Virus record (IMG/VR): IMGVR_UViG_3300044732_001049
Span: 1-37,408 of that record
Source of the DNA: a virus
Reading direction: 5' to 3' (one strand)
Length of the DNA: 37,408 nucleotides
A model generated the notes under the pieces. It searched no databases. It worked only from the letters and a program-made list of their open reading frames with translations, and had not been told where the DNA came from. Numbering within the stretch: position 1 is the first letter of the stretch; every line of letters begins with the position of its first letter. The position numbers and the translations under genes are program-made. This document shows positions 1 to 37,408 of the stretch, piece by piece.

Positions 1-170
1 TGAATAGGAGAAAAAGCTAATTCAATTGTACCATTAATCTCTATATAAGATTGGCGAACTGTCTTAGTTTTTAAAGCCTTTTGTATAAACAACTCAACCT
101 CTCTAAACGCACTTTTAAGTAACTCAGTAATCTTAGCATCACTATCACTAAAATCTACGTTAATATGAGC
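1..170. repeat. Terminal direct repeat, left copy
   Basis: Bases 1-170 recur at 37239-37408 with one difference (T at 44, C at 37282). Both copies lie in the same reading frame of the connector gene, so joining them gives one intact gene. This is what a circular assembly or a circularly permuted, terminally redundant phage genome looks like when linearised inside a gene. The mismatch changes Ile to Val, which suggests two variants in the sampled population. Confidence 0.95.
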
Positions 171-272
171 CTTAACTTCGGATAATGGAATTATCGTAGT
201 TACCGCAATACTATCTGTTACCACAGTTAAATCCATTCCTTGGGTTCTAACTGATTCTAATTCATAAGTCAT
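1..272 (-). CDS. Head-tail connector protein, N-terminal part (gene wraps the window ends)
   Basis: The gene starts at 272 (MTYELESVRTQ...) and runs off the left edge; it continues at 37238 and stops at 36977 on the circle, giving 177 residues. The part here reads as an acidic helical protein with the pattern PLSEVKAHINVDF followed by ITELLKSAFREVELFIQKAL. This fits the gp6-like (Phage_connect_1) head-tail connectors of HK97-type phages, which form the ring below the portal. The start ATG shares its A with the stop of the upstream 65-residue gene (TAATG), so the two are probably translationally coupled. Position among head completion genes supports the call. Confidence 0.8.
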   Translation of the reverse strand, partial: MTYELESVRTQGMDLTVVTDSIAVTTIIPLSEVKAHINVDFSDSDAKITELLKSAFREVELFIQKALKTKTVRQSYIEINGTIELAFSPI

Positions 273-469
273 TATTTCTTCTTATAAGTTGGTTTAACCG
301 CTTTATTTTCCTCAGGTTGAACTACTTCATCATTTGCAATGATTTGAACGAAATTACGAGAGTTTAAGAGGTCACCTCTTTCCTTCTCACACTTCCACTC
401 ATCACCTGGATTTCTCATAATATTTTCAGCAATATCATGAAACAATGTAATACATTTTACCGTTACCAT
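272..469 (-). CDS. Small structural-module protein, 65 aa
   Basis: The gene encodes 65 residues and lies between the major capsid and the head-tail connector genes. The pattern (V-V-K at the start, then a GDEW motif, a short charged helix and NFVQIIAND) resembles the short proteins of unknown role often found just after the capsid gene in HK97-type phages. The C-terminus is lysine-rich (KPTYKKK). It follows the terminator at 491-526, so it may be expressed by read-through at a lower level than the capsid gene. It overlaps the next start by one base (TAATG). No enzymatic motif is visible. Confidence 0.65.
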   Translation of the reverse strand: MVTVKCITLFHDIAENIMRNPGDEWKCEKERGDLLNSRNFVQIIANDEVVQPEENKAVKPTYKKK

Positions 470-490
470 CGTGTTTTAGTTTAGATTTTT

Positions 491-526
491 AAAAAATAAG
501 CCTACTGTTCTCATGGGAAGTAGGCT
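491..526 (-). terminator. Rho-independent terminator after the capsid gene
   Basis: On the minus strand AGCCTACT (526-519) pairs perfectly with AGTAGGCT (506-499) around a 12-nt loop, and a run of T follows (the A-rich stretch 497-491). It sits 26 bases after the major capsid stop and before the 65-aa gene. It probably trims the capsid transcript while letting some read-through continue into the connector and tail genes. Confidence 0.85.
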
Positions 527-551
527 CATTATACAATACATTAAATTATAA

Positions 552-1733
552 CTATGAAGTTGCGAAAGAACCTTTCAACATTGCGTTAGCAAAGTAGATT
601 GGTAATGCGATAGACTCCTCAACACGAACAGTTACCAAGTTCTTAGTGAAGTTATCACCATCTTCGTAAGCAAATTCAGTCATGATGTTATCTTCGAACA
701 ACAACTCAGCAGCCTTATTGAAATCTCCAACCATAAATGTGTTAGCAGTTACAATGTCAGAAGAAATGATAGGCACACCTGCAATAGTCATACGTTGGCC
801 AGTCAACAATGATGGGTGAGAGTAACCTGCACCTGACTCTTTGTTGATTAACAATTCCATCTCATCAATAGGGTTAACCATGATAGCAGATGGAGTGTAA
901 CGCAATGCTTTCAATTGAGCAATTGAGTTAGCTAATTTATCCCAACGATTAGAAGCGATAGTTACAGTTCCTGATGGAGTGTAAGTAGAAGCTGACTCAT
1001 AAAGACCTGCGAAAGGAGAAGTTCCTGCGTAGTCATACAAGTTAGTATCTTCCACGTTTAACAAATCGTTAACCATTTGAGTAGAAACAAATGATTGCAA
1101 CCATACCAAACGAGATAACATTTGCTTAGAAATCTTTGCGTAAGCAGCAATAGTCTTAGGAGTTACCTCAGAGATAGTGAAGTCATAATCAACTTGTGCC
1201 TTAGATGAACCTTCAGTTTGGATAGCAGGGCCACCTTCTGAACCAGTCTTCTTAGCAAACTTGAATACACCATTCTGCTCGATAGTAGATGTACGCAAGA
1301 TGTCACGCAAGTGAATAGTACGGAAAGGGTCAGTCAAGATTACGTTAGATAATCCTGCGATTTTAGAAGCCCAATCAGAACCGATGTTAGCAGTAAGGTT
1401 CATATCACCTACGGCTTTCAAATTCATTCCGAATGCTGCATCTCTACGTTGTCCCAAAGCCTTGAATTTATCAGCATTAGCTTCGAAAGCCTTAGCCAAC
1501 ATATCCTCTTTCTTAGCAGGGTTGTTGTTCTTAGCATCTAAGATAAAGTCAGTCATTGACTTCTCAACAGTTCCTAATTTCTCCTCGAAAGAAGCTAAAC
1601 GAGAACCTGCGTTCTTAGTCTCATTGATTAAGTCTTCAAGACCTAATCCTTCCATCTCACGACCAACACCTTTTTGAATCATTTCGTTGATGTCGGATTT
1701 TACCTCCTCAACAATTTTTTTAATATCCTCCAT
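552..1733 (-). CDS. Major capsid protein, HK97 fold
   Basis: This 393-residue protein has the two-part layout of HK97-family capsid proteins. An N-terminal, mostly coiled-coil region (about residues 1-95, rich in E, K and L) resembles the delta or scaffold domain that is removed during maturation. The folded shell domain follows from about residue 115, with the typical opening LSNVILTDPFRTIHLRDIL. The last third contains the usual beta-rich axial and peripheral domains. It is encoded directly after the prohead protease that would cut off the delta region. Start and upstream stop overlap as TAATG. A strong terminator follows at 491-526. Confidence 0.93.
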   Translation of the reverse strand: MEDIKKIVEEVKSDINEMIQKGVGREMEGLGLEDLINETKNAGSRLASFEEKLGTVEKSMTDFILDAKNNNPAKKEDMLAKAFEANADKFKALGQRRDAAFGMNLKAVGDMNLTANIGSDWASKIAGLSNVILTDPFRTIHLRDILRTSTIEQNGVFKFAKKTGSEGGPAIQTEGSSKAQVDYDFTISEVTPKTIAAYAKISKQMLSRLVWLQSFVSTQMVNDLLNVEDTNLYDYAGTSPFAGLYESASTYTPSGTVTIASNRWDKLANSIAQLKALRYTPSAIMVNPIDEMELLINKESGAGYSHPSLLTGQRMTIAGVPIISSDIVTANTFMVGDFNKAAELLFEDNIMTEFAYEDGDNFTKNLVTVRVEESIALPIYFANAMLKGSFATS

Positions 1734-2458
1734 TATTTAAACGAGTTTTTAAGTTGTAATAAAAATTCTATTTGGTTTTTGCGTTCAATCTCCGCTGGGT
1801 CAATAATCTCAGGAGTGGGTTCATTCGACTCCCTCTTTTCATCGACTAACTTCAACATTTCCGACTTTATAAAGTTATACTCTATTTCTAACAATTCATA
1901 AGTTTCATCCTTCAAATTTCCTTTGCGGAGATTCTTATAAAGTTTATCGTATCTATCTAACAATAAGTTCTTGTCTAATGACTTCAAACCTAAGAATGGT
2001 GTGTCAGGATTTGCTGCCCACAACACCGAAGAAATTTCAAATAATTTTACTTCTTGAATTTCGTAGTAAGTATTCTTACCTTTTTCTTCAACCTTACTTT
2101 CTTTGATTGTAGAAAAACCAATTGAGTGCTGATTGATTAAACCTTCTTCATAAAGTTTTAATGTATCCTCACCTGCTTCAGTATCTACAATTCGTGCTTC
2201 AAAGTACAATCCATTACCATCTTCTTTTAATAAAGTAGGTTTACCATTGACTTTAGAAGTGTCGTGGTCGTGTAAGAACCAAATCTCGTTCTTTCCCTCT
2301 GGGCCACGTTCCTTAATGGTTTTAGTAAATGCACCAGGCATTATCATATCACCATGTAGGTCGATATTACCAAACTTAGCAGCATAACCCATTACAGTTC
2401 TGCGTTCTAAGTCTAAATCGGTAATCTCTGCAAATGATTTTATTTTATAATCTCTCAT
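1733..2458 (-). CDS. Prohead maturation protease (S78 family)
   Basis: The 241-residue protein matches the HK97 gp4-like prohead proteases (Peptidase_S78). The N-terminal half has the typical GYAAKFGNIDLHGDMIMPGA block (residues 24-43), a histidine cluster FLHDHD (61-66) and the QHSIGF motif with the likely catalytic serine at 112. A conserved LFEISSV strand lies at 140-146. The protease cleaves the capsid delta domain inside the procapsid. Residues after about 160 form a charged helical tail that may act in scaffolding or targeting. The gene has its own promoter (2476-2504) and shares a TAATG junction with the capsid gene. Confidence 0.92.
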   Translation of the reverse strand: MRDYKIKSFAEITDLDLERRTVMGYAAKFGNIDLHGDMIMPGAFTKTIKERGPEGKNEIWFLHDHDTSKVNGKPTLLKEDGNGLYFEARIVDTEAGEDTLKLYEEGLINQHSIGFSTIKESKVEEKGKNTYYEIQEVKLFEISSVLWAANPDTPFLGLKSLDKNLLLDRYDKLYKNLRKGNLKDETYELLEIEYNFIKSEMLKLVDEKRESNEPTPEIIDPAEIERKNQIEFLLQLKNSFK

Positions 2459-2475
2459 ATCGTATTCAATCTGTG

Positions 2476-2504
2476 CAAATATAATAAAAATTAATAACTA
2501 CCAA
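2476..2504 (-). promoter_or_regulatory. Bacteroidota-type promoter for protease and capsid genes
   Basis: On the minus strand TTG (2504-2502), an 18-bp spacer and TATATTTG (2483-2476) match the -33 TTG and -7 TAnnTTTG elements of the Bacteroidota primary sigma factor. It lies in the 52-bp gap between the MuF-like gene and the protease start at 2458, leaving a leader of only about ten bases. It would give extra transcription of the protease and capsid genes. Confidence 0.7.
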
Positions 2505-2510
2505 ATATTT

Positions 2511-3245
2511 CTAAATATACATCAAGCCACAACGGCAATTAACAACCTCTTGTGCAGGGGCATTACCATCACCAGGCCCACTCATTAAACTACCACCAAC
2601 TGAAAATAATTCTTTCATTCCAATTGCGGGATAGCTTGCCATTGCATTATGAGATGCTCTCTCTTTACCATCCAAGGTAACTATCCATTTCTTCTTTAAT
2701 TCTTTACCTTGCGTGTTAGCCCACACTTGACTTGATAAATTCATTATCCGTGTCATTTCAGTTCTTGCAATGGTTTGACTTCTAATAATATTCTTTTGTG
2801 TCAAATACAATGCCAATAATGTGATAACTGCGGAGGCAGGAATACCTTGAGAAACTTTATCCTCAACAAATCGTTTAATGTCATTTTTAATTGTTCCAAT
2901 AATACCAAGCACAATAAAGAACTCGGTAATATTGGCAAAGAATCCTAAAAGAAATAATAACCATGCCTCATCAAACAAATCCCCTTCAGCTTTCTTTTGG
3001 AACGAGTCTAAAAATGTACCTTGCTTTAAGCCAAACTTTTTATACACATCTTTTAAGATACTTAGCATCCACCTTTCACTAAAGTGATTAGTAATATGGA
3101 AAGTTTGTGGACTTCTTCCATCTAAACTTTTAATGTAAGCCTTTGTTTCAATGTTAAGTTTGGTTTGGATATAGGCATACATTCCTCTTTCGTTAATGTC
3201 ATGCCTTCTTCTCCAAGCAACTCGGTACATTTCCTCGTTTACCAT
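2511..3245 (-). CDS. MuF-like minor head protein
   Basis: This 244-residue protein carries the C-terminal pattern of the Phage_Mu_F (SPP1 gp7-like) family. The helix IARTEMTRIMNLSSQVWANT is followed by KKWIVTLDGKERASHNAM, a GGSLMSGPGDGNAPAQEVVN segment and the closing CRC motif (NCRCGLMYI). Such proteins bind the portal and enter the capsid as minor head components. The middle (about residues 95-150) is unusually hydrophobic, with two segments that could be membrane-like or buried helices. It follows a 46-aa membrane protein whose stop codon overlaps its start. No extra toxin or transferase domain is seen. Confidence 0.85.
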   Translation of the reverse strand: MVNEEMYRVAWRRRHDINERGMYAYIQTKLNIETKAYIKSLDGRSPQTFHITNHFSERWMLSILKDVYKKFGLKQGTFLDSFQKKAEGDLFDEAWLLFLLGFFANITEFFIVLGIIGTIKNDIKRFVEDKVSQGIPASAVITLLALYLTQKNIIRSQTIARTEMTRIMNLSSQVWANTQGKELKKKWIVTLDGKERASHNAMASYPAIGMKELFSVGGSLMSGPGDGNAPAQEVVNCRCGLMYI

Positions 3246-3379
3246 TTCTTTTGTTTGAATATCCTTTCAATCTTCCTTTTGTCAGAATCTTTTTTCTTAT
3301 CGACATAATAAGAGAATACTCCAAGCCAAAAGATGCTTGTAAGGGATGTGGTTGTGATTATGATTTCAAATATTCCCAT
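3239..3379 (-). CDS. Small single-pass membrane protein, 46 aa
   Basis: An ATG at 3379, two bases after the portal stop, opens a 46-residue frame ending at 3239. It overlaps the start of the MuF-like gene. It fills what would otherwise be a 136-bp gap. The protein has a hydrophobic N-terminal segment (EIIITTTSLTSIFWLGVFSY) and a strongly basic C-terminal half (DKKKDSDKRKIERIFKQKKW), as expected of a single-pass membrane protein with a cytoplasmic tail. The role is unknown. An alternative is a minor virion or DNA-entry protein, but nothing in the sequence decides this. Confidence 0.65.
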   Translation of the reverse strand: MGIFEIIITTTSLTSIFWLGVFSYYVDKKKDSDKRKIERIFKQKKW

Positions 3380-3381
3380 AT

Positions 3382-4755
3382 CTACTCATCTTCATCCATA
3401 ACCATTGAGCCAATCTCGGTAGGGTCTACATTTAGGCTACCTAAAGGCACTTGATTAGAACGAATATAAACTTGTTGCATAATCGGGTCATTAGTTGGCT
3501 CAAAGTCCATAAACACACGTTTCTCATCTTGTGTAAGGACACCATCTAATTTCTCAAGAATGGTTGCGGCATCTAAGAAGTTTTGCTTCATCTCAGGATA
3601 CGCATCCACATCAAACCGCAATACATATTGTGCAGGATTAATGTTTAATGGTTCAGCAAGCCAAGCCAACATTTTCTCACAAATCTTAGATTGTAATGGC
3701 ACAACGCAGTTAATAATCATTCTGCGGATAAATTGTGCCAAGTTACTCTCGGTTAAGTTATCAGCATTTAAAAGCACATAAGGATAGTGCCATAAACGAC
3801 ACAACTGCTCAGTAGATAACTTAGAGATTGCTCTAAGGTCTAATTCCAAGTTGTTAGTAGATAACTTCAAATAACCCATCTTTGAATTACTAAATGCAAT
3901 ACGACCTTTTTGCGAAGAATCATAAATCTTACCATACACCTTGTCTTGGTAATCTTGTTGTTGCACCGCATCTAAGTCTTCAACATTGTTGTCATCCTTG
4001 TACAATACCCCTACCGCACCACGAGTCTCAAAGTTCTCGATTGCTACTTCCTCACCACTATTTGCTTTTTGCAATACTCTTGAACCCGCAGTTAAAGGTG
4101 ATAATCCACGAGCAATTGTAGTTTGATTGTTGTAAGAAGGATTAAAGGTTCTAAACGATAAAAAGAATTTAGGGTCGATTGTATCTGAACCAGTAGAAAT
4201 CATTTTATAGCCTACAATCTTTCTAAAGCCATCGGTAATGATTGTATAATCAAAAGGTGGCACAACGTGGAGGCGAGCAATCTTTCCTGGGTACAACGGG
4301 TCTTCCTCAGCCCAAATTCCTACATCACCAACAAGTAAATACCAAGAAAAGATAGATTCAAAAAACTCTTTAGTAGTTTGGTATTTATTAGGCTCACGAA
4401 GTAATTTAAGAACAGGATGTTCTTCTAACTCCTTAAACTCAGACTTCTTCTTAATTGACTTAGCCTCCATGATACTTCTATCAGTAGGGCGGTTCATTAA
4501 AGCCTTGTAACGATTAACGGCACTAATTTGCATCTTTTGTGCTTGATACATTTCTAAAGGCACTTCCGTTGCACGAGAGGCAATATCACTCACAATAGCA
4601 TATACATCTACGTTCTTTTCGTAACCATCGTTGATGGCACTTCTAAAATCACCGTTGTATAGTGAGTAGGTTTGTCCACCCATGAACATCCATTGCTTTA
4701 CCGATTGTATTGCAAGTGCAGCCTTTTTGCTACCAAAAAAATCAAATACTCCCAT
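3382..4755 (-). CDS. Portal protein, HK97/lambda-like family
   Basis: The 457-residue protein fits the Phage_portal (HK97 gp3-like) family in length and pattern. The N-terminal part has the VDVYAIVSDIASRATEVPLE region (residues 49-68), followed by LEEHPVLKLLREPN and a helix with FESIFSWYLLVGDVGIW. The family signature ARGLSPL is at 215-221. The clip and crown helices follow, including an NLAQFIRRMI segment. A dodecameric ring at one capsid vertex would package DNA and anchor the tail. The gene lies two bases after the large terminase stop, as is usual. The C-terminal tail is acidic. Confidence 0.92.
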   Translation of the reverse strand: MGVFDFFGSKKAALAIQSVKQWMFMGGQTYSLYNGDFRSAINDGYEKNVDVYAIVSDIASRATEVPLEMYQAQKMQISAVNRYKALMNRPTDRSIMEAKSIKKKSEFKELEEHPVLKLLREPNKYQTTKEFFESIFSWYLLVGDVGIWAEEDPLYPGKIARLHVVPPFDYTIITDGFRKIVGYKMISTGSDTIDPKFFLSFRTFNPSYNNQTTIARGLSPLTAGSRVLQKANSGEEVAIENFETRGAVGVLYKDDNNVEDLDAVQQQDYQDKVYGKIYDSSQKGRIAFSNSKMGYLKLSTNNLELDLRAISKLSTEQLCRLWHYPYVLLNADNLTESNLAQFIRRMIINCVVPLQSKICEKMLAWLAEPLNINPAQYVLRFDVDAYPEMKQNFLDAATILEKLDGVLTQDEKRVFMDFEPTNDPIMQQVYIRSNQVPLGSLNVDPTEIGSMVMDEDE

Positions 4756-4757
4756 GT

Positions 4758-6143
4758 TTAAAATATTAATAGTTTTTTCTTTGAATACTTCGTGTACACC
4801 GCATACCTAATCGAATCTAAAGAGTGATTCCAGTCATCAATCGGTTTGTTGATAGGTTTACCTCCAACAGTCAACCATTGGTAATTGTCAATCTCTTTTT
4901 TAATGTTTTTCGACCTTCGTGTATAATACACCTCGTATTCTCTTAATTTACTAATACCAGCATTAACGGAGTCATTACCTTTAACCGCTTTCACGACTTT
5001 AAGCCCCTCTCTCCTTAATTCTTCAATTGACTTAGGGTCTGCCGAATCACAATAAATCTCATTCAATTTATCGGGATAGAGTTTAATCTTTTTAGCCAAA
5101 TCAGAATTTGTTAATCCCTTTTCGTAAATAACTTCGTCAAGATATAACTTATTTCCTAATTTAGCAATTCGCACCAATGCAGTAGGGTCATTAGAGAACC
5201 CAAAGTCAAGTCCACTAAAGATAACATCAGCATCTTTTGGAAAGAACTCACAAGGTTGCCAATCATGATAAATAAGTGACTCATAACTTGGTTTAGGGTT
5301 TTGCTGATAAAGCGACTCAAAGGTAAATGGTTGGTCTTTCTTAATCTTTAAGAGTTTCTCTAAGGAGTGCTTCTCAGGCCATAATGCCTCACCAACCTTA
5401 CGTTTATCGTAACTATTCTCCGCAGCTTCACGAATTGCAGGAAAATCAATAATTGTCCAATCATCATCTCGTTCAAGTAACCTCCCTGCTAAATCATCAT
5501 CATACCACCTCGTTTGAATAAGCACTTGTTTAGAATCATTATGAAGTCGTGTCTCAAATACATCGGTGTACCAATTCCACAATTGTTCTTTAATGATATT
5601 ACTTTGTGCCTCTTGTCTGTCTTTTAAGGGGTCATCTATGATTCCAATGTCAACCGCAGTACCAGTCAATGAGCCTCCACGACCAACTGCTTTTAAGTAA
5701 CCACCATGACCAACAGTTTGGAAAAACTCAGCAGTACGAATAGCTTCACCTTTACGTTCACTAACACGAGAATCAGGGAATAAAGCCTTAAACTCATCAC
5801 TAACTATTCTACGTTGTATCTCACCACTAAATTGTTCAGCTAAGGTGGCATTATAACTCGCTAAAGCTAACTTTAACTTAGGATTCTTGCCTAAGAGGTA
5901 TGCAGGAAAACTTCTTGTCGATAATTCAGACTTCCCGTGTTGCGGAGGCACAAATATCATCAACTTCTTGATTTTACCCTCATAAACTTTATCTAAGTGT
6001 TCCGCAATCACCTTGTGAAACCACTTCATGTCATAATCGGGTTTGATGTACTTGACAAAGTCTTTAAATGACCTCCTCGAAAGTTCCCTCATCAATATCT
6101 CGTTCTCTAATTCTTGAAAGTCTTTGTCTGATTTCTTCATCAC
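4758..6143 (-). CDS. terL: Terminase large subunit
   Basis: This 461-residue protein is the DNA-packaging motor. The ATPase domain has Walker A PPQHGKSE (66-73), Walker B IGIIDDP (167-172, acidic pair D170/D171) and a QTRW coupling motif (210-213). The C-terminal RNase H-like nuclease has acidic residues in GLDFG (D313), CDSADP (D366, D369) and DDWNHSLDSIRYA (around D443). The QHGK form of Walker A and the spacing fit the Terminase_6-type large subunits. The start at 6143 overlaps the small terminase by 80 bases. An internal ATG at 6092 would shorten the overlap without losing a domain, so the start is uncertain. Confidence 0.95.
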   Translation of the reverse strand: MMKKSDKDFQELENEILMRELSRRSFKDFVKYIKPDYDMKWFHKVIAEHLDKVYEGKIKKLMIFVPPQHGKSELSTRSFPAYLLGKNPKLKLALASYNATLAEQFSGEIQRRIVSDEFKALFPDSRVSERKGEAIRTAEFFQTVGHGGYLKAVGRGGSLTGTAVDIGIIDDPLKDRQEAQSNIIKEQLWNWYTDVFETRLHNDSKQVLIQTRWYDDDLAGRLLERDDDWTIIDFPAIREAAENSYDKRKVGEALWPEKHSLEKLLKIKKDQPFTFESLYQQNPKPSYESLIYHDWQPCEFFPKDADVIFSGLDFGFSNDPTALVRIAKLGNKLYLDEVIYEKGLTNSDLAKKIKLYPDKLNEIYCDSADPKSIEELRREGLKVVKAVKGNDSVNAGISKLREYEVYYTRRSKNIKKEIDNYQWLTVGGKPINKPIDDWNHSLDSIRYAVYTKYSKKKLLIF

Positions 6144-6537
6144 TTAATAATCTTGGGTCTAAGGTTTCTTCTCTAATTGTTACTTCGGTAGTTACTGCCT
6201 GATTGGCTTTGCCATGTTGAAACTCCAACAAGAATTGGGTATTCTTCATCTCACCATTTTTAATGTCACCTAAGATGGCATTGGCTATTACGGCAATAAA
6301 ACCAGGAGTCTGAATATCCATCGCAATCCTTTTAATCTCAGCAACACTCATTGAGTTAATTGAAGCTGCAACTGTGACAACATCACTCTTAGTTAACTTA
6401 ACATTAAACGCATCACCTACCTCATCAATCACCTTTTTAATCATTCCCTTGGGTCTCCCATTGGGATTACCACTTACACCCTTCTCAAACTTCTTTAAGT
6501 TCTTTAAGGTGTTAGGGTGTACTTTACGTTTTTCCAT
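6064..6537 (-). CDS. Terminase small subunit-like protein
   Basis: The 157-residue protein starts with a basic region containing FEKGVSGNPNGRPKG (17-31). This glycine and proline motif is typical of DUF5681-type proteins encoded directly before large terminases. The middle is helical and the end is charged. It is the first gene of the minus-strand late arm and overlaps the large terminase. By position and motif it is the DNA-recognition subunit that brings the large subunit to the packaging site. A separate pac or cos site is not recognisable. Confidence 0.75.
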   Translation of the reverse strand: MEKRKVHPNTLKNLKKFEKGVSGNPNGRPKGMIKKVIDEVGDAFNVKLTKSDVVTVAASINSMSVAEIKRIAMDIQTPGFIAVIANAILGDIKNGEMKNTQFLLEFQHGKANQAVTTEVTIREETLDPRLLSDEEIRQRLSRIRERDIDEGTFEEVI

Positions 6538-6696
6538 AATTGTAGTTGTTTAATGGTTTGGAAAAAATTCTAAATTTTTTTAATGTGGTTTTTAAAATCA
6601 AATCGTTTTTCAAATTGGGCCATCTTATTTTTCAGCTATGGTGACACTATGTATAATACTAAGTATAATATAATAATATATCTATATGTTTTCTTA

Positions 6697-6713
6697 TTTA
6701 GAATTAATCTAAA
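6697..6713. promoter_or_regulatory. Operator-like inverted repeat, site 1
   Basis: TTTAGAATTAATCTAAA: two perfect 6-bp half-sites with a 5-bp spacer, so the half-site centres are 11 bp (one helical turn) apart. It has the same TTA 5' flank as sites 2, 5 and 6. It lies on the TerS side of the control region. Confidence 0.7.
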
Positions 6714-6773
6714 CAACCTTAACTTATTGAACCTCAACCTTTTACCCAAAGTGTTCCGCCCGAAACACCCTTA

Positions 6774-6790
6774 TTTAGATTAGGTCTAAA
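6774..6790. promoter_or_regulatory. Operator-like inverted repeat, site 2
   Basis: TTTAGATTAGGTCTAAA: perfect half-sites with a 5-bp spacer of different sequence from site 1, so the arms rather than the spacer are conserved. It lies just downstream of the minus-strand -7-like box at 6806-6813, where a bound protein would block initiation or early elongation towards the terminase genes. Confidence 0.7.
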
Positions 6791-6805
6791 TAGATGTTTA
6801 CTCCG

Positions 6806-6813
6806 CAAACTTA
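6806..6813 (-). promoter_or_regulatory. Candidate -7 box for the late head genes
   Basis: On the minus strand the bases read TAAGTTTG, which fits TAnnTTTG. No clear TTG -33 element is found at the expected distance, so this may be weak or activator-dependent. It is the best match seen upstream of the terminase genes and has operator-like site 2 directly after it. Confidence 0.35.
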
Positions 6814-6963
6814 GTCAAACTTTGTAAATAACCATATCTTTTGTTGTTTTTGATTGTTGGTTTTCGATAGATGTACACAAGAATTAGTCAAAAAAGTTTG
6901 CGATTTTATTTATTCCTTCCCCACACCCAAAACACCCCCACCCCTTTTGCTCCACGACTTTTT

Positions 6964-7043
6964 GGATACAAAACGTATCCATGAATACAAAACGTAGCCA
7001 AAATAGCATCCAAGTGGGTACAATTTGAATAAGAAACGTAGTC
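6964..7043 (+). repeat. Three iteron-like 17-bp repeats
   Basis: GGATACAAAACGTATCC (6964-6980) is an inverted repeat with 6-bp arms and a 5-bp spacer. GAATACAAAACGTAGCC (6983-6999) and GAATAAGAAACGTAGTC (7027-7043) are degenerate copies in the same orientation. The first two are spaced 19 bp start to start. The core AAAACGTA and the direct orientation suggest binding sites for a second protein, either origin iterons or operators distinct from the TTTAGA family. Confidence 0.6.
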
Positions 7044-7152
7044 AAATGGCAAAACATTATGTTAAATAGATGGTAGGCTGGGGGTAGCCAAAAGGGTATT
7101 TTATCTGTTTCCTTGTTTTAAACAGGGTTTTATACCTTAATTGAATAGCTTA

Positions 7153-7169
7153 ATTAGATTGATTCTAAA
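7153..7169. promoter_or_regulatory. Operator-like inverted repeat, site 3
   Basis: ATTAGATTGATTCTAAA: one arm is perfect and the other has A for T at its outer base. The spacing is again 5 bp, and the right flank TAG is like that of site 2. Confidence 0.6.
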
Positions 7170-7231
7170 TAGCTTCATTATTGATATCCAATAAGAACAA
7201 AGAAAGAAAGACACAAAGGTAGCACTAATGC

Positions 7232-7249
7232 AATACTTTGATTTTAAGC
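7232..7249 (+). repeat. 18-bp direct repeat, left copy
   Basis: AATACTTTGATTTTAAGC occurs here and again at 10288-10305, the other non-coding stretch flanking the 7910-10060 cassette. Both copies have the same orientation. AAATAGCTT(C/T)ATTA also lies upstream of both copies, at different distances. Confidence 0.8.
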
Positions 7250-7257
7250 GAGGATAA

Positions 7258-7338
7258 TAGGTTCAAATAGGGAAACATACTACCTACCATATGAACGTGT
7301 CTTATATCGAAGATATGGTGGCAAAAAAGCGGAACCTA
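7258..7338. other. Nested stem-loop of unknown function
   Basis: TAGGTTC (7258-7264) is complementary to GAACCTA (7332-7338). Inside it, ACCATAT (7286-7292) is complementary to ATATGGT (7313-7319). Outside it, purine tract AAAGAAAGAA (starting near 7196) is complementary to TTCTTTCTTT (about 7341-7350). The arms are nested, as in one folded RNA or an extruded DNA structure. It is not a tRNA and no frame spans it. Confidence 0.45.
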
Positions 7339-7513
7339 CGTTCTTTCTTTTTCTTTTCTTTTAAGTATATGGTATTAATCACCTTTCTTTTAATGTGGTA
7401 TTACCTTGAATTGTCAAATAAGATAAATAAACGTTTACATGAACAAAGGTGAATAAGAAAGAAAGTAACCAAAGAAAGAATTACCAAAGGATATATTTAA
7501 TTCTTATTAACTC

Positions 7514-7546
7514 TATTAATATACCATTCTTAAGAATGTATTAATA
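7514..7546. repeat. 33-bp imperfect palindrome
   Basis: A perfect 14-bp palindrome, CATTCTTAAGAATG (7525-7538), is flanked by TATTAATA on both sides (7514-7521 and 7539-7546), itself a palindrome. The left side has three extra bases. The setting is very AT-rich, without T-run termination signals, so a protein-binding site or origin element is more likely than a terminator. Confidence 0.6.
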
Positions 7547-7731
7547 ACTACGTTATATTATAATAGTATAATAAGGGTATAATCATAGCTACGCTTCTTA
7601 TTCAAGAAAAAAATAACGTTTTGATTTTTATAAAAAAAACATTTTCGAAATTATTTTTTAAAAAAGTTATAAAACCCTATTAATCAGGTATTTAAACGCT
7701 AAAAAATAAATTATTTATTAATCTAATGAAA

Positions 7732-7748
7732 TTTAGAATGAATCTAAA
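7732..7748. promoter_or_regulatory. Operator-like inverted repeat, site 4
   Basis: TTTAGAATGAATCTAAA: perfect arms with a 5-bp spacer identical to that of site 5 (ATGAA). It lies 54 bp upstream of the -7-like box at 7802-7809, on the early-gene side. Confidence 0.7.
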
Positions 7749-7801
7749 TAAGCCCTATAAAATGGGTTTAAACGTTATTAAGCCCTATTTTACATGTATT
7801 T

Positions 7802-7809
7802 TACCTTTG
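7802..7809 (+). promoter_or_regulatory. Candidate -7 box for the early genes
   Basis: TACCTTTG matches TAnnTTTG and lies about 100 bp before the first early start at 7910. A TTG at the -33 distance is not evident. Operator-like site 5 begins 8 bp downstream, over the expected transcription start, which is what repression at this promoter would look like. Confidence 0.45.
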
Positions 7810-7817
7810 TTTCCTTA

Positions 7818-7834
7818 TTTAGAATGAATATAAA
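7818..7834. promoter_or_regulatory. Operator-like inverted repeat, site 5
   Basis: TTTAGAATGAATATAAA: left arm perfect, right arm one mismatch. It sits directly after the early -7-like box, the mirror of the arrangement at site 2 on the other arm. Confidence 0.6.
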
Positions 7835-7909
7835 TTACGTTTAATGTATTGCATTATTGTTTACGTTTATTATGTTTGTTTATTCATTCACTTAAACAAA
7901 ACAAAAAAA

Positions 7910-8101
7910 ATGGAAAATTTAACTTGTAACCCCTCAAATCAAATTGGCGAAAATGGTAAAATAGTTATTACTGTATATCCTGACGGAATTCAAGACCAAA
8001 ATGAATATCAATTAACTAGCAAAACATTTTATGAAGCTATACAATTAATTCAAAATTCATTTTTTGGAATTCATGATAAAATAATTATTTCAGTTATCTA
8101 A
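7910..8101 (+). CDS. Hypothetical protein, first early gene, 63 aa
   Basis: The frame could open at 7844, but its first 22 residues are an unlikely run of Tyr, Val and Ile. The ATG at 7910 is preceded by the A-rich leader AACAAAACAAAAAAA typical of genes here, so I start there. The 63-residue product (MENLTCNPSNQ...) is predicted soluble, with a beta-rich middle (KIVITVYPDG) and ends in a hydrophobic strand. I do not recognise a family. It is the first gene after the control region and is followed by a cassette whose genes share a TTTTTAACCCTT-like leader. Confidence 0.55.
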   Translation: MENLTCNPSNQIGENGKIVITVYPDGIQDQNEYQLTSKTFYEAIQLIQNSFFGIHDKIIISVI

Positions 8102-8126
8102 TTTTTAACCCTTAAAAATCCACATT

Positions 8127-8228
8127 ATGAAAAACACAAAACAAACCGAAATTTTGCAAGCCCTTGCAATAGGCTTATTTATCTACCTTTTATTTTTTCA
8201 CATAGCACCATTTTTAAAAAATCTTTAA
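8127..8228 (+). CDS. Tiny membrane protein, 33 aa
   Basis: A 34-codon frame starts at 8127 in the leader context CCACATT-ATG. It encodes a short polar start (MKNTKQTEILQ) followed by a transmembrane-like segment (ALAIGLFIYLLFFHIAPFL). It is preceded by TTTTTAACCCTT, the leader element shared by the neighbouring genes, which supports its reality. The function is unknown; small early membrane proteins of phages often act on the host envelope or exclude other phages, but no evidence decides this. Confidence 0.5.
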   Translation: MKNTKQTEILQALAIGLFIYLLFFHIAPFLKNL

Positions 8229-8255
8229 TTTTTAACCCTTTAAATAATTCACACA

Positions 8256-8876
8256 ATGGAAAATCAGTATGACAGTGCAGGCAAATTTTTAGATTATTAC
8301 AACCAATTTCAAAAAAGAGACTTTATAGAAAAGTCAAAAATTAGAACAGAATTACAAGAATTTTATAATTGCGAACTTTTAGTAAAATATACAGAAAATA
8401 AAAATGGATTTTATTTTGAGCATTTTTTATTAAAACTAAATTATAAAGGAAAAACCTTTAACGTAATTTTTCACCCTAAAAACGGTTTTGGGTTTTGGCT
8501 TGAATATAATTTGCCTTTTATCAATTATGATGACAGAAGCCAATATTTAAAAAATAACCCTGAGCCAAACAATGTTTTTAAATTGACAAAAAACAAAATT
8601 GTTAATTTACTCGAATATCAAATTAATAAATTTGAGTATTTACAAAAATTAAGCGAAACAAAATGCGAAACTATAAAGCAAAAAGAGGACGAAATTAATA
8701 GGCTATTTCCTGACAAAAATTATAGTTTTTCAAAAAACAGGTTTAAAGAAATTCAAGTAGAAAAAAACGGTTTAACCTATATTGCAAATTTGCATGACTC
8801 AGGCTATATAAGCGAAAAAATATCAATTAGACATTCAAGTGATACATTAAACCAATTTTATAATTTAACCAAATAA
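8256..8876 (+). CDS. Hypothetical protein, 206 aa
   Basis: This is the longest gene of the first early cassette. The product is rich in Lys, Asn, Phe and Tyr, reflecting the AT-rich DNA. A beta-rich segment (FEHFLLKLNYKGKTFNVIFH, about 52-71) is followed by a helical, charged region (about 105-150, KLTKNKIVNLLEYQINKFEY) that may form a short coiled coil. No signal peptide, membrane span or catalytic motif is seen, and I do not recognise a family. The start is supported by the preceding leader element at 8229-8240 and the spacing to the neighbour. Confidence 0.6.
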   Translation: MENQYDSAGKFLDYYNQFQKRDFIEKSKIRTELQEFYNCELLVKYTENKNGFYFEHFLLKLNYKGKTFNVIFHPKNGFGFWLEYNLPFINYDDRSQYLKNNPEPNNVFKLTKNKIVNLLEYQINKFEYLQKLSETKCETIKQKEDEINRLFPDKNYSFSKNRFKEIQVEKNGLTYIANLHDSGYISEKISIRHSSDTLNQFYNLTK

Positions 8877-8922
8877 ATTCTTAATCTTAACTAATTTTTT
8901 AACCTACAAAACACAAAACAAA

Positions 8923-9459
8923 ATGAAAGCATTAAACTTAATTGCATCAAAAGACTCTTTGCGTCCTCAGTTAAATTATATCCAATTAGAGGACGGATTT
9001 TTTAACGTTACTGATTGTAACGTATTACTCAAAATTCCTCAATTGGAAATAATGAATAGCGAAATTTTAGACGAATTACCAAAAGAAGCCTATTTTTTGG
9101 CTAATGATTGGAAAAATAGCAAAATTGATAAAGCCCTTTATTTTAAATTAAACGGGAATTTAATTGAATGCAAGGACAAAAAATTTAATACTATTGGATT
9201 TTTGCCATTTTTAGACGGAAACGAATTTTATACAAAAGTGGGTAAATTTCCTGATTTTAATAACGTAATACCAAAAGACGAATACAAAGAGGAATTAGGC
9301 ACGCTATCAATTAATCCTGAACTTTTGTACAATCTTTATTGTGCCAATGGGAAGGACGTTTTACAATTTTCTTTTTTTGGTAAAAATAAAGCCATTAAAA
9401 TAAAATTTAAAGAAAGCGAAGGAATTGGCTTAATTATGCCCGTAATGTTTGAAAAATAA
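8923..9459 (+). CDS. Small sliding-clamp-like protein, 178 aa
   Basis: The protein has short stretches that look like the bacterial DNA polymerase III beta clamp. KFPDFNNVIP (108-117) resembles the FPDY..V.P motif. NPELLYNLYCANGKDVLQFSFF and the end GIGLIMPV (167-174) resemble the last clamp domain, which ends in a MPM-type motif. The N-terminus (SLRPQLNYIQLEDGFFNVTD) resembles the RPxL...ATD region. At 178 residues it is about half the length of a normal clamp, so it would have to assemble as a higher oligomer or act by binding clamp partners. The similarity is short and needs a structure-based test. It belongs to the early AT-rich cassette. Confidence 0.5.
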   Translation: MKALNLIASKDSLRPQLNYIQLEDGFFNVTDCNVLLKIPQLEIMNSEILDELPKEAYFLANDWKNSKIDKALYFKLNGNLIECKDKKFNTIGFLPFLDGNEFYTKVGKFPDFNNVIPKDEYKEELGTLSINPELLYNLYCANGKDVLQFSFFGKNKAIKIKFKESEGIGLIMPVMFEK

Positions 9460-9482
9460 TTTTAACCTAAAATTTTATAAAA

Positions 9483-9836
9483 ATGGAAAATTTACAAAAA
9501 TACTTTATTCAATCTTCGCATGATATTTTCGAGGATAGTTACGAAAATGGCGAAGGAAAAAATATTAATTTTTATAAAAATGAAGCCCTAATTTTAGCAG
9601 TTTCGCCAATTCAGGCACTAGAAAGGTATGCAAGCAGGATTTTAGGTTATGAATTGGACGCTGAAGATATTGACCATGAGAATACAGGTATTTTTTACGC
9701 TAATTTTTTAGTTGATAAAGATTGCTATCCTGCATCTGTCGAAGATGTCGAAAAATGGAAAAAAAATGAAATTATGCTTTATTCTGATGTTATAAATTTT
9801 GAAATTTTTGAATTAACCAAAATAATAACACTATGA
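9483..9836 (+). CDS. Hypothetical protein, 117 aa
   Basis: The 117-residue product is acidic (DIFEDSYENGEG, ELDAEDIDHENTG) and probably soluble, with a helix over EALILAVSPIQALERYASRIL (about 35-55). No known family is recognised. Its stop overlaps the next start as ATGA at 9833-9836, so translation of the two is probably coupled. The start follows the cassette's TTTTAACCT leader element (9460-9468). Confidence 0.55.
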   Translation: MENLQKYFIQSSHDIFEDSYENGEGKNINFYKNEALILAVSPIQALERYASRILGYELDAEDIDHENTGIFYANFLVDKDCYPASVEDVEKWKKNEIMLYSDVINFEIFELTKIITL

Positions 9837-10060
9837 AGCGTTTCCGAATTAATGAAGCCGAACAAATTATAATACTTGCAAGGTACAAAAGTGAAATAAT
9901 TGAAAAACAAAGGTATTTTGGCTATAAAAGTCTGCAGGATATAAAAAGGCATTTTTTAGAAAATTTACCTTTTGAATTTAAAAATAAAGGTAGGCGGATT
10001 GAATTAACTATTTTTAACGCTACCAAAAACGAATACAGGTATATTAATTGTTTTTCTTGA
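9833..10060 (+). CDS. Hypothetical basic protein, 75 aa
   Basis: The 75-residue protein is strongly basic (MKRFRINEAEQ, KNKGRRIELT) with an N-terminal helical half and a C-terminal strand-rich part. The charge would suit nucleic-acid binding, but no motif is diagnostic. It is the last gene of the cassette: tandem hairpins, the first a good terminator, begin 12 bases after its stop. It overlaps its upstream neighbour by four bases. Confidence 0.55.
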   Translation: MKRFRINEAEQIIILARYKSEIIEKQRYFGYKSLQDIKRHFLENLPFEFKNKGRRIELTIFNATKNEYRYINCFS

Positions 10061-10071
10061 ATTTTAAAATT

Positions 10072-10093
10072 AGGGCTTCTTAGCCCTTTTTTT
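10072..10093 (+). terminator. Rho-independent terminator of the first early cassette
   Basis: AGGGCT (10072-10077), a TCTT loop and AGCCCT (10082-10087) are followed by seven T. It closes the transcript of the genes from 7910 to 10060. Confidence 0.85.
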
Positions 10094-10404
10094 ATATAGT
10101 AAATTTTAATTTAGCCCTTTTGGGGCTTTATTTATTTTAGGGCTTTTTAGCCCTTTATTTATTTAAGCCCTATTTAATGTATTAAACCTGTATAAACAAT
10201 TGAATACAGGGCAAAAGAAAGGGCAAAAATTAGGGTTTTATATGGCCTTTATTTATGGCCTTAAATAGCTTTATTACTAATTACCTTAATACTTTGATTT
10301 TAAGCCATTATTTTAGGCTTAATGATACAATCATATTGCCATACCTACAAAAGTGCTTTAAACGCAAAATATAGTACCTAAAAAACAATTTAAATACAAA
10401 GATT
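10094..10404. other. Non-coding spacer with stacked hairpins
   Basis: No gene is seen. Hairpins follow the terminator: AGCCC/GGGCT (10113-10127), AGGGCT/AGCCCT (10139-10154) and CCTGTAT/ATACAGG (10187-10210). Each of the first two is followed by a T-rich stretch. TTTAAGCCCTATTTAATG at about 10163-10180 resembles 7778-7795, and AATACTTTGATTTTAAGC (10288-10305) repeats 7232-7249. This spacer therefore shares blocks with the region at the other end of the 7910-10060 cassette. Confidence 0.65.
10288..10305 (+). repeat. 18-bp direct repeat, right copy
   Basis: AATACTTTGATTTTAAGC, identical to 7232-7249 and in the same orientation, about 3.06 kb away. Confidence 0.8.
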
Positions 10405-10671
10405 ATGCAAGAAAAACAAAGTAACCCGAAAAAGTACACTAATTGGATGAACCCAAACCAAGCCCCCATTTTGGTTGATAAATCCAAGATTCCTCTCAAG
10501 TTCTACCTTGGAGGTGTTCCACGGAAAAAGCTGATAGTCCCCCAAAATTTTTGGGTCAATAGTCCCCTAAGTTTTTTCGGTAAAATTATTTTATTGCTTG
10601 TCAGTTTATTTTTGGGGCTAATATTTTTTACAATATTTTTTGCAGTATTATTTAGAACAATTCTAAACTAA
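10405..10671 (+). CDS. Small membrane protein, 88 aa
   Basis: The 88-residue protein has a polar, lysine- and proline-rich N-terminal part (to about residue 55) and a strongly hydrophobic C-terminal segment (KIILLLVSLFLGLIFFTIFF, about 60-79) that would span the inner membrane once. No signal peptide is present, so the N-terminus is probably cytoplasmic. Role unknown. The last codons contain operator-like site 6 (10651-10667), so its 3' end doubles as the control region of the next gene. Confidence 0.55.
   Translation: MQEKQSNPKKYTNWMNPNQAPILVDKSKIPLKFYLGGVPRKKLIVPQNFWVNSPLSFFGKIILLLVSLFLGLIFFTIFFAVLFRTILN
10651..10667. promoter_or_regulatory. Operator-like inverted repeat, site 6
   Basis: TTTAGAACAATTCTAAA: perfect arms, 5-bp spacer. 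It is the only copy seen outside the main control region. It lies 33 bp upstream of the promoter of the ribbon-helix-helix-like gene at 10757, an arrangement that fits autoregulation. Confidence 0.65.
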
Positions 10672-10700
10672 TGTTTGTAGAAAAAATAAATAATAAATGT

Positions 10701-10733
10701 TTGCAATTATTAAAAAATAATAGTTTACATTTG
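10701..10733 (+). promoter_or_regulatory. Promoter of the regulator gene
   Basis: TTG (10701-10703), a 22-bp spacer and TACATTTG (10726-10733) fit the Bacteroidota -33/-7 pattern with a spacer slightly longer than usual. The core GTTTACATTTGT is identical to that of the promoter at 13063-13092. The start codon follows 23 bases later. Confidence 0.7.
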
Positions 10734-10756
10734 TCAAAACAAAATCAGTAGAAATA

Positions 10757-10957
10757 ATGGCACATTTAAAGACAGAAATCAATCCGAAAAAAGCTGGAAG
10801 ACCAAGGTTAGACCCTACGGTTGTAGTTTCGGTAAGAATCCCAAAAACATTGAAAGAAAAAGTTAGTGCAAGATTTGGTAAAAATTGGATGAAACTTTTT
10901 AAAATGTTTGTTGAAGTTTATATGAAGGATGAATTTGAATTAAATTCTAAAAAATAG
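10757..10957 (+). CDS. Ribbon-helix-helix-like DNA-binding regulator, 66 aa
   Basis: The 66-residue protein begins with a basic arm containing the AT-hook-like KKAGRPRLDP (11-20). A predicted strand (VVVSVRIP, 22-29) and two helices (KTLKEKVSARFG and NWMKLFKMFVEVYMKDE) follow. Short basic arm, strand, helix, helix is the plan of Arc/MetJ-type ribbon-helix-helix repressors, which bind DNA as dimers through the strand. It has its own promoter and lies 90 bp after operator-like site 6. It is the best candidate in the window for the protein that reads the TTTAGA-N5-TCTAAA sites, but the match is not proven. Confidence 0.55.
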   Translation: MAHLKTEINPKKAGRPRLDPTVVVSVRIPKTLKEKVSARFGKNWMKLFKMFVEVYMKDEFELNSKK

Positions 10958-11089
10958 TCAGAATTAATTCCTAAAAAGTCTAAAATTATTTTTTCGATAT
11001 TTTTTTTGGACTTCAATTTTGTAAAATTTAAAATTCAAGATATTAAAAGTTTAGTTTTTCATAGTGAATAGGTTAAAATGAGTAGTAGA

Positions 11090-11122
11090 AAGGGGTTAGA
11101 TATTGTTTAATCCCTTTTTTTT
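11090..11122 (+). terminator. Rho-independent terminator after the regulator
   Basis: AAGGGGTTA (11090-11098) pairs with TAATCCCTT (11108-11116), with one G-U wobble and a 9-nt loop, followed by T to 11122. It ends the short regulator transcript. Between 10958 and 11089 I see only AT-rich sequence with a GAATTAATTC palindrome. Confidence 0.8.
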
Positions 11123-11142
11123 AATCTTAAACAACAAAAGCC

Positions 11143-11247
11143 ATGAACGAATTGAAAGATAAAATAAACCAAACTTGCGTAGCTATCACTTATTGGATAA
11201 TTGCTATTGCTACTATTGTTGTACTACTTAAATGCTCAGACTTATGA
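11143..11247 (+). CDS. Tiny membrane protein, 34 aa
   Basis: The 35-codon frame starts 21 bases after the terminator, in the A-rich context AACAACAAAAGCC-ATG. It encodes a polar start (MNELKDKINQ) and one membrane-spanning segment (CVAITYWIIAIATIVVLL). It overlaps the next frame as ATGA (11244-11247), which supports translation of both. The function is unknown. Confidence 0.5.
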   Translation: MNELKDKINQTCVAITYWIIAIATIVVLLKCSDL

Positions 11248-11393
11248 AATTAAGATTAGAAGTTACAAAAGATTATTTAGAGGTTTTACCTTCAATAAGT
11301 ATTTATAGACAACGAATGGGCACATATTGGAGGTTAAGATTATCTTTTGCTTGGCTAATTTTTGCTTTAACATTAGAAATAAGATGGAAGTAA
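11244..11393 (+). CDS. Hypothetical basic protein, 49 aa
   Basis: The 49-residue frame is coupled on both sides. Its start overlaps the preceding stop as ATGA and its stop lies ten bases inside the RusA gene. The product is basic with a hydrophobic C-terminal third (LSFAWLIFALTLEIRWK), perhaps membrane-associated. I cannot assign a function; its support is its position and the tight overlaps. Confidence 0.45.
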   Translation: MKLRLEVTKDYLEVLPSISIYRQRMGTYWRLRLSFAWLIFALTLEIRWK

Positions 11394-11734
11394 TCTACGG
11401 CTTAGTGCCAAGTAAGTCTAACTGCTATCGCTTTGCAGGTAAGTTCATGTATAAGACCAAGGCACTAAAGGATTACGAAGAAAGTTTCTTAGAGCAATGT
11501 GTATTTTACAAAGACAAAAACATTGAAGGTAATTTAAGGATAGAGGTTACTGTCTATTATCCTAACCGAAAATCAGATATTGATAACTCACTTAAGGTAT
11601 TGTTGGACATGATGCAAAAGGTAAAAGCATTTGACAATGATAATAAGGTAGCTGAGATTGAAATATTTAAACGATTGGATAAAGAGAACCCAAGAGTAGA
11701 ATTTGAGATTAAACAAGTAGATTATATTATTTAG
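11384..11734 (+). CDS. rusA: RusA-like Holliday junction resolvase
   Basis: Although the frame is open from 11327, homology begins at the ATG at 11384 (MEVIYGLVPSKSN), giving 116 residues, the usual RusA length. The conserved block PNRKSDIDNSLKVLLDMMQK (60-79) has the catalytic aspartates (D65, D67, D75), and KAFDNDNKVAEI (81-92) follows. RusA dimers cut four-way junctions, so in the phage it would resolve recombination intermediates or branched DNA before packaging. The last two bases of its stop codon are the first bases of the tRNA-like element. Confidence 0.88.
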   Translation: MEVIYGLVPSKSNCYRFAGKFMYKTKALKDYEESFLEQCVFYKDKNIEGNLRIEVTVYYPNRKSDIDNSLKVLLDMMQKVKAFDNDNKVAEIEIFKRLDKENPRVEFEIKQVDYII

Positions 11735-11861
11735 TCAGGTGGCGGAAAGTGTACCCTGTTTTTACGGGAAGTACATAGGTAGACGCTAATTGTTGGTTAG
11801 AATGGAAACTTACACCACAAAAATTAATCTATTCATGCTGGTTCGAATCCAGCCCTGACTG
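11733..11861 (+). tRNA. tRNA-like element with D-loop hairpin insertion
   Basis: A perfect 7-bp acceptor stem (AGTCAGG 11733-11739 with CCTGACT 11854-11860) and a perfect T arm (GCTGG-TTCGAAT-CCAGC, 11837-11853) are clear. The D arm has tRNA-Leu-like pieces: GGCGGAA (11741-11747) and GGTAGACGC (11778-11786), with a GCG/CGC stem. Between them lies a hairpin insertion (TGTAC/GTACA plus CCTG/CGGG, 11750-11775). The 50 bases between the D and T arms do not form a normal anticodon arm; at best a 3-bp stem presents GGU. The total length is 129 nt and no CCA is encoded. It may be a decayed tRNA, an interrupted tRNA or a tRNA mimic. Confidence 0.55.
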
Positions 11862-11903
11862 CTAAACATTTAAAACGGGAACAGGTATCTGAACAAAACG
11901 ATT

Positions 11904-12101
11904 ATGGGACAATTTGTAAAAATTACATTGAGAACTGAAGGTGGGAATCATTTAAAGAAATGGATAGACCAAGAAACTATTTCTGAATTATCACAAAACT
12001 CACAAGAGCAATGGCCAAATAATGAGGGAACTATTGTGTTTACCGATGGTGCTACTGTTGATGTTATCAGCTTTAATGAAACTATTGATGCACTCAATTA
12101 A
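11904..12101 (+). CDS. Hypothetical protein, 65 aa
   Basis: This small soluble protein (65 residues) opens with a strand (GQFVKITLRTEGG), then a helix and a second strand pair (EGTIVFTDGATVDVISF). The balanced composition and A-rich leader (AACAAAACGATT-ATG) make it a plausible gene. No family is recognised. It is the first frame after the tRNA-like element and is followed by a small membrane protein. Confidence 0.5.
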   Translation: MGQFVKITLRTEGGNHLKKWIDQETISELSQNSQEQWPNNEGTIVFTDGATVDVISFNETIDALN

Positions 12102-12124
12102 AAACTAAACCTAACGCAAAACAA

Positions 12125-12253
12125 ATGAACGCAAACGAAGACAAAGAAGTACCACAATGGAGGGTACTTTTATCTATTATCATAGCAATTATATTTCTGA
12201 CAATTGCACTCCCATTCTATTTAGTCAACGAGTTATTTAAGAAATTGTCATGA
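12125..12253 (+). CDS. Small membrane protein, 42 aa
   Basis: The 43-codon frame encodes a charged start (MNANEDKEVPQWR) and one transmembrane segment (VLLSIIIAIIFLTIALPFYL). The leader is AACGCAAAACAA-ATG, as in nearby genes. Its stop overlaps the next start as ATGA at 12250-12253, which supports expression. The role is unknown. Confidence 0.55.
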   Translation: MNANEDKEVPQWRVLLSIIIAIIFLTIALPFYLVNELFKKLS

Positions 12254-12621
12254 CACAAAAGCAATCACACGACTACCTGCAATATTACTCGCTTTGTAAT
12301 TTTATGGTAGACTTTATAGACGAAAGATGGGCCAGAAACTCCAATAATGTCCGTAAGGTAAAGTTATTAAGCAATCAACTTAAGGGAGAGTTAGAGAAGT
12401 CTATTGACCATGTATTTGAGTCTAAGAACTCCGAAGGTATAGACATGGGTAATGTATTAGACCAATTTGTCAATGCTAGCCAGGTAATGGATTTTTTCTT
12501 CAAAGTTGGACTACAAATGGATGAAATGGAAGAAGACAAGAAAATGGAGTTAAATGACAAAATCAATAATTTATTACTTGATTATAACATTAATCTAAAA
12601 CTTTATAAGAATGAAAGATAG
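12250..12621 (+). CDS. Hypothetical helical protein, 123 aa
   Basis: The 123-residue protein is almost wholly helical and charged, with no membrane span. A central segment (NNVRKVKLLSNQLKGELEKSIDHVF) and an acidic part (DEMEEDKKMELNDKINNLL) could pair with other proteins. It overlaps both neighbours, by 4 bases upstream and 11 downstream, so it belongs to one translation-coupled group ending at the terminator 12991-13021. No family is recognised. Confidence 0.55.
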   Translation: MTQKQSHDYLQYYSLCNFMVDFIDERWARNSNNVRKVKLLSNQLKGELEKSIDHVFESKNSEGIDMGNVLDQFVNASQVMDFFFKVGLQMDEMEEDKKMELNDKINNLLLDYNINLKLYKNER

Positions 12622-13009
12622 CATTGTAGAATCAGTTAGACAAGACTTATTAGATAGGTCAGAGGTCGGAATAAAGAAGTATAATACAACGCTTGATAGA
12701 GAAGACCTTAATGCTGGCGATTGGATTACTCATGCGTATCAAGAATTACTTGACGGAGCATTGTATTTAAAACGCTTACACAAAGAATGGAGTAAAACTC
12801 AGATTTATGTATTAGCCGAAGATTTTGTTAGGTTAGAAATTAAAGTAAATGAATTAGATGATGTAAATGCTGACCTAAATGCTGAGTTGCATATCAAAAA
12901 TAAAATTATTGAAAACTTAACCAAGGTCATTAAATCTCAAGAAGAAGAAATAGCTGAATTTAAAAAGGAAGAATATTTAGACAAGAAAAGAAGGGCTTGG
13001 CACTATTAA
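12611..13009 (+). CDS. MazG-like/phage nucleotide-metabolism type protein, tentative
   Basis: The first half of the 132-residue protein (RSEVGIKKYNTTLDR...NAGDWITHAYQELLDGALYLKRL, about 16-56) has a pattern common in small phage proteins. In that pattern a W..HAYxExLD helix resembles the metal-binding helix of MazG-like NTP pyrophosphohydrolases. From about residue 70 a heptad-like coiled coil follows (VRLEIKVNELDDVNADLNAE). The second ExxE/D metal site of a full MazG domain is not obvious, so the enzymatic role is only a suggestion. It is the last gene before a strong terminator, whose stem starts inside its final codons. Confidence 0.4.
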   Translation: MKDSIVESVRQDLLDRSEVGIKKYNTTLDREDLNAGDWITHAYQELLDGALYLKRLHKEWSKTQIYVLAEDFVRLEIKVNELDDVNADLNAELHIKNKIIENLTKVIKSQEEEIAEFKKEEYLDKKRRAWHY

Positions 13010-13021
13010 TAGCCCTTTTTT
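12991..13021 (+). terminator. Rho-independent terminator overlapping a gene end
   Basis: AAGGGCT (12991-12997) pairs with AGCCCTT (13011-13017) around a 13-nt loop and is followed by T to 13021. The left arm is inside the coding sequence ending at 13009. It separates the resolvase-containing operon from the replication operon. Confidence 0.85.
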
Positions 13022-13062
13022 AACTTTTTTTTAATAATTATTGAAATTTTTTTAATTTATTA

Positions 13063-13092
13063 TTGTTTTATAATAATTAATGTTTACATTTG
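13063..13092 (+). promoter_or_regulatory. Promoter of the replication operon
   Basis: TTG (13063-13065), a 19-bp spacer and TACATTTG (13085-13092) are a close match to the Bacteroidota consensus. It lies 41 bp after the upstream terminator and 29 bases before the start at 13122. It probably drives the genes up to the terminator at 19445. Confidence 0.8.
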
Positions 13093-13121
13093 TTCAACGC
13101 AAAACAAAAACAACAAATCAA

Positions 13122-13355
13122 ATGGAAGAACAAATCGCAAATTTTACCCAAAATTTAAAGTATATCGGGGCATCACCTGATAACTTTTACACAATTAGTT
13201 TCTGGAATATGTCAGAAACACCTACTACCTGTATGTGTCGTAAGGCAAACTTTGATATAAACAAAATTGTTTATCCCTATCAATTTTCTAAAAGTATGAC
13301 AGGATTCCACGAATTATATTTTGAACATTTTGACATCTTAATCGTACTAACCTAA
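13122..13355 (+). CDS. Hypothetical protein, 77 aa
   Basis: The frame is open from 13080, but that ATG lies inside the promoter, so the start at 13122 (MEEQIANFTQNL), after AACAACAAATCAA, is preferred. The 77-residue product has two cysteines close together (TTCMCRK) that might bind metal but no full zinc motif. It shares a TAATG junction with the next gene. No family is recognised. Confidence 0.55.
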   Translation: MEEQIANFTQNLKYIGASPDNFYTISFWNMSETPTTCMCRKANFDINKIVYPYQFSKSMTGFHELYFEHFDILIVLT

Positions 13356-13585
13356 TGGCAAAGAAAATCAAATTTTTCTACTACAAGCAAGAGGACAATC
13401 TTTTTGCAGTTAAGATAGACTACAACAACCTTTATTACGAGGTTTACTCCTTAAATCACATTGAAAAACGATTATTAGGAGGTGAAAATGATAGAATCGA
13501 GGCATACTTTATTAAGAAGAAGTACCTAAAGATTACCGAAAAAGAATTTAAACAATTACTCACACAATACAATTTAAACAATTAG
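13355..13585 (+). CDS. Hypothetical basic protein, 76 aa
   Basis: The 76-residue protein is rich in Lys and Tyr, with strand-rich sequence in the first half (IKFFYYKQEDNLFAVKIDY) and a helical end. It starts on a TAATG overlap with the upstream gene and ends four bases before the SSB-like gene. A nucleic-acid role would suit the charge and neighbours, but there is no diagnostic motif. Confidence 0.5.
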   Translation: MAKKIKFFYYKQEDNLFAVKIDYNNLYYEVYSLNHIEKRLLGGENDRIEAYFIKKKYLKITEKEFKQLLTQYNLNN

Positions 13586-13589
13586 AATT

Positions 13590-14225
13590 ATGTCTATTAT
13601 CCCAAAATCAAGCGGGTCAAGTGCCCCAAAACAAGTAACTCCTGCTGGCTCACACGTTGCACGTTGCTACGGAATGATTGAAGTAGGAACAGTTGAACAA
13701 GTCTACCAAGGAGAGACTAAGAAAGCACACAAAGTTATCATTGACTTTGAACTTCCATTAGAGACCTCAGTATTCCGTGAAGGAGAGCCTGAGAAACCAT
13801 TTGTTATTTCTAAGGAATATACTTTGTCATTCCACGAGAAATCTACGCTTAGAGCCCATTTATCTTCATGGAGAGGTAAGCCTTTTACAGATGCAGAAGC
13901 AGCAAACTTTGACATTACTAAATTAGTAGGTGTTCCTGCAATGGTCAATGTAATCCATAAAGCCTCCGCAGATGGTACTAAGACTTATGCTAACATTGCA
14001 TCTATCTCACCAATGCCTAAAGGTCTCGTATGTCCTGAGCAAGTTAATGAATCAAGAGTATTAGCTTATTCAGCTTGGAATCAAGAAGTGTTTATGGGTT
14101 TACCTGAGTGGTTAGCTAATAAGATTAGTGAGACTCCTGAGTACAAGGCTAAGTTTGCAATGCCTAATAACCAATCAATTGGTTTAGATGTAATTGAAGA
14201 AGACAGTAATCCGTTGCCATTTTAG
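13590..14225 (+). CDS. SSB-like single-stranded DNA-binding protein
   Basis: The 211-residue protein is strand-rich over the first 125 residues (PAGSHVARCYGMIEVG, KKAHKVIIDFELP, FVISKEYTLSFHEKSTLRAHL), as in an OB-fold-type phage DNA-binding protein. It ends in an acidic tail closing with EEDSNPLPF. That tip imitates the DDDIPF end of bacterial SSB, which recruits replication and repair proteins. Many phages encode such a protein next to a recombination exonuclease, as here (exonuclease at 14904). The family assignment comes from pattern and tail, not from a full domain match. Confidence 0.65.
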   Translation: MSIIPKSSGSSAPKQVTPAGSHVARCYGMIEVGTVEQVYQGETKKAHKVIIDFELPLETSVFREGEPEKPFVISKEYTLSFHEKSTLRAHLSSWRGKPFTDAEAANFDITKLVGVPAMVNVIHKASADGTKTYANIASISPMPKGLVCPEQVNESRVLAYSAWNQEVFMGLPEWLANKISETPEYKAKFAMPNNQSIGLDVIEEDSNPLPF

Positions 14226-14227
14226 AC

Positions 14228-14521
14228 ATGGAAAAGAACCTAAACCCGTTAGTTAAGACAATAGTCAATAGCATCGGAAAGCAAGCACGAATTATTTATA
14301 GACTTGGTTCATGGGAAGAAACTATTATTACCGAGATATTAGATATATCTGATTCTCATTTAAGTGTAATAGTTGCACACCCTGAGCCATTCTATAATAC
14401 AAGCATTAACACAATGCACTTTAAAGGAGATGGGACTTATAGTATAGCATCTAAGTTAGTTACTACCCAAATGATTCCAATAAATAACATTTTAGCATTT
14501 AGATTACATGACAAAAGTTAA
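14228..14521 (+). CDS. Hypothetical protein, 97 aa
   Basis: The gene starts two bases after the SSB-like gene and overlaps the next by 14 bases. The 97-residue protein is strand-rich (QARIIYRLGSWEETIITEIL, HLSVIVAHPEPF) and may be a small beta-barrel or beta-sandwich. No catalytic or membrane signature appears. Its position between the SSB-like protein and the exonuclease suggests an accessory role in recombination or replication. Confidence 0.5.
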   Translation: MEKNLNPLVKTIVNSIGKQARIIYRLGSWEETIITEILDISDSHLSVIVAHPEPFYNTSINTMHFKGDGTYSIASKLVTTQMIPINNILAFRLHDKS

Positions 14522-14729
14522 AGAGATGTATCCAATACCCCGAGATAGGGGTTACTTGGAACTTTATCAAGAGGTTGCTAAATCTCTTAATAAAAAAGGA
14601 AAGCTACCATTTAGAGGTCGAGAATATTCATCGGCTATCGTTCAATCTCATGCTTATAAGAGAATTAACGACCCACAAATACAAGAGGAATTAGAACTCA
14701 TAGCTAAACAATGGTACAATGAAGGATAG
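14508..14729 (+). CDS. Hypothetical protein, 73 aa
   Basis: The 73-residue protein is basic and helical (ELYQEVAKSLNKKGKLPFRG; AIVQSHAYKRINDPQIQEEL). It overlaps both neighbours by 11 to 14 bases, typical for this operon. The family is not recognised, and the strongest support is the tight packing in the replication operon. Confidence 0.5.
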   Translation: MTKVKEMYPIPRDRGYLELYQEVAKSLNKKGKLPFRGREYSSAIVQSHAYKRINDPQIQEELELIAKQWYNEG

Positions 14730-14904
14730 AGACATTTTAGAAGAACAAATAAATGTGCTATCAAATGCACATTGGGATGTCATATTCACATTGTTAGAGT
14801 TTATGATGAATGACATCACTCCAGGTGACTTCTTAGAATACTCACCACAAGGGAACTACAAAGAATATTTTCAAAACAAATATCAAGTTAAACTAAAGCA
14901 ATAA
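14719..14904 (+). CDS. Hypothetical protein, 61 aa
   Basis: The 61-residue protein has a helical, slightly hydrophobic middle (AHWDVIFTLLEFMMNDITPGDF) and a basic end. Its stop overlaps the start of the exonuclease gene as TAATG, so the two are probably co-translated. It may be a partner of the nuclease, but this is inferred only from coupling. Confidence 0.5.
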   Translation: MKDRDILEEQINVLSNAHWDVIFTLLEFMMNDITPGDFLEYSPQGNYKEYFQNKYQVKLKQ

Positions 14905-15644
14905 TGGATAACGCACAAATCATTGAATTACTTAAAGATGACAATAATTATTATGGTGAGTTTGGTCACAAATTTTTGTCTAATAGTGACATTGGCACAT
15001 TGATTCACAACCCAAGAATGTTTGGTAAGAAGTCTGAGCCATCATTGGCCATGCTACAAGGTTCTTACTTCCATAGTGCTTGTTTAGAACCATTAAAGTT
15101 AAAGGACTTTATCTTAGTTGATGCCTCCACAAGAACGACCAATATCTACAAGGATGCTTGCAAAGAATACAATAGTAACTTCTTATTACTAAAGAAAGAA
15201 GCTGAGGAAGTAGATGAGATGGTTAATGCTTTAAGAGGCAATAAGGAGTTGTCTAAGTTAGTGTGGGATAATGGTGTGAAGTACGAAGTACCTATCTTGG
15301 GTGACATCCAAGGGTTAATGTGGAAAGGTAAATGTGACATCATTAATGGTGATAATATTTATGACCTAAAGACCACTACTTCATTAGATGACTTTAAATA
15401 TTCAGCTAAGAAGTATAATTACGATTCACAAGTGGCAATTTATGAGTATTTGACCAAGAAGAAAATGTCATTTATTGTAATTGAGAAAGGAACTAATCGT
15501 TTAGGATACTTCCAAGTGTCAGATGAGTTTCGTGAATCAGGATGGACTAAGGTTGGTAAAGCATTGGAGAACTATAATAAGTTTTATGGGTCTAATCCAA
15601 CCGAAGATGTTAATCAATATTTTTTAAACTCTTATCTTTTTTAA
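14904..15644 (+). CDS. RecE-like PD-(D/E)XK exonuclease
   Basis: This 246-residue protein resembles the exodeoxyribonuclease VIII/RecE-type nucleases (DUF3799-like). It has LQGSYFHSACLEP (51-63), the family's G...H helix, then E128. The core KGKCDII...IYDLKT (141-157) carries D145, D154 and K156 of the PD-(D/E)XK site, and YDSQVAIY (173-180) has the conserved Q and Y. Such enzymes resect double-stranded ends to give single strands for annealing. An obvious annealase is not found nearby; the SSB-like protein upstream is the likely partner for the single strand. Confidence 0.82.
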   Translation: MDNAQIIELLKDDNNYYGEFGHKFLSNSDIGTLIHNPRMFGKKSEPSLAMLQGSYFHSACLEPLKLKDFILVDASTRTTNIYKDACKEYNSNFLLLKKEAEEVDEMVNALRGNKELSKLVWDNGVKYEVPILGDIQGLMWKGKCDIINGDNIYDLKTTTSLDDFKYSAKKYNYDSQVAIYEYLTKKKMSFIVIEKGTNRLGYFQVSDEFRESGWTKVGKALENYNKFYGSNPTEDVNQYFLNSYLF

Positions 15645-15645
15645 A

Positions 15646-15819
15646 ATGAAAACGCATCAATTTAAAACAAATCAATTAGGAGTAACTTACTCCGAGTTTG
15701 GACAAAATTTATTAAACCAACTAAACCAAGCATACGCAAAACTCTATGGCCAAAATACAAGTGCTTCGACTACTAAAGAGAGACGTAAATATCGCACTCA
15801 TCAAACAACTAATAGCTGA
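15646..15819 (+). CDS. Hypothetical protein, 57 aa
   Basis: An ATG two bases after the exonuclease stop opens a 58-codon frame. The product (MKTHQFKTNQLGVTYSEFGQ...) is polar and basic, with an Asn/Gln-rich helix (NLLNQLNQAYAKLYG). It overlaps the next frame (15746-15934) by 74 bases, more than is usual here, so one of the two may not be real or the second may start later. No function can be assigned. Confidence 0.45.
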   Translation: MKTHQFKTNQLGVTYSEFGQNLLNQLNQAYAKLYGQNTSASTTKERRKYRTHQTTNS

Positions 15820-15934
15820 TTATGAAGATTTTAAGGATATACCTAATATTAACATTTATAATGTTCTTGATAATAAGTATCAACTATCTTTTAAAAACGA
15901 AGAAGATGAGTATCATGACCACATCGGTATATGA
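15746..15934 (+). CDS. Hypothetical protein, 62 aa
   Basis: The 62-residue frame starts inside the preceding one and overlaps the next by 29 bases. The first part is basic and helical (QVLRLLKRDVNIALIKQLIADY), the last part acidic (NEEDEYHDH). The amphipathic helix is a reasonable sign of a real protein, but support is modest because of the long overlap. No family is recognised. Confidence 0.45.
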   Translation: MAKIQVLRLLKRDVNIALIKQLIADYEDFKDIPNINIYNVLDNKYQLSFKNEEDEYHDHIGI

Positions 15935-16046
15935 ACCACATCAAGAGTTTGGAATAGAAACCTCATGTGATTTGTACATTAACAACTTACCTGCTGGCAG
16001 ATACACTAAATCAGGCATTAGAATCTTACCTAAAAACGAACAGTAA
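15906..16046 (+). CDS. Hypothetical protein, 46 aa
   Basis: The frame is open from 15822, but that part would be a hydrophobic run encoded within another gene. The ATG at 15906 (MSIMTTSVYEPHQEFGIE) is preferred and gives 46 residues; 15915 is an alternative. The product is small and polar with a strand pair (CDLYINNLPAGRYTKSGIRILP). Its stop and the next start overlap as TAATG. Confidence 0.45.
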   Translation: MSIMTTSVYEPHQEFGIETSCDLYINNLPAGRYTKSGIRILPKNEQ

Positions 16047-16276
16047 TGGGTTTACCTTGGATTAGAGAAGACAATACCCATTGTCCTTATTGCACCCATA
16101 AGCATGACTACGAAACATTGGATATACTATTTTGGCATAGTGGTAAAGTTTATGCTTTGAATTTTGATTGCTTTGGTTGCAAGAAAAGACTTACAATTAG
16201 ATACACAAACCTTGGTTACTTAAAACTTTATAAATATGTCTCTAAAGCAAGAAGAATACAATCAGATGGCAATTGA
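16046..16276 (+). CDS. Small zinc-ribbon protein, 76 aa
   Basis: Two CxxC knuckles, CPYC (13-16) and CFGC (42-45), are spaced as in zinc ribbons of phage replication and transcription proteins. Between them is a strand pair (ILFWHSGKVYALNFD), and after them a basic helix (KLYKYVSKARR). It could contact nucleic acid or a host enzyme. The start overlaps the upstream stop as TAATG and the end overlaps the next gene by 41 bases. Confidence 0.6.
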   Translation: MGLPWIREDNTHCPYCTHKHDYETLDILFWHSGKVYALNFDCFGCKKRLTIRYTNLGYLKLYKYVSKARRIQSDGN

Positions 16277-16481
16277 ATGGGCTGAGAAGTATTTGAATAG
16301 CATTCAACCGATTACTGACCTAAAATCATTTGATGGTATCATTATTCATAATACTCACAACACATTAAGGATTTGGATTGATAGACTTAAAGAGTCAAAG
16401 AATCGAGAACAACACGCATCTTTCTTAAAGATAAAGAAGTATAAAGATTGGGTGCTTAAACAAGAAGACAATGGAAAATAA
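16236..16481 (+). CDS. Hypothetical protein, 81 aa
   Basis: The 81-residue protein is helical and charged, with an EWAEKYLNSI helix at the start and a basic end (KIKKYKDWVLKQ). Overlaps of 41 bases upstream and 11 downstream place it in the same operon. No family is recognised. A start further downstream (MAIEWAEKYL, 16266) would remove most of the upstream overlap. Confidence 0.5.
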   Translation: MSLKQEEYNQMAIEWAEKYLNSIQPITDLKSFDGIIIHNTHNTLRIWIDRLKESKNREQHASFLKIKKYKDWVLKQEDNGK

Positions 16482-16722
16482 ACAAACGGCAGTACAATGG
16501 CTTGAGGATGAATTCTCAAAATTTAATGATGAAATTCAGAATAATAGAGAAATTACATTCAATGAATACCATCAAAGAAGAATAAAATTATGGGAGCAAG
16601 CCAAAGCAATGGAGAAAGAGCAGATAATTAATGCTTATAGTCAAGGTTTATTTGGAGAAGAATCAACTGATTCGATATCGGCATACGCAAAACAATACTA
16701 TAACGAAACTTATGGAAAATAA
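16471..16722 (+). CDS. Hypothetical protein, tandem paralogue 1, 83 aa
   Basis: The 83-residue protein ends in AMEKEQIINAYSQGLFGEES...AKQYYNETYGK. The adjacent gene has the same plan (TEKNQIISAYAQGVLDEG...YFQENYGI). The two therefore look like a tandem duplication with strong divergence in the first half. The E-K-x-Q-I-I-x-A-Y core is a pattern I associate with short, uncharacterised Bacteroidota phage proteins. Both are soluble and helical. They overlap by 11 bases. Confidence 0.6.
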   Translation: MENKQTAVQWLEDEFSKFNDEIQNNREITFNEYHQRRIKLWEQAKAMEKEQIINAYSQGLFGEESTDSISAYAKQYYNETYGK

Positions 16723-16969
16723 AAGAAATACCGCAATAGAGTATTTTTATAATGAACTACATAGAAATGCAGATATTAACAATTCCGTTAATGACCAATT
16801 TTGGCATATTGATAAACAAAGAGTTATTGAATTATTGCGTTTTTGTTTATTAACCGAAAAGAATCAAATTATTAGTGCCTACGCACAAGGGGTGCTTGAT
16901 GAAGGTGGAATAATGGATGAGTTATTTGATGATGCTACATTATACTTCCAAGAAAACTATGGCATTTAA
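16712..16969 (+). CDS. Hypothetical protein, tandem paralogue 2, 85 aa
   Basis: The frame is open from 16631, but the ATG at 16712 begins MENKRNTAIEYFYNEL, aligning with the MENKQTAVQWLEDEF start of its paralogue, so it is the true start. The shared C-terminal core is TEKNQIISAYAQGV. Length (85 vs 83) and gene order match a duplication in place. It overlaps the next gene by 11 bases. The function is unknown. Confidence 0.6.
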   Translation: MENKRNTAIEYFYNELHRNADINNSVNDQFWHIDKQRVIELLRFCLLTEKNQIISAYAQGVLDEGGIMDELFDDATLYFQENYGI

Positions 16970-17321
16970 TAACGATTTTAAATATGATTTAGAGTTTGGT
17001 CAATTAGATGGTGAGACATGGTTTCATGAATTAGTAACTAATAAGAAAATAGAAGTTAAGTCAGATAGAAAATCTAAGGACACAGGTAATGTTTATATCG
17101 AATATTATTCAAGAGGTAAGCTAAGTGGTATAGCAACAAGTCAAAGTGATTTTTATGTGTACAAGGTAGCAGAGGATGAAGCTATAATTATCTCAACAAG
17201 TAAACTAAAGAAAAAGCTAAACCAATTAGTATTAGAAGGTAAAGCTAAAAAAGATGTGAAAGGTGGAGATGATTACACAAGTTTGGGTGTTTTATGTAAA
17301 ATAAAAGATTTAATCAATTAA
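16959..17321 (+). CDS. PD-(D/E)XK nuclease-like protein, 120 aa
   Basis: Starting at the ATG at 16959 (after the upstream overlap) the protein has 120 residues. The segment NKKIEVKSDRKSKDTGNVYI (28-47) holds an IEVK motif (E32, K34) following a conserved acidic D10/E20 region. Together with the DTGNVYIEY strand this fits a small PD-(D/E)XK endonuclease or resolvase-like fold. A later S/T-Q-S-D-F-Y-V-Y segment resembles the same family's core. The target is unknown; junction or branch cleavage would overlap with RusA, and degradation of host DNA is another option. Confidence 0.6.
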   Translation: MAFNNDFKYDLEFGQLDGETWFHELVTNKKIEVKSDRKSKDTGNVYIEYYSRGKLSGIATSQSDFYVYKVAEDEAIIISTSKLKKKLNQLVLEGKAKKDVKGGDDYTSLGVLCKIKDLIN

Positions 17322-17323
17322 TT

Positions 17324-17572
17324 ATGGAAGGGAATAAATTATTTGAATTAATGCAAAGGGCTTATGTTAGGTCTCCTGCACTTTATAATAGAGATGGATT
17401 TAAGTATAGAATGAGCAACTTCACATTTAAATTTTTAATTGAAGATTGTCAAAAATATACAAACATAAAATTAAAAAATGTTACATCATTTTGTGGAATA
17501 CCAATTGAATTAGATGATATGATGCCTGATTATACATTCCATTTATATGGTAGACCTCAATTAGAACAATAA
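17324..17572 (+). CDS. Hypothetical protein, 82 aa
   Basis: The 82-residue protein has a helical first half (NKLFELMQRAYVRSP) and a strand-rich end (FCGIPIELDDMMPDYTFHLYG). It lies two bases after the nuclease-like gene and six bases before the probable helicase loader. No family is recognised. Confidence 0.5.
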   Translation: MEGNKLFELMQRAYVRSPALYNRDGFKYRMSNFTFKFLIEDCQKYTNIKLKNVTSFCGIPIELDDMMPDYTFHLYGRPQLEQ

Positions 17573-17578
17573 TAACTT

Positions 17579-18043
17579 ATGGAAAATAACAAAATAGGTC
17601 TTGGTGATTTACTTAATGAATTGTTATCCAAGATGCAATACGAAATCAAAGATTTAGCTTTAATGGAATCACTTAATGATACAAAGCTGGAACGCACACA
17701 AGGATTAAAATTAATTTATCCTAAACAAGAAGTGGTGTATAGTATCCCAAAGGTAAATGCTCAAGAGTTACTTGAAAAAGTTAACCTACGAGAAAAAGAG
17801 TTTGATAAGTTTTGGGATATGTACAACAAGAAAACAGGTACTAAGGATGCTAAAACAAAGTTTTTAAAGTTGACTGACAAAGAAGTAGAACAAATATTTA
17901 CTACCTTGCCACACTATTTAAAAGCTACTCCTGATATAAAGTTTAGAAAGCACCCAACAACCTACTTAAATCAACGCACTTGGGAGGATGAGGAGTATCT
18001 ACCAAGAAAGATAGAAGTAAAAGTGAATCCATTTAGATTCTAA
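17579..18043 (+). CDS. Probable helicase loader/replication accessory protein
   Basis: The 154-residue protein directly precedes the DnaB helicase. Its C-terminal half (about 70-143) has the pattern F.kFWDMYNKKTGTKDAKTKFLKL...LPHYLKATPD..FRKHPTTYLNQRTWEDE. This is seen at the end of many phage replication-initiation and DnaD-like proteins: a helical repeat with the HP.TYL.q..WED signature. The first 70 residues are a low-conservation linker. Position and motif suggest it brings the helicase to the origin. It is not an AAA+ loader: no Walker motif is present. Confidence 0.6.
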   Translation: MENNKIGLGDLLNELLSKMQYEIKDLALMESLNDTKLERTQGLKLIYPKQEVVYSIPKVNAQELLEKVNLREKEFDKFWDMYNKKTGTKDAKTKFLKLTDKEVEQIFTTLPHYLKATPDIKFRKHPTTYLNQRTWEDEEYLPRKIEVKVNPFRF

Positions 18044-18061
18044 CAACAACAAAGGAAAATC

Positions 18062-19423
18062 ATGAAATCAAATCAATCAATCGCATTCGCTGACTTGGAT
18101 GCGGAAAAAGAAGTTATCGCATTACTTTGTAACTATCCCTCTTACACAAAAGAGATACAAAAGATAATTACTACCGATGTTTTTCATTTTAATGCCACCA
18201 AGAGTGTTTATTTGACTTGTATTGAATTATATTCCGAGAAAGGTATGTTCACCTTAGCGGATGTAATATTGAGGCTTAAAACGAATAATAATAATGATTG
18301 GGCAGTAGTGATGTCAGCGACTACAAGTAAGAACCCAATAAATGCCCATGAACTTGTGATGTACCTTGCTTCATTAAAAGGTAAAAGAGATTTACTTAAT
18401 TTGTCCAAAGAAATCAATAATGATTTAATGAATGGGACTGATTACTTTGAGATGGTCGATAAGATAAATAAGATAAACAACCAAGAGTTAATTAAGGAAG
18501 ACAATAATGAGATATTGGACATGAAGTCCGCATTAATGTCAGCAGTAACTACTATTGGTGATGTGATGACTAATGGGTCATTAAGTGGTGTGCCAACTGG
18601 GTATCCTAAGTTAGATGAGATTACAGGAGGTTGGTTAAAAGGTAATGTTATTCTATTTGCTGCAAGACCTGGCCAAGGAAAGACAATTGCATTGTTAGAG
18701 CATACTCGTTGGGCAGCACAAATGAATAAGAAAGTATTATTTCTTTCTTTAGAGATGCCTGTGGTATCATTGATTTATCGAATGATTAGTGGACAATTAG
18801 ATGAGTCAACACCATATTCTAAAATCAAGACAGGAAGGATTAATGTAGAGACATTTTCTACTATACAAAAAGATGCAGTAACTAACCTTGAGAAGTTACC
18901 TATAACTTGGTATGATGGGGCTAATAGAGATGTCAATTATTTAACAAACCTTATCCAAAAGATTTCAAGAGAAAAGAAAATAGATATGGTCGTAATCGAC
19001 TATTTACAACTCCTAACCGACAATTCTATTAAGTCTAATAACGAGATTGAAGTAGTAGGAAGTGTGTCCAAGAAAATTCAACAATTAACAAAAAAGTTAA
19101 ATATACCATTCTTGTGTGCTGCTCAATTGAATAGACAATCCGAAGGTAGAAACTCGCATAGACCTAAGCTAAGTGACCTACGTTCAAGTGGTCAAATAGA
19201 GCAGGATGCTTCGGTAGTTATTGGTTTATATCGTGAAGATTATTATGCTTATGAAAAAGCAAAAGAAGAAGGTAATATAGATTTTGAATTTACAAATAAG
19301 GTTGAGTACATATTCTTAAAGAATCGTGATGGTGATACACGAACCGCAGATATGTACATAGATGTAGCAACAAGTAAGATTAGAGAACTTGACCCTATAA
19401 CTAACAAACCATCAGGCTTTTGA
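18062..19423 (+). CDS. dnaB: Replicative DNA helicase, DnaB family
   Basis: The 453-residue protein has an N-terminal DnaB domain (DLDAEKEVIALLCNYP...VFHFNATKSVY, 11-50) and a RecA-like helicase core. Motifs are Walker A ARPGQGKT (201-208), SLEM (229-232), Walker B VVIDYLQLL (310-318), AQLNR (354-358) and SDLRSSGQIEQDA (371-383). It would unwind DNA at the phage fork as a hexamer and recruit host primase and polymerase, since neither is encoded here. It is the last gene of the plus-strand operon, 22 bases before the operon terminator. Confidence 0.95.
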   Translation: MKSNQSIAFADLDAEKEVIALLCNYPSYTKEIQKIITTDVFHFNATKSVYLTCIELYSEKGMFTLADVILRLKTNNNNDWAVVMSATTSKNPINAHELVMYLASLKGKRDLLNLSKEINNDLMNGTDYFEMVDKINKINNQELIKEDNNEILDMKSALMSAVTTIGDVMTNGSLSGVPTGYPKLDEITGGWLKGNVILFAARPGQGKTIALLEHTRWAAQMNKKVLFLSLEMPVVSLIYRMISGQLDESTPYSKIKTGRINVETFSTIQKDAVTNLEKLPITWYDGANRDVNYLTNLIQKISREKKIDMVVIDYLQLLTDNSIKSNNEIEVVGSVSKKIQQLTKKLNIPFLCAAQLNRQSEGRNSHRPKLSDLRSSGQIEQDASVVIGLYREDYYAYEKAKEEGNIDFEFTNKVEYIFLKNRDGDTRTADMYIDVATSKIRELDPITNKPSGF

Positions 19424-19444
19424 TTTGATTTTCCAAAAGTTGTG

Positions 19445-19480
19445 AATCCCCTTTACTCTTAGTATTGGGGATTTTTGTTT
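19445..19480 (+). terminator. Terminator of the plus-strand operon
   Basis: AATCCCC (19445-19451) pairs with GGGGATT (19467-19473) around a 15-nt loop and is followed by TTTTTGTTT. On the opposite strand no T-run follows the stem, so it acts on plus-strand transcripts. Confidence 0.85.
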
Positions 19481-19508
19481 AAAAGCAAAAGGTGACAATA
19501 TTGCCACC
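19481..19508 (-). terminator. Terminator of the minus-strand late operon
   Basis: On the minus strand GGTGGCAATATTGTCACC (19508-19491) folds into a stem with one G-U pair and is followed by TTTTGCTTTT. On the plus strand the same position is an A-C mismatch. It lies 71 bases after the phosphoesterase stop, facing the plus-strand terminator. Confidence 0.65.
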
Positions 19509-19578
19509 CTTGCCTAACCTAACCACAAAACAAATCAATGAAAAACGCAATGGTAAAGGTATAAAAATAAATGAGTTA

Positions 19579-20577
19579 CTAAAAACTTATTTTGCCATCC
19601 TTAATCATGAGGTTCTTGACCTTAGATTTACCATCCTGTATCTCCACTATTGCAAACCCATGATTGTGCATTGAGAATGGCATATACTTTGGAGAAAGAA
19701 CTGTTAAGCACCCAGTGCTATAAGTGTTGATAAAATCTTTAAAGCCATTTTTCTTTTGCATTGTAGATGTACGATGAACGTGTCCCATCAAAGTATTGCA
19801 AAGAGTTTTGTTCATTAAGTTCTGCGAAGGATTAGCACCACCTGAGCCAAAGGGCTCATGGCCATGTATAACAAGTAGGTCTCCCATTTCCATCCCTTGC
19901 CAATCATGAACTAACCTAAATTGTAGTTTATCTAAGTGGAAGAATATATCAAATTGTAAGTCATGTATCTGAGCAAATTCTTCTGCTTGAGTTTGTAATG
20001 ACCTTGCCCATCTTTGCTCGTGGTTACCCAGCTTGTAATAGATAGGAATATAAGGGAATAAATCTCTTAGCTTTTTTAAGAAGTCTCTACTCATATCCAC
20101 CTCTCTTTTAAAGTCACGAAGGTCTTTATCCTTTTCGTGTCTTGAGATAGAATAGAAGTCCATAATATCACCATTAAGATACAAGCAGTCAATATTCTCT
20201 TGTCTTAAATGCTTAATTGCAATCGTTAAGGCTTCTAAGGAATGATAAGGGAAGTGAATGTCAGATAAGACACCTACCTTTTTAATTTCTTCGGGTAAGA
20301 CTTGTGAGACATAATCACTACTTAGTGAATCTGCTATACCAAAATTGTCAATTAAGTCTAAGTCATAATTAATAGTTTCCTCTATCTTAACTGCTGACTC
20401 AATATATTCTAATGACCTTTCACTCATTAAAATACCATTCATATTCATAAATTTCTTTAATTGTGACCAATTAGCATATCCATATTGATTATGAAACTTT
20501 TCACAAAAGTCTTTCTTTCCTAATTTAGAGCCATAAAAATGCTTCTTTACGGCTTCTATCTTGTGGTCTTTGCTCAT
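19579..20577 (-). CDS. Calcineurin-like metallophosphoesterase
   Basis: The 332-residue protein has all five signature motifs of the family: DIH (106-108), GD (136-137), GNHE (184-187), HGH (238-240) and GHVH (265-268). The metal-binding residues are intact, so it should hydrolyse a phosphoester or a nucleotide. The first 95 residues are helical and basic and may bind nucleic acid or position a substrate. It is the last gene of the late arm, directly after the lysis genes and coupled by TAATG to the spanin-like gene. The substrate cannot be deduced. Confidence 0.88.
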   Translation of the reverse strand: MSKDHKIEAVKKHFYGSKLGKKDFCEKFHNQYGYANWSQLKKFMNMNGILMSERSLEYIESAVKIEETINYDLDLIDNFGIADSLSSDYVSQVLPEEIKKVGVLSDIHFPYHSLEALTIAIKHLRQENIDCLYLNGDIMDFYSISRHEKDKDLRDFKREVDMSRDFLKKLRDLFPYIPIYYKLGNHEQRWARSLQTQAEEFAQIHDLQFDIFFHLDKLQFRLVHDWQGMEMGDLLVIHGHEPFGSGGANPSQNLMNKTLCNTLMGHVHRTSTMQKKNGFKDFINTYSTGCLTVLSPKYMPFSMHNHGFAIVEIQDGKSKVKNLMIKDGKISF

Positions 20578-21029
20578 TACTTAAATGGGTTTATAAATCG
20601 GAAGTAGAAATATCCGACTATGATTAGAGACTCTAAGAATATAGTCACTATTGCCCACGTTGGTACAACATTTCTTGTTACTATTTTCTCAAAGAATTTA
20701 ACTTCTTGTTTGTACTTACTACGGTACTTGGAATCATATACTTGTGAGATTGAATCTAAATCAATTGTGGCTTTAATATTGCCCTTGTAAGACCTTATAA
20801 TTACTTGTCCTTGTGGTACTCTTATTTTAGAGTAGAAAGTGCCTAAGATGCCATTAGAATCGCATGGATTGTCTATGATTAGAGTATCATGTACGGCACT
20901 AAATTTTTCAATGGTTCTTGTGTCTCTTATAGTATCTATCCTAAGTTTCTCAACAATACTTGTGGACTTAGTAGATTTACATGATGAGTAGATAAACAAC
21001 GCAAAAATAAGTAGAATAATCTTGTTCAT
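20577..21029 (-). CDS. Probable unimolecular spanin (lipoprotein with C-terminal membrane anchor)
   Basis: Although the frame is open to 21104, the ATG at 21029 is the likely start: it overlaps the lysozyme stop as ATGA and opens with a lipoprotein signal (MNKIILLIFALFIYSSC, lipobox cysteine at 17). The 150-residue protein has a strand-rich periplasmic middle and a C-terminal membrane segment (VPTWAIVTIFLESLIIVGYFYF). Outer-membrane lipid at one end and an inner-membrane span at the other is the plan of T1 gp11-type u-spanins, which join the two membranes in the last lysis step. Its place after lysozyme supports this. Confidence 0.7.
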   Translation of the reverse strand: MNKIILLIFALFIYSSCKSTKSTSIVEKLRIDTIRDTRTIEKFSAVHDTLIIDNPCDSNGILGTFYSKIRVPQGQVIIRSYKGNIKATIDLDSISQVYDSKYRSKYKQEVKFFEKIVTRNVVPTWAIVTIFLESLIIVGYFYFRFINPFK

Positions 21030-21481
21030 GAGAAGTAGAGTTGTGCCTCCTCGGTTCTTCTTCTTATAAGTCCAGGTAATGTCTTGCCTCCACCCTTTGT
21101 CCATTTAAGAAACTCATCTTTAATAGTTGGGTTGTCGGGATTAACATTGACTTTCTTTAATAAGGTAGAAGACTTTAGATTTCCTACCCCACAGTTATAA
21201 GCAAAAGAACAAATGGCATCAAATTGTGATTGGTTGATAGTATCAATGCAATAGGAATCTACTGCACGTTCAAAAGAAACTAAAAGAGCCTCCAATAAGT
21301 CGGTGGCTCTTTCTTGTGTTATCGGGGAGTCGGTTAATTTAACCTTGCTCCCATCTTCGTAATATGTAGACCCGTAACCAATAGTTGGTACTTTCGCTGG
21401 GCATAAATAAGGCTTAGAACTAAATCCTTCGTACTTCTTGATTATGTCTAATCCTTTAGTGCTTATTTTCGTTATCTTCAT
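21026..21481 (-). CDS. Endolysin, GH24 lysozyme
   Basis: The 151-residue protein is a T4-type (GH24) lysozyme that cuts the glycan chains of peptidoglycan. The motif KYEGFSSKPYLCPAKVPTIG (16-35) has the catalytic glutamate E18 and threonine T33 at the usual spacing, while the aspartate position is Cys27. The E-8-C-5-T form is known from P1 Lyz and several other phage lysozymes. No signal peptide or anchor precedes it, so release probably needs a holin. The upstream membrane/coiled-coil gene overlaps its start by 26 bases. Confidence 0.92.
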   Translation of the reverse strand: MKITKISTKGLDIIKKYEGFSSKPYLCPAKVPTIGYGSTYYEDGSKVKLTDSPITQERATDLLEALLVSFERAVDSYCIDTINQSQFDAICSFAYNCGVGNLKSSTLLKKVNVNPDNPTIKDEFLKWTKGGGKTLPGLIRRRTEEAQLYFS

Positions 21482-21755
21482 TTGTTAGACCTAATTTGGT
21501 GCGTAACTCCACATTTTCGGCTCTTAATGTATGAATCTCAGTTGTTAATGTTTCAACCTTTTCCTTTAAGTCAGCAACCTCAGCTTTCATATCCGTAGCC
21601 ATCTCTCTCCAAATTTTAATTGCTTCTTGAACATTAGTTATCTCACTACCTTGTATTTCTACATTCTCTTTCTTTCTACCAATAAGCCAACCAAATAGAC
21701 CAGTTATGGCGGAGAATAAACCAGGGAGTATAAAATCTTTGTCAAAAAAATCCAT
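21456..21755 (-). CDS. Small membrane protein with coiled coil, holin candidate
   Basis: The 99-residue protein has one membrane segment near its N-terminus (FILPGLFSAITGLFGWLIG, 8-26). A long hydrophilic coiled coil follows (EAIKIWREMATDMKAEVADLKEKVETLTTEIHTL...), ending in an acidic tail. One-span proteins with a cytoplasmic coiled coil often occur just upstream of Bacteroidota phage lysozymes and are candidate holins. It overlaps the lysozyme by 26 bases and the previous stop by one base (TAATG). An alternative is a pinholin or an anchoring factor for the lysozyme. Confidence 0.55.
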   Translation of the reverse strand: MDFFDKDFILPGLFSAITGLFGWLIGRKKENVEIQGSEITNVQEAIKIWREMATDMKAEVADLKEKVETLTTEIHTLRAENVELRTKLGLTNEDNENKH

Positions 21756-22108
21756 TATGCTTCAGTATTTGCCCAAGGGAGTGGAAGAACAATTATAGGA
21801 GGGTTAAGGGCATCATTAATTTGATTGTCAATACTTATTTGCATTGCATTTACATCTAATGATGCCTCTAACCAACCAATAATATCAGATTCGGTCAAAT
21901 CAGCATAAGGAATATAATTAGGTTTCTCAGGGTCAATCTCAAAAGAACAAGTTCCATAGACTTCCTTAAAAATATCCTGATACACACCATTATATCGGTA
22001 ATGGCATACAACTACATAATCTTGCAAACCATCAACACTTGGCTTACAATCTAATTGAACAATTACCCATTGGTATGTTACTGCTGATACTGGAACGATT
22101 TCTGACAT
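21755..22108 (-). CDS. Hypothetical late protein, 117 aa
   Basis: The frame is open to 22153, but the first 15 residues are a lysine run inside the upstream gene. The ATG at 22108 (MSEIVPVSAVTYQW), four bases after the upstream stop, is preferred. The 117-residue product has VTYQWVIVQLDCKPSVDGLQDYV, then YADLTESDIIGWLEASLDV, a pattern that recurs in small late proteins of unknown role in many tailed phages (LTE..iigWL). It lies between the tail genes and lysis. I do not assign a function. Confidence 0.55.
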   Translation of the reverse strand: MSEIVPVSAVTYQWVIVQLDCKPSVDGLQDYVVVCHYRYNGVYQDIFKEVYGTCSFEIDPEKPNYIPYADLTESDIIGWLEASLDVNAMQISIDNQINDALNPPIIVLPLPWANTEA

Positions 22109-22112
22109 AATT

Positions 22113-22514
22113 TTATAATTGTATTTCTTCTTCTTTTTCAAATTTAACTCCACTTACCCATCCATCCAAGAATGTGTATAATTCTAATTCCTCAGGATTA
22201 ATAATCAAAATTGGTGTGTAGTCAAACTCTTGGTCGCTTAACTCTTTTACCGCTTGAGATAACTTCTTTAATCCCTCTTTAGAGAACTTGTATTCTCCTT
22301 TCTCATCCATAATCAAGTTACCCTTATCATCCACACTTGCGTGGTCTAAACGTAACTCATCACGTTTCTCGTTGTACTCATCTAAATAAGGTTGAAACTT
22401 TTTGCGGATTAAAGCAAGTTTCTTTTGTCCTTTAGTAGACTCGTTCATAATGTTTGCTGCGGTGTAAGCCACAACCATGTACAAATCTTTGTAACTCTTT
22501 TTTACATCTTTCAT
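22113..22514 (-). CDS. Hypothetical late protein, 133 aa
   Basis: The first gene after the lysis-cluster promoter encodes a 133-residue charged helical protein (KKSYKDLYMVVAYTAANIMN..., then KFSKEGLKKLSQAVKELSD) with a hydrophobic strand near the end (YTPILIINPEEL). No membrane span or known domain is seen. The location after the fibre could mean a fibre-assembly or adhesion-related helper, but nothing proves it. Confidence 0.5.
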   Translation of the reverse strand: MKDVKKSYKDLYMVVAYTAANIMNESTKGQKKLALIRKKFQPYLDEYNEKRDELRLDHASVDDKGNLIMDEKGEYKFSKEGLKKLSQAVKELSDQEFDYTPILIINPEELELYTFLDGWVSGVKFEKEEEIQL

Positions 22515-22544
22515 TTTATTTTTTGTTTTAAGTTATTAATGTAA

Positions 22545-22576
22545 CAAATATAATATAATAAAATTATAAAAAGCAA
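22545..22576 (-). promoter_or_regulatory. Promoter of the lysis gene group
   Basis: On the minus strand TTG (22576-22574), a 21-bp spacer and TATATTTG (22552-22545) fit the Bacteroidota consensus. It lies between the fibre gene stop (22580) and the start at 22514. Transcription from here would give lysis proteins independent of the long tail transcript. Confidence 0.75.
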
Positions 22577-22579
22577 CCA

Positions 22580-25500
22580 TTACGCATTTGCAATCTTTGT
22601 ATAAGTTCCGCTTGAACCCATATACCATAATGCACCACTTTGAACAAATAACACACCACCACCACTTGGAGTTGTATTAGGTATAGTTGTAGAATTTGCA
22701 ATTCCAATTACCTTAACACCACCACCAAATTGACTTGTTGTTCCGAATCCTAAGTTTCCATCCTCGGTTATTCTTAATCTTTCCGTATTGTTAGTTCCAA
22801 ATCTAATATGTGCATTAATACGATTATACAAGGCAACACCATCACCATTAATATTTGCTATTGCAAAACCATCGGTAGAACCATTTGTATTACCACTATT
22901 TTGCAAAAGAATCTCACCACTATTTGCACCATTTGGTCTAATCACTAAACCTTTCCTATCGGTTGGGAAAGCAATACTTGTTGTACCAATACCCATTGAA
23001 TAAGCACCATTATCGTACAATGCGGAATCTCCTAATGCCGTGCCACCTGTCCACTTAGCAATCATGTTCGTTGTACCACTACCCGTGATACCACTACCAC
23101 CGCCTCCACCGATTACCGTACCATTAATTTTAAAATTACCATTGATATTAACATCTCCATTAACTTGTAATTTACCACCACCACTAATTCCCGTGGTAGT
23201 TCCAAGTAATAAATTACCCGAATTGTTTAGGAGCATTGCATCACCAAAACCAATTAACCATGTATGTGATAAAGCATTATTGACAATTGGAACTGCGGTA
23301 AAACCACTATCCACCGCATTAACAAATATTTGATTTGTTCCCGTAAAACCGATACCGAAATATGAGTTAGAAACGGGATTAACCGCAAACTTGTACATTG
23401 CCACATTGCTACCTACCGTAACTTGTGTACCATTGTCAAATATTTGTGAGTTGGCTAATGATGTCGTACCATTCCATTTAGAAATGTAATTTGTTGTACC
23501 ACTACCACCAACACCACCACTACTTGTTGTAACACTACCATCCGCCATTAAATATTGGCTTGATGTACCACCAGTTTTAATGAATGATGTTGCCGTTACC
23601 GAGGAACTAAAGGTAGCCGCACCTGTTTCTGATATAACTAATCTTTGAGTATTATTAGTTGCAAAATAGATAGGAGTATTATCTCTATTCCAAATATATC
23701 CACCTCCCGAATCATTTTGAAAATCAATTCCTGTCGTACTATTACCTTTTAATCTTAATGTAGATGTTCCAGATGACCTAAATATACCCGTACCATTCAC
23801 ATCCAACTTATACCCACTATCGGTTGTTGTGCCGATGAGGACGTTGCCACCCGATGTGATAGATAATCTATAACTTGTTCCAGAATTAGAATAAATTCCA
23901 AATGAACCACTTCCTATTGTTGTGTCATTAAAATTAAAATCATATCCAACTGCTGCTGAATTACCAAACCTAATTGTTGCTAATCCTGTATTTGAGGGAG
24001 ATAATGCTAATCCAACTCCATTAGTTCCGCTTGTATTTGAAATATCTAAATATGTATTTCTTACTGCTTGCGGACTCGTAGTTCCGATACCTACGTTGCC
24101 ACCCGATGTGATACGCATACGTTCTGTGGCAGATGTAGCAAACCTTAATGGTATTGCAGATAATGTTCCAACTGTGGCACCTGCATCATCTGCATAAAAA
24201 TACCCTTTACCCGTAGCTGCACCCACAACCATACTTGCACCTGCCGCATCATAAATTTCTAATTTATAAGCAGGACTCGTAGTCCCGATTCCTACGTTGC
24301 CTGCGGTAATATATGATACTCCATTTGTATTTAATTGAATAGTAGTAGTCCCATCTGATTTAGACATATATAATACTCTATCAGAACCACTTTTATAAAT
24401 GTTTACATCTCCCGTAAATGTGGCTGCCCCTGTATTGGTTATTTGAAAAACAGGAGTTGTAAATGTAGTTCCATCAACTGCCGTAGATGGTGTAATTTCA
24501 AATCCATTATTTACGTTATATTGAGCACCTAATGACCAATTGTATTTACCCGAACCACCGTACATCAATACTTGTGAATATGTTGACGCTGCCGTATTTC
24601 CAATTGCAATCGTTGATTTTGTGCCCGATGCTACTACATTTAATAAAGCTAATGGACTTGTCGTTCCAATTCCAACGTTTCCTGCCGAAGAAATTACCAT
24701 CCGTGATGTGCCATCTAACGCAAAGTTCATTCCCGAATTAGTTACCCCAGGGATACCTGCACCTACCGTAACGTAATTAGATGTATCAGTATTGGTAACC
24801 CGAATAATACTTCTACCATTACTTAATGCACCTGCTACATCAAGTGTTGCCCCAGGGGAAGTAGTCCCGATACCTACGTTGCCACTTTGAACGATACGCA
24901 TTCGTTCGTTACCAGTATTGGTATAAAATATGACATTTGATGAGTCCCAAGCTAATGCTTGAGTACCTGCTGCTGCTAAATAACCAATAGTTGCTGATGG
25001 GGTATTAATAAAAGCCCCACCGCTATAAGAACCATAACTTATATCAGAAATTCCCGCACTTGATGAAACAGATACTATATATCTACCACCTGCCGTAACA
25101 CTACTTGAAAACGTGGCTGCACCTGTGGAGGCTAATGTAAGTCTAGTACTCGTTGCACCTGTATCTCCATACTGTATTAATAAATCTCCACCACTATTTC
25201 TGAATCTATAATCTCCATAAGCATCTGCACCCCAAGTTGTTCCTGTTCCTCTCATTAATTCAATATCTGCTATTGGTGTTGTGTTTGTTGATGCTTGTAT
25301 TCTTAATAATGCATTCCCACTCTTAATAACAGATAAATCTCCACTAAACGTGGCTGCTCCTGTGGAGGCAATAGTTAAAACTGGAGTAGTATATGTAGTA
25401 CCACCATTGGTAGTTGATGGCGTAAGTTGAAAAGCATTACCAACTGTATTATCTTTTTCTATTTTCCAATTGACTGCTGTTCCACCCGTACCGCCCCTTA

Positions 25501-28500
25501 ACTCTATTCCATTAGCATTTTGAGCCCCTGTATTTTGGAATATAGCGGAAGTACCACCTACTGTTGTTGATGCAGTTAACTGCCCACTAAACCTCCCCGT
25601 ACCATTCACATCAAGTTTGTAACCTGCATCGGTAGTGGTGCCAACAAGTAAGTTTCCTCCATTTGTCAATGTCATTGCTTGAGTCCAAGTAATAGCAGTG
25701 CCTGCTGTTCCACTTGCTGCGTTGAACCATTGGTGTTGACCTGCATAAGTTCTATACAAGGTTGCATAATAATTTTGTAGGTATTTATATGCACCTACCG
25801 AATATTCATAGGAGTTACCAAATAAAGCATATCCACCACCACCTCCAGAGTTATCCGATAAACCTGCGTAAACCCCAATTTGCAAAGCCTTAAAATTACT
25901 ATGCCACGCACTCGGTGTTACCCCTAAGCCGAGGTTGCCTGTTGAGGATACAATAAACCTATTTGCAGTATTATTTACATCTCTTATATAAAAACCTCCA
26001 TCAGAATTATTAGTAAAAATATTATACGAATAAGAAGTGGATGATAATCTTAGAACACCTGAGGAACTTCCTTTTACTTCTAAGTTTTGGTTAGGAGTAG
26101 TCGTTCCAATTCCTACGTTAGTACCATTATCATAAATCAAACTATTCCCCAATGTAGAGGCACTTGTTGCCTTTGGAATGAACCCACTTGTCAATCCACC
26201 AATCGTTCCACTAATTGTCCATGACCTATCCGCACTTAAATCATAAGTTGTGCCATTGATGGTTAATTGTCTTGCATTCGTTACGGGTGTGTATCCTAAA
26301 GCATTAGTTACCATTAATGAGGTAATGCCCGTGATATAACCCGCACCATTGGTGATTTGATTGTTATTGGTTGGGATTGTGATTACCCCCGTAGTGCTAT
26401 TGTATGCACCACTACCCGCAACAAAGGATAGGGATGCTCTTGCCAAGGCATCGGTGTATTGAGTGATTGTATTAGTAATTACACCACTTGTTGAATTGTA
26501 ACTAATTCCCGTGCCTCCACTAATGCTTGCTCTTGCTCTACTATCTAAGTAATATAAATTACCACTTTCGGTAACTTGTGCGGTTGTATAATCACCACTC
26601 GTAGCAACGATTGCCCCCGTTCTACCAAATACACTCGTTACCGCATCGGTGTTAATATCACTCCATGAGGCGGTTAATGTTGTGCCATCTTGCTTGGTTA
26701 ATGTTAATGTCTTTGTTGTTGTTCCACTAACACCAATAGATGTTAATGAACGATTATAGGCGGTATCCCATGTCCCTTGTGATGAGGTTGTAGGAATAGA
26801 ATAACCCGCACTCAATGACAATGCTAATGTACCACTTGTTGTAATTGGTGAACCACTAATGGATAATCCCGTTGGTACACTCATTGCTACGGATGTAACC
26901 GTACCAACATTTGTTGTATAACCCGCAGGATTACTTGAATTATATGGTGTGTAACCCAATGCGTTAGTAACCATTAAACTTGTAATACCACTAATATATC
27001 CGCTTGGATTTGTAGAATTATAAGGTGTGTATCCTAAAGCACTTGTAATATCACTTGAACCTACCGCAACATTGCCCGTAACACGACCTTTGGTGTCTAA
27101 TGTGATTTTAACAAATGAACCCGTAGCACCTTGTGTGATGGTTGCTAAAGTAGTTGTAATTGCGGTTGCTCCACTACCACTCACATCACCACTTAATGTG
27201 ATAGTTTGATTACCACTAATATAACCCGATGGATTAGTTGCGTTATAAGGAGTATATCCTAACGCATTAGTAACCATTAAAGATGTAATACCCGAAATGT
27301 AAGCACTTGGATTACTTGCTAAATAATAGGTGCTATTATCGTAACTAATGGTAGTTCCAACTATCTTAACAAAACCCGTTCCATTTAATGCGTTTTGCTT
27401 GGCAGTCCATGTGGCTTGTGTTGCATCCGATGGTAATGAGTAACCACTTGCAAATGATAATGCTAATGTTCCACTCGATGTTACGGGAGAACCACTAACA
27501 CTAAATCCTGTCGGTGCGGATAATGCTACACTTGTAACGGTACCCGAATTACCACTCGAAACACTACCATCAGCCATCAAGTATTGACTACTTGTACCTC
27601 CACTTTTCTTTATTGAGGTAGCAATTAATGAACCATTGATTTGTACTAAATCGGTTGTGTTATCCGTTGTAGTTCCCCATAACAATCGACCACTACTATT
27701 CACTCTACCTCTTTCAATATCCTCAACTAAGAAAGCCATTGAATGGAACGTAGATGTACCCACTTGAAAAACATAATTAAAGGTATTCATGAACCCTTTA
27801 ATAGACATATCATAATGGTTAACTCCTACGAATCCTGCACCCGTTTTACCACGAACAACTAATTGAGTAGCACCCGCAACATAAGTAGGTGTTTGTCCTA
27901 TAAAAACATTACCATCCGAGTTGATTCCCATCTTCTCGGAGGTACTTCCATTGGTGTAAAATTGTATTCCTTGACCAACACCTTTGGCAATTAAAGCTGC
28001 ATCACTTGTGTTGTTTAATAGCCATGCACCTGAGACTCCAAAGATTGCCTTCTCAGCCCCGTTCTGATACGCAGAGTAGTATCCCCCTCCCGAAGCAGAG
28101 TTATTGTCTATAATCGCATTTGTGTAAGCCGTAGTACCCTTAACGTGTAGAATTGAGGTAGGATTACTTACACCCACTCCTAAAAATCCCGAAGGAGATA
28201 TTCTTACACGTTCAGTACCATTAGCATAAAAAGTTGTGTAATCGTTTGCTGCATTAGTTCCTATACGAAACTCTCCTGTGGCATCTTGTCTAAATAAGAT
28301 TTGATATAAACCACTATGATAACCATAATCTTTATGTACCGCTATGTTTCCTACAACCGATAACTTATTGCCTACCGAGAACTCCTCATCATCACCAATA
28401 ATCACTTGTGTGCCATCGGTAAAGATTGGGCTATTCTTCATTAACAAGGTGTCATCGTAATAAGGAACATAACCTTGTGTACCAAAGATGTTTCTATTTT

Positions 28501-29488
28501 TCCATAAGGAAGTTGCAGTTTCGTAAACTAAGATATTCTTATTAGCAACCGAGGTAATCTTTACGTTGTGTAATTCATCTAACTCATAGCCATTATCTAC
28601 TTTAACGTAAATCTTTCCATGATTAGCATGAGCATAAGCAACAAATCCTAAGATAATTGTATGAGTTGGTGCTTGTGGTTTAATGTTGGTTATTTTACCC
28701 GCAGTAGTTCCACTTAAATAAAGTGTATCACCATCAAGCCATGTTTCACCTTGTAATGAACCCGTAGTATTGATTTCATCTAAAATACCCGAAGTCATTA
28801 TAAATCCTTCTTGATTGTTGTTGATATTTTCAGCAACTAAACCAATTGTATCTTTAGAGTTAGCATCGTTATTAGCTAAAGCAAGACCAATTTGAAGTCT
28901 TTGCCCTTGAGCACCAATAATCTTAACTACTTTATAATCTGCTCTTAATAAATTACTTGTAGTTCCATTTACAACTCTTGCTACACTATCCTCTCCTATT
29001 TGTAAATTTATTGTACCCCCTTTAAGTCTAAGATTAGCCGTACCATCTGCTGAATCCCAAACAAATACACCTTCAGTTGCAGGTGTTGTTGTTGGAGAAG
29101 TATTTAGTTGTAAATAATCAGCTTTTAATCCATAAGTCCCTAAATCAACATTTTCAGTAGCACCGACATAAGGAACTGTATTATCTAAATTGGCAATAAT
29201 GATTCCCATCACCACATTATTAACTAATGGTGAATCAGGATAAACACGAACATTACGAGTGTACATTGGATTCCAATCCGTTCCATGAGAACGAATCCAA
29301 ACATAATAATCCGTAGTAGCAGTTAAAGTAACATCTATATCAGGGTCATCGGTTTGGAATGTAGTGGGAGTAGTGCCTGGGAATGTTCCCGCAATAGTTA
29401 CCCCATAATCAATGTTTCCTGCAACAGGCATTGGAACATAACCTGCCGAAGTAAACTCTTGAAATACTCTTAATGTCTTTATTGCCAT
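22580..29488 (-). CDS. Giant repetitive tail fibre protein, 2302 aa
   Basis: The largest gene, about 18.5% of the unit, encodes a trimeric-fibre-like protein. Residues about 1-100 form an N-terminal domain typical for virion attachment. Residues about 640-1080 hold repeated collar-type elements (MVTNALGYTPYN, NPSGYISG), as in T4-like fibres. From about 1120 to 1900, at least five NVGIGTT(S/T)P and two GYKLDVNGTG repeats mark a beta-helical shaft that often precedes an S74 chaperone. Here no S74 peptidase is seen; the end is a short GALWYMGSSGTYTKIANA. Function: host binding. Internal repeats should promote recombination and length change. Confidence 0.85.
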   Translation of the reverse strand: MAIKTLRVFQEFTSAGYVPMPVAGNIDYGVTIAGTFPGTTPTTFQTDDPDIDVTLTATTDYYVWIRSHGTDWNPMYTRNVRVYPDSPLVNNVVMGIIIANLDNTVPYVGATENVDLGTYGLKADYLQLNTSPTTTPATEGVFVWDSADGTANLRLKGGTINLQIGEDSVARVVNGTTSNLLRADYKVVKIIGAQGQRLQIGLALANNDANSKDTIGLVAENINNNQEGFIMTSGILDEINTTGSLQGETWLDGDTLYLSGTTAGKITNIKPQAPTHTIILGFVAYAHANHGKIYVKVDNGYELDELHNVKITSVANKNILVYETATSLWKNRNIFGTQGYVPYYDDTLLMKNSPIFTDGTQVIIGDDEEFSVGNKLSVVGNIAVHKDYGYHSGLYQILFRQDATGEFRIGTNAANDYTTFYANGTERVRISPSGFLGVGVSNPTSILHVKGTTAYTNAIIDNNSASGGGYYSAYQNGAEKAIFGVSGAWLLNNTSDAALIAKGVGQGIQFYTNGSTSEKMGINSDGNVFIGQTPTYVAGATQLVVRGKTGAGFVGVNHYDMSIKGFMNTFNYVFQVGTSTFHSMAFLVEDIERGRVNSSGRLLWGTTTDNTTDLVQINGSLIATSIKKSGGTSSQYLMADGSVSSGNSGTVTSVALSAPTGFSVSGSPVTSSGTLALSFASGYSLPSDATQATWTAKQNALNGTGFVKIVGTTISYDNSTYYLASNPSAYISGITSLMVTNALGYTPYNATNPSGYISGNQTITLSGDVSGSGATAITTTLATITQGATGSFVKITLDTKGRVTGNVAVGSSDITSALGYTPYNSTNPSGYISGITSLMVTNALGYTPYNSSNPAGYTTNVGTVTSVAMSVPTGLSISGSPITTSGTLALSLSAGYSIPTTSSQGTWDTAYNRSLTSIGVSGTTTKTLTLTKQDGTTLTASWSDINTDAVTSVFGRTGAIVATSGDYTTAQVTESGNLYYLDSRARASISGGTGISYNSTSGVITNTITQYTDALARASLSFVAGSGAYNSTTGVITIPTNNNQITNGAGYITGITSLMVTNALGYTPVTNARQLTINGTTYDLSADRSWTISGTIGGLTSGFIPKATSASTLGNSLIYDNGTNVGIGTTTPNQNLEVKGSSSGVLRLSSTSYSYNIFTNNSDGGFYIRDVNNTANRFIVSSTGNLGLGVTPSAWHSNFKALQIGVYAGLSDNSGGGGGYALFGNSYEYSVGAYKYLQNYYATLYRTYAGQHQWFNAASGTAGTAITWTQAMTLTNGGNLLVGTTTDAGYKLDVNGTGRFSGQLTASTTVGGTSAIFQNTGAQNANGIELRGGTGGTAVNWKIEKDNTVGNAFQLTPSTTNGGTTYTTPVLTIASTGAATFSGDLSVIKSGNALLRIQASTNTTPIADIELMRGTGTTWGADAYGDYRFRNSGGDLLIQYGDTGATSTRLTLASTGAATFSSSVTAGGRYIVSVSSSAGISDISYGSYSGGAFINTPSATIGYLAAAGTQALAWDSSNVIFYTNTGNERMRIVQSGNVGIGTTSPGATLDVAGALSNGRSIIRVTNTDTSNYVTVGAGIPGVTNSGMNFALDGTSRMVISSAGNVGIGTTSPLALLNVVASGTKSTIAIGNTAASTYSQVLMYGGSGKYNWSLGAQYNVNNGFEITPSTAVDGTTFTTPVFQITNTGAATFTGDVNIYKSGSDRVLYMSKSDGTTTIQLNTNGVSYITAGNVGIGTTSPAYKLEIYDAAGASMVVGAATGKGYFYADDAGATVGTLSAIPLRFATSATERMRITSGGNVGIGTTSPQAVRNTYLDISNTSGTNGVGLALSPSNTGLATIRFGNSAAVGYDFNFNDTTIGSGSFGIYSNSGTSYRLSITSGGNVLIGTTTDSGYKLDVNGTGIFRSSGTSTLRLKGNSTTGIDFQNDSGGGYIWNRDNTPIYFATNNTQRLVISETGAATFSSSVTATSFIKTGGTSSQYLMADGSVTTSSGGVGGSGTTNYISKWNGTTSLANSQIFDNGTQVTVGSNVAMYKFAVNPVSNSYFGIGFTGTNQIFVNAVDSGFTAVPIVNNALSHTWLIGFGDAMLLNNSGNLLLGTTTGISGGGKLQVNGDVNINGNFKINGTVIGGGGGSGITGSGTTNMIAKWTGGTALGDSALYDNGAYSMGIGTTSIAFPTDRKGLVIRPNGANSGEILLQNSGNTNGSTDGFAIANINGDGVALYNRINAHIRFGTNNTERLRITEDGNLGFGTTSQFGGGVKVIGIANSTTIPNTTPSGGGVLFVQSGALWYMGSSGTYTKIANA

Positions 29489-29493
29489 TTTAT

Positions 29494-30072
29494 CTATTCT
29501 TTTTGACCTATTGGGCTAATCCAACAGTCCTCTGTGTACACTTGTGTAAAGTAAGCCAAATTTACATTATCTGAACCACTACTACAACACAAATGCTTTT
29601 CGATTGTACCATAAGAAGCCGTATCATCTACGGAGGTATCAAGAGTAATCCAAGTGATACTTGTAGGAGGTGTAGTCTCAGATTGTAATGAATATTTGAA
29701 TGCTATTGTATTGCCTACAATATCCATTTCAAACCATACCCCTTGGGTTACGGTTACATCGGTATCAAATGAAGTGTAAATAATGCCATCGGTTGTGGCT
29801 CTACGATATATCTTTATAAACCCATCACCATCAATCATTATACCCACAAAAGGTACATTGTCTTTGGCTTGTTGTCTTAATTGTATTCCTGCTTTAGAAC
29901 CTGTTGTGTCAGGAACAAAAGTCTTTAAATAAGCCCTTAATTTAAAGTCGGTAAGAGTTTCACTCCACCCATAAATATATCCTTCATCCTTGGTACTATA
30001 AAAGTCTCCTGAGCCGTATATCTCTATTGATGTTCTACTCTTGTAGTAAAAGTATCCTATTTCTCTTGCCAT
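29494..30072 (-). CDS. Lectin/ConA-like virion protein, 192 aa
   Basis: The 192-residue protein is strand-rich throughout, with the features of a concanavalin A-like jelly roll: AGIQLRQQAKDNVPFVGIMI, a DGDGFIKIYRR turn, and WFEMDIVGNTIAFKYSLQ. Folds of this type bind carbohydrate and occur in tail tips and fibres. It lies between the hub and the giant fibre, six bases before the fibre start. A role in recognising a surface glycan is likely. Catalytic glutamates of glycosidases are not evident, so binding rather than cleavage is favoured. Confidence 0.65.
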   Translation of the reverse strand: MAREIGYFYYKSRTSIEIYGSGDFYSTKDEGYIYGWSETLTDFKLRAYLKTFVPDTTGSKAGIQLRQQAKDNVPFVGIMIDGDGFIKIYRRATTDGIIYTSFDTDVTVTQGVWFEMDIVGNTIAFKYSLQSETTPPTSITWITLDTSVDDTASYGTIEKHLCCSSGSDNVNLAYFTQVYTEDCWISPIGQKE

Positions 30073-30077
30073 TGTGA

Positions 30078-30176
30078 TTAAGGTATAAAGTCATCCATAA
30101 AGAATGCAACAAATTTATCAAATAGAGTACCCGAACCACCAGCTTGACCAAGGTCAGTACCTACCCCATTACGATT
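30078..30176 (-). CDS. Possible -1 frame extension of the tail hub protein
   Basis: After the A10 run (30184-30175 on the minus strand), the -1 frame stays open for 32 residues. It begins NRNGVGTDLGQAGGSGT and ends FMDDFIP, stopping at 30078, six bases before the next start. The 0 frame stops at 30161 and leaves an 88-base hole in an otherwise packed gene cluster. The extension is glycine-rich then hydrophobic, like a real C-terminus. Either programmed -1 slippage, a variable homopolymer, or an assembly error would join it to the hub protein as a 698-residue product. Confidence 0.5.
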   Translation of the reverse strand, partial: NRNGVGTDLGQAGGSGTLFDKFVAFFMDDFIP

Positions 30177-32173
30177 TTTTTTTTAGAGGAACTTAGATTT
30201 TGATAAACTATGTTCCCGTTTGTGTCGAAGATGGTCGAATTTACCGACCCATCAATCTCATTGGGTGTAAGTTCCATAAAGATGACTTCTGCGGTACATT
30301 CCCTTTCATTTAATTTCATTGACAAAGGAAAGAACTTTTTGTCCGCTAAAGCACCTTGAACAGGGAATTGGTAAATAGCACCAAACCTTAAATTAGTTCC
30401 AATTATAGTTCCTGTAAAAATATTACGATAATCAGAATATTGATTAAGTATATTTCTTGCAGATAACTCTTGTATCTTATACCCAAAGTCTTCTGCTCTT
30501 TCTGACCAAACACTTGTCTTAGTAAAGTCATTTAAGATAATATTTGAGTCATCTAAGATTACACCAATACCATCTTGTTGAGTAGTTTTATCACCATTGT
30601 AAATGGTAACTGTCTCAGGAATAATGGAAGTGTTTTTTACGTTTGTAACCGTAGTTAATTCATTAGCATAAATCTTACCTGAGTTAACATAAAACCCATG
30701 ATAAGCAGTTTGGAAAGGTTGCACACTTCCAGGTACACCCATTTGAATGTAACTTAAATTACAATACAATCTAATCTTTAAATCTCCGTAGTAAGGAGTT
30801 GAAACTTCTTCAACACTAAATGTTCCCGAAGCACCATAACCTCCATTAAACACTCTTGTTGTTTGCCAAGTATTATTAGCTGAATTGTAATAGTTGCTAC
30901 CAACTAATATCTCAAGAAGGATATTTTTAGTAATACTTGAAATACTTAAAGAGAATTGCTCTCCAATTGCAATAGTTCCTGCATTAAACTCTAAGTACCT
31001 TGATTGTGCTTCTGTACTTGTTGTGGCAGTCATAAACAACCCATAATCATTTAATCTTGGGTCAAAATAACTTATTGTGATAGGTGAATTATATTTAAAA
31101 TAAGTCAAGTAGCTTGGGTCGTTTGCTCCTGCTCTTGCTATTGACATATCAAACTTTTCGTAGATATCTACACCATTAATTACCGCATAAGGAGTTTCTG
31201 AAATGTTAGAAGTAATTGTGTAAATTCTTACATTGTCATTATTCCAAATAGTAAAACTATTATCTAAGTTGGTAAAGTTGCTAAAGAACTTATAATCTAC
31301 GGTAGATTGCTTATAAAACCTTCTAATCTTTCTCTTAGGTTCTGCAATAATTAAAAAGTCAGTTCCATGATTAAGAACAGGTATTGTTTGAGCAGTACCT
31401 GCGGTGTTATCTGCATTATAATTCTCAGTCGTGTTTTGATTAAATGCTAAGTCTTTTAATTTAATAAACCACCATTGACCTTTGTCTTGGTAGACAATAG
31501 CATTAAATAAATAAGCTAATCCTTTTAAAATATCAATAGTAGCCGTAGTGCTACCACTTTTGTCTCTATACGCATTTAAATAAACGTAGGCTTGTGATAG
31601 TCCACTTAAAGACTTATTCATTGCTACATCCCAAACTTTAGCTAATATGTTGAACTTGTAACCAAATCCAATACCATTAAATATAGAATACAAAGTATCC
31701 TTAATTGATTTCTTACCAAATGACTTTAAGCCATCACTATCTTTAAATGTAATAGCACTTAGGCTACCTAAAGCATCAATAGTCTTAAATTCAATAGCAG
31801 GGTAATGTAAGAATATATCTTCCTCACATAACTCAAGAGAAACAAATCCAGTCCAAAATATTTGGCCTCCACGATAATATTCTAATACATATTCAGTTTC
31901 ATCCTCAGAAACTAAAGAGTCCATTCCGATAACACCACCCAATACTTTAAATGACAATACACTACCACGAATAGGATAAAAAATATCATCATTACTTGTT
32001 GGGTAATCAATAATAACAGGAGTCACTTGTCCATGAGGGATAGTGGTTATACCACCCGAATATCCTTTTTTAAGAATTGTCACTTTGCATTTAACAACCA
32101 ATTCTGCTAAGTTTGAAAATGGCTTACATGAGCCATCAAATTCAAACTGATATCTTGTTCCGTATCCTACCAT
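30161..32173 (-). CDS. Tail hub/baseplate protein, 670 aa (0 frame)
   Basis: The 670-residue protein is strand-rich, beginning RYQFEFDGSCKPFSNLAEL, with a block FYPIRGSVLSFKVLGG...GFVSLELCEEDIFLHYPAIEF. Its length and position after the tape measure fit the tail-tip hub or receptor-binding module of Bacteroidota siphoviruses. The family cannot be named with certainty. It starts on a TAATG overlap with the tape measure gene. The 0 frame ends in SSSKKKIVMG just after an A10 run, where a -1 shift would give a 698-residue form (see 30078-30176). Confidence 0.65.
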   Translation of the reverse strand: MVGYGTRYQFEFDGSCKPFSNLAELVVKCKVTILKKGYSGGITTIPHGQVTPVIIDYPTSNDDIFYPIRGSVLSFKVLGGVIGMDSLVSEDETEYVLEYYRGGQIFWTGFVSLELCEEDIFLHYPAIEFKTIDALGSLSAITFKDSDGLKSFGKKSIKDTLYSIFNGIGFGYKFNILAKVWDVAMNKSLSGLSQAYVYLNAYRDKSGSTTATIDILKGLAYLFNAIVYQDKGQWWFIKLKDLAFNQNTTENYNADNTAGTAQTIPVLNHGTDFLIIAEPKRKIRRFYKQSTVDYKFFSNFTNLDNSFTIWNNDNVRIYTITSNISETPYAVINGVDIYEKFDMSIARAGANDPSYLTYFKYNSPITISYFDPRLNDYGLFMTATTSTEAQSRYLEFNAGTIAIGEQFSLSISSITKNILLEILVGSNYYNSANNTWQTTRVFNGGYGASGTFSVEEVSTPYYGDLKIRLYCNLSYIQMGVPGSVQPFQTAYHGFYVNSGKIYANELTTVTNVKNTSIIPETVTIYNGDKTTQQDGIGVILDDSNIILNDFTKTSVWSERAEDFGYKIQELSARNILNQYSDYRNIFTGTIIGTNLRFGAIYQFPVQGALADKKFFPLSMKLNERECTAEVIFMELTPNEIDGSVNSTIFDTNGNIVYQNLSSSKKKIVMG

Positions 32174-34560
32174 TATCTACCTGTGACTCTTAATACTGTT
32201 TCTAATGATTTATTAATTTGATAACCTGTTTGAGTTGCCGTAATTGAACCTGTAAGGTCAATAGCTAATCTAACAACTTGTCCACCATAAGTTTGACTTC
32301 CACTTTGGTAAGTAGAACCACTTTTGATAGCAGATGAAGTAGCAGATGACATTCCCGAAGCAGATGCACTTGAAGCACCTTTTGCTTGGATAGCTTGTGA
32401 TGTTTTCTTTCCTACATTTTGCATTGCAGTACCAATTGCAACTGCCGCCATACCAATACCAATCAATGCACCACCACCTAATCCTTTAAAGGCATTTTCT
32501 ATAATCAACTTAACAATACCTGCTTTAATTGCTGCCTCTCCAACTTGCACCAAGAAACCACCAATAGCATCTAAGAACATTGCACCTAAAGATGCAAAGG
32601 CATCTCCGATACTTAAATCTCCTGATATTACACTACCAACAATTTGTGAGAATCCAACTGCCAATTGTGTTGCTACTTGAACTTGTGCAGCATAAACCTC
32701 AGCACCAAATCTTTTAAGATTATCTGCTTGACTTGTAATTCTTGCCTCATCAAATCCAAAATCAATATTTGTAGCATCTATGCCCGCAACAAAGTCTTTT
32801 GCATCTACTTTATTTTCAGCAATAGATTTATCCATTGGAGACATTATCCTTTTAACTGACTCAACTTGAGAGTCAACCATTTTGGCTAATGACTTCTTTA
32901 AACCTTCTATTGATGAATTTTTATTAATTATACCTTGAAGTTTGCTTAGTTCAACAATAGCAATTTGTTGCCTCATTTTATACTGAGCCTCCTCAACTTT
33001 TGCAGTATTTATGCCAAACTCTCTTAACTTATCTAATTCCGCTTTTGCATAACCATCAAAAATATCAAGTTTAGTTTCAAGACCTGTACGCATTTGTTTA
33101 TGGATATTTGTATATCCAATACGACCTTGCTCTAATAATTCTTCATATTTCTTTCTTTCGGCTTTGGTCATTTCTTCACCATCACCTTTTCCAGTTCTAC
33201 TAAAGCCTACATTATTTATTTTTTCATATATTTTTTCTAACCCTTCTAATTCTTTTTTTAATTTTTCGATTCTTTGTATTCCTTGAATCTCAGTAAAAAT
33301 ACCTTGAGATGGGTCAATTTTATTTTTCCTTAAATTAGAGATTTGAGTATTTAATTTACCTATACTATCAGTTATAGATTCAACTTTAAAAGAATTAACA
33401 GCTTCATTAGCTTTTAATATTGTTGAGTCAATTTCATTCCCAAAATCTTTAAATTTATCAATTGCAAAACCTAATGCAATAGCTATTGCAGGCAATGCTA
33501 ATAAAACCCAGCCAATGGCATTTGATTCCATTAAAGCAATCATTGCTGCTCTTACTGCTAAAATAGCTTTAGATAGATTCAACATTGCAGTTATAACACC
33601 ACCTATAATAAATGTAGCTGGCCCAAGTAAAGCTAAAAATGCACCAATCTTAACAATAGTAGTTTGAGCCTCAGGAGATAATGCTAAAAATTTATTCTTT
33701 AATGTTTCAATCGTTGCGGATAAATAAACAAAAAAGTTTTGAACCCCACTTGCATTTGCTAAACTTTGACCTATTTCTGCAAAAGCAAAAGTTATACTTT
33801 CCGATAATTTATTAAATTGACCTTGTAATGTTTGAGATTGCTTATCAAGCATTCCGTAAAATCTACCTCCCTCACTCGTAGCATACTTCATTGCATCTGC
33901 AACTTCTTGTACACTAATCTGACCATCGTGCATTCTTTTTGTTAGAGAAGCCATTGACTCACCTGTTTTATCAGAAATTGCTTGTAATGGGTTAAAACCT
34001 GCGTTAATCATTTGCCGAGTTTCTTGACCCATTAAACGACCCGCAGCATTAACTTGCCCAAATGCTAAAGCTAAACGAGAAAACTTATCTGAATTACCTC
34101 CTGATATATCACCTAATCGTTGAGTTATCGGTATAACTTGTTGAGCAGTTAATCCGTAACCTAATAATGTTTGAGCACCTTTTGTAATGTCTTGGAACTG
34201 CATAGGTGACTTTAAAGCCATATCCTTTAATTGACCAAGCATATTCTTGGCAACTTCCGCAGAACCTGTAAATACTTCAAATGATACTGCTATTTGCTCA
34301 AAACTTGCAGCATTAGTAAATAATTGTTTGCCCAATAAAACTAATGGGGCAGTTAATCCAACAGTTAAAGAAGAACCAAACGAAGATAATTTAGACCCTA
34401 ATTTGTCTAAAGAACTACTTAGGGATTGTATTTTAGTTGCATTAGAACCTGCAACATTACCAAGTCCTGCAACTGCTTGTGCTGCTTGAAGACAAGCTGC
34501 TTGTAACTTGGAGGCATCCCCTGTAAATTCTACACTATGTATTACCGTATTGTTTGCCAT
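32173..34560 (-). CDS. Tape measure protein
   Basis: The 795-residue protein has the TMP_2-type N-terminal pattern (NAASFEQIAVSFEVFTGSAE..., MINAGFNPLQAISDKTGE) and a long helical body. Hydrophobic segments lie near 300-370 (IGAFLALLGPATFIIGGVITA; AIGWVLLALPAIAIALGF) and near the C-terminus. It sets tail length and probably helps DNA cross the membrane. By the usual 0.15 nm per residue rule the tail would be about 120 nm; this is an estimate. It follows the gpGT reading frame on a TAATG junction, as expected for the chaperone-tape measure pair. Confidence 0.9.
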   Translation of the reverse strand: MANNTVIHSVEFTGDASKLQAACLQAAQAVAGLGNVAGSNATKIQSLSSSLDKLGSKLSSFGSSLTVGLTAPLVLLGKQLFTNAASFEQIAVSFEVFTGSAEVAKNMLGQLKDMALKSPMQFQDITKGAQTLLGYGLTAQQVIPITQRLGDISGGNSDKFSRLALAFGQVNAAGRLMGQETRQMINAGFNPLQAISDKTGESMASLTKRMHDGQISVQEVADAMKYATSEGGRFYGMLDKQSQTLQGQFNKLSESITFAFAEIGQSLANASGVQNFFVYLSATIETLKNKFLALSPEAQTTIVKIGAFLALLGPATFIIGGVITAMLNLSKAILAVRAAMIALMESNAIGWVLLALPAIAIALGFAIDKFKDFGNEIDSTILKANEAVNSFKVESITDSIGKLNTQISNLRKNKIDPSQGIFTEIQGIQRIEKLKKELEGLEKIYEKINNVGFSRTGKGDGEEMTKAERKKYEELLEQGRIGYTNIHKQMRTGLETKLDIFDGYAKAELDKLREFGINTAKVEEAQYKMRQQIAIVELSKLQGIINKNSSIEGLKKSLAKMVDSQVESVKRIMSPMDKSIAENKVDAKDFVAGIDATNIDFGFDEARITSQADNLKRFGAEVYAAQVQVATQLAVGFSQIVGSVISGDLSIGDAFASLGAMFLDAIGGFLVQVGEAAIKAGIVKLIIENAFKGLGGGALIGIGMAAVAIGTAMQNVGKKTSQAIQAKGASSASASGMSSATSSAIKSGSTYQSGSQTYGGQVVRLAIDLTGSITATQTGYQINKSLETVLRVTGR

Positions 34561-34877
34561 TACTCTATTGAATTAATCCATTTTTTTACTATATCATCCG
34601 AAAGATACTCTTTTTCTTTTATTTTATTATTATGCTTTCCAATGTCATCAATCCATAATGGCAGTATGTCTTTTGGTTGCTTAACTTCTTTGCCACCCAT
34701 TGCCGCTAATGAAGCCCACATTTGGTGTCTAATCATATTGAATTGAAGTGCGTTTCTATATTCAAAACCATATTCATAATCAAGAAATTGACCAAAAGTC
34801 ATTTTTCTCCACTCCCAAGGTTTAAGTCCAGTTCGATTAATTCTACTAATTACTGAACTCCAACTTACTACCTCTTT
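34560..34877 (-). CDS. gpT-like extension of tail assembly chaperone (made by -1 frameshift)
   Basis: The frame opens without its own start at the A9 run. Read in the -1 frame from 34877 it has 105 residues and no stop. It begins EVVSWSSVISRINRTGLKPW, a stretch typical of the T part of gpGT proteins, and continues EWRKMTFGQFLDYEYGFEYRN. An internal ATG at 34802 gives only the last 80 residues and lacks the start of the conserved block. Fused to gpG it gives a product of about 227 residues (start 35242). gpGT binds the tape measure during tail assembly. The next gene is the tape measure. Confidence 0.85.
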   Translation of the reverse strand, partial: KEVVSWSSVISRINRTGLKPWEWRKMTFGQFLDYEYGFEYRNALQFNMIRHQMWASLAAMGGKEVKQPKDILPLWIDDIGKHNNKIKEKEYLSDDIVKKWINSIE

Positions 34878-35242
34878 TTTTTTACAGTTGCGGAGGCGGG
34901 AACTTCTAAGTCACTTGGCATTAAATCAGAATTAATCCAATCAATAACTTTAACAACAGTTGTTTGAACTAACCACTTAGTAGCAACCATTCTTGCACCC
35001 TTTTGCTTTTCAATTAAGTTCTCAGCTATCTCATCCTCACCATTACAAAACAAATAATAGATGTGGCCACTAAGCATCATATCTCTTGTGATATTAATTA
35101 ACTTGTTGTGGTCATTCTCAAACTCTTTCATGTTAATTAGGTCGTTAAAGTCACCACCTAATTCCTTTACATAAACATCGTTTATGCAACCAAGTGAAAA
35201 GTCAAAGTTAATTTTCTTACCTTCAAATGTTATTGTTCTCAT
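34868..35242 (-). CDS. Tail assembly chaperone gpG-like
   Basis: The frame is open from 35296, but that start lies in the terminator stem after the major tail gene. The ATG at 35242 (MRTITFEGKKINFDFSLG), after an A-rich leader, is preferred and gives 124 residues. The protein is the short tail assembly chaperone that coats the tape measure. It ends VKKKR just after GT-A9-G. Ribosomes slipping -1 on this run continue into the gpT-like frame, as in lambda G/GT. Position between major tail and tape measure genes agrees. Confidence 0.85.
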   Translation of the reverse strand: MRTITFEGKKINFDFSLGCINDVYVKELGGDFNDLINMKEFENDHNKLINITRDMMLSGHIYYLFCNGEDEIAENLIEKQKGARMVATKWLVQTTVVKVIDWINSDLMPSDLEVPASATVKKKR

Positions 35243-35265
35243 TGTTTTTGTGTTTGTGTTTAAAG

Positions 35266-35294
35266 CAAAAAGGGCAGGAATAAATTCCCACCCC
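35266..35294 (-). terminator. Terminator after the major tail protein gene
   Basis: On the minus strand GGGTGGGAAT pairs with ATTCCTGCCC with two G-U wobbles and a TT loop, and TTTTT follows. It lies 25 bases after the major tail stop and before the chaperone start at 35242. As after the capsid gene, it probably raises the share of the preceding abundant product. Confidence 0.75.
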
Positions 35295-35318
35295 AAATGT
35301 AATCAAAAATTACGATTA

Positions 35319-35753
35319 TTATACACTCGGTACAACACCCTTAGATAATACTCCTGTTCCAACTAATTTGATGTCACAAGTAGCAATTGTTTGGTCTGCT
35401 GACTTAACAGGCTCAGACTCAATGTATGCTTGTCCGTACAAAGTAGTATCAGTTGCAGTAGCAGTTTTAAATGTAACGTGCAACTCAGTTTGGTCTAACC
35501 AAGCAGTTAATAAAGCATCATAAGTAAATGATGTAGTTGGGTCTGCGTAGTCTAATTGTACAGTTGCAGACAATCCCCATGACTTTCTTCCTGGAATTTG
35601 TGTCTTCCAAGCACCACTATCTTTGCTTGAAGTTTCAATCATTGTAGTTGAAAGTTCAATGTCGCAAGAAGTTTCGTTTGTTAATAATTTACCGCCTGCA
35701 CCCGCAGAACCACCGATATAGATTCTTAAATCTGTTCCTTTTACTAATGCCAT
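35319..35753 (-). CDS. Major tail protein
   Basis: The 144-residue protein has the typical form of TP901-1-like major tail proteins: KGTDLRIYIGGSAG at the start, then IETSSKDSGAWKTQIPGRKS (40-59), alternating strands and a short tail domain. It polymerises into the tail tube around the tape measure. A terminator directly follows. The neighbouring tail terminator and chaperone genes confirm the position. Confidence 0.9.
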   Translation of the reverse strand: MALVKGTDLRIYIGGSAGAGGKLLTNETSCDIELSTTMIETSSKDSGAWKTQIPGRKSWGLSATVQLDYADPTTSFTYDALLTAWLDQTELHVTFKTATATDTTLYGQAYIESEPVKSADQTIATCDIKLVGTGVLSKGVVPSV

Positions 35754-35760
35754 TTTATTT

Positions 35761-36204
35761 TTAATTTAATTGATTTAATAATTGACTAAATATTATGCTT
35801 TCTTCAACTTGCCATCCTGTTGGCAATTGTAATATTAATGAATTTGTTTGATATTCACAATTTATGACTTGCCAAGTCGTAAGGTATTGACTAAAGCCGT
35901 AAGTATTGTTTGATGTAATAATTCTACCAATGATTATGTTAGCAATATCATTAACTTCTTTTTTACCTCCTTCATCGGATGTATAAGTTTGAATAATGCT
36001 TATTTCAATATTTGCATCTCTTAAAAAAGTATCTTTTGACCTCTCTCCTCTTGACATTTGGTTTCCTAAAACAATAACAGGATATAATGCACCCGAAGGG
36101 ACAATCTCATCATAAACACCAACTGCTTGACCATTATAAGTAATGCCACTTAATGTTTGAAAATAAGCCTTTCTTAAATCGTAATCACAATTCCTATTTA
36201 TCAT
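35761..36204 (-). CDS. Tail terminator/completion protein (DUF3168-like)
   Basis: The 147-residue protein has a basic helix at the start, then strands and the central ISIIQTYTSDEGGKKEVNDIANIIIGRI pattern seen in tail completion proteins of lambda gpU or DUF3168 type. It caps the tail tube and joins it to the head. It overlaps the gp10-like gene by four bases (ATGA) and lies seven bases upstream of the major tail gene. Confidence 0.75.
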   Translation of the reverse strand: MINRNCDYDLRKAYFQTLSGITYNGQAVGVYDEIVPSGALYPVIVLGNQMSRGERSKDTFLRDANIEISIIQTYTSDEGGKKEVNDIANIIIGRIITSNNTYGFSQYLTTWQVINCEYQTNSLILQLPTGWQVEESIIFSQLLNQLN

Positions 36205-36641
36205 TTTATTAGATTTTTAACCGCAGTAATATTCTTTTTATCAATTGCCCTTCTTCCTAAGATAAACGCATTTAATAAGTATTTCTTTTGTCGAGTATAG
36301 TTTTCGGGATAATTAGTAGTTTTAAATGTTTCTGCATATCCACTAAACTCTGAATACTCACCATCAATTCTTAAGCCTTTACCTGTACCAAATTCTTTGT
36401 AAGCAGCATAATATGCTTTAAAGCCAATATAATAGGAAACCTTTGAATTGGTTTGAATACCATTCTTAAAAAATGAACCTCTTAACTTACCTGTTTTATA
36501 AGGTGCATCTCTCATGGCTCTTTTTTCCATTTTATTAGCTTCATCATCAAGAATTTGAAAAAGATTATCAACACCCTTTTTAGATGCTCTTTCAAACTTA
36601 TTGGCTAATACCTTAAGACCTTGAAACTTAAACTTAATCAC
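36201..36641 (-). CDS. HK97 gp10-like head-tail joining protein
   Basis: The 146-residue protein has the gp10 family features: an N-terminal helix, then AMRDAPYKTGKLRGSF (58-73), and AYYAAYKEFGTGKGLR with the conserved EFGT motif. It helps join head and tail. It overlaps the head closure gene by eight bases and the terminator gene by four. Confidence 0.85.
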   Translation of the reverse strand: MIKFKFQGLKVLANKFERASKKGVDNLFQILDDEANKMEKRAMRDAPYKTGKLRGSFFKNGIQTNSKVSYYIGFKAYYAAYKEFGTGKGLRIDGEYSEFSGYAETFKTTNYPENYTRQKKYLLNAFILGRRAIDKKNITAVKNLIK

Positions 36642-36984
36642 GTCTTCTTGCAGCTTTAAAAGTTAAATATTGCTTAGTGAAGTCTGCATCCATAATATTG
36701 GATATAGCATACTCAATACCATTTACTTCGAGAATGTCGGTTGTTTTAGGTATAAACTCATTGCGGTATCTCATCTTTCCTTCAAAGGATTGATTTGTAG
36801 CAAAATTGCCACTCTCAATGTTTCTAATACCTCCGTAGTTACCATAAAACGAACTTGTTTCTGCGAAGTAAATACTTGTTGTATAACTTGAATAAGTTAC
36901 ACCATTCAAACCTCCTGCACCATCAGATGTTGCACTAAGTTTGCGTTTAAATGTTCCCTTAATTCTATTTAACTTATTATACAT
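36634..36984 (-). CDS. Head closure/head-tail adaptor protein
   Basis: The 116-residue protein fits the gp11/SPP1 gp16-like head closure family (Phage_H_T_join). After a basic start (YNKLNRIKGTFKRKL), a GAGGLNG turn leads to strands, then MRYRNEFIPKTTDILEVNGIEYAISNI with the family's R-Y-R and I-x-Y-x-I pattern. It closes the portal channel after packaging. It overlaps the connector gene by eight bases. Confidence 0.8.
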   Translation of the reverse strand: MYNKLNRIKGTFKRKLSATSDGAGGLNGVTYSSYTTSIYFAETSSFYGNYGGIRNIESGNFATNQSFEGKMRYRNEFIPKTTDILEVNGIEYAISNIMDADFTKQYLTFKAARRRD

Positions 36985-37408
36985 ACATTGGTCGATAATG
37001 TCTGATTCTATCTTTTACCTCTTTAAGTGCTAACCGCTTGTCGGTAACCGTGTCATCAAAGTCAACTGCTACAATATCCAAAATTGCATTCTTTATGTCA
37101 GCAGGTAAGGAAGTAAATCCAGCAGTATATGTGATAACAATGCCTGATGCCGAATAAGCACTAATCTTAGTATTATCAAAACTTTTTGTATAATCCGTGA
37201 AAGCGACTAAATCAGAATCAGTTACCGAAATGATGGATTGAATAGGAGAAAAAGCTAATTCAATTGTACCATTAATCTCTACATAAGATTGGCGAACTGT
37301 CTTAGTTTTTAAAGCCTTTTGTATAAACAACTCAACCTCTCTAAACGCACTTTTAAGTAACTCAGTAATCTTAGCATCACTATCACTAAAATCTACGTTA
37401 ATATGAGC
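36977..37408 (-). CDS. Head-tail connector protein, C-terminal part (gene wraps the window ends)
   Basis: This frame is open at the right edge and contains residues from AHINV onward to the stop at 36977. It joins the part at 1-272 on the circle, giving 177 residues. It includes ALKTKTVRQSYVEINGTIEL, then strands and a C-terminal helix (NAILDIVAVDFDDTVTDKRL). The ATG at 37330 is internal, not the true start. The copy at this end has Val where the copy at the left end has Ile (SYV or SYI). Confidence 0.85.
   Translation of the reverse strand, partial: AHINVDFSDSDAKITELLKSAFREVELFIQKALKTKTVRQSYVEINGTIELAFSPIQSIISVTDSDLVAFTDYTKSFDNTKISAYSASGIVITYTAGFTSLPADIKNAILDIVAVDFDDTVTDKRLALKEVKDRIRHYRPMYV
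37239..37408. repeat. Terminal direct repeat, right copy
   Basis: This is the second copy of 1-170, with C at 37282 in place of T at 44. Removing one copy gives a circle of 37,238 bp. Confidence 0.95.

Follow-up and report, generated by a model that had tools for sequence, protein, structure and literature searches.

A recurring inverted repeat at the control points of a phage genome raises the question of which regulator reads it, and whether that regulator is encoded by the phage or borrowed from the host. The window analysed here is the whole virus record (G000, 37,408 nucleotides), in which such repeats lie between a leftward arm with terminase genes and a rightward replication arm, and again near a small gene. 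The original prediction took them for the sites of a single regulator, with the protein encoded at 10757-10957 as the candidate, that would control both arms and itself.

The six repeats and the promoters that carry them

A scan of the window recovered all six predicted repeats. TTTAGA-N5-TCTAAA was exact at 6697, 6774, 7732 and 10651, and differed by one base at 7153 (arm ATTAGA) and 7818 (arm TATAAA). A shuffled-sequence scan had been named as a check that could refute the idea, and it placed the count far above chance, with four exact copies against 0.01 expected and none of 100 shuffled sequences attaining four. Chance occurrence in AT-rich DNA was thus ruled out by the shuffles, together with reversed patterns and a control that gave no matches in 149 genomes. 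The predicted 5-bp spacing was the only one enriched, with seven sites at no more than one mismatch compared with 0–2 for each of the other spacings from 0 to 12. The outer TTA/TAA bases also proved real, as they belong to a 25-bp palindrome, CTTATTTAGA-WTSAW-TCTAAATAAG. The spacer had been described as variable in sequence; its length of 5 held, but its bases are constrained to W T S A W across the phage family. Further matches in the window fell within coding sequence at 2996 (one mismatch, the seventh site) and 3462 (weak).

Megablast of the first 25 kb of the window against isolated phages gave no match. A search with the small terminase gathered 39 relatives, with identities down to 58% except for one distant match. 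Several boxes were present in nearly all relatives long enough to cover the region, and in a close contig (L005) all six sites occurred at equivalent places with bases changed in four. The small terminase had one distant match among 395 Bacteroidota genomes, a search that identified no host; the promoters and relatives, rather than a direct host assignment, point to a host in the Bacteroidota. The features of the locus are as follows.

6064-6537, minus strand: small terminase-like gene (DUF5681; Pfam PF18932, 6.1e-9), adjoining the large terminase gene
6693-6717, no strand: S1, Fur-type box (predicted operator), exact 12/12 arms, two mismatches to the R. anatipestifer Fur box
6770-6794, no strand: S2, Fur-type box (predicted operator), exact arms, directly downstream of the late -7 box (about +7 to +31)
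6806-6813, minus strand: -7 element TAAGTTTG of the late promoter PL, invariant as TAnGTTTG in 30/30 relatives
7149-7173, no strand: S3, Fur-type box (predicted operator), one mismatch, in the middle of the non-coding region, identical in L005
7728-7752, no strand: S4, Fur-type box (predicted operator), exact arms, 86 bp upstream of S5
7814-7838, no strand: S5, Fur-type box (predicted operator), one mismatch, conserved
7849-7878, plus strand: early promoter PE, TTG at 7849-7851, N19, TATGTTTG at 7871-7878, with similar elements in relatives, predicted from the Bacteroidota promoter consensus
10647-10671, no strand: S6, Fur-type box (predicted operator), exact arms, two mismatches to the Fur box
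10726-10733, plus strand: -7 element TACATTTG of the small-gene promoter, conserved in most relatives
10757-10957, plus strand: putative ribbon-helix-helix protein of 66 aa (KKAGRP...PTVVVSVRIP), from its sequence pattern

The late promoter PL reads leftward, and the small terminase-like gene is the first gene of the late arm under it. S1 is 77 bp beyond S2 and falls within the leader of that late transcript. In all 30 relatives in which the late promoter could be located, TAnGTTTG was followed by a box 10–11 nt behind it and by a second box 76–78 bp further on, while the rest of the promoter region diverged strongly between clades. Two other conserved features were observed around this promoter. 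The leader of the small terminase gene (6600-6695) contains AT-rich dyads of the TATAC/GTATA type that occur in most relatives. A GTTTAC/GTAAAC element is found at the late (6796), early (7859) and small-gene (10723) promoters and also at 7433; its position behind the late -7 box is fixed in nearly all relatives, and it is a candidate site for a second regulator, possibly the ribbon-helix-helix-like protein.

Outward-facing -7-like boxes had been proposed at 6806 and 7802. Both are present, and the one at 6806 (minus strand) is the invariant late element, but that at 7802 (TACCTTTG) was restricted to the near clade. The early promoter that is conserved is TTG-N19-TATGTTTG at 7849-7878. This predicted promoter would drive the rightward replication arm. 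S5 lies 10 nt upstream of its -33 element, and pairs of the S4/S5 type, 73–86 bp apart, precede the early promoter in several clades. S3 has no obvious promoter beside it and is present in certain clades only, another clade having two to three boxes about 35 bp apart nearby. The 1.3-kb non-coding region also contains repeated GAATACAAAACGTA-like units (6964-7050), possibly an origin.

Match to the Fur box of Bacteroidota

The Fur box of Riemerella anatipestifer, supported by electrophoretic mobility shift assays (EMSA), is 5'-ATTTAGAATTATTCTAAAT-3' (PMC5609570, PMC10986502). When this published 19-mer was searched with up to three mismatches, exactly the six sites were found in the 37-kb window, where 0.09 would be expected. 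The phage sites scored higher than the EMSA-tested Riemerella sites, under a scoring model that was itself built from phage sites. The phage boxes share with the Flavobacteriia Fur box and regulon the common core ATTTAGAATnATTCTAAAT, the palindrome and the position near promoters (PMC5609570, PMC10986502). Unlike that regulon, the phage has five to six near-perfect copies in early and late promoters, with C/G at the centre and the outer ends.

The 25-bp pattern was then compared with 84,980 prokaryote genomes. Among the matches listed, most were from Bacteroidota, and their neighbours included hemA (20 loci), an AraC-type gene divergent from hemA (17), cytochromes, imelysin-like genes, fur, sufA/B/C, an IscS-type gene, feoA, feoB and TonB receptors; several of these gene names were read from the sequences, and two fur genes were confirmed with Pfam. 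When the phage consensus was run on an independently drawn set of 149 Flavobacteriaceae genomes, matches were found in 82 of them, and the reversed control had none. Thirty loci were examined, of which about 14 were hemA and three feoB, the others including sufT, hemH, TonB receptors of the iron type and an iron-type ABC gene; representatives of hemA, feoB, sufT, hemH and the receptors were confirmed with NCBIfam. The exact 12-base core showed no clear excess over the control in 20 host genomes and is therefore not diagnostic there when taken alone. Exact 12/12 sites numbered one to four per host genome, with the reversed control equal or commoner in several, so that the usual form of the box in hosts is not the perfect palindrome.

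The match to the published Fur box and the placement of the pattern at iron genes in Flavobacteriaceae together identify the sites as Fur-type boxes. Their likeness to the Fur box, their conservation across the phage family and their placement at conserved promoters were all directly observed. On this basis the six sites are probably Fur boxes, that is, operators predicted for a Bacteroidota Fur at the early and late promoters and upstream of the small regulator-like gene.

The binder and a proposed mechanism

No convincing Fur gene was found in the phage family by a PF01475 Pfam search, a Fur HMM or hhalign against conserved family proteins, and the idea of a hidden homologue was dropped after these searches; one hmmsearch/hhalign match (E 0.0035) was to a single ORF of G030, not of the window. 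With no Fur gene found in the family, the simplest candidate for the binder is the Fur protein of the host. It is likely, judging from these comparisons, that host Fur binds the boxes and represses the late promoter, whose layout resembles that of certain host iron promoters with a box just behind the -7 element.

A Fur paralogue of the host (PerR-, Zur- or Irr-like), by which the phage would sense peroxide, zinc or haem, is an unlikely but not negligible alternative. Boxes of the Fur family commonly share a 7-1-7 layout. There is a subtle difference between the boxes of the phages and those at host iron genes: the former prefer C/G at the central and outer positions, the latter A/T at the centre and T/A at the ends. 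The binder could accordingly be a paralogue or a phage-tuned variant. However, the host genes found serve iron uptake, haem and Fe-S functions, and the EMSA-tested box is that of Fur itself.

We consider it slightly less probable still that the boxes are mainly decoys, which would titrate host Fur to derepress host iron uptake rather than control the phage's own promoters. In favour of this, each replicating genome offers several near-perfect boxes, and neither S3 nor the extra clusters in some clades have a recognisable promoter. Against it, the distances that separate S2 from the late -7 box and from S1 were fixed in 30/30 relatives, which points to promoter control.

The favourite at first was an Arc-like operator, bound by the phage's own 66-aa protein, which would repress both arms and itself. 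The operator of P22 Arc is TAGA-N5-TCTA, so that the two have the TAGA...TCTA arms and the 5-bp spacing in common. The small gene was found at 16 relative loci and in 7/7 whole family records compared; it was present in every relative having the locus, and the predicted DNA-facing strand of its product is nearly invariant among homologues. The ribbon-helix-helix assignment is suggested by a sequence pattern; the protein had no Pfam, PHROG or PDB match, and its monomer model was weak (pLDDT 72, pTM 0.37) with no such fold visible.

The boxes, unlike those of the P22 case, do not follow this gene in their distribution, and the Arc-like operator was dropped because the box was found in phages and hosts in which the gene was not detected. 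The gene occurred in one of 115 box-bearing viral contigs, many of which are fragments, the exception (L144) being a family member, and it was likewise not found with the boxes at host iron promoters. Nor does self-control fit well, as the box upstream of the gene was present in about half of the relatives and missing in 7/15 of those with the gene. S6 itself lies inside the end of an ORF (10405-10671) upstream of the small gene, and in relatives (L017, L020, L021, L024, L026 and L043 were compared) the box was C-terminal in the window's clade and near the N-terminal end, about 250 bp upstream of the gene, elsewhere; it was thus retained though moved within the ORF. The 66-aa protein is not supported as the likely binder, and we regard this reading as improbable. 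Because the box distribution does not follow the small gene and the box matches that of Fur, the idea of the regulator needs changing: a single regulator of both arms is supported by the same box at the late and early promoters and, in about half of the relatives checked, ahead of the small gene as well, but its identification with the 10757-10957 protein is not supported.

A role in replication or packaging is the least probable reading, for although the boxes flank the 1.3-kb non-coding region beside the small terminase and other phages have single boxes close to terminase or head genes, the same sequence stands at host iron promoters, the promoter geometry is fixed, and one copy lies in ORF 10405-10671, distant from the non-coding region.

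Returning to host Fur as the binder, we infer the following scheme of repression, release and tuning from Fur-type boxes at conserved promoters. Host Fur with Fe(II) would occupy S2, at about +7 to +31 of PL, and S1, 77 bp further, and would repress the terminase and structural genes. The position of S2, as in some host iron promoters, implies that Fur-Fe(II) should block late transcription, and the fixed spacing of S1 and S2 suggests cooperation. S4 and S5 beside the early promoter may tune PE, or alternatively activate it. Release could come about by two routes, either when Fur loses its iron or when replicated phage DNA, with five to six strong boxes per genome, outnumbers free Fur. Such titration would couple late expression to the number of phage genome copies, and host iron uptake would be relieved of repression at the same time.

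Fur-type boxes in other phages

The exact pattern was found in 115 viral contigs, many of them related and thus not independent, and the reversed pattern in 18 stretches. BLAST with the box returned 108 records, mostly from Bacteroidota phages, compared with 11 for the reversed query, which included no Bacteroidota phage. In several other phage groups the box lies upstream of genes for head-maturation protease, portal-like, terminase and other structural-region proteins. At seven loci (L057, L058, L071, L079, L092, L095 and L121), a structural-region gene is preceded by one perfect box, placed about 11 nt ahead of TACATTTG; the box replaces the -33 element in these groups, an activator-like layout.

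Two Polaribacter phages of the INPHARED collection, Freya and Danklef (Forsetiviridae), have the box with 24/24 matched bases, and it precedes portal and tail genes there. In both, one gene product is annotated as a 'ferric uptake regulator family protein'; the window's family encodes none. Their box stands in place of the -33 element, while S2 in the window is downstream of the -7 element. The Freya/Danklef-type proteins, and another encoded by the box-bearing contig G035, retain the winged helix of Fur, lack the metal-binding domain and share a small extra domain (loci L341:44806-45234, L342:4082-4510 and L308, the last at G035:C1:822-1244). This extra domain, GKVFVNxEGEMxETxDPxxIGxAxLDALE, resembles a separate protein of about 84 aa in contigs G034, G036 and G038. 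A search of the viral contigs found no further relatives of the Freya Fur-like protein, INPHARED gave only those of Freya and Danklef, and no Fur gene was found in 48 further box-bearing viral records.

These observations lead to a tentative generalization, which we hold to be possible rather than probable, that several unrelated Bacteroidota phage groups use the host Fur box to set the timing of their late genes. Most would borrow the host repressor and be released by replicative titration, and some would have acquired a Fur DNA-binding domain, blind to metal, which acts on the same sites independently of iron. The repression of stx1 on lambdoid phages by host Fur is a precedent for a phage-borne gene under this regulator; however, stx1 is a cargo gene, and the boxes described here are at early and late promoters of the phage itself. 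The regulation of Bacteroidota phages is, to our knowledge, little mapped. Neither iron nor a ferric regulator is mentioned in the main text of the flavophage paper (PMC8776804), and no description of Fur boxes at the early or late promoters of phages was found in the literature searched, which was limited in coverage.

Together, these comparisons of sequence suggest that the host's iron regulator helps to time phage gene expression, both in this phage family and in several others unrelated to it. If so, the lytic programme would be wired to host iron status, with an early/late switch that uses a known DNA-binding protein, and the Fur-like proteins annotated in flavophages would gain a candidate function. 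In aquatic and gut Bacteroidota, there would then be a link between phage replication and the availability of iron.

What the first reader, a model, noticed from the sequence alone, without database searches (positions are those of the whole stretch)
11733..11861. A 129-nt tRNA-like element with a hairpin inserted in the D loop
The acceptor stem and T arm are perfect and the D arm has tRNA-Leu-like halves, but a two-part hairpin (11750-11775) splits the D loop. The 50 bases between D and T arms do not form a normal anticodon arm. The 5' end also overlaps the RusA stop codon. Intact paired arms around an abnormal middle suggest selection for the outer tRNA shape, so this may be a tRNA mimic, a processing or charging decoy, a regulatory RNA, or an interrupted tRNA, rather than plain decay.
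Basis: partly seen in the sequence, partly recalled or inferred. Interest (0 to 1): 0.72.

Follow-up and report, generated by a model that had tools for sequence, protein, structure and literature searches.

The report
Phage tRNA-shaped RNA with exchangeable inserts
This phage encodes an RNA with the outer body of a transfer RNA but no part that could read a codon; many uncultured phages carry relatives in which a D-loop hairpin and the replaced middle are exchanged like interchangeable parts, so it is a conserved, non-decoding RNA class and not a broken tRNA.

Summary
Window 11733-11861 has a 7-bp acceptor stem, a Leu-like D arm split by a hairpin, a perfect T arm and no anticodon arm. It is not decay. 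Pattern scans of IMG/VR recovered over 200 distinct related elements. The inserted D-loop hairpin shows strong compensatory change: in 20 class-1 variants 220/220 cells pair, 30 change on both sides, and 0/500 shuffles match. The window's own hairpin recurs in 13 other contigs, always in the D loop of an AGTCAGG element, joined to about nine different middles. The window's middle recurs in four other lineages with four other D loops and varied acceptors; there, all 28 proposed pairs hold in all five sequences, including a likely pseudoknot. A canonical anticodon arm occurs in 6% of these elements, exactly the shuffled rate, against 74% of control tRNAs, so they cannot decode. No Rfam family, paper or annotated phage record I could search describes them, and a signature of the class is absent from 396 sampled host-phylum genomes. 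Best reading: a phage RNA class using a tRNA body as a stable chassis for exchangeable structured modules. That they act in trans, perhaps as decoys or inhibitors of host factors, is inference. No transcript evidence exists.

The parts
11384..11734 (+). rusA gene (Holliday junction resolvase); its TAG stop 11732-11734 shares AG with the element
   Evidence: Pfam RusA E=7.4e-14; sequence
11733..11739 (+). acceptor stem, 5' strand AGTCAGG
   Evidence: compensatory changes in homologues
11740..11744 (+). U8, G9 and D stem 5' strand (GCG)
11749..11776 (+). D-loop hairpin module GUGUACCCUGUUUUUACGGGAAGUACAU between A15 and G18
   Evidence: same module in 13 other contigs, always in this place
11778..11786 (+). 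G18G19 and D stem 3' strand (GGTAGACGC)
11791..11797 (+). pseudoknot helix S1, 5' strand UGUUGGU (one U bulged)
   Evidence: pairs with 11814-11819 in all 5 homologues but never varies
11800..11806 (+). helix S2, 5' strand GAAUGGA
   Evidence: 2 pairs with changes on both sides
11814..11819 (+). pseudoknot helix S1, 3' strand ACCACA
11828..11834 (+). helix S2, 3' strand UCUAUUC
11837..11853 (+). T arm GCTGG-TTCGAAT-CCAGC
11854..11861 (+). acceptor stem 3' strand CCTGACT and discriminator G73; no CCA encoded

Best explanation
The element is a gene for a phage non-decoding, tRNA-shaped RNA. Shown by comparison: it keeps acceptor stem, U8, D stem, G18G19 and T arm (the acceptor/T end and elbow of a tRNA), has lost the anticodon arm, and carries two kinds of structured module that are exchanged independently between phages: a hairpin in the alpha part of the D loop, and a middle fold (here a likely H-type pseudoknot). 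Inferred: host tRNA enzymes (RNase P, 3' processing, CCA addition) trim it to a stable RNA of about 130 nt; the alpha-region hairpin points away from the elbow so the L shape survives; the modules act in trans by binding a host factor, most likely as decoys or inhibitors used against the host (tRNA-acting or RNA-sensing defences, or translation factors), which would explain fast module exchange, host-free distribution and the lack of a linked protein. The class and its non-decoding nature are far more certain than this last step.
For: D-hairpin covariation: 20 variants, 220/220 cells paired, 30 double changes, 0/500 shuffles, 37-60% when slid. Window-type elements: 140/140 cells paired over 28 pairs, 8 pairs with double changes in acceptor, S2 and T stem, 0/500 shuffles. 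A second middle family shared by L006, L036 and L217 also covaries. Modularity: one D hairpin, always in place, in 13 contigs with about nine middles; one middle with five D-loop forms; L049 has 95% identical rusA DNA and the same middle but an unrelated D hairpin. No anticodon arm: 6% against 6% shuffled, control tRNAs 74%. The T-arm/acceptor signature is in at least 120 viral stretches and in 0 of 396 genomes of the phylum of a Sphingobacterium MAG. No linked protein: no Pfam or PHROGs family in more than 3 of 113 neighbour proteins.
Against: No expression, processing or binding data. The class was recovered with patterns that fix parts of the D arm, T loop or acceptor, so its true breadth and frequencies are unknown. 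S1 of the pseudoknot does not vary, so it rests on complementarity alone. Target and benefit are unknown; accessory location and diversity also fit regulatory RNAs or selfish cassettes. The window has G73, not the A73 of 81% of ARAGORN-negative elements, so one shared charging route is doubtful.
Confidence: 0.5

Rival explanations
1. Regulatory antisense RNA on a tRNA chassis: loops of the middle base-pair with phage or host messages, and the tRNA body only gives stability and processing.
For: Middles have long single-stranded stretches and differ widely between phages; tRNA bodies are known to stabilise inserted RNAs (own knowledge).
Against: The middles conserve helices through compensatory change; the longest perfect complement of the element elsewhere in the window is 11 nt, no more than shuffles give; host transcripts could not be tested.
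Confidence: 0.2
2. Processing punctuation: the tRNA shape is a cut site that splits the early polycistronic message after rusA, and the inserts are passengers.
For: The element lies on the early-gene strand, and its AG completes the rusA stop in window, L049, L051 and L053.
Against: Cutting at 11732/11733 would leave rusA mRNA without a stop codon; four relatives have no element after rusA; a cut site needs neither conserved D hairpins nor pseudoknots; many elements lie in tRNA arrays.
Confidence: 0.12
3. Selfish or neutral cassettes: tRNA-like units and their hairpins spread by recombination between conserved arms without benefit to the phage.
For: Strong mosaicism; element type replaced at one syntenic site while flanks are conserved (L051); units in tandem and in arrays (L033, L084).
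Against: The window's D hairpin was found nowhere outside a D loop in 2.9 million contigs; compensatory change implies selection on the RNA fold.
Confidence: 0.1
4. Interrupted tRNA: D-loop hairpin and part of the middle are introns removed to give a working tRNA-Leu.
For: The arms flanking the D insert match tRNA-Leu; tRNA introns exist in other lineages (own knowledge).
Against: L075 has the window's middle with no D insert and still no anticodon arm; canonical anticodon arms are at the shuffled rate; unrelated hairpins sit at one site with no shared junction.
Confidence: 0.04
5. Decaying tRNA relic.
For: No anticodon arm; the only tRNA-like gene in the window.
Against: Pairing is conserved with compensatory change across lineages and outer stems are intact in nearly all members.
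Confidence: 0.02

Closest known systems
Bacterial tRNA-Leu (class II tRNA)
   Same: D arm TGGCGGAA...GGTAGACGC, T arm, U8, G18G19, 7-bp acceptor; A73 in most members
   Different: No anticodon arm; structured hairpin in the D loop; long varied middle; G73 in the window; not charged or decoding as far as known
tmRNA (RF00023)
   Same: tRNA-like acceptor/T end with the anticodon arm replaced by other RNA including pseudoknots (own knowledge)
   Different: No D stem in tmRNA; here a D stem plus hairpin and only about 130 nt; Rfam does not call these elements tmRNA, although separate true tmRNAs occur in some of these phages
Phage T4 stable RNAs C and D; undetermined tRNAs in phage tRNA arrays
   Same: tRNA-like phage RNAs without known decoding role, beside tRNA genes (own knowledge)
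   Different: No D-loop hairpin modules or module exchange known to me; no sequence comparison made
GOLLD and ROOL RNAs
   Same: Structured phage RNAs of unknown function often near tRNA islands (PMC12286853)
   Different: Far larger, not tRNA-shaped; no Rfam match here
tRNA-miRNA RNAs of murine gammaherpesvirus 68
   Same: Virus uses a tRNA-like unit to produce or carry hairpins (own knowledge)
   Different: There the hairpins follow the tRNA; here they sit inside it

Membership tests
tRNA | 7-bp acceptor stem, T arm with TTCRA loop | tested here: met
tRNA | D arm with G18G19 | tested here: met
   stem and GG present, but loop enlarged by a hairpin
tRNA | anticodon arm of 5 bp with 7-nt loop and U33 | tested here: not met
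   absent in the window; class at shuffled rate 6%
tRNA | score above the Rfam tRNA cut-off | tested here: not met
   27.4 against 29 bits; some relatives without D insert pass
tRNA | aminoacylated and used by the ribosome | not testable with these tools
   needs biochemistry
tmRNA | match to the tmRNA model, tag reading frame | tested here: not met
   no tmRNA match at the element
any Rfam family | match above gathering score | tested here: not met
   none in the window; only tRNA/tmRNA in 16 loci
free mobile hairpin element | hairpin found at varied genomic sites | tested here: not met
   14 of 14 copies (window included) in the D loop of a tRNA-like unit

The most novel reading that the evidence does not exclude
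These RNAs are a previously undescribed, combinatorial anti-host system: phages display interchangeable RNA modules on a tRNA-shaped but non-decoding chassis to bind and block host defence or translation proteins, swapping modules as hosts change.
Probability: 0.3. Interest if true: 0.92.

Novelty: new variant of a known kind. Interest (0 to 1): 0.8.

Why it matters
If the RNAs are made and act as inferred, phages use the tRNA fold as a natural carrier for exchangeable RNA parts, the design engineers use artificially. It would explain some odd gaps and 'undetermined' tRNAs in phage tRNA arrays, open a large set of structured RNAs to experiment, and may reveal RNA-based ways in which phages counter their hosts.

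Tried and rejected
Phage records (INPHARED): no close match to the element, to D modules of classes 1, 2 or 4, or to the T arm; the Roseobacter phage CRP-804 hit has no tRNA fold. Tenacibaculum phages pT24 and Gundel_1: my scan found only ordinary-length tRNA-like units there. Genome scan: five hits, of which the three in Chloroflexi/Sphaerobacter bins look like ordinary tRNA-Leu caught by the pattern (judged from sequence). Antisense pairing with the phage's own genome: not above shuffles. Conserved neighbour protein: none. Literature: ten searches gave no description; the library is open-access only. Decay, spliced tRNA and free mobile hairpin were rejected for the reasons under rivals and membership. 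A first version of my D-stem scan used the wrong stem register and was replaced.

Full report
What is there. The window is a 37.4-kb virus record. Its terminase is closest in part to Flavobacterium phages 1/32 and vB_FspS_tant8-1 (47% and 42% identity over about 60%), so a Bacteroidota host is likely but not proven. Right after rusA lies a 129-nt element with a tRNA outer body. ARAGORN rejects it; the Rfam tRNA model scores it 27.4 bits, E = 0.0011, with a 34-base run skipped in the D loop and 35 in the anticodon region. The fold is better than 195 of 200 shuffles, and no dinucleotide shuffle of the window gives a comparable T arm plus acceptor.

A large class. A pattern with a fixed Leu-type D arm, 10-40 extra bases in the D loop and a fixed T loop found 47 IMG/VR stretches. 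In 37 distinct complete elements among these (window included), the acceptor stem, which the pattern leaves free, pairs 7/7 in 30, against 9.6 when 3' strands are shuffled, and the T stem pairs 5/5 in 36 (two of its five pairs were fixed by the pattern). Eighteen of 37 use the acceptor AGTCAGG/CCTGACT. Most of these have no D insert but still a long varied middle. Some sit in tRNA arrays; others, like the window's, stand alone.

Selection on the D hairpin. Class-1 inserts (GN7-UGU-N7C) give 20 aligned variants: all 220 cells paired, five of eight hairpin pairs changed on both sides, 0/500 shuffles, 37-60% when slid. At least five other hairpin types occupy the same place between A15 and G18. 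The window's own type was searched without any tRNA context: all 13 hits, and the window, lie in the D loop of an AGTCAGG element (one with GGTCAGG), with about nine different middles.

The middle. The window's middle recurs in L040/L049 (one contig), L061, L009 (with copies L011, L015) and L075, with four other D-loop forms and varied acceptors. All 28 proposed pairs hold in all five sequences, and eight have changes on both sides. S2 (GAAUGGA/UCUAUUC) is supported by two compensatory pairs. S1 (UGUUGGU with ACCACA in the S2 loop), which would make an H-type pseudoknot, is complementary but invariant, so it is a proposal. Another middle, in L006, L036 and L217/L223, covaries too, with three sequences only. 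Clustering gave 27 groups of shared middles, a few of them ordinary tRNAs, several joined to different D segments.

Exchange at one site. After rusA, L049 (rusA DNA 95% identical, downstream 87%) has the same middle but an unrelated D hairpin; L051 (downstream 92%) has another tRNA-like body with other acceptor and D stem; L053 has a third; four relatives have none. In those with an element, its AG completes the rusA TAG stop; those without end in TAA or TGA.

Not a decoder. A canonical anticodon arm is present in 6% of 145 AGTCAGG elements and 6% of 78 D-insert elements, equal to shuffled middles, and in 74% of 35 other tRNA units in the same loci. CCA is not encoded; A73 predominates (161 of 198), G73 in the window.

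How it may work. The D-loop alpha region is exposed in tRNA, so a hairpin there need not disturb the elbow (own knowledge). RNase P, the 3' enzymes, CCA addition and EF-Tu read mainly the acceptor/T half, which is kept, and LeuRS reads little of the anticodon (own knowledge), so processing, and perhaps charging in A73 members, is plausible. No protein family is linked and a 22-nt signature of the class is absent from 396 genomes of the phylum of a Sphingobacterium MAG, so the RNAs probably act alone in phage infection. A trans role against host factors is the reading I favour, at about even odds, with regulatory RNA next.

Known or not. No Rfam family, annotated phage record or paper that I could search describes the class (and the literature calls). 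It fails the defining features of tRNA and tmRNA but belongs to the broad kind of tRNA-like non-decoding RNAs.

Limits. Everything rests on sequence comparison of mostly metagenomic contigs; patterns bias what was found; near-duplicate contigs were merged by sequence only; scans were capped.

Noticed in passing
L010:3001-3396, L017:2914-3304, L202:134-549: Phage contigs with these elements also carry their own tmRNA genes (ARAGORN in L010 and L017, Rfam in L202).
   Followed up: no
L058:2814-2958, L060:4318-4484 (minus strand): Middles contain a second T-arm-like hairpin (GGGTTCGAGTCCC, TGGTTCGATGCCA), as if one tRNA half were nested in another.
   Followed up: no
L020, L022, L026, L038, L070: A Fibrobacter-associated set: a D-insert element preceded by a second tRNA-like unit with normal D arm and a 90-nt middle.
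   Followed up: partly
L036, L042, L012, window 11749-11776: Several unrelated D-hairpin types share a 2-nt bulge on the 3' side above a short basal stem, perhaps a common recognition feature.
   Followed up: no
L233, L234, L236, L237, L238, L176: Middles share a sub-module with the motif GGTACTTCAAACGG...CCTACC in different surroundings, so exchange may also happen within the middle.
   Followed up: no
L231:523-629 (GenBank MW202828) and L232:2917-3026 (LR756501, 735-kb phage): Unannotated elements of the same general kind in public phage records.
   Followed up: partly
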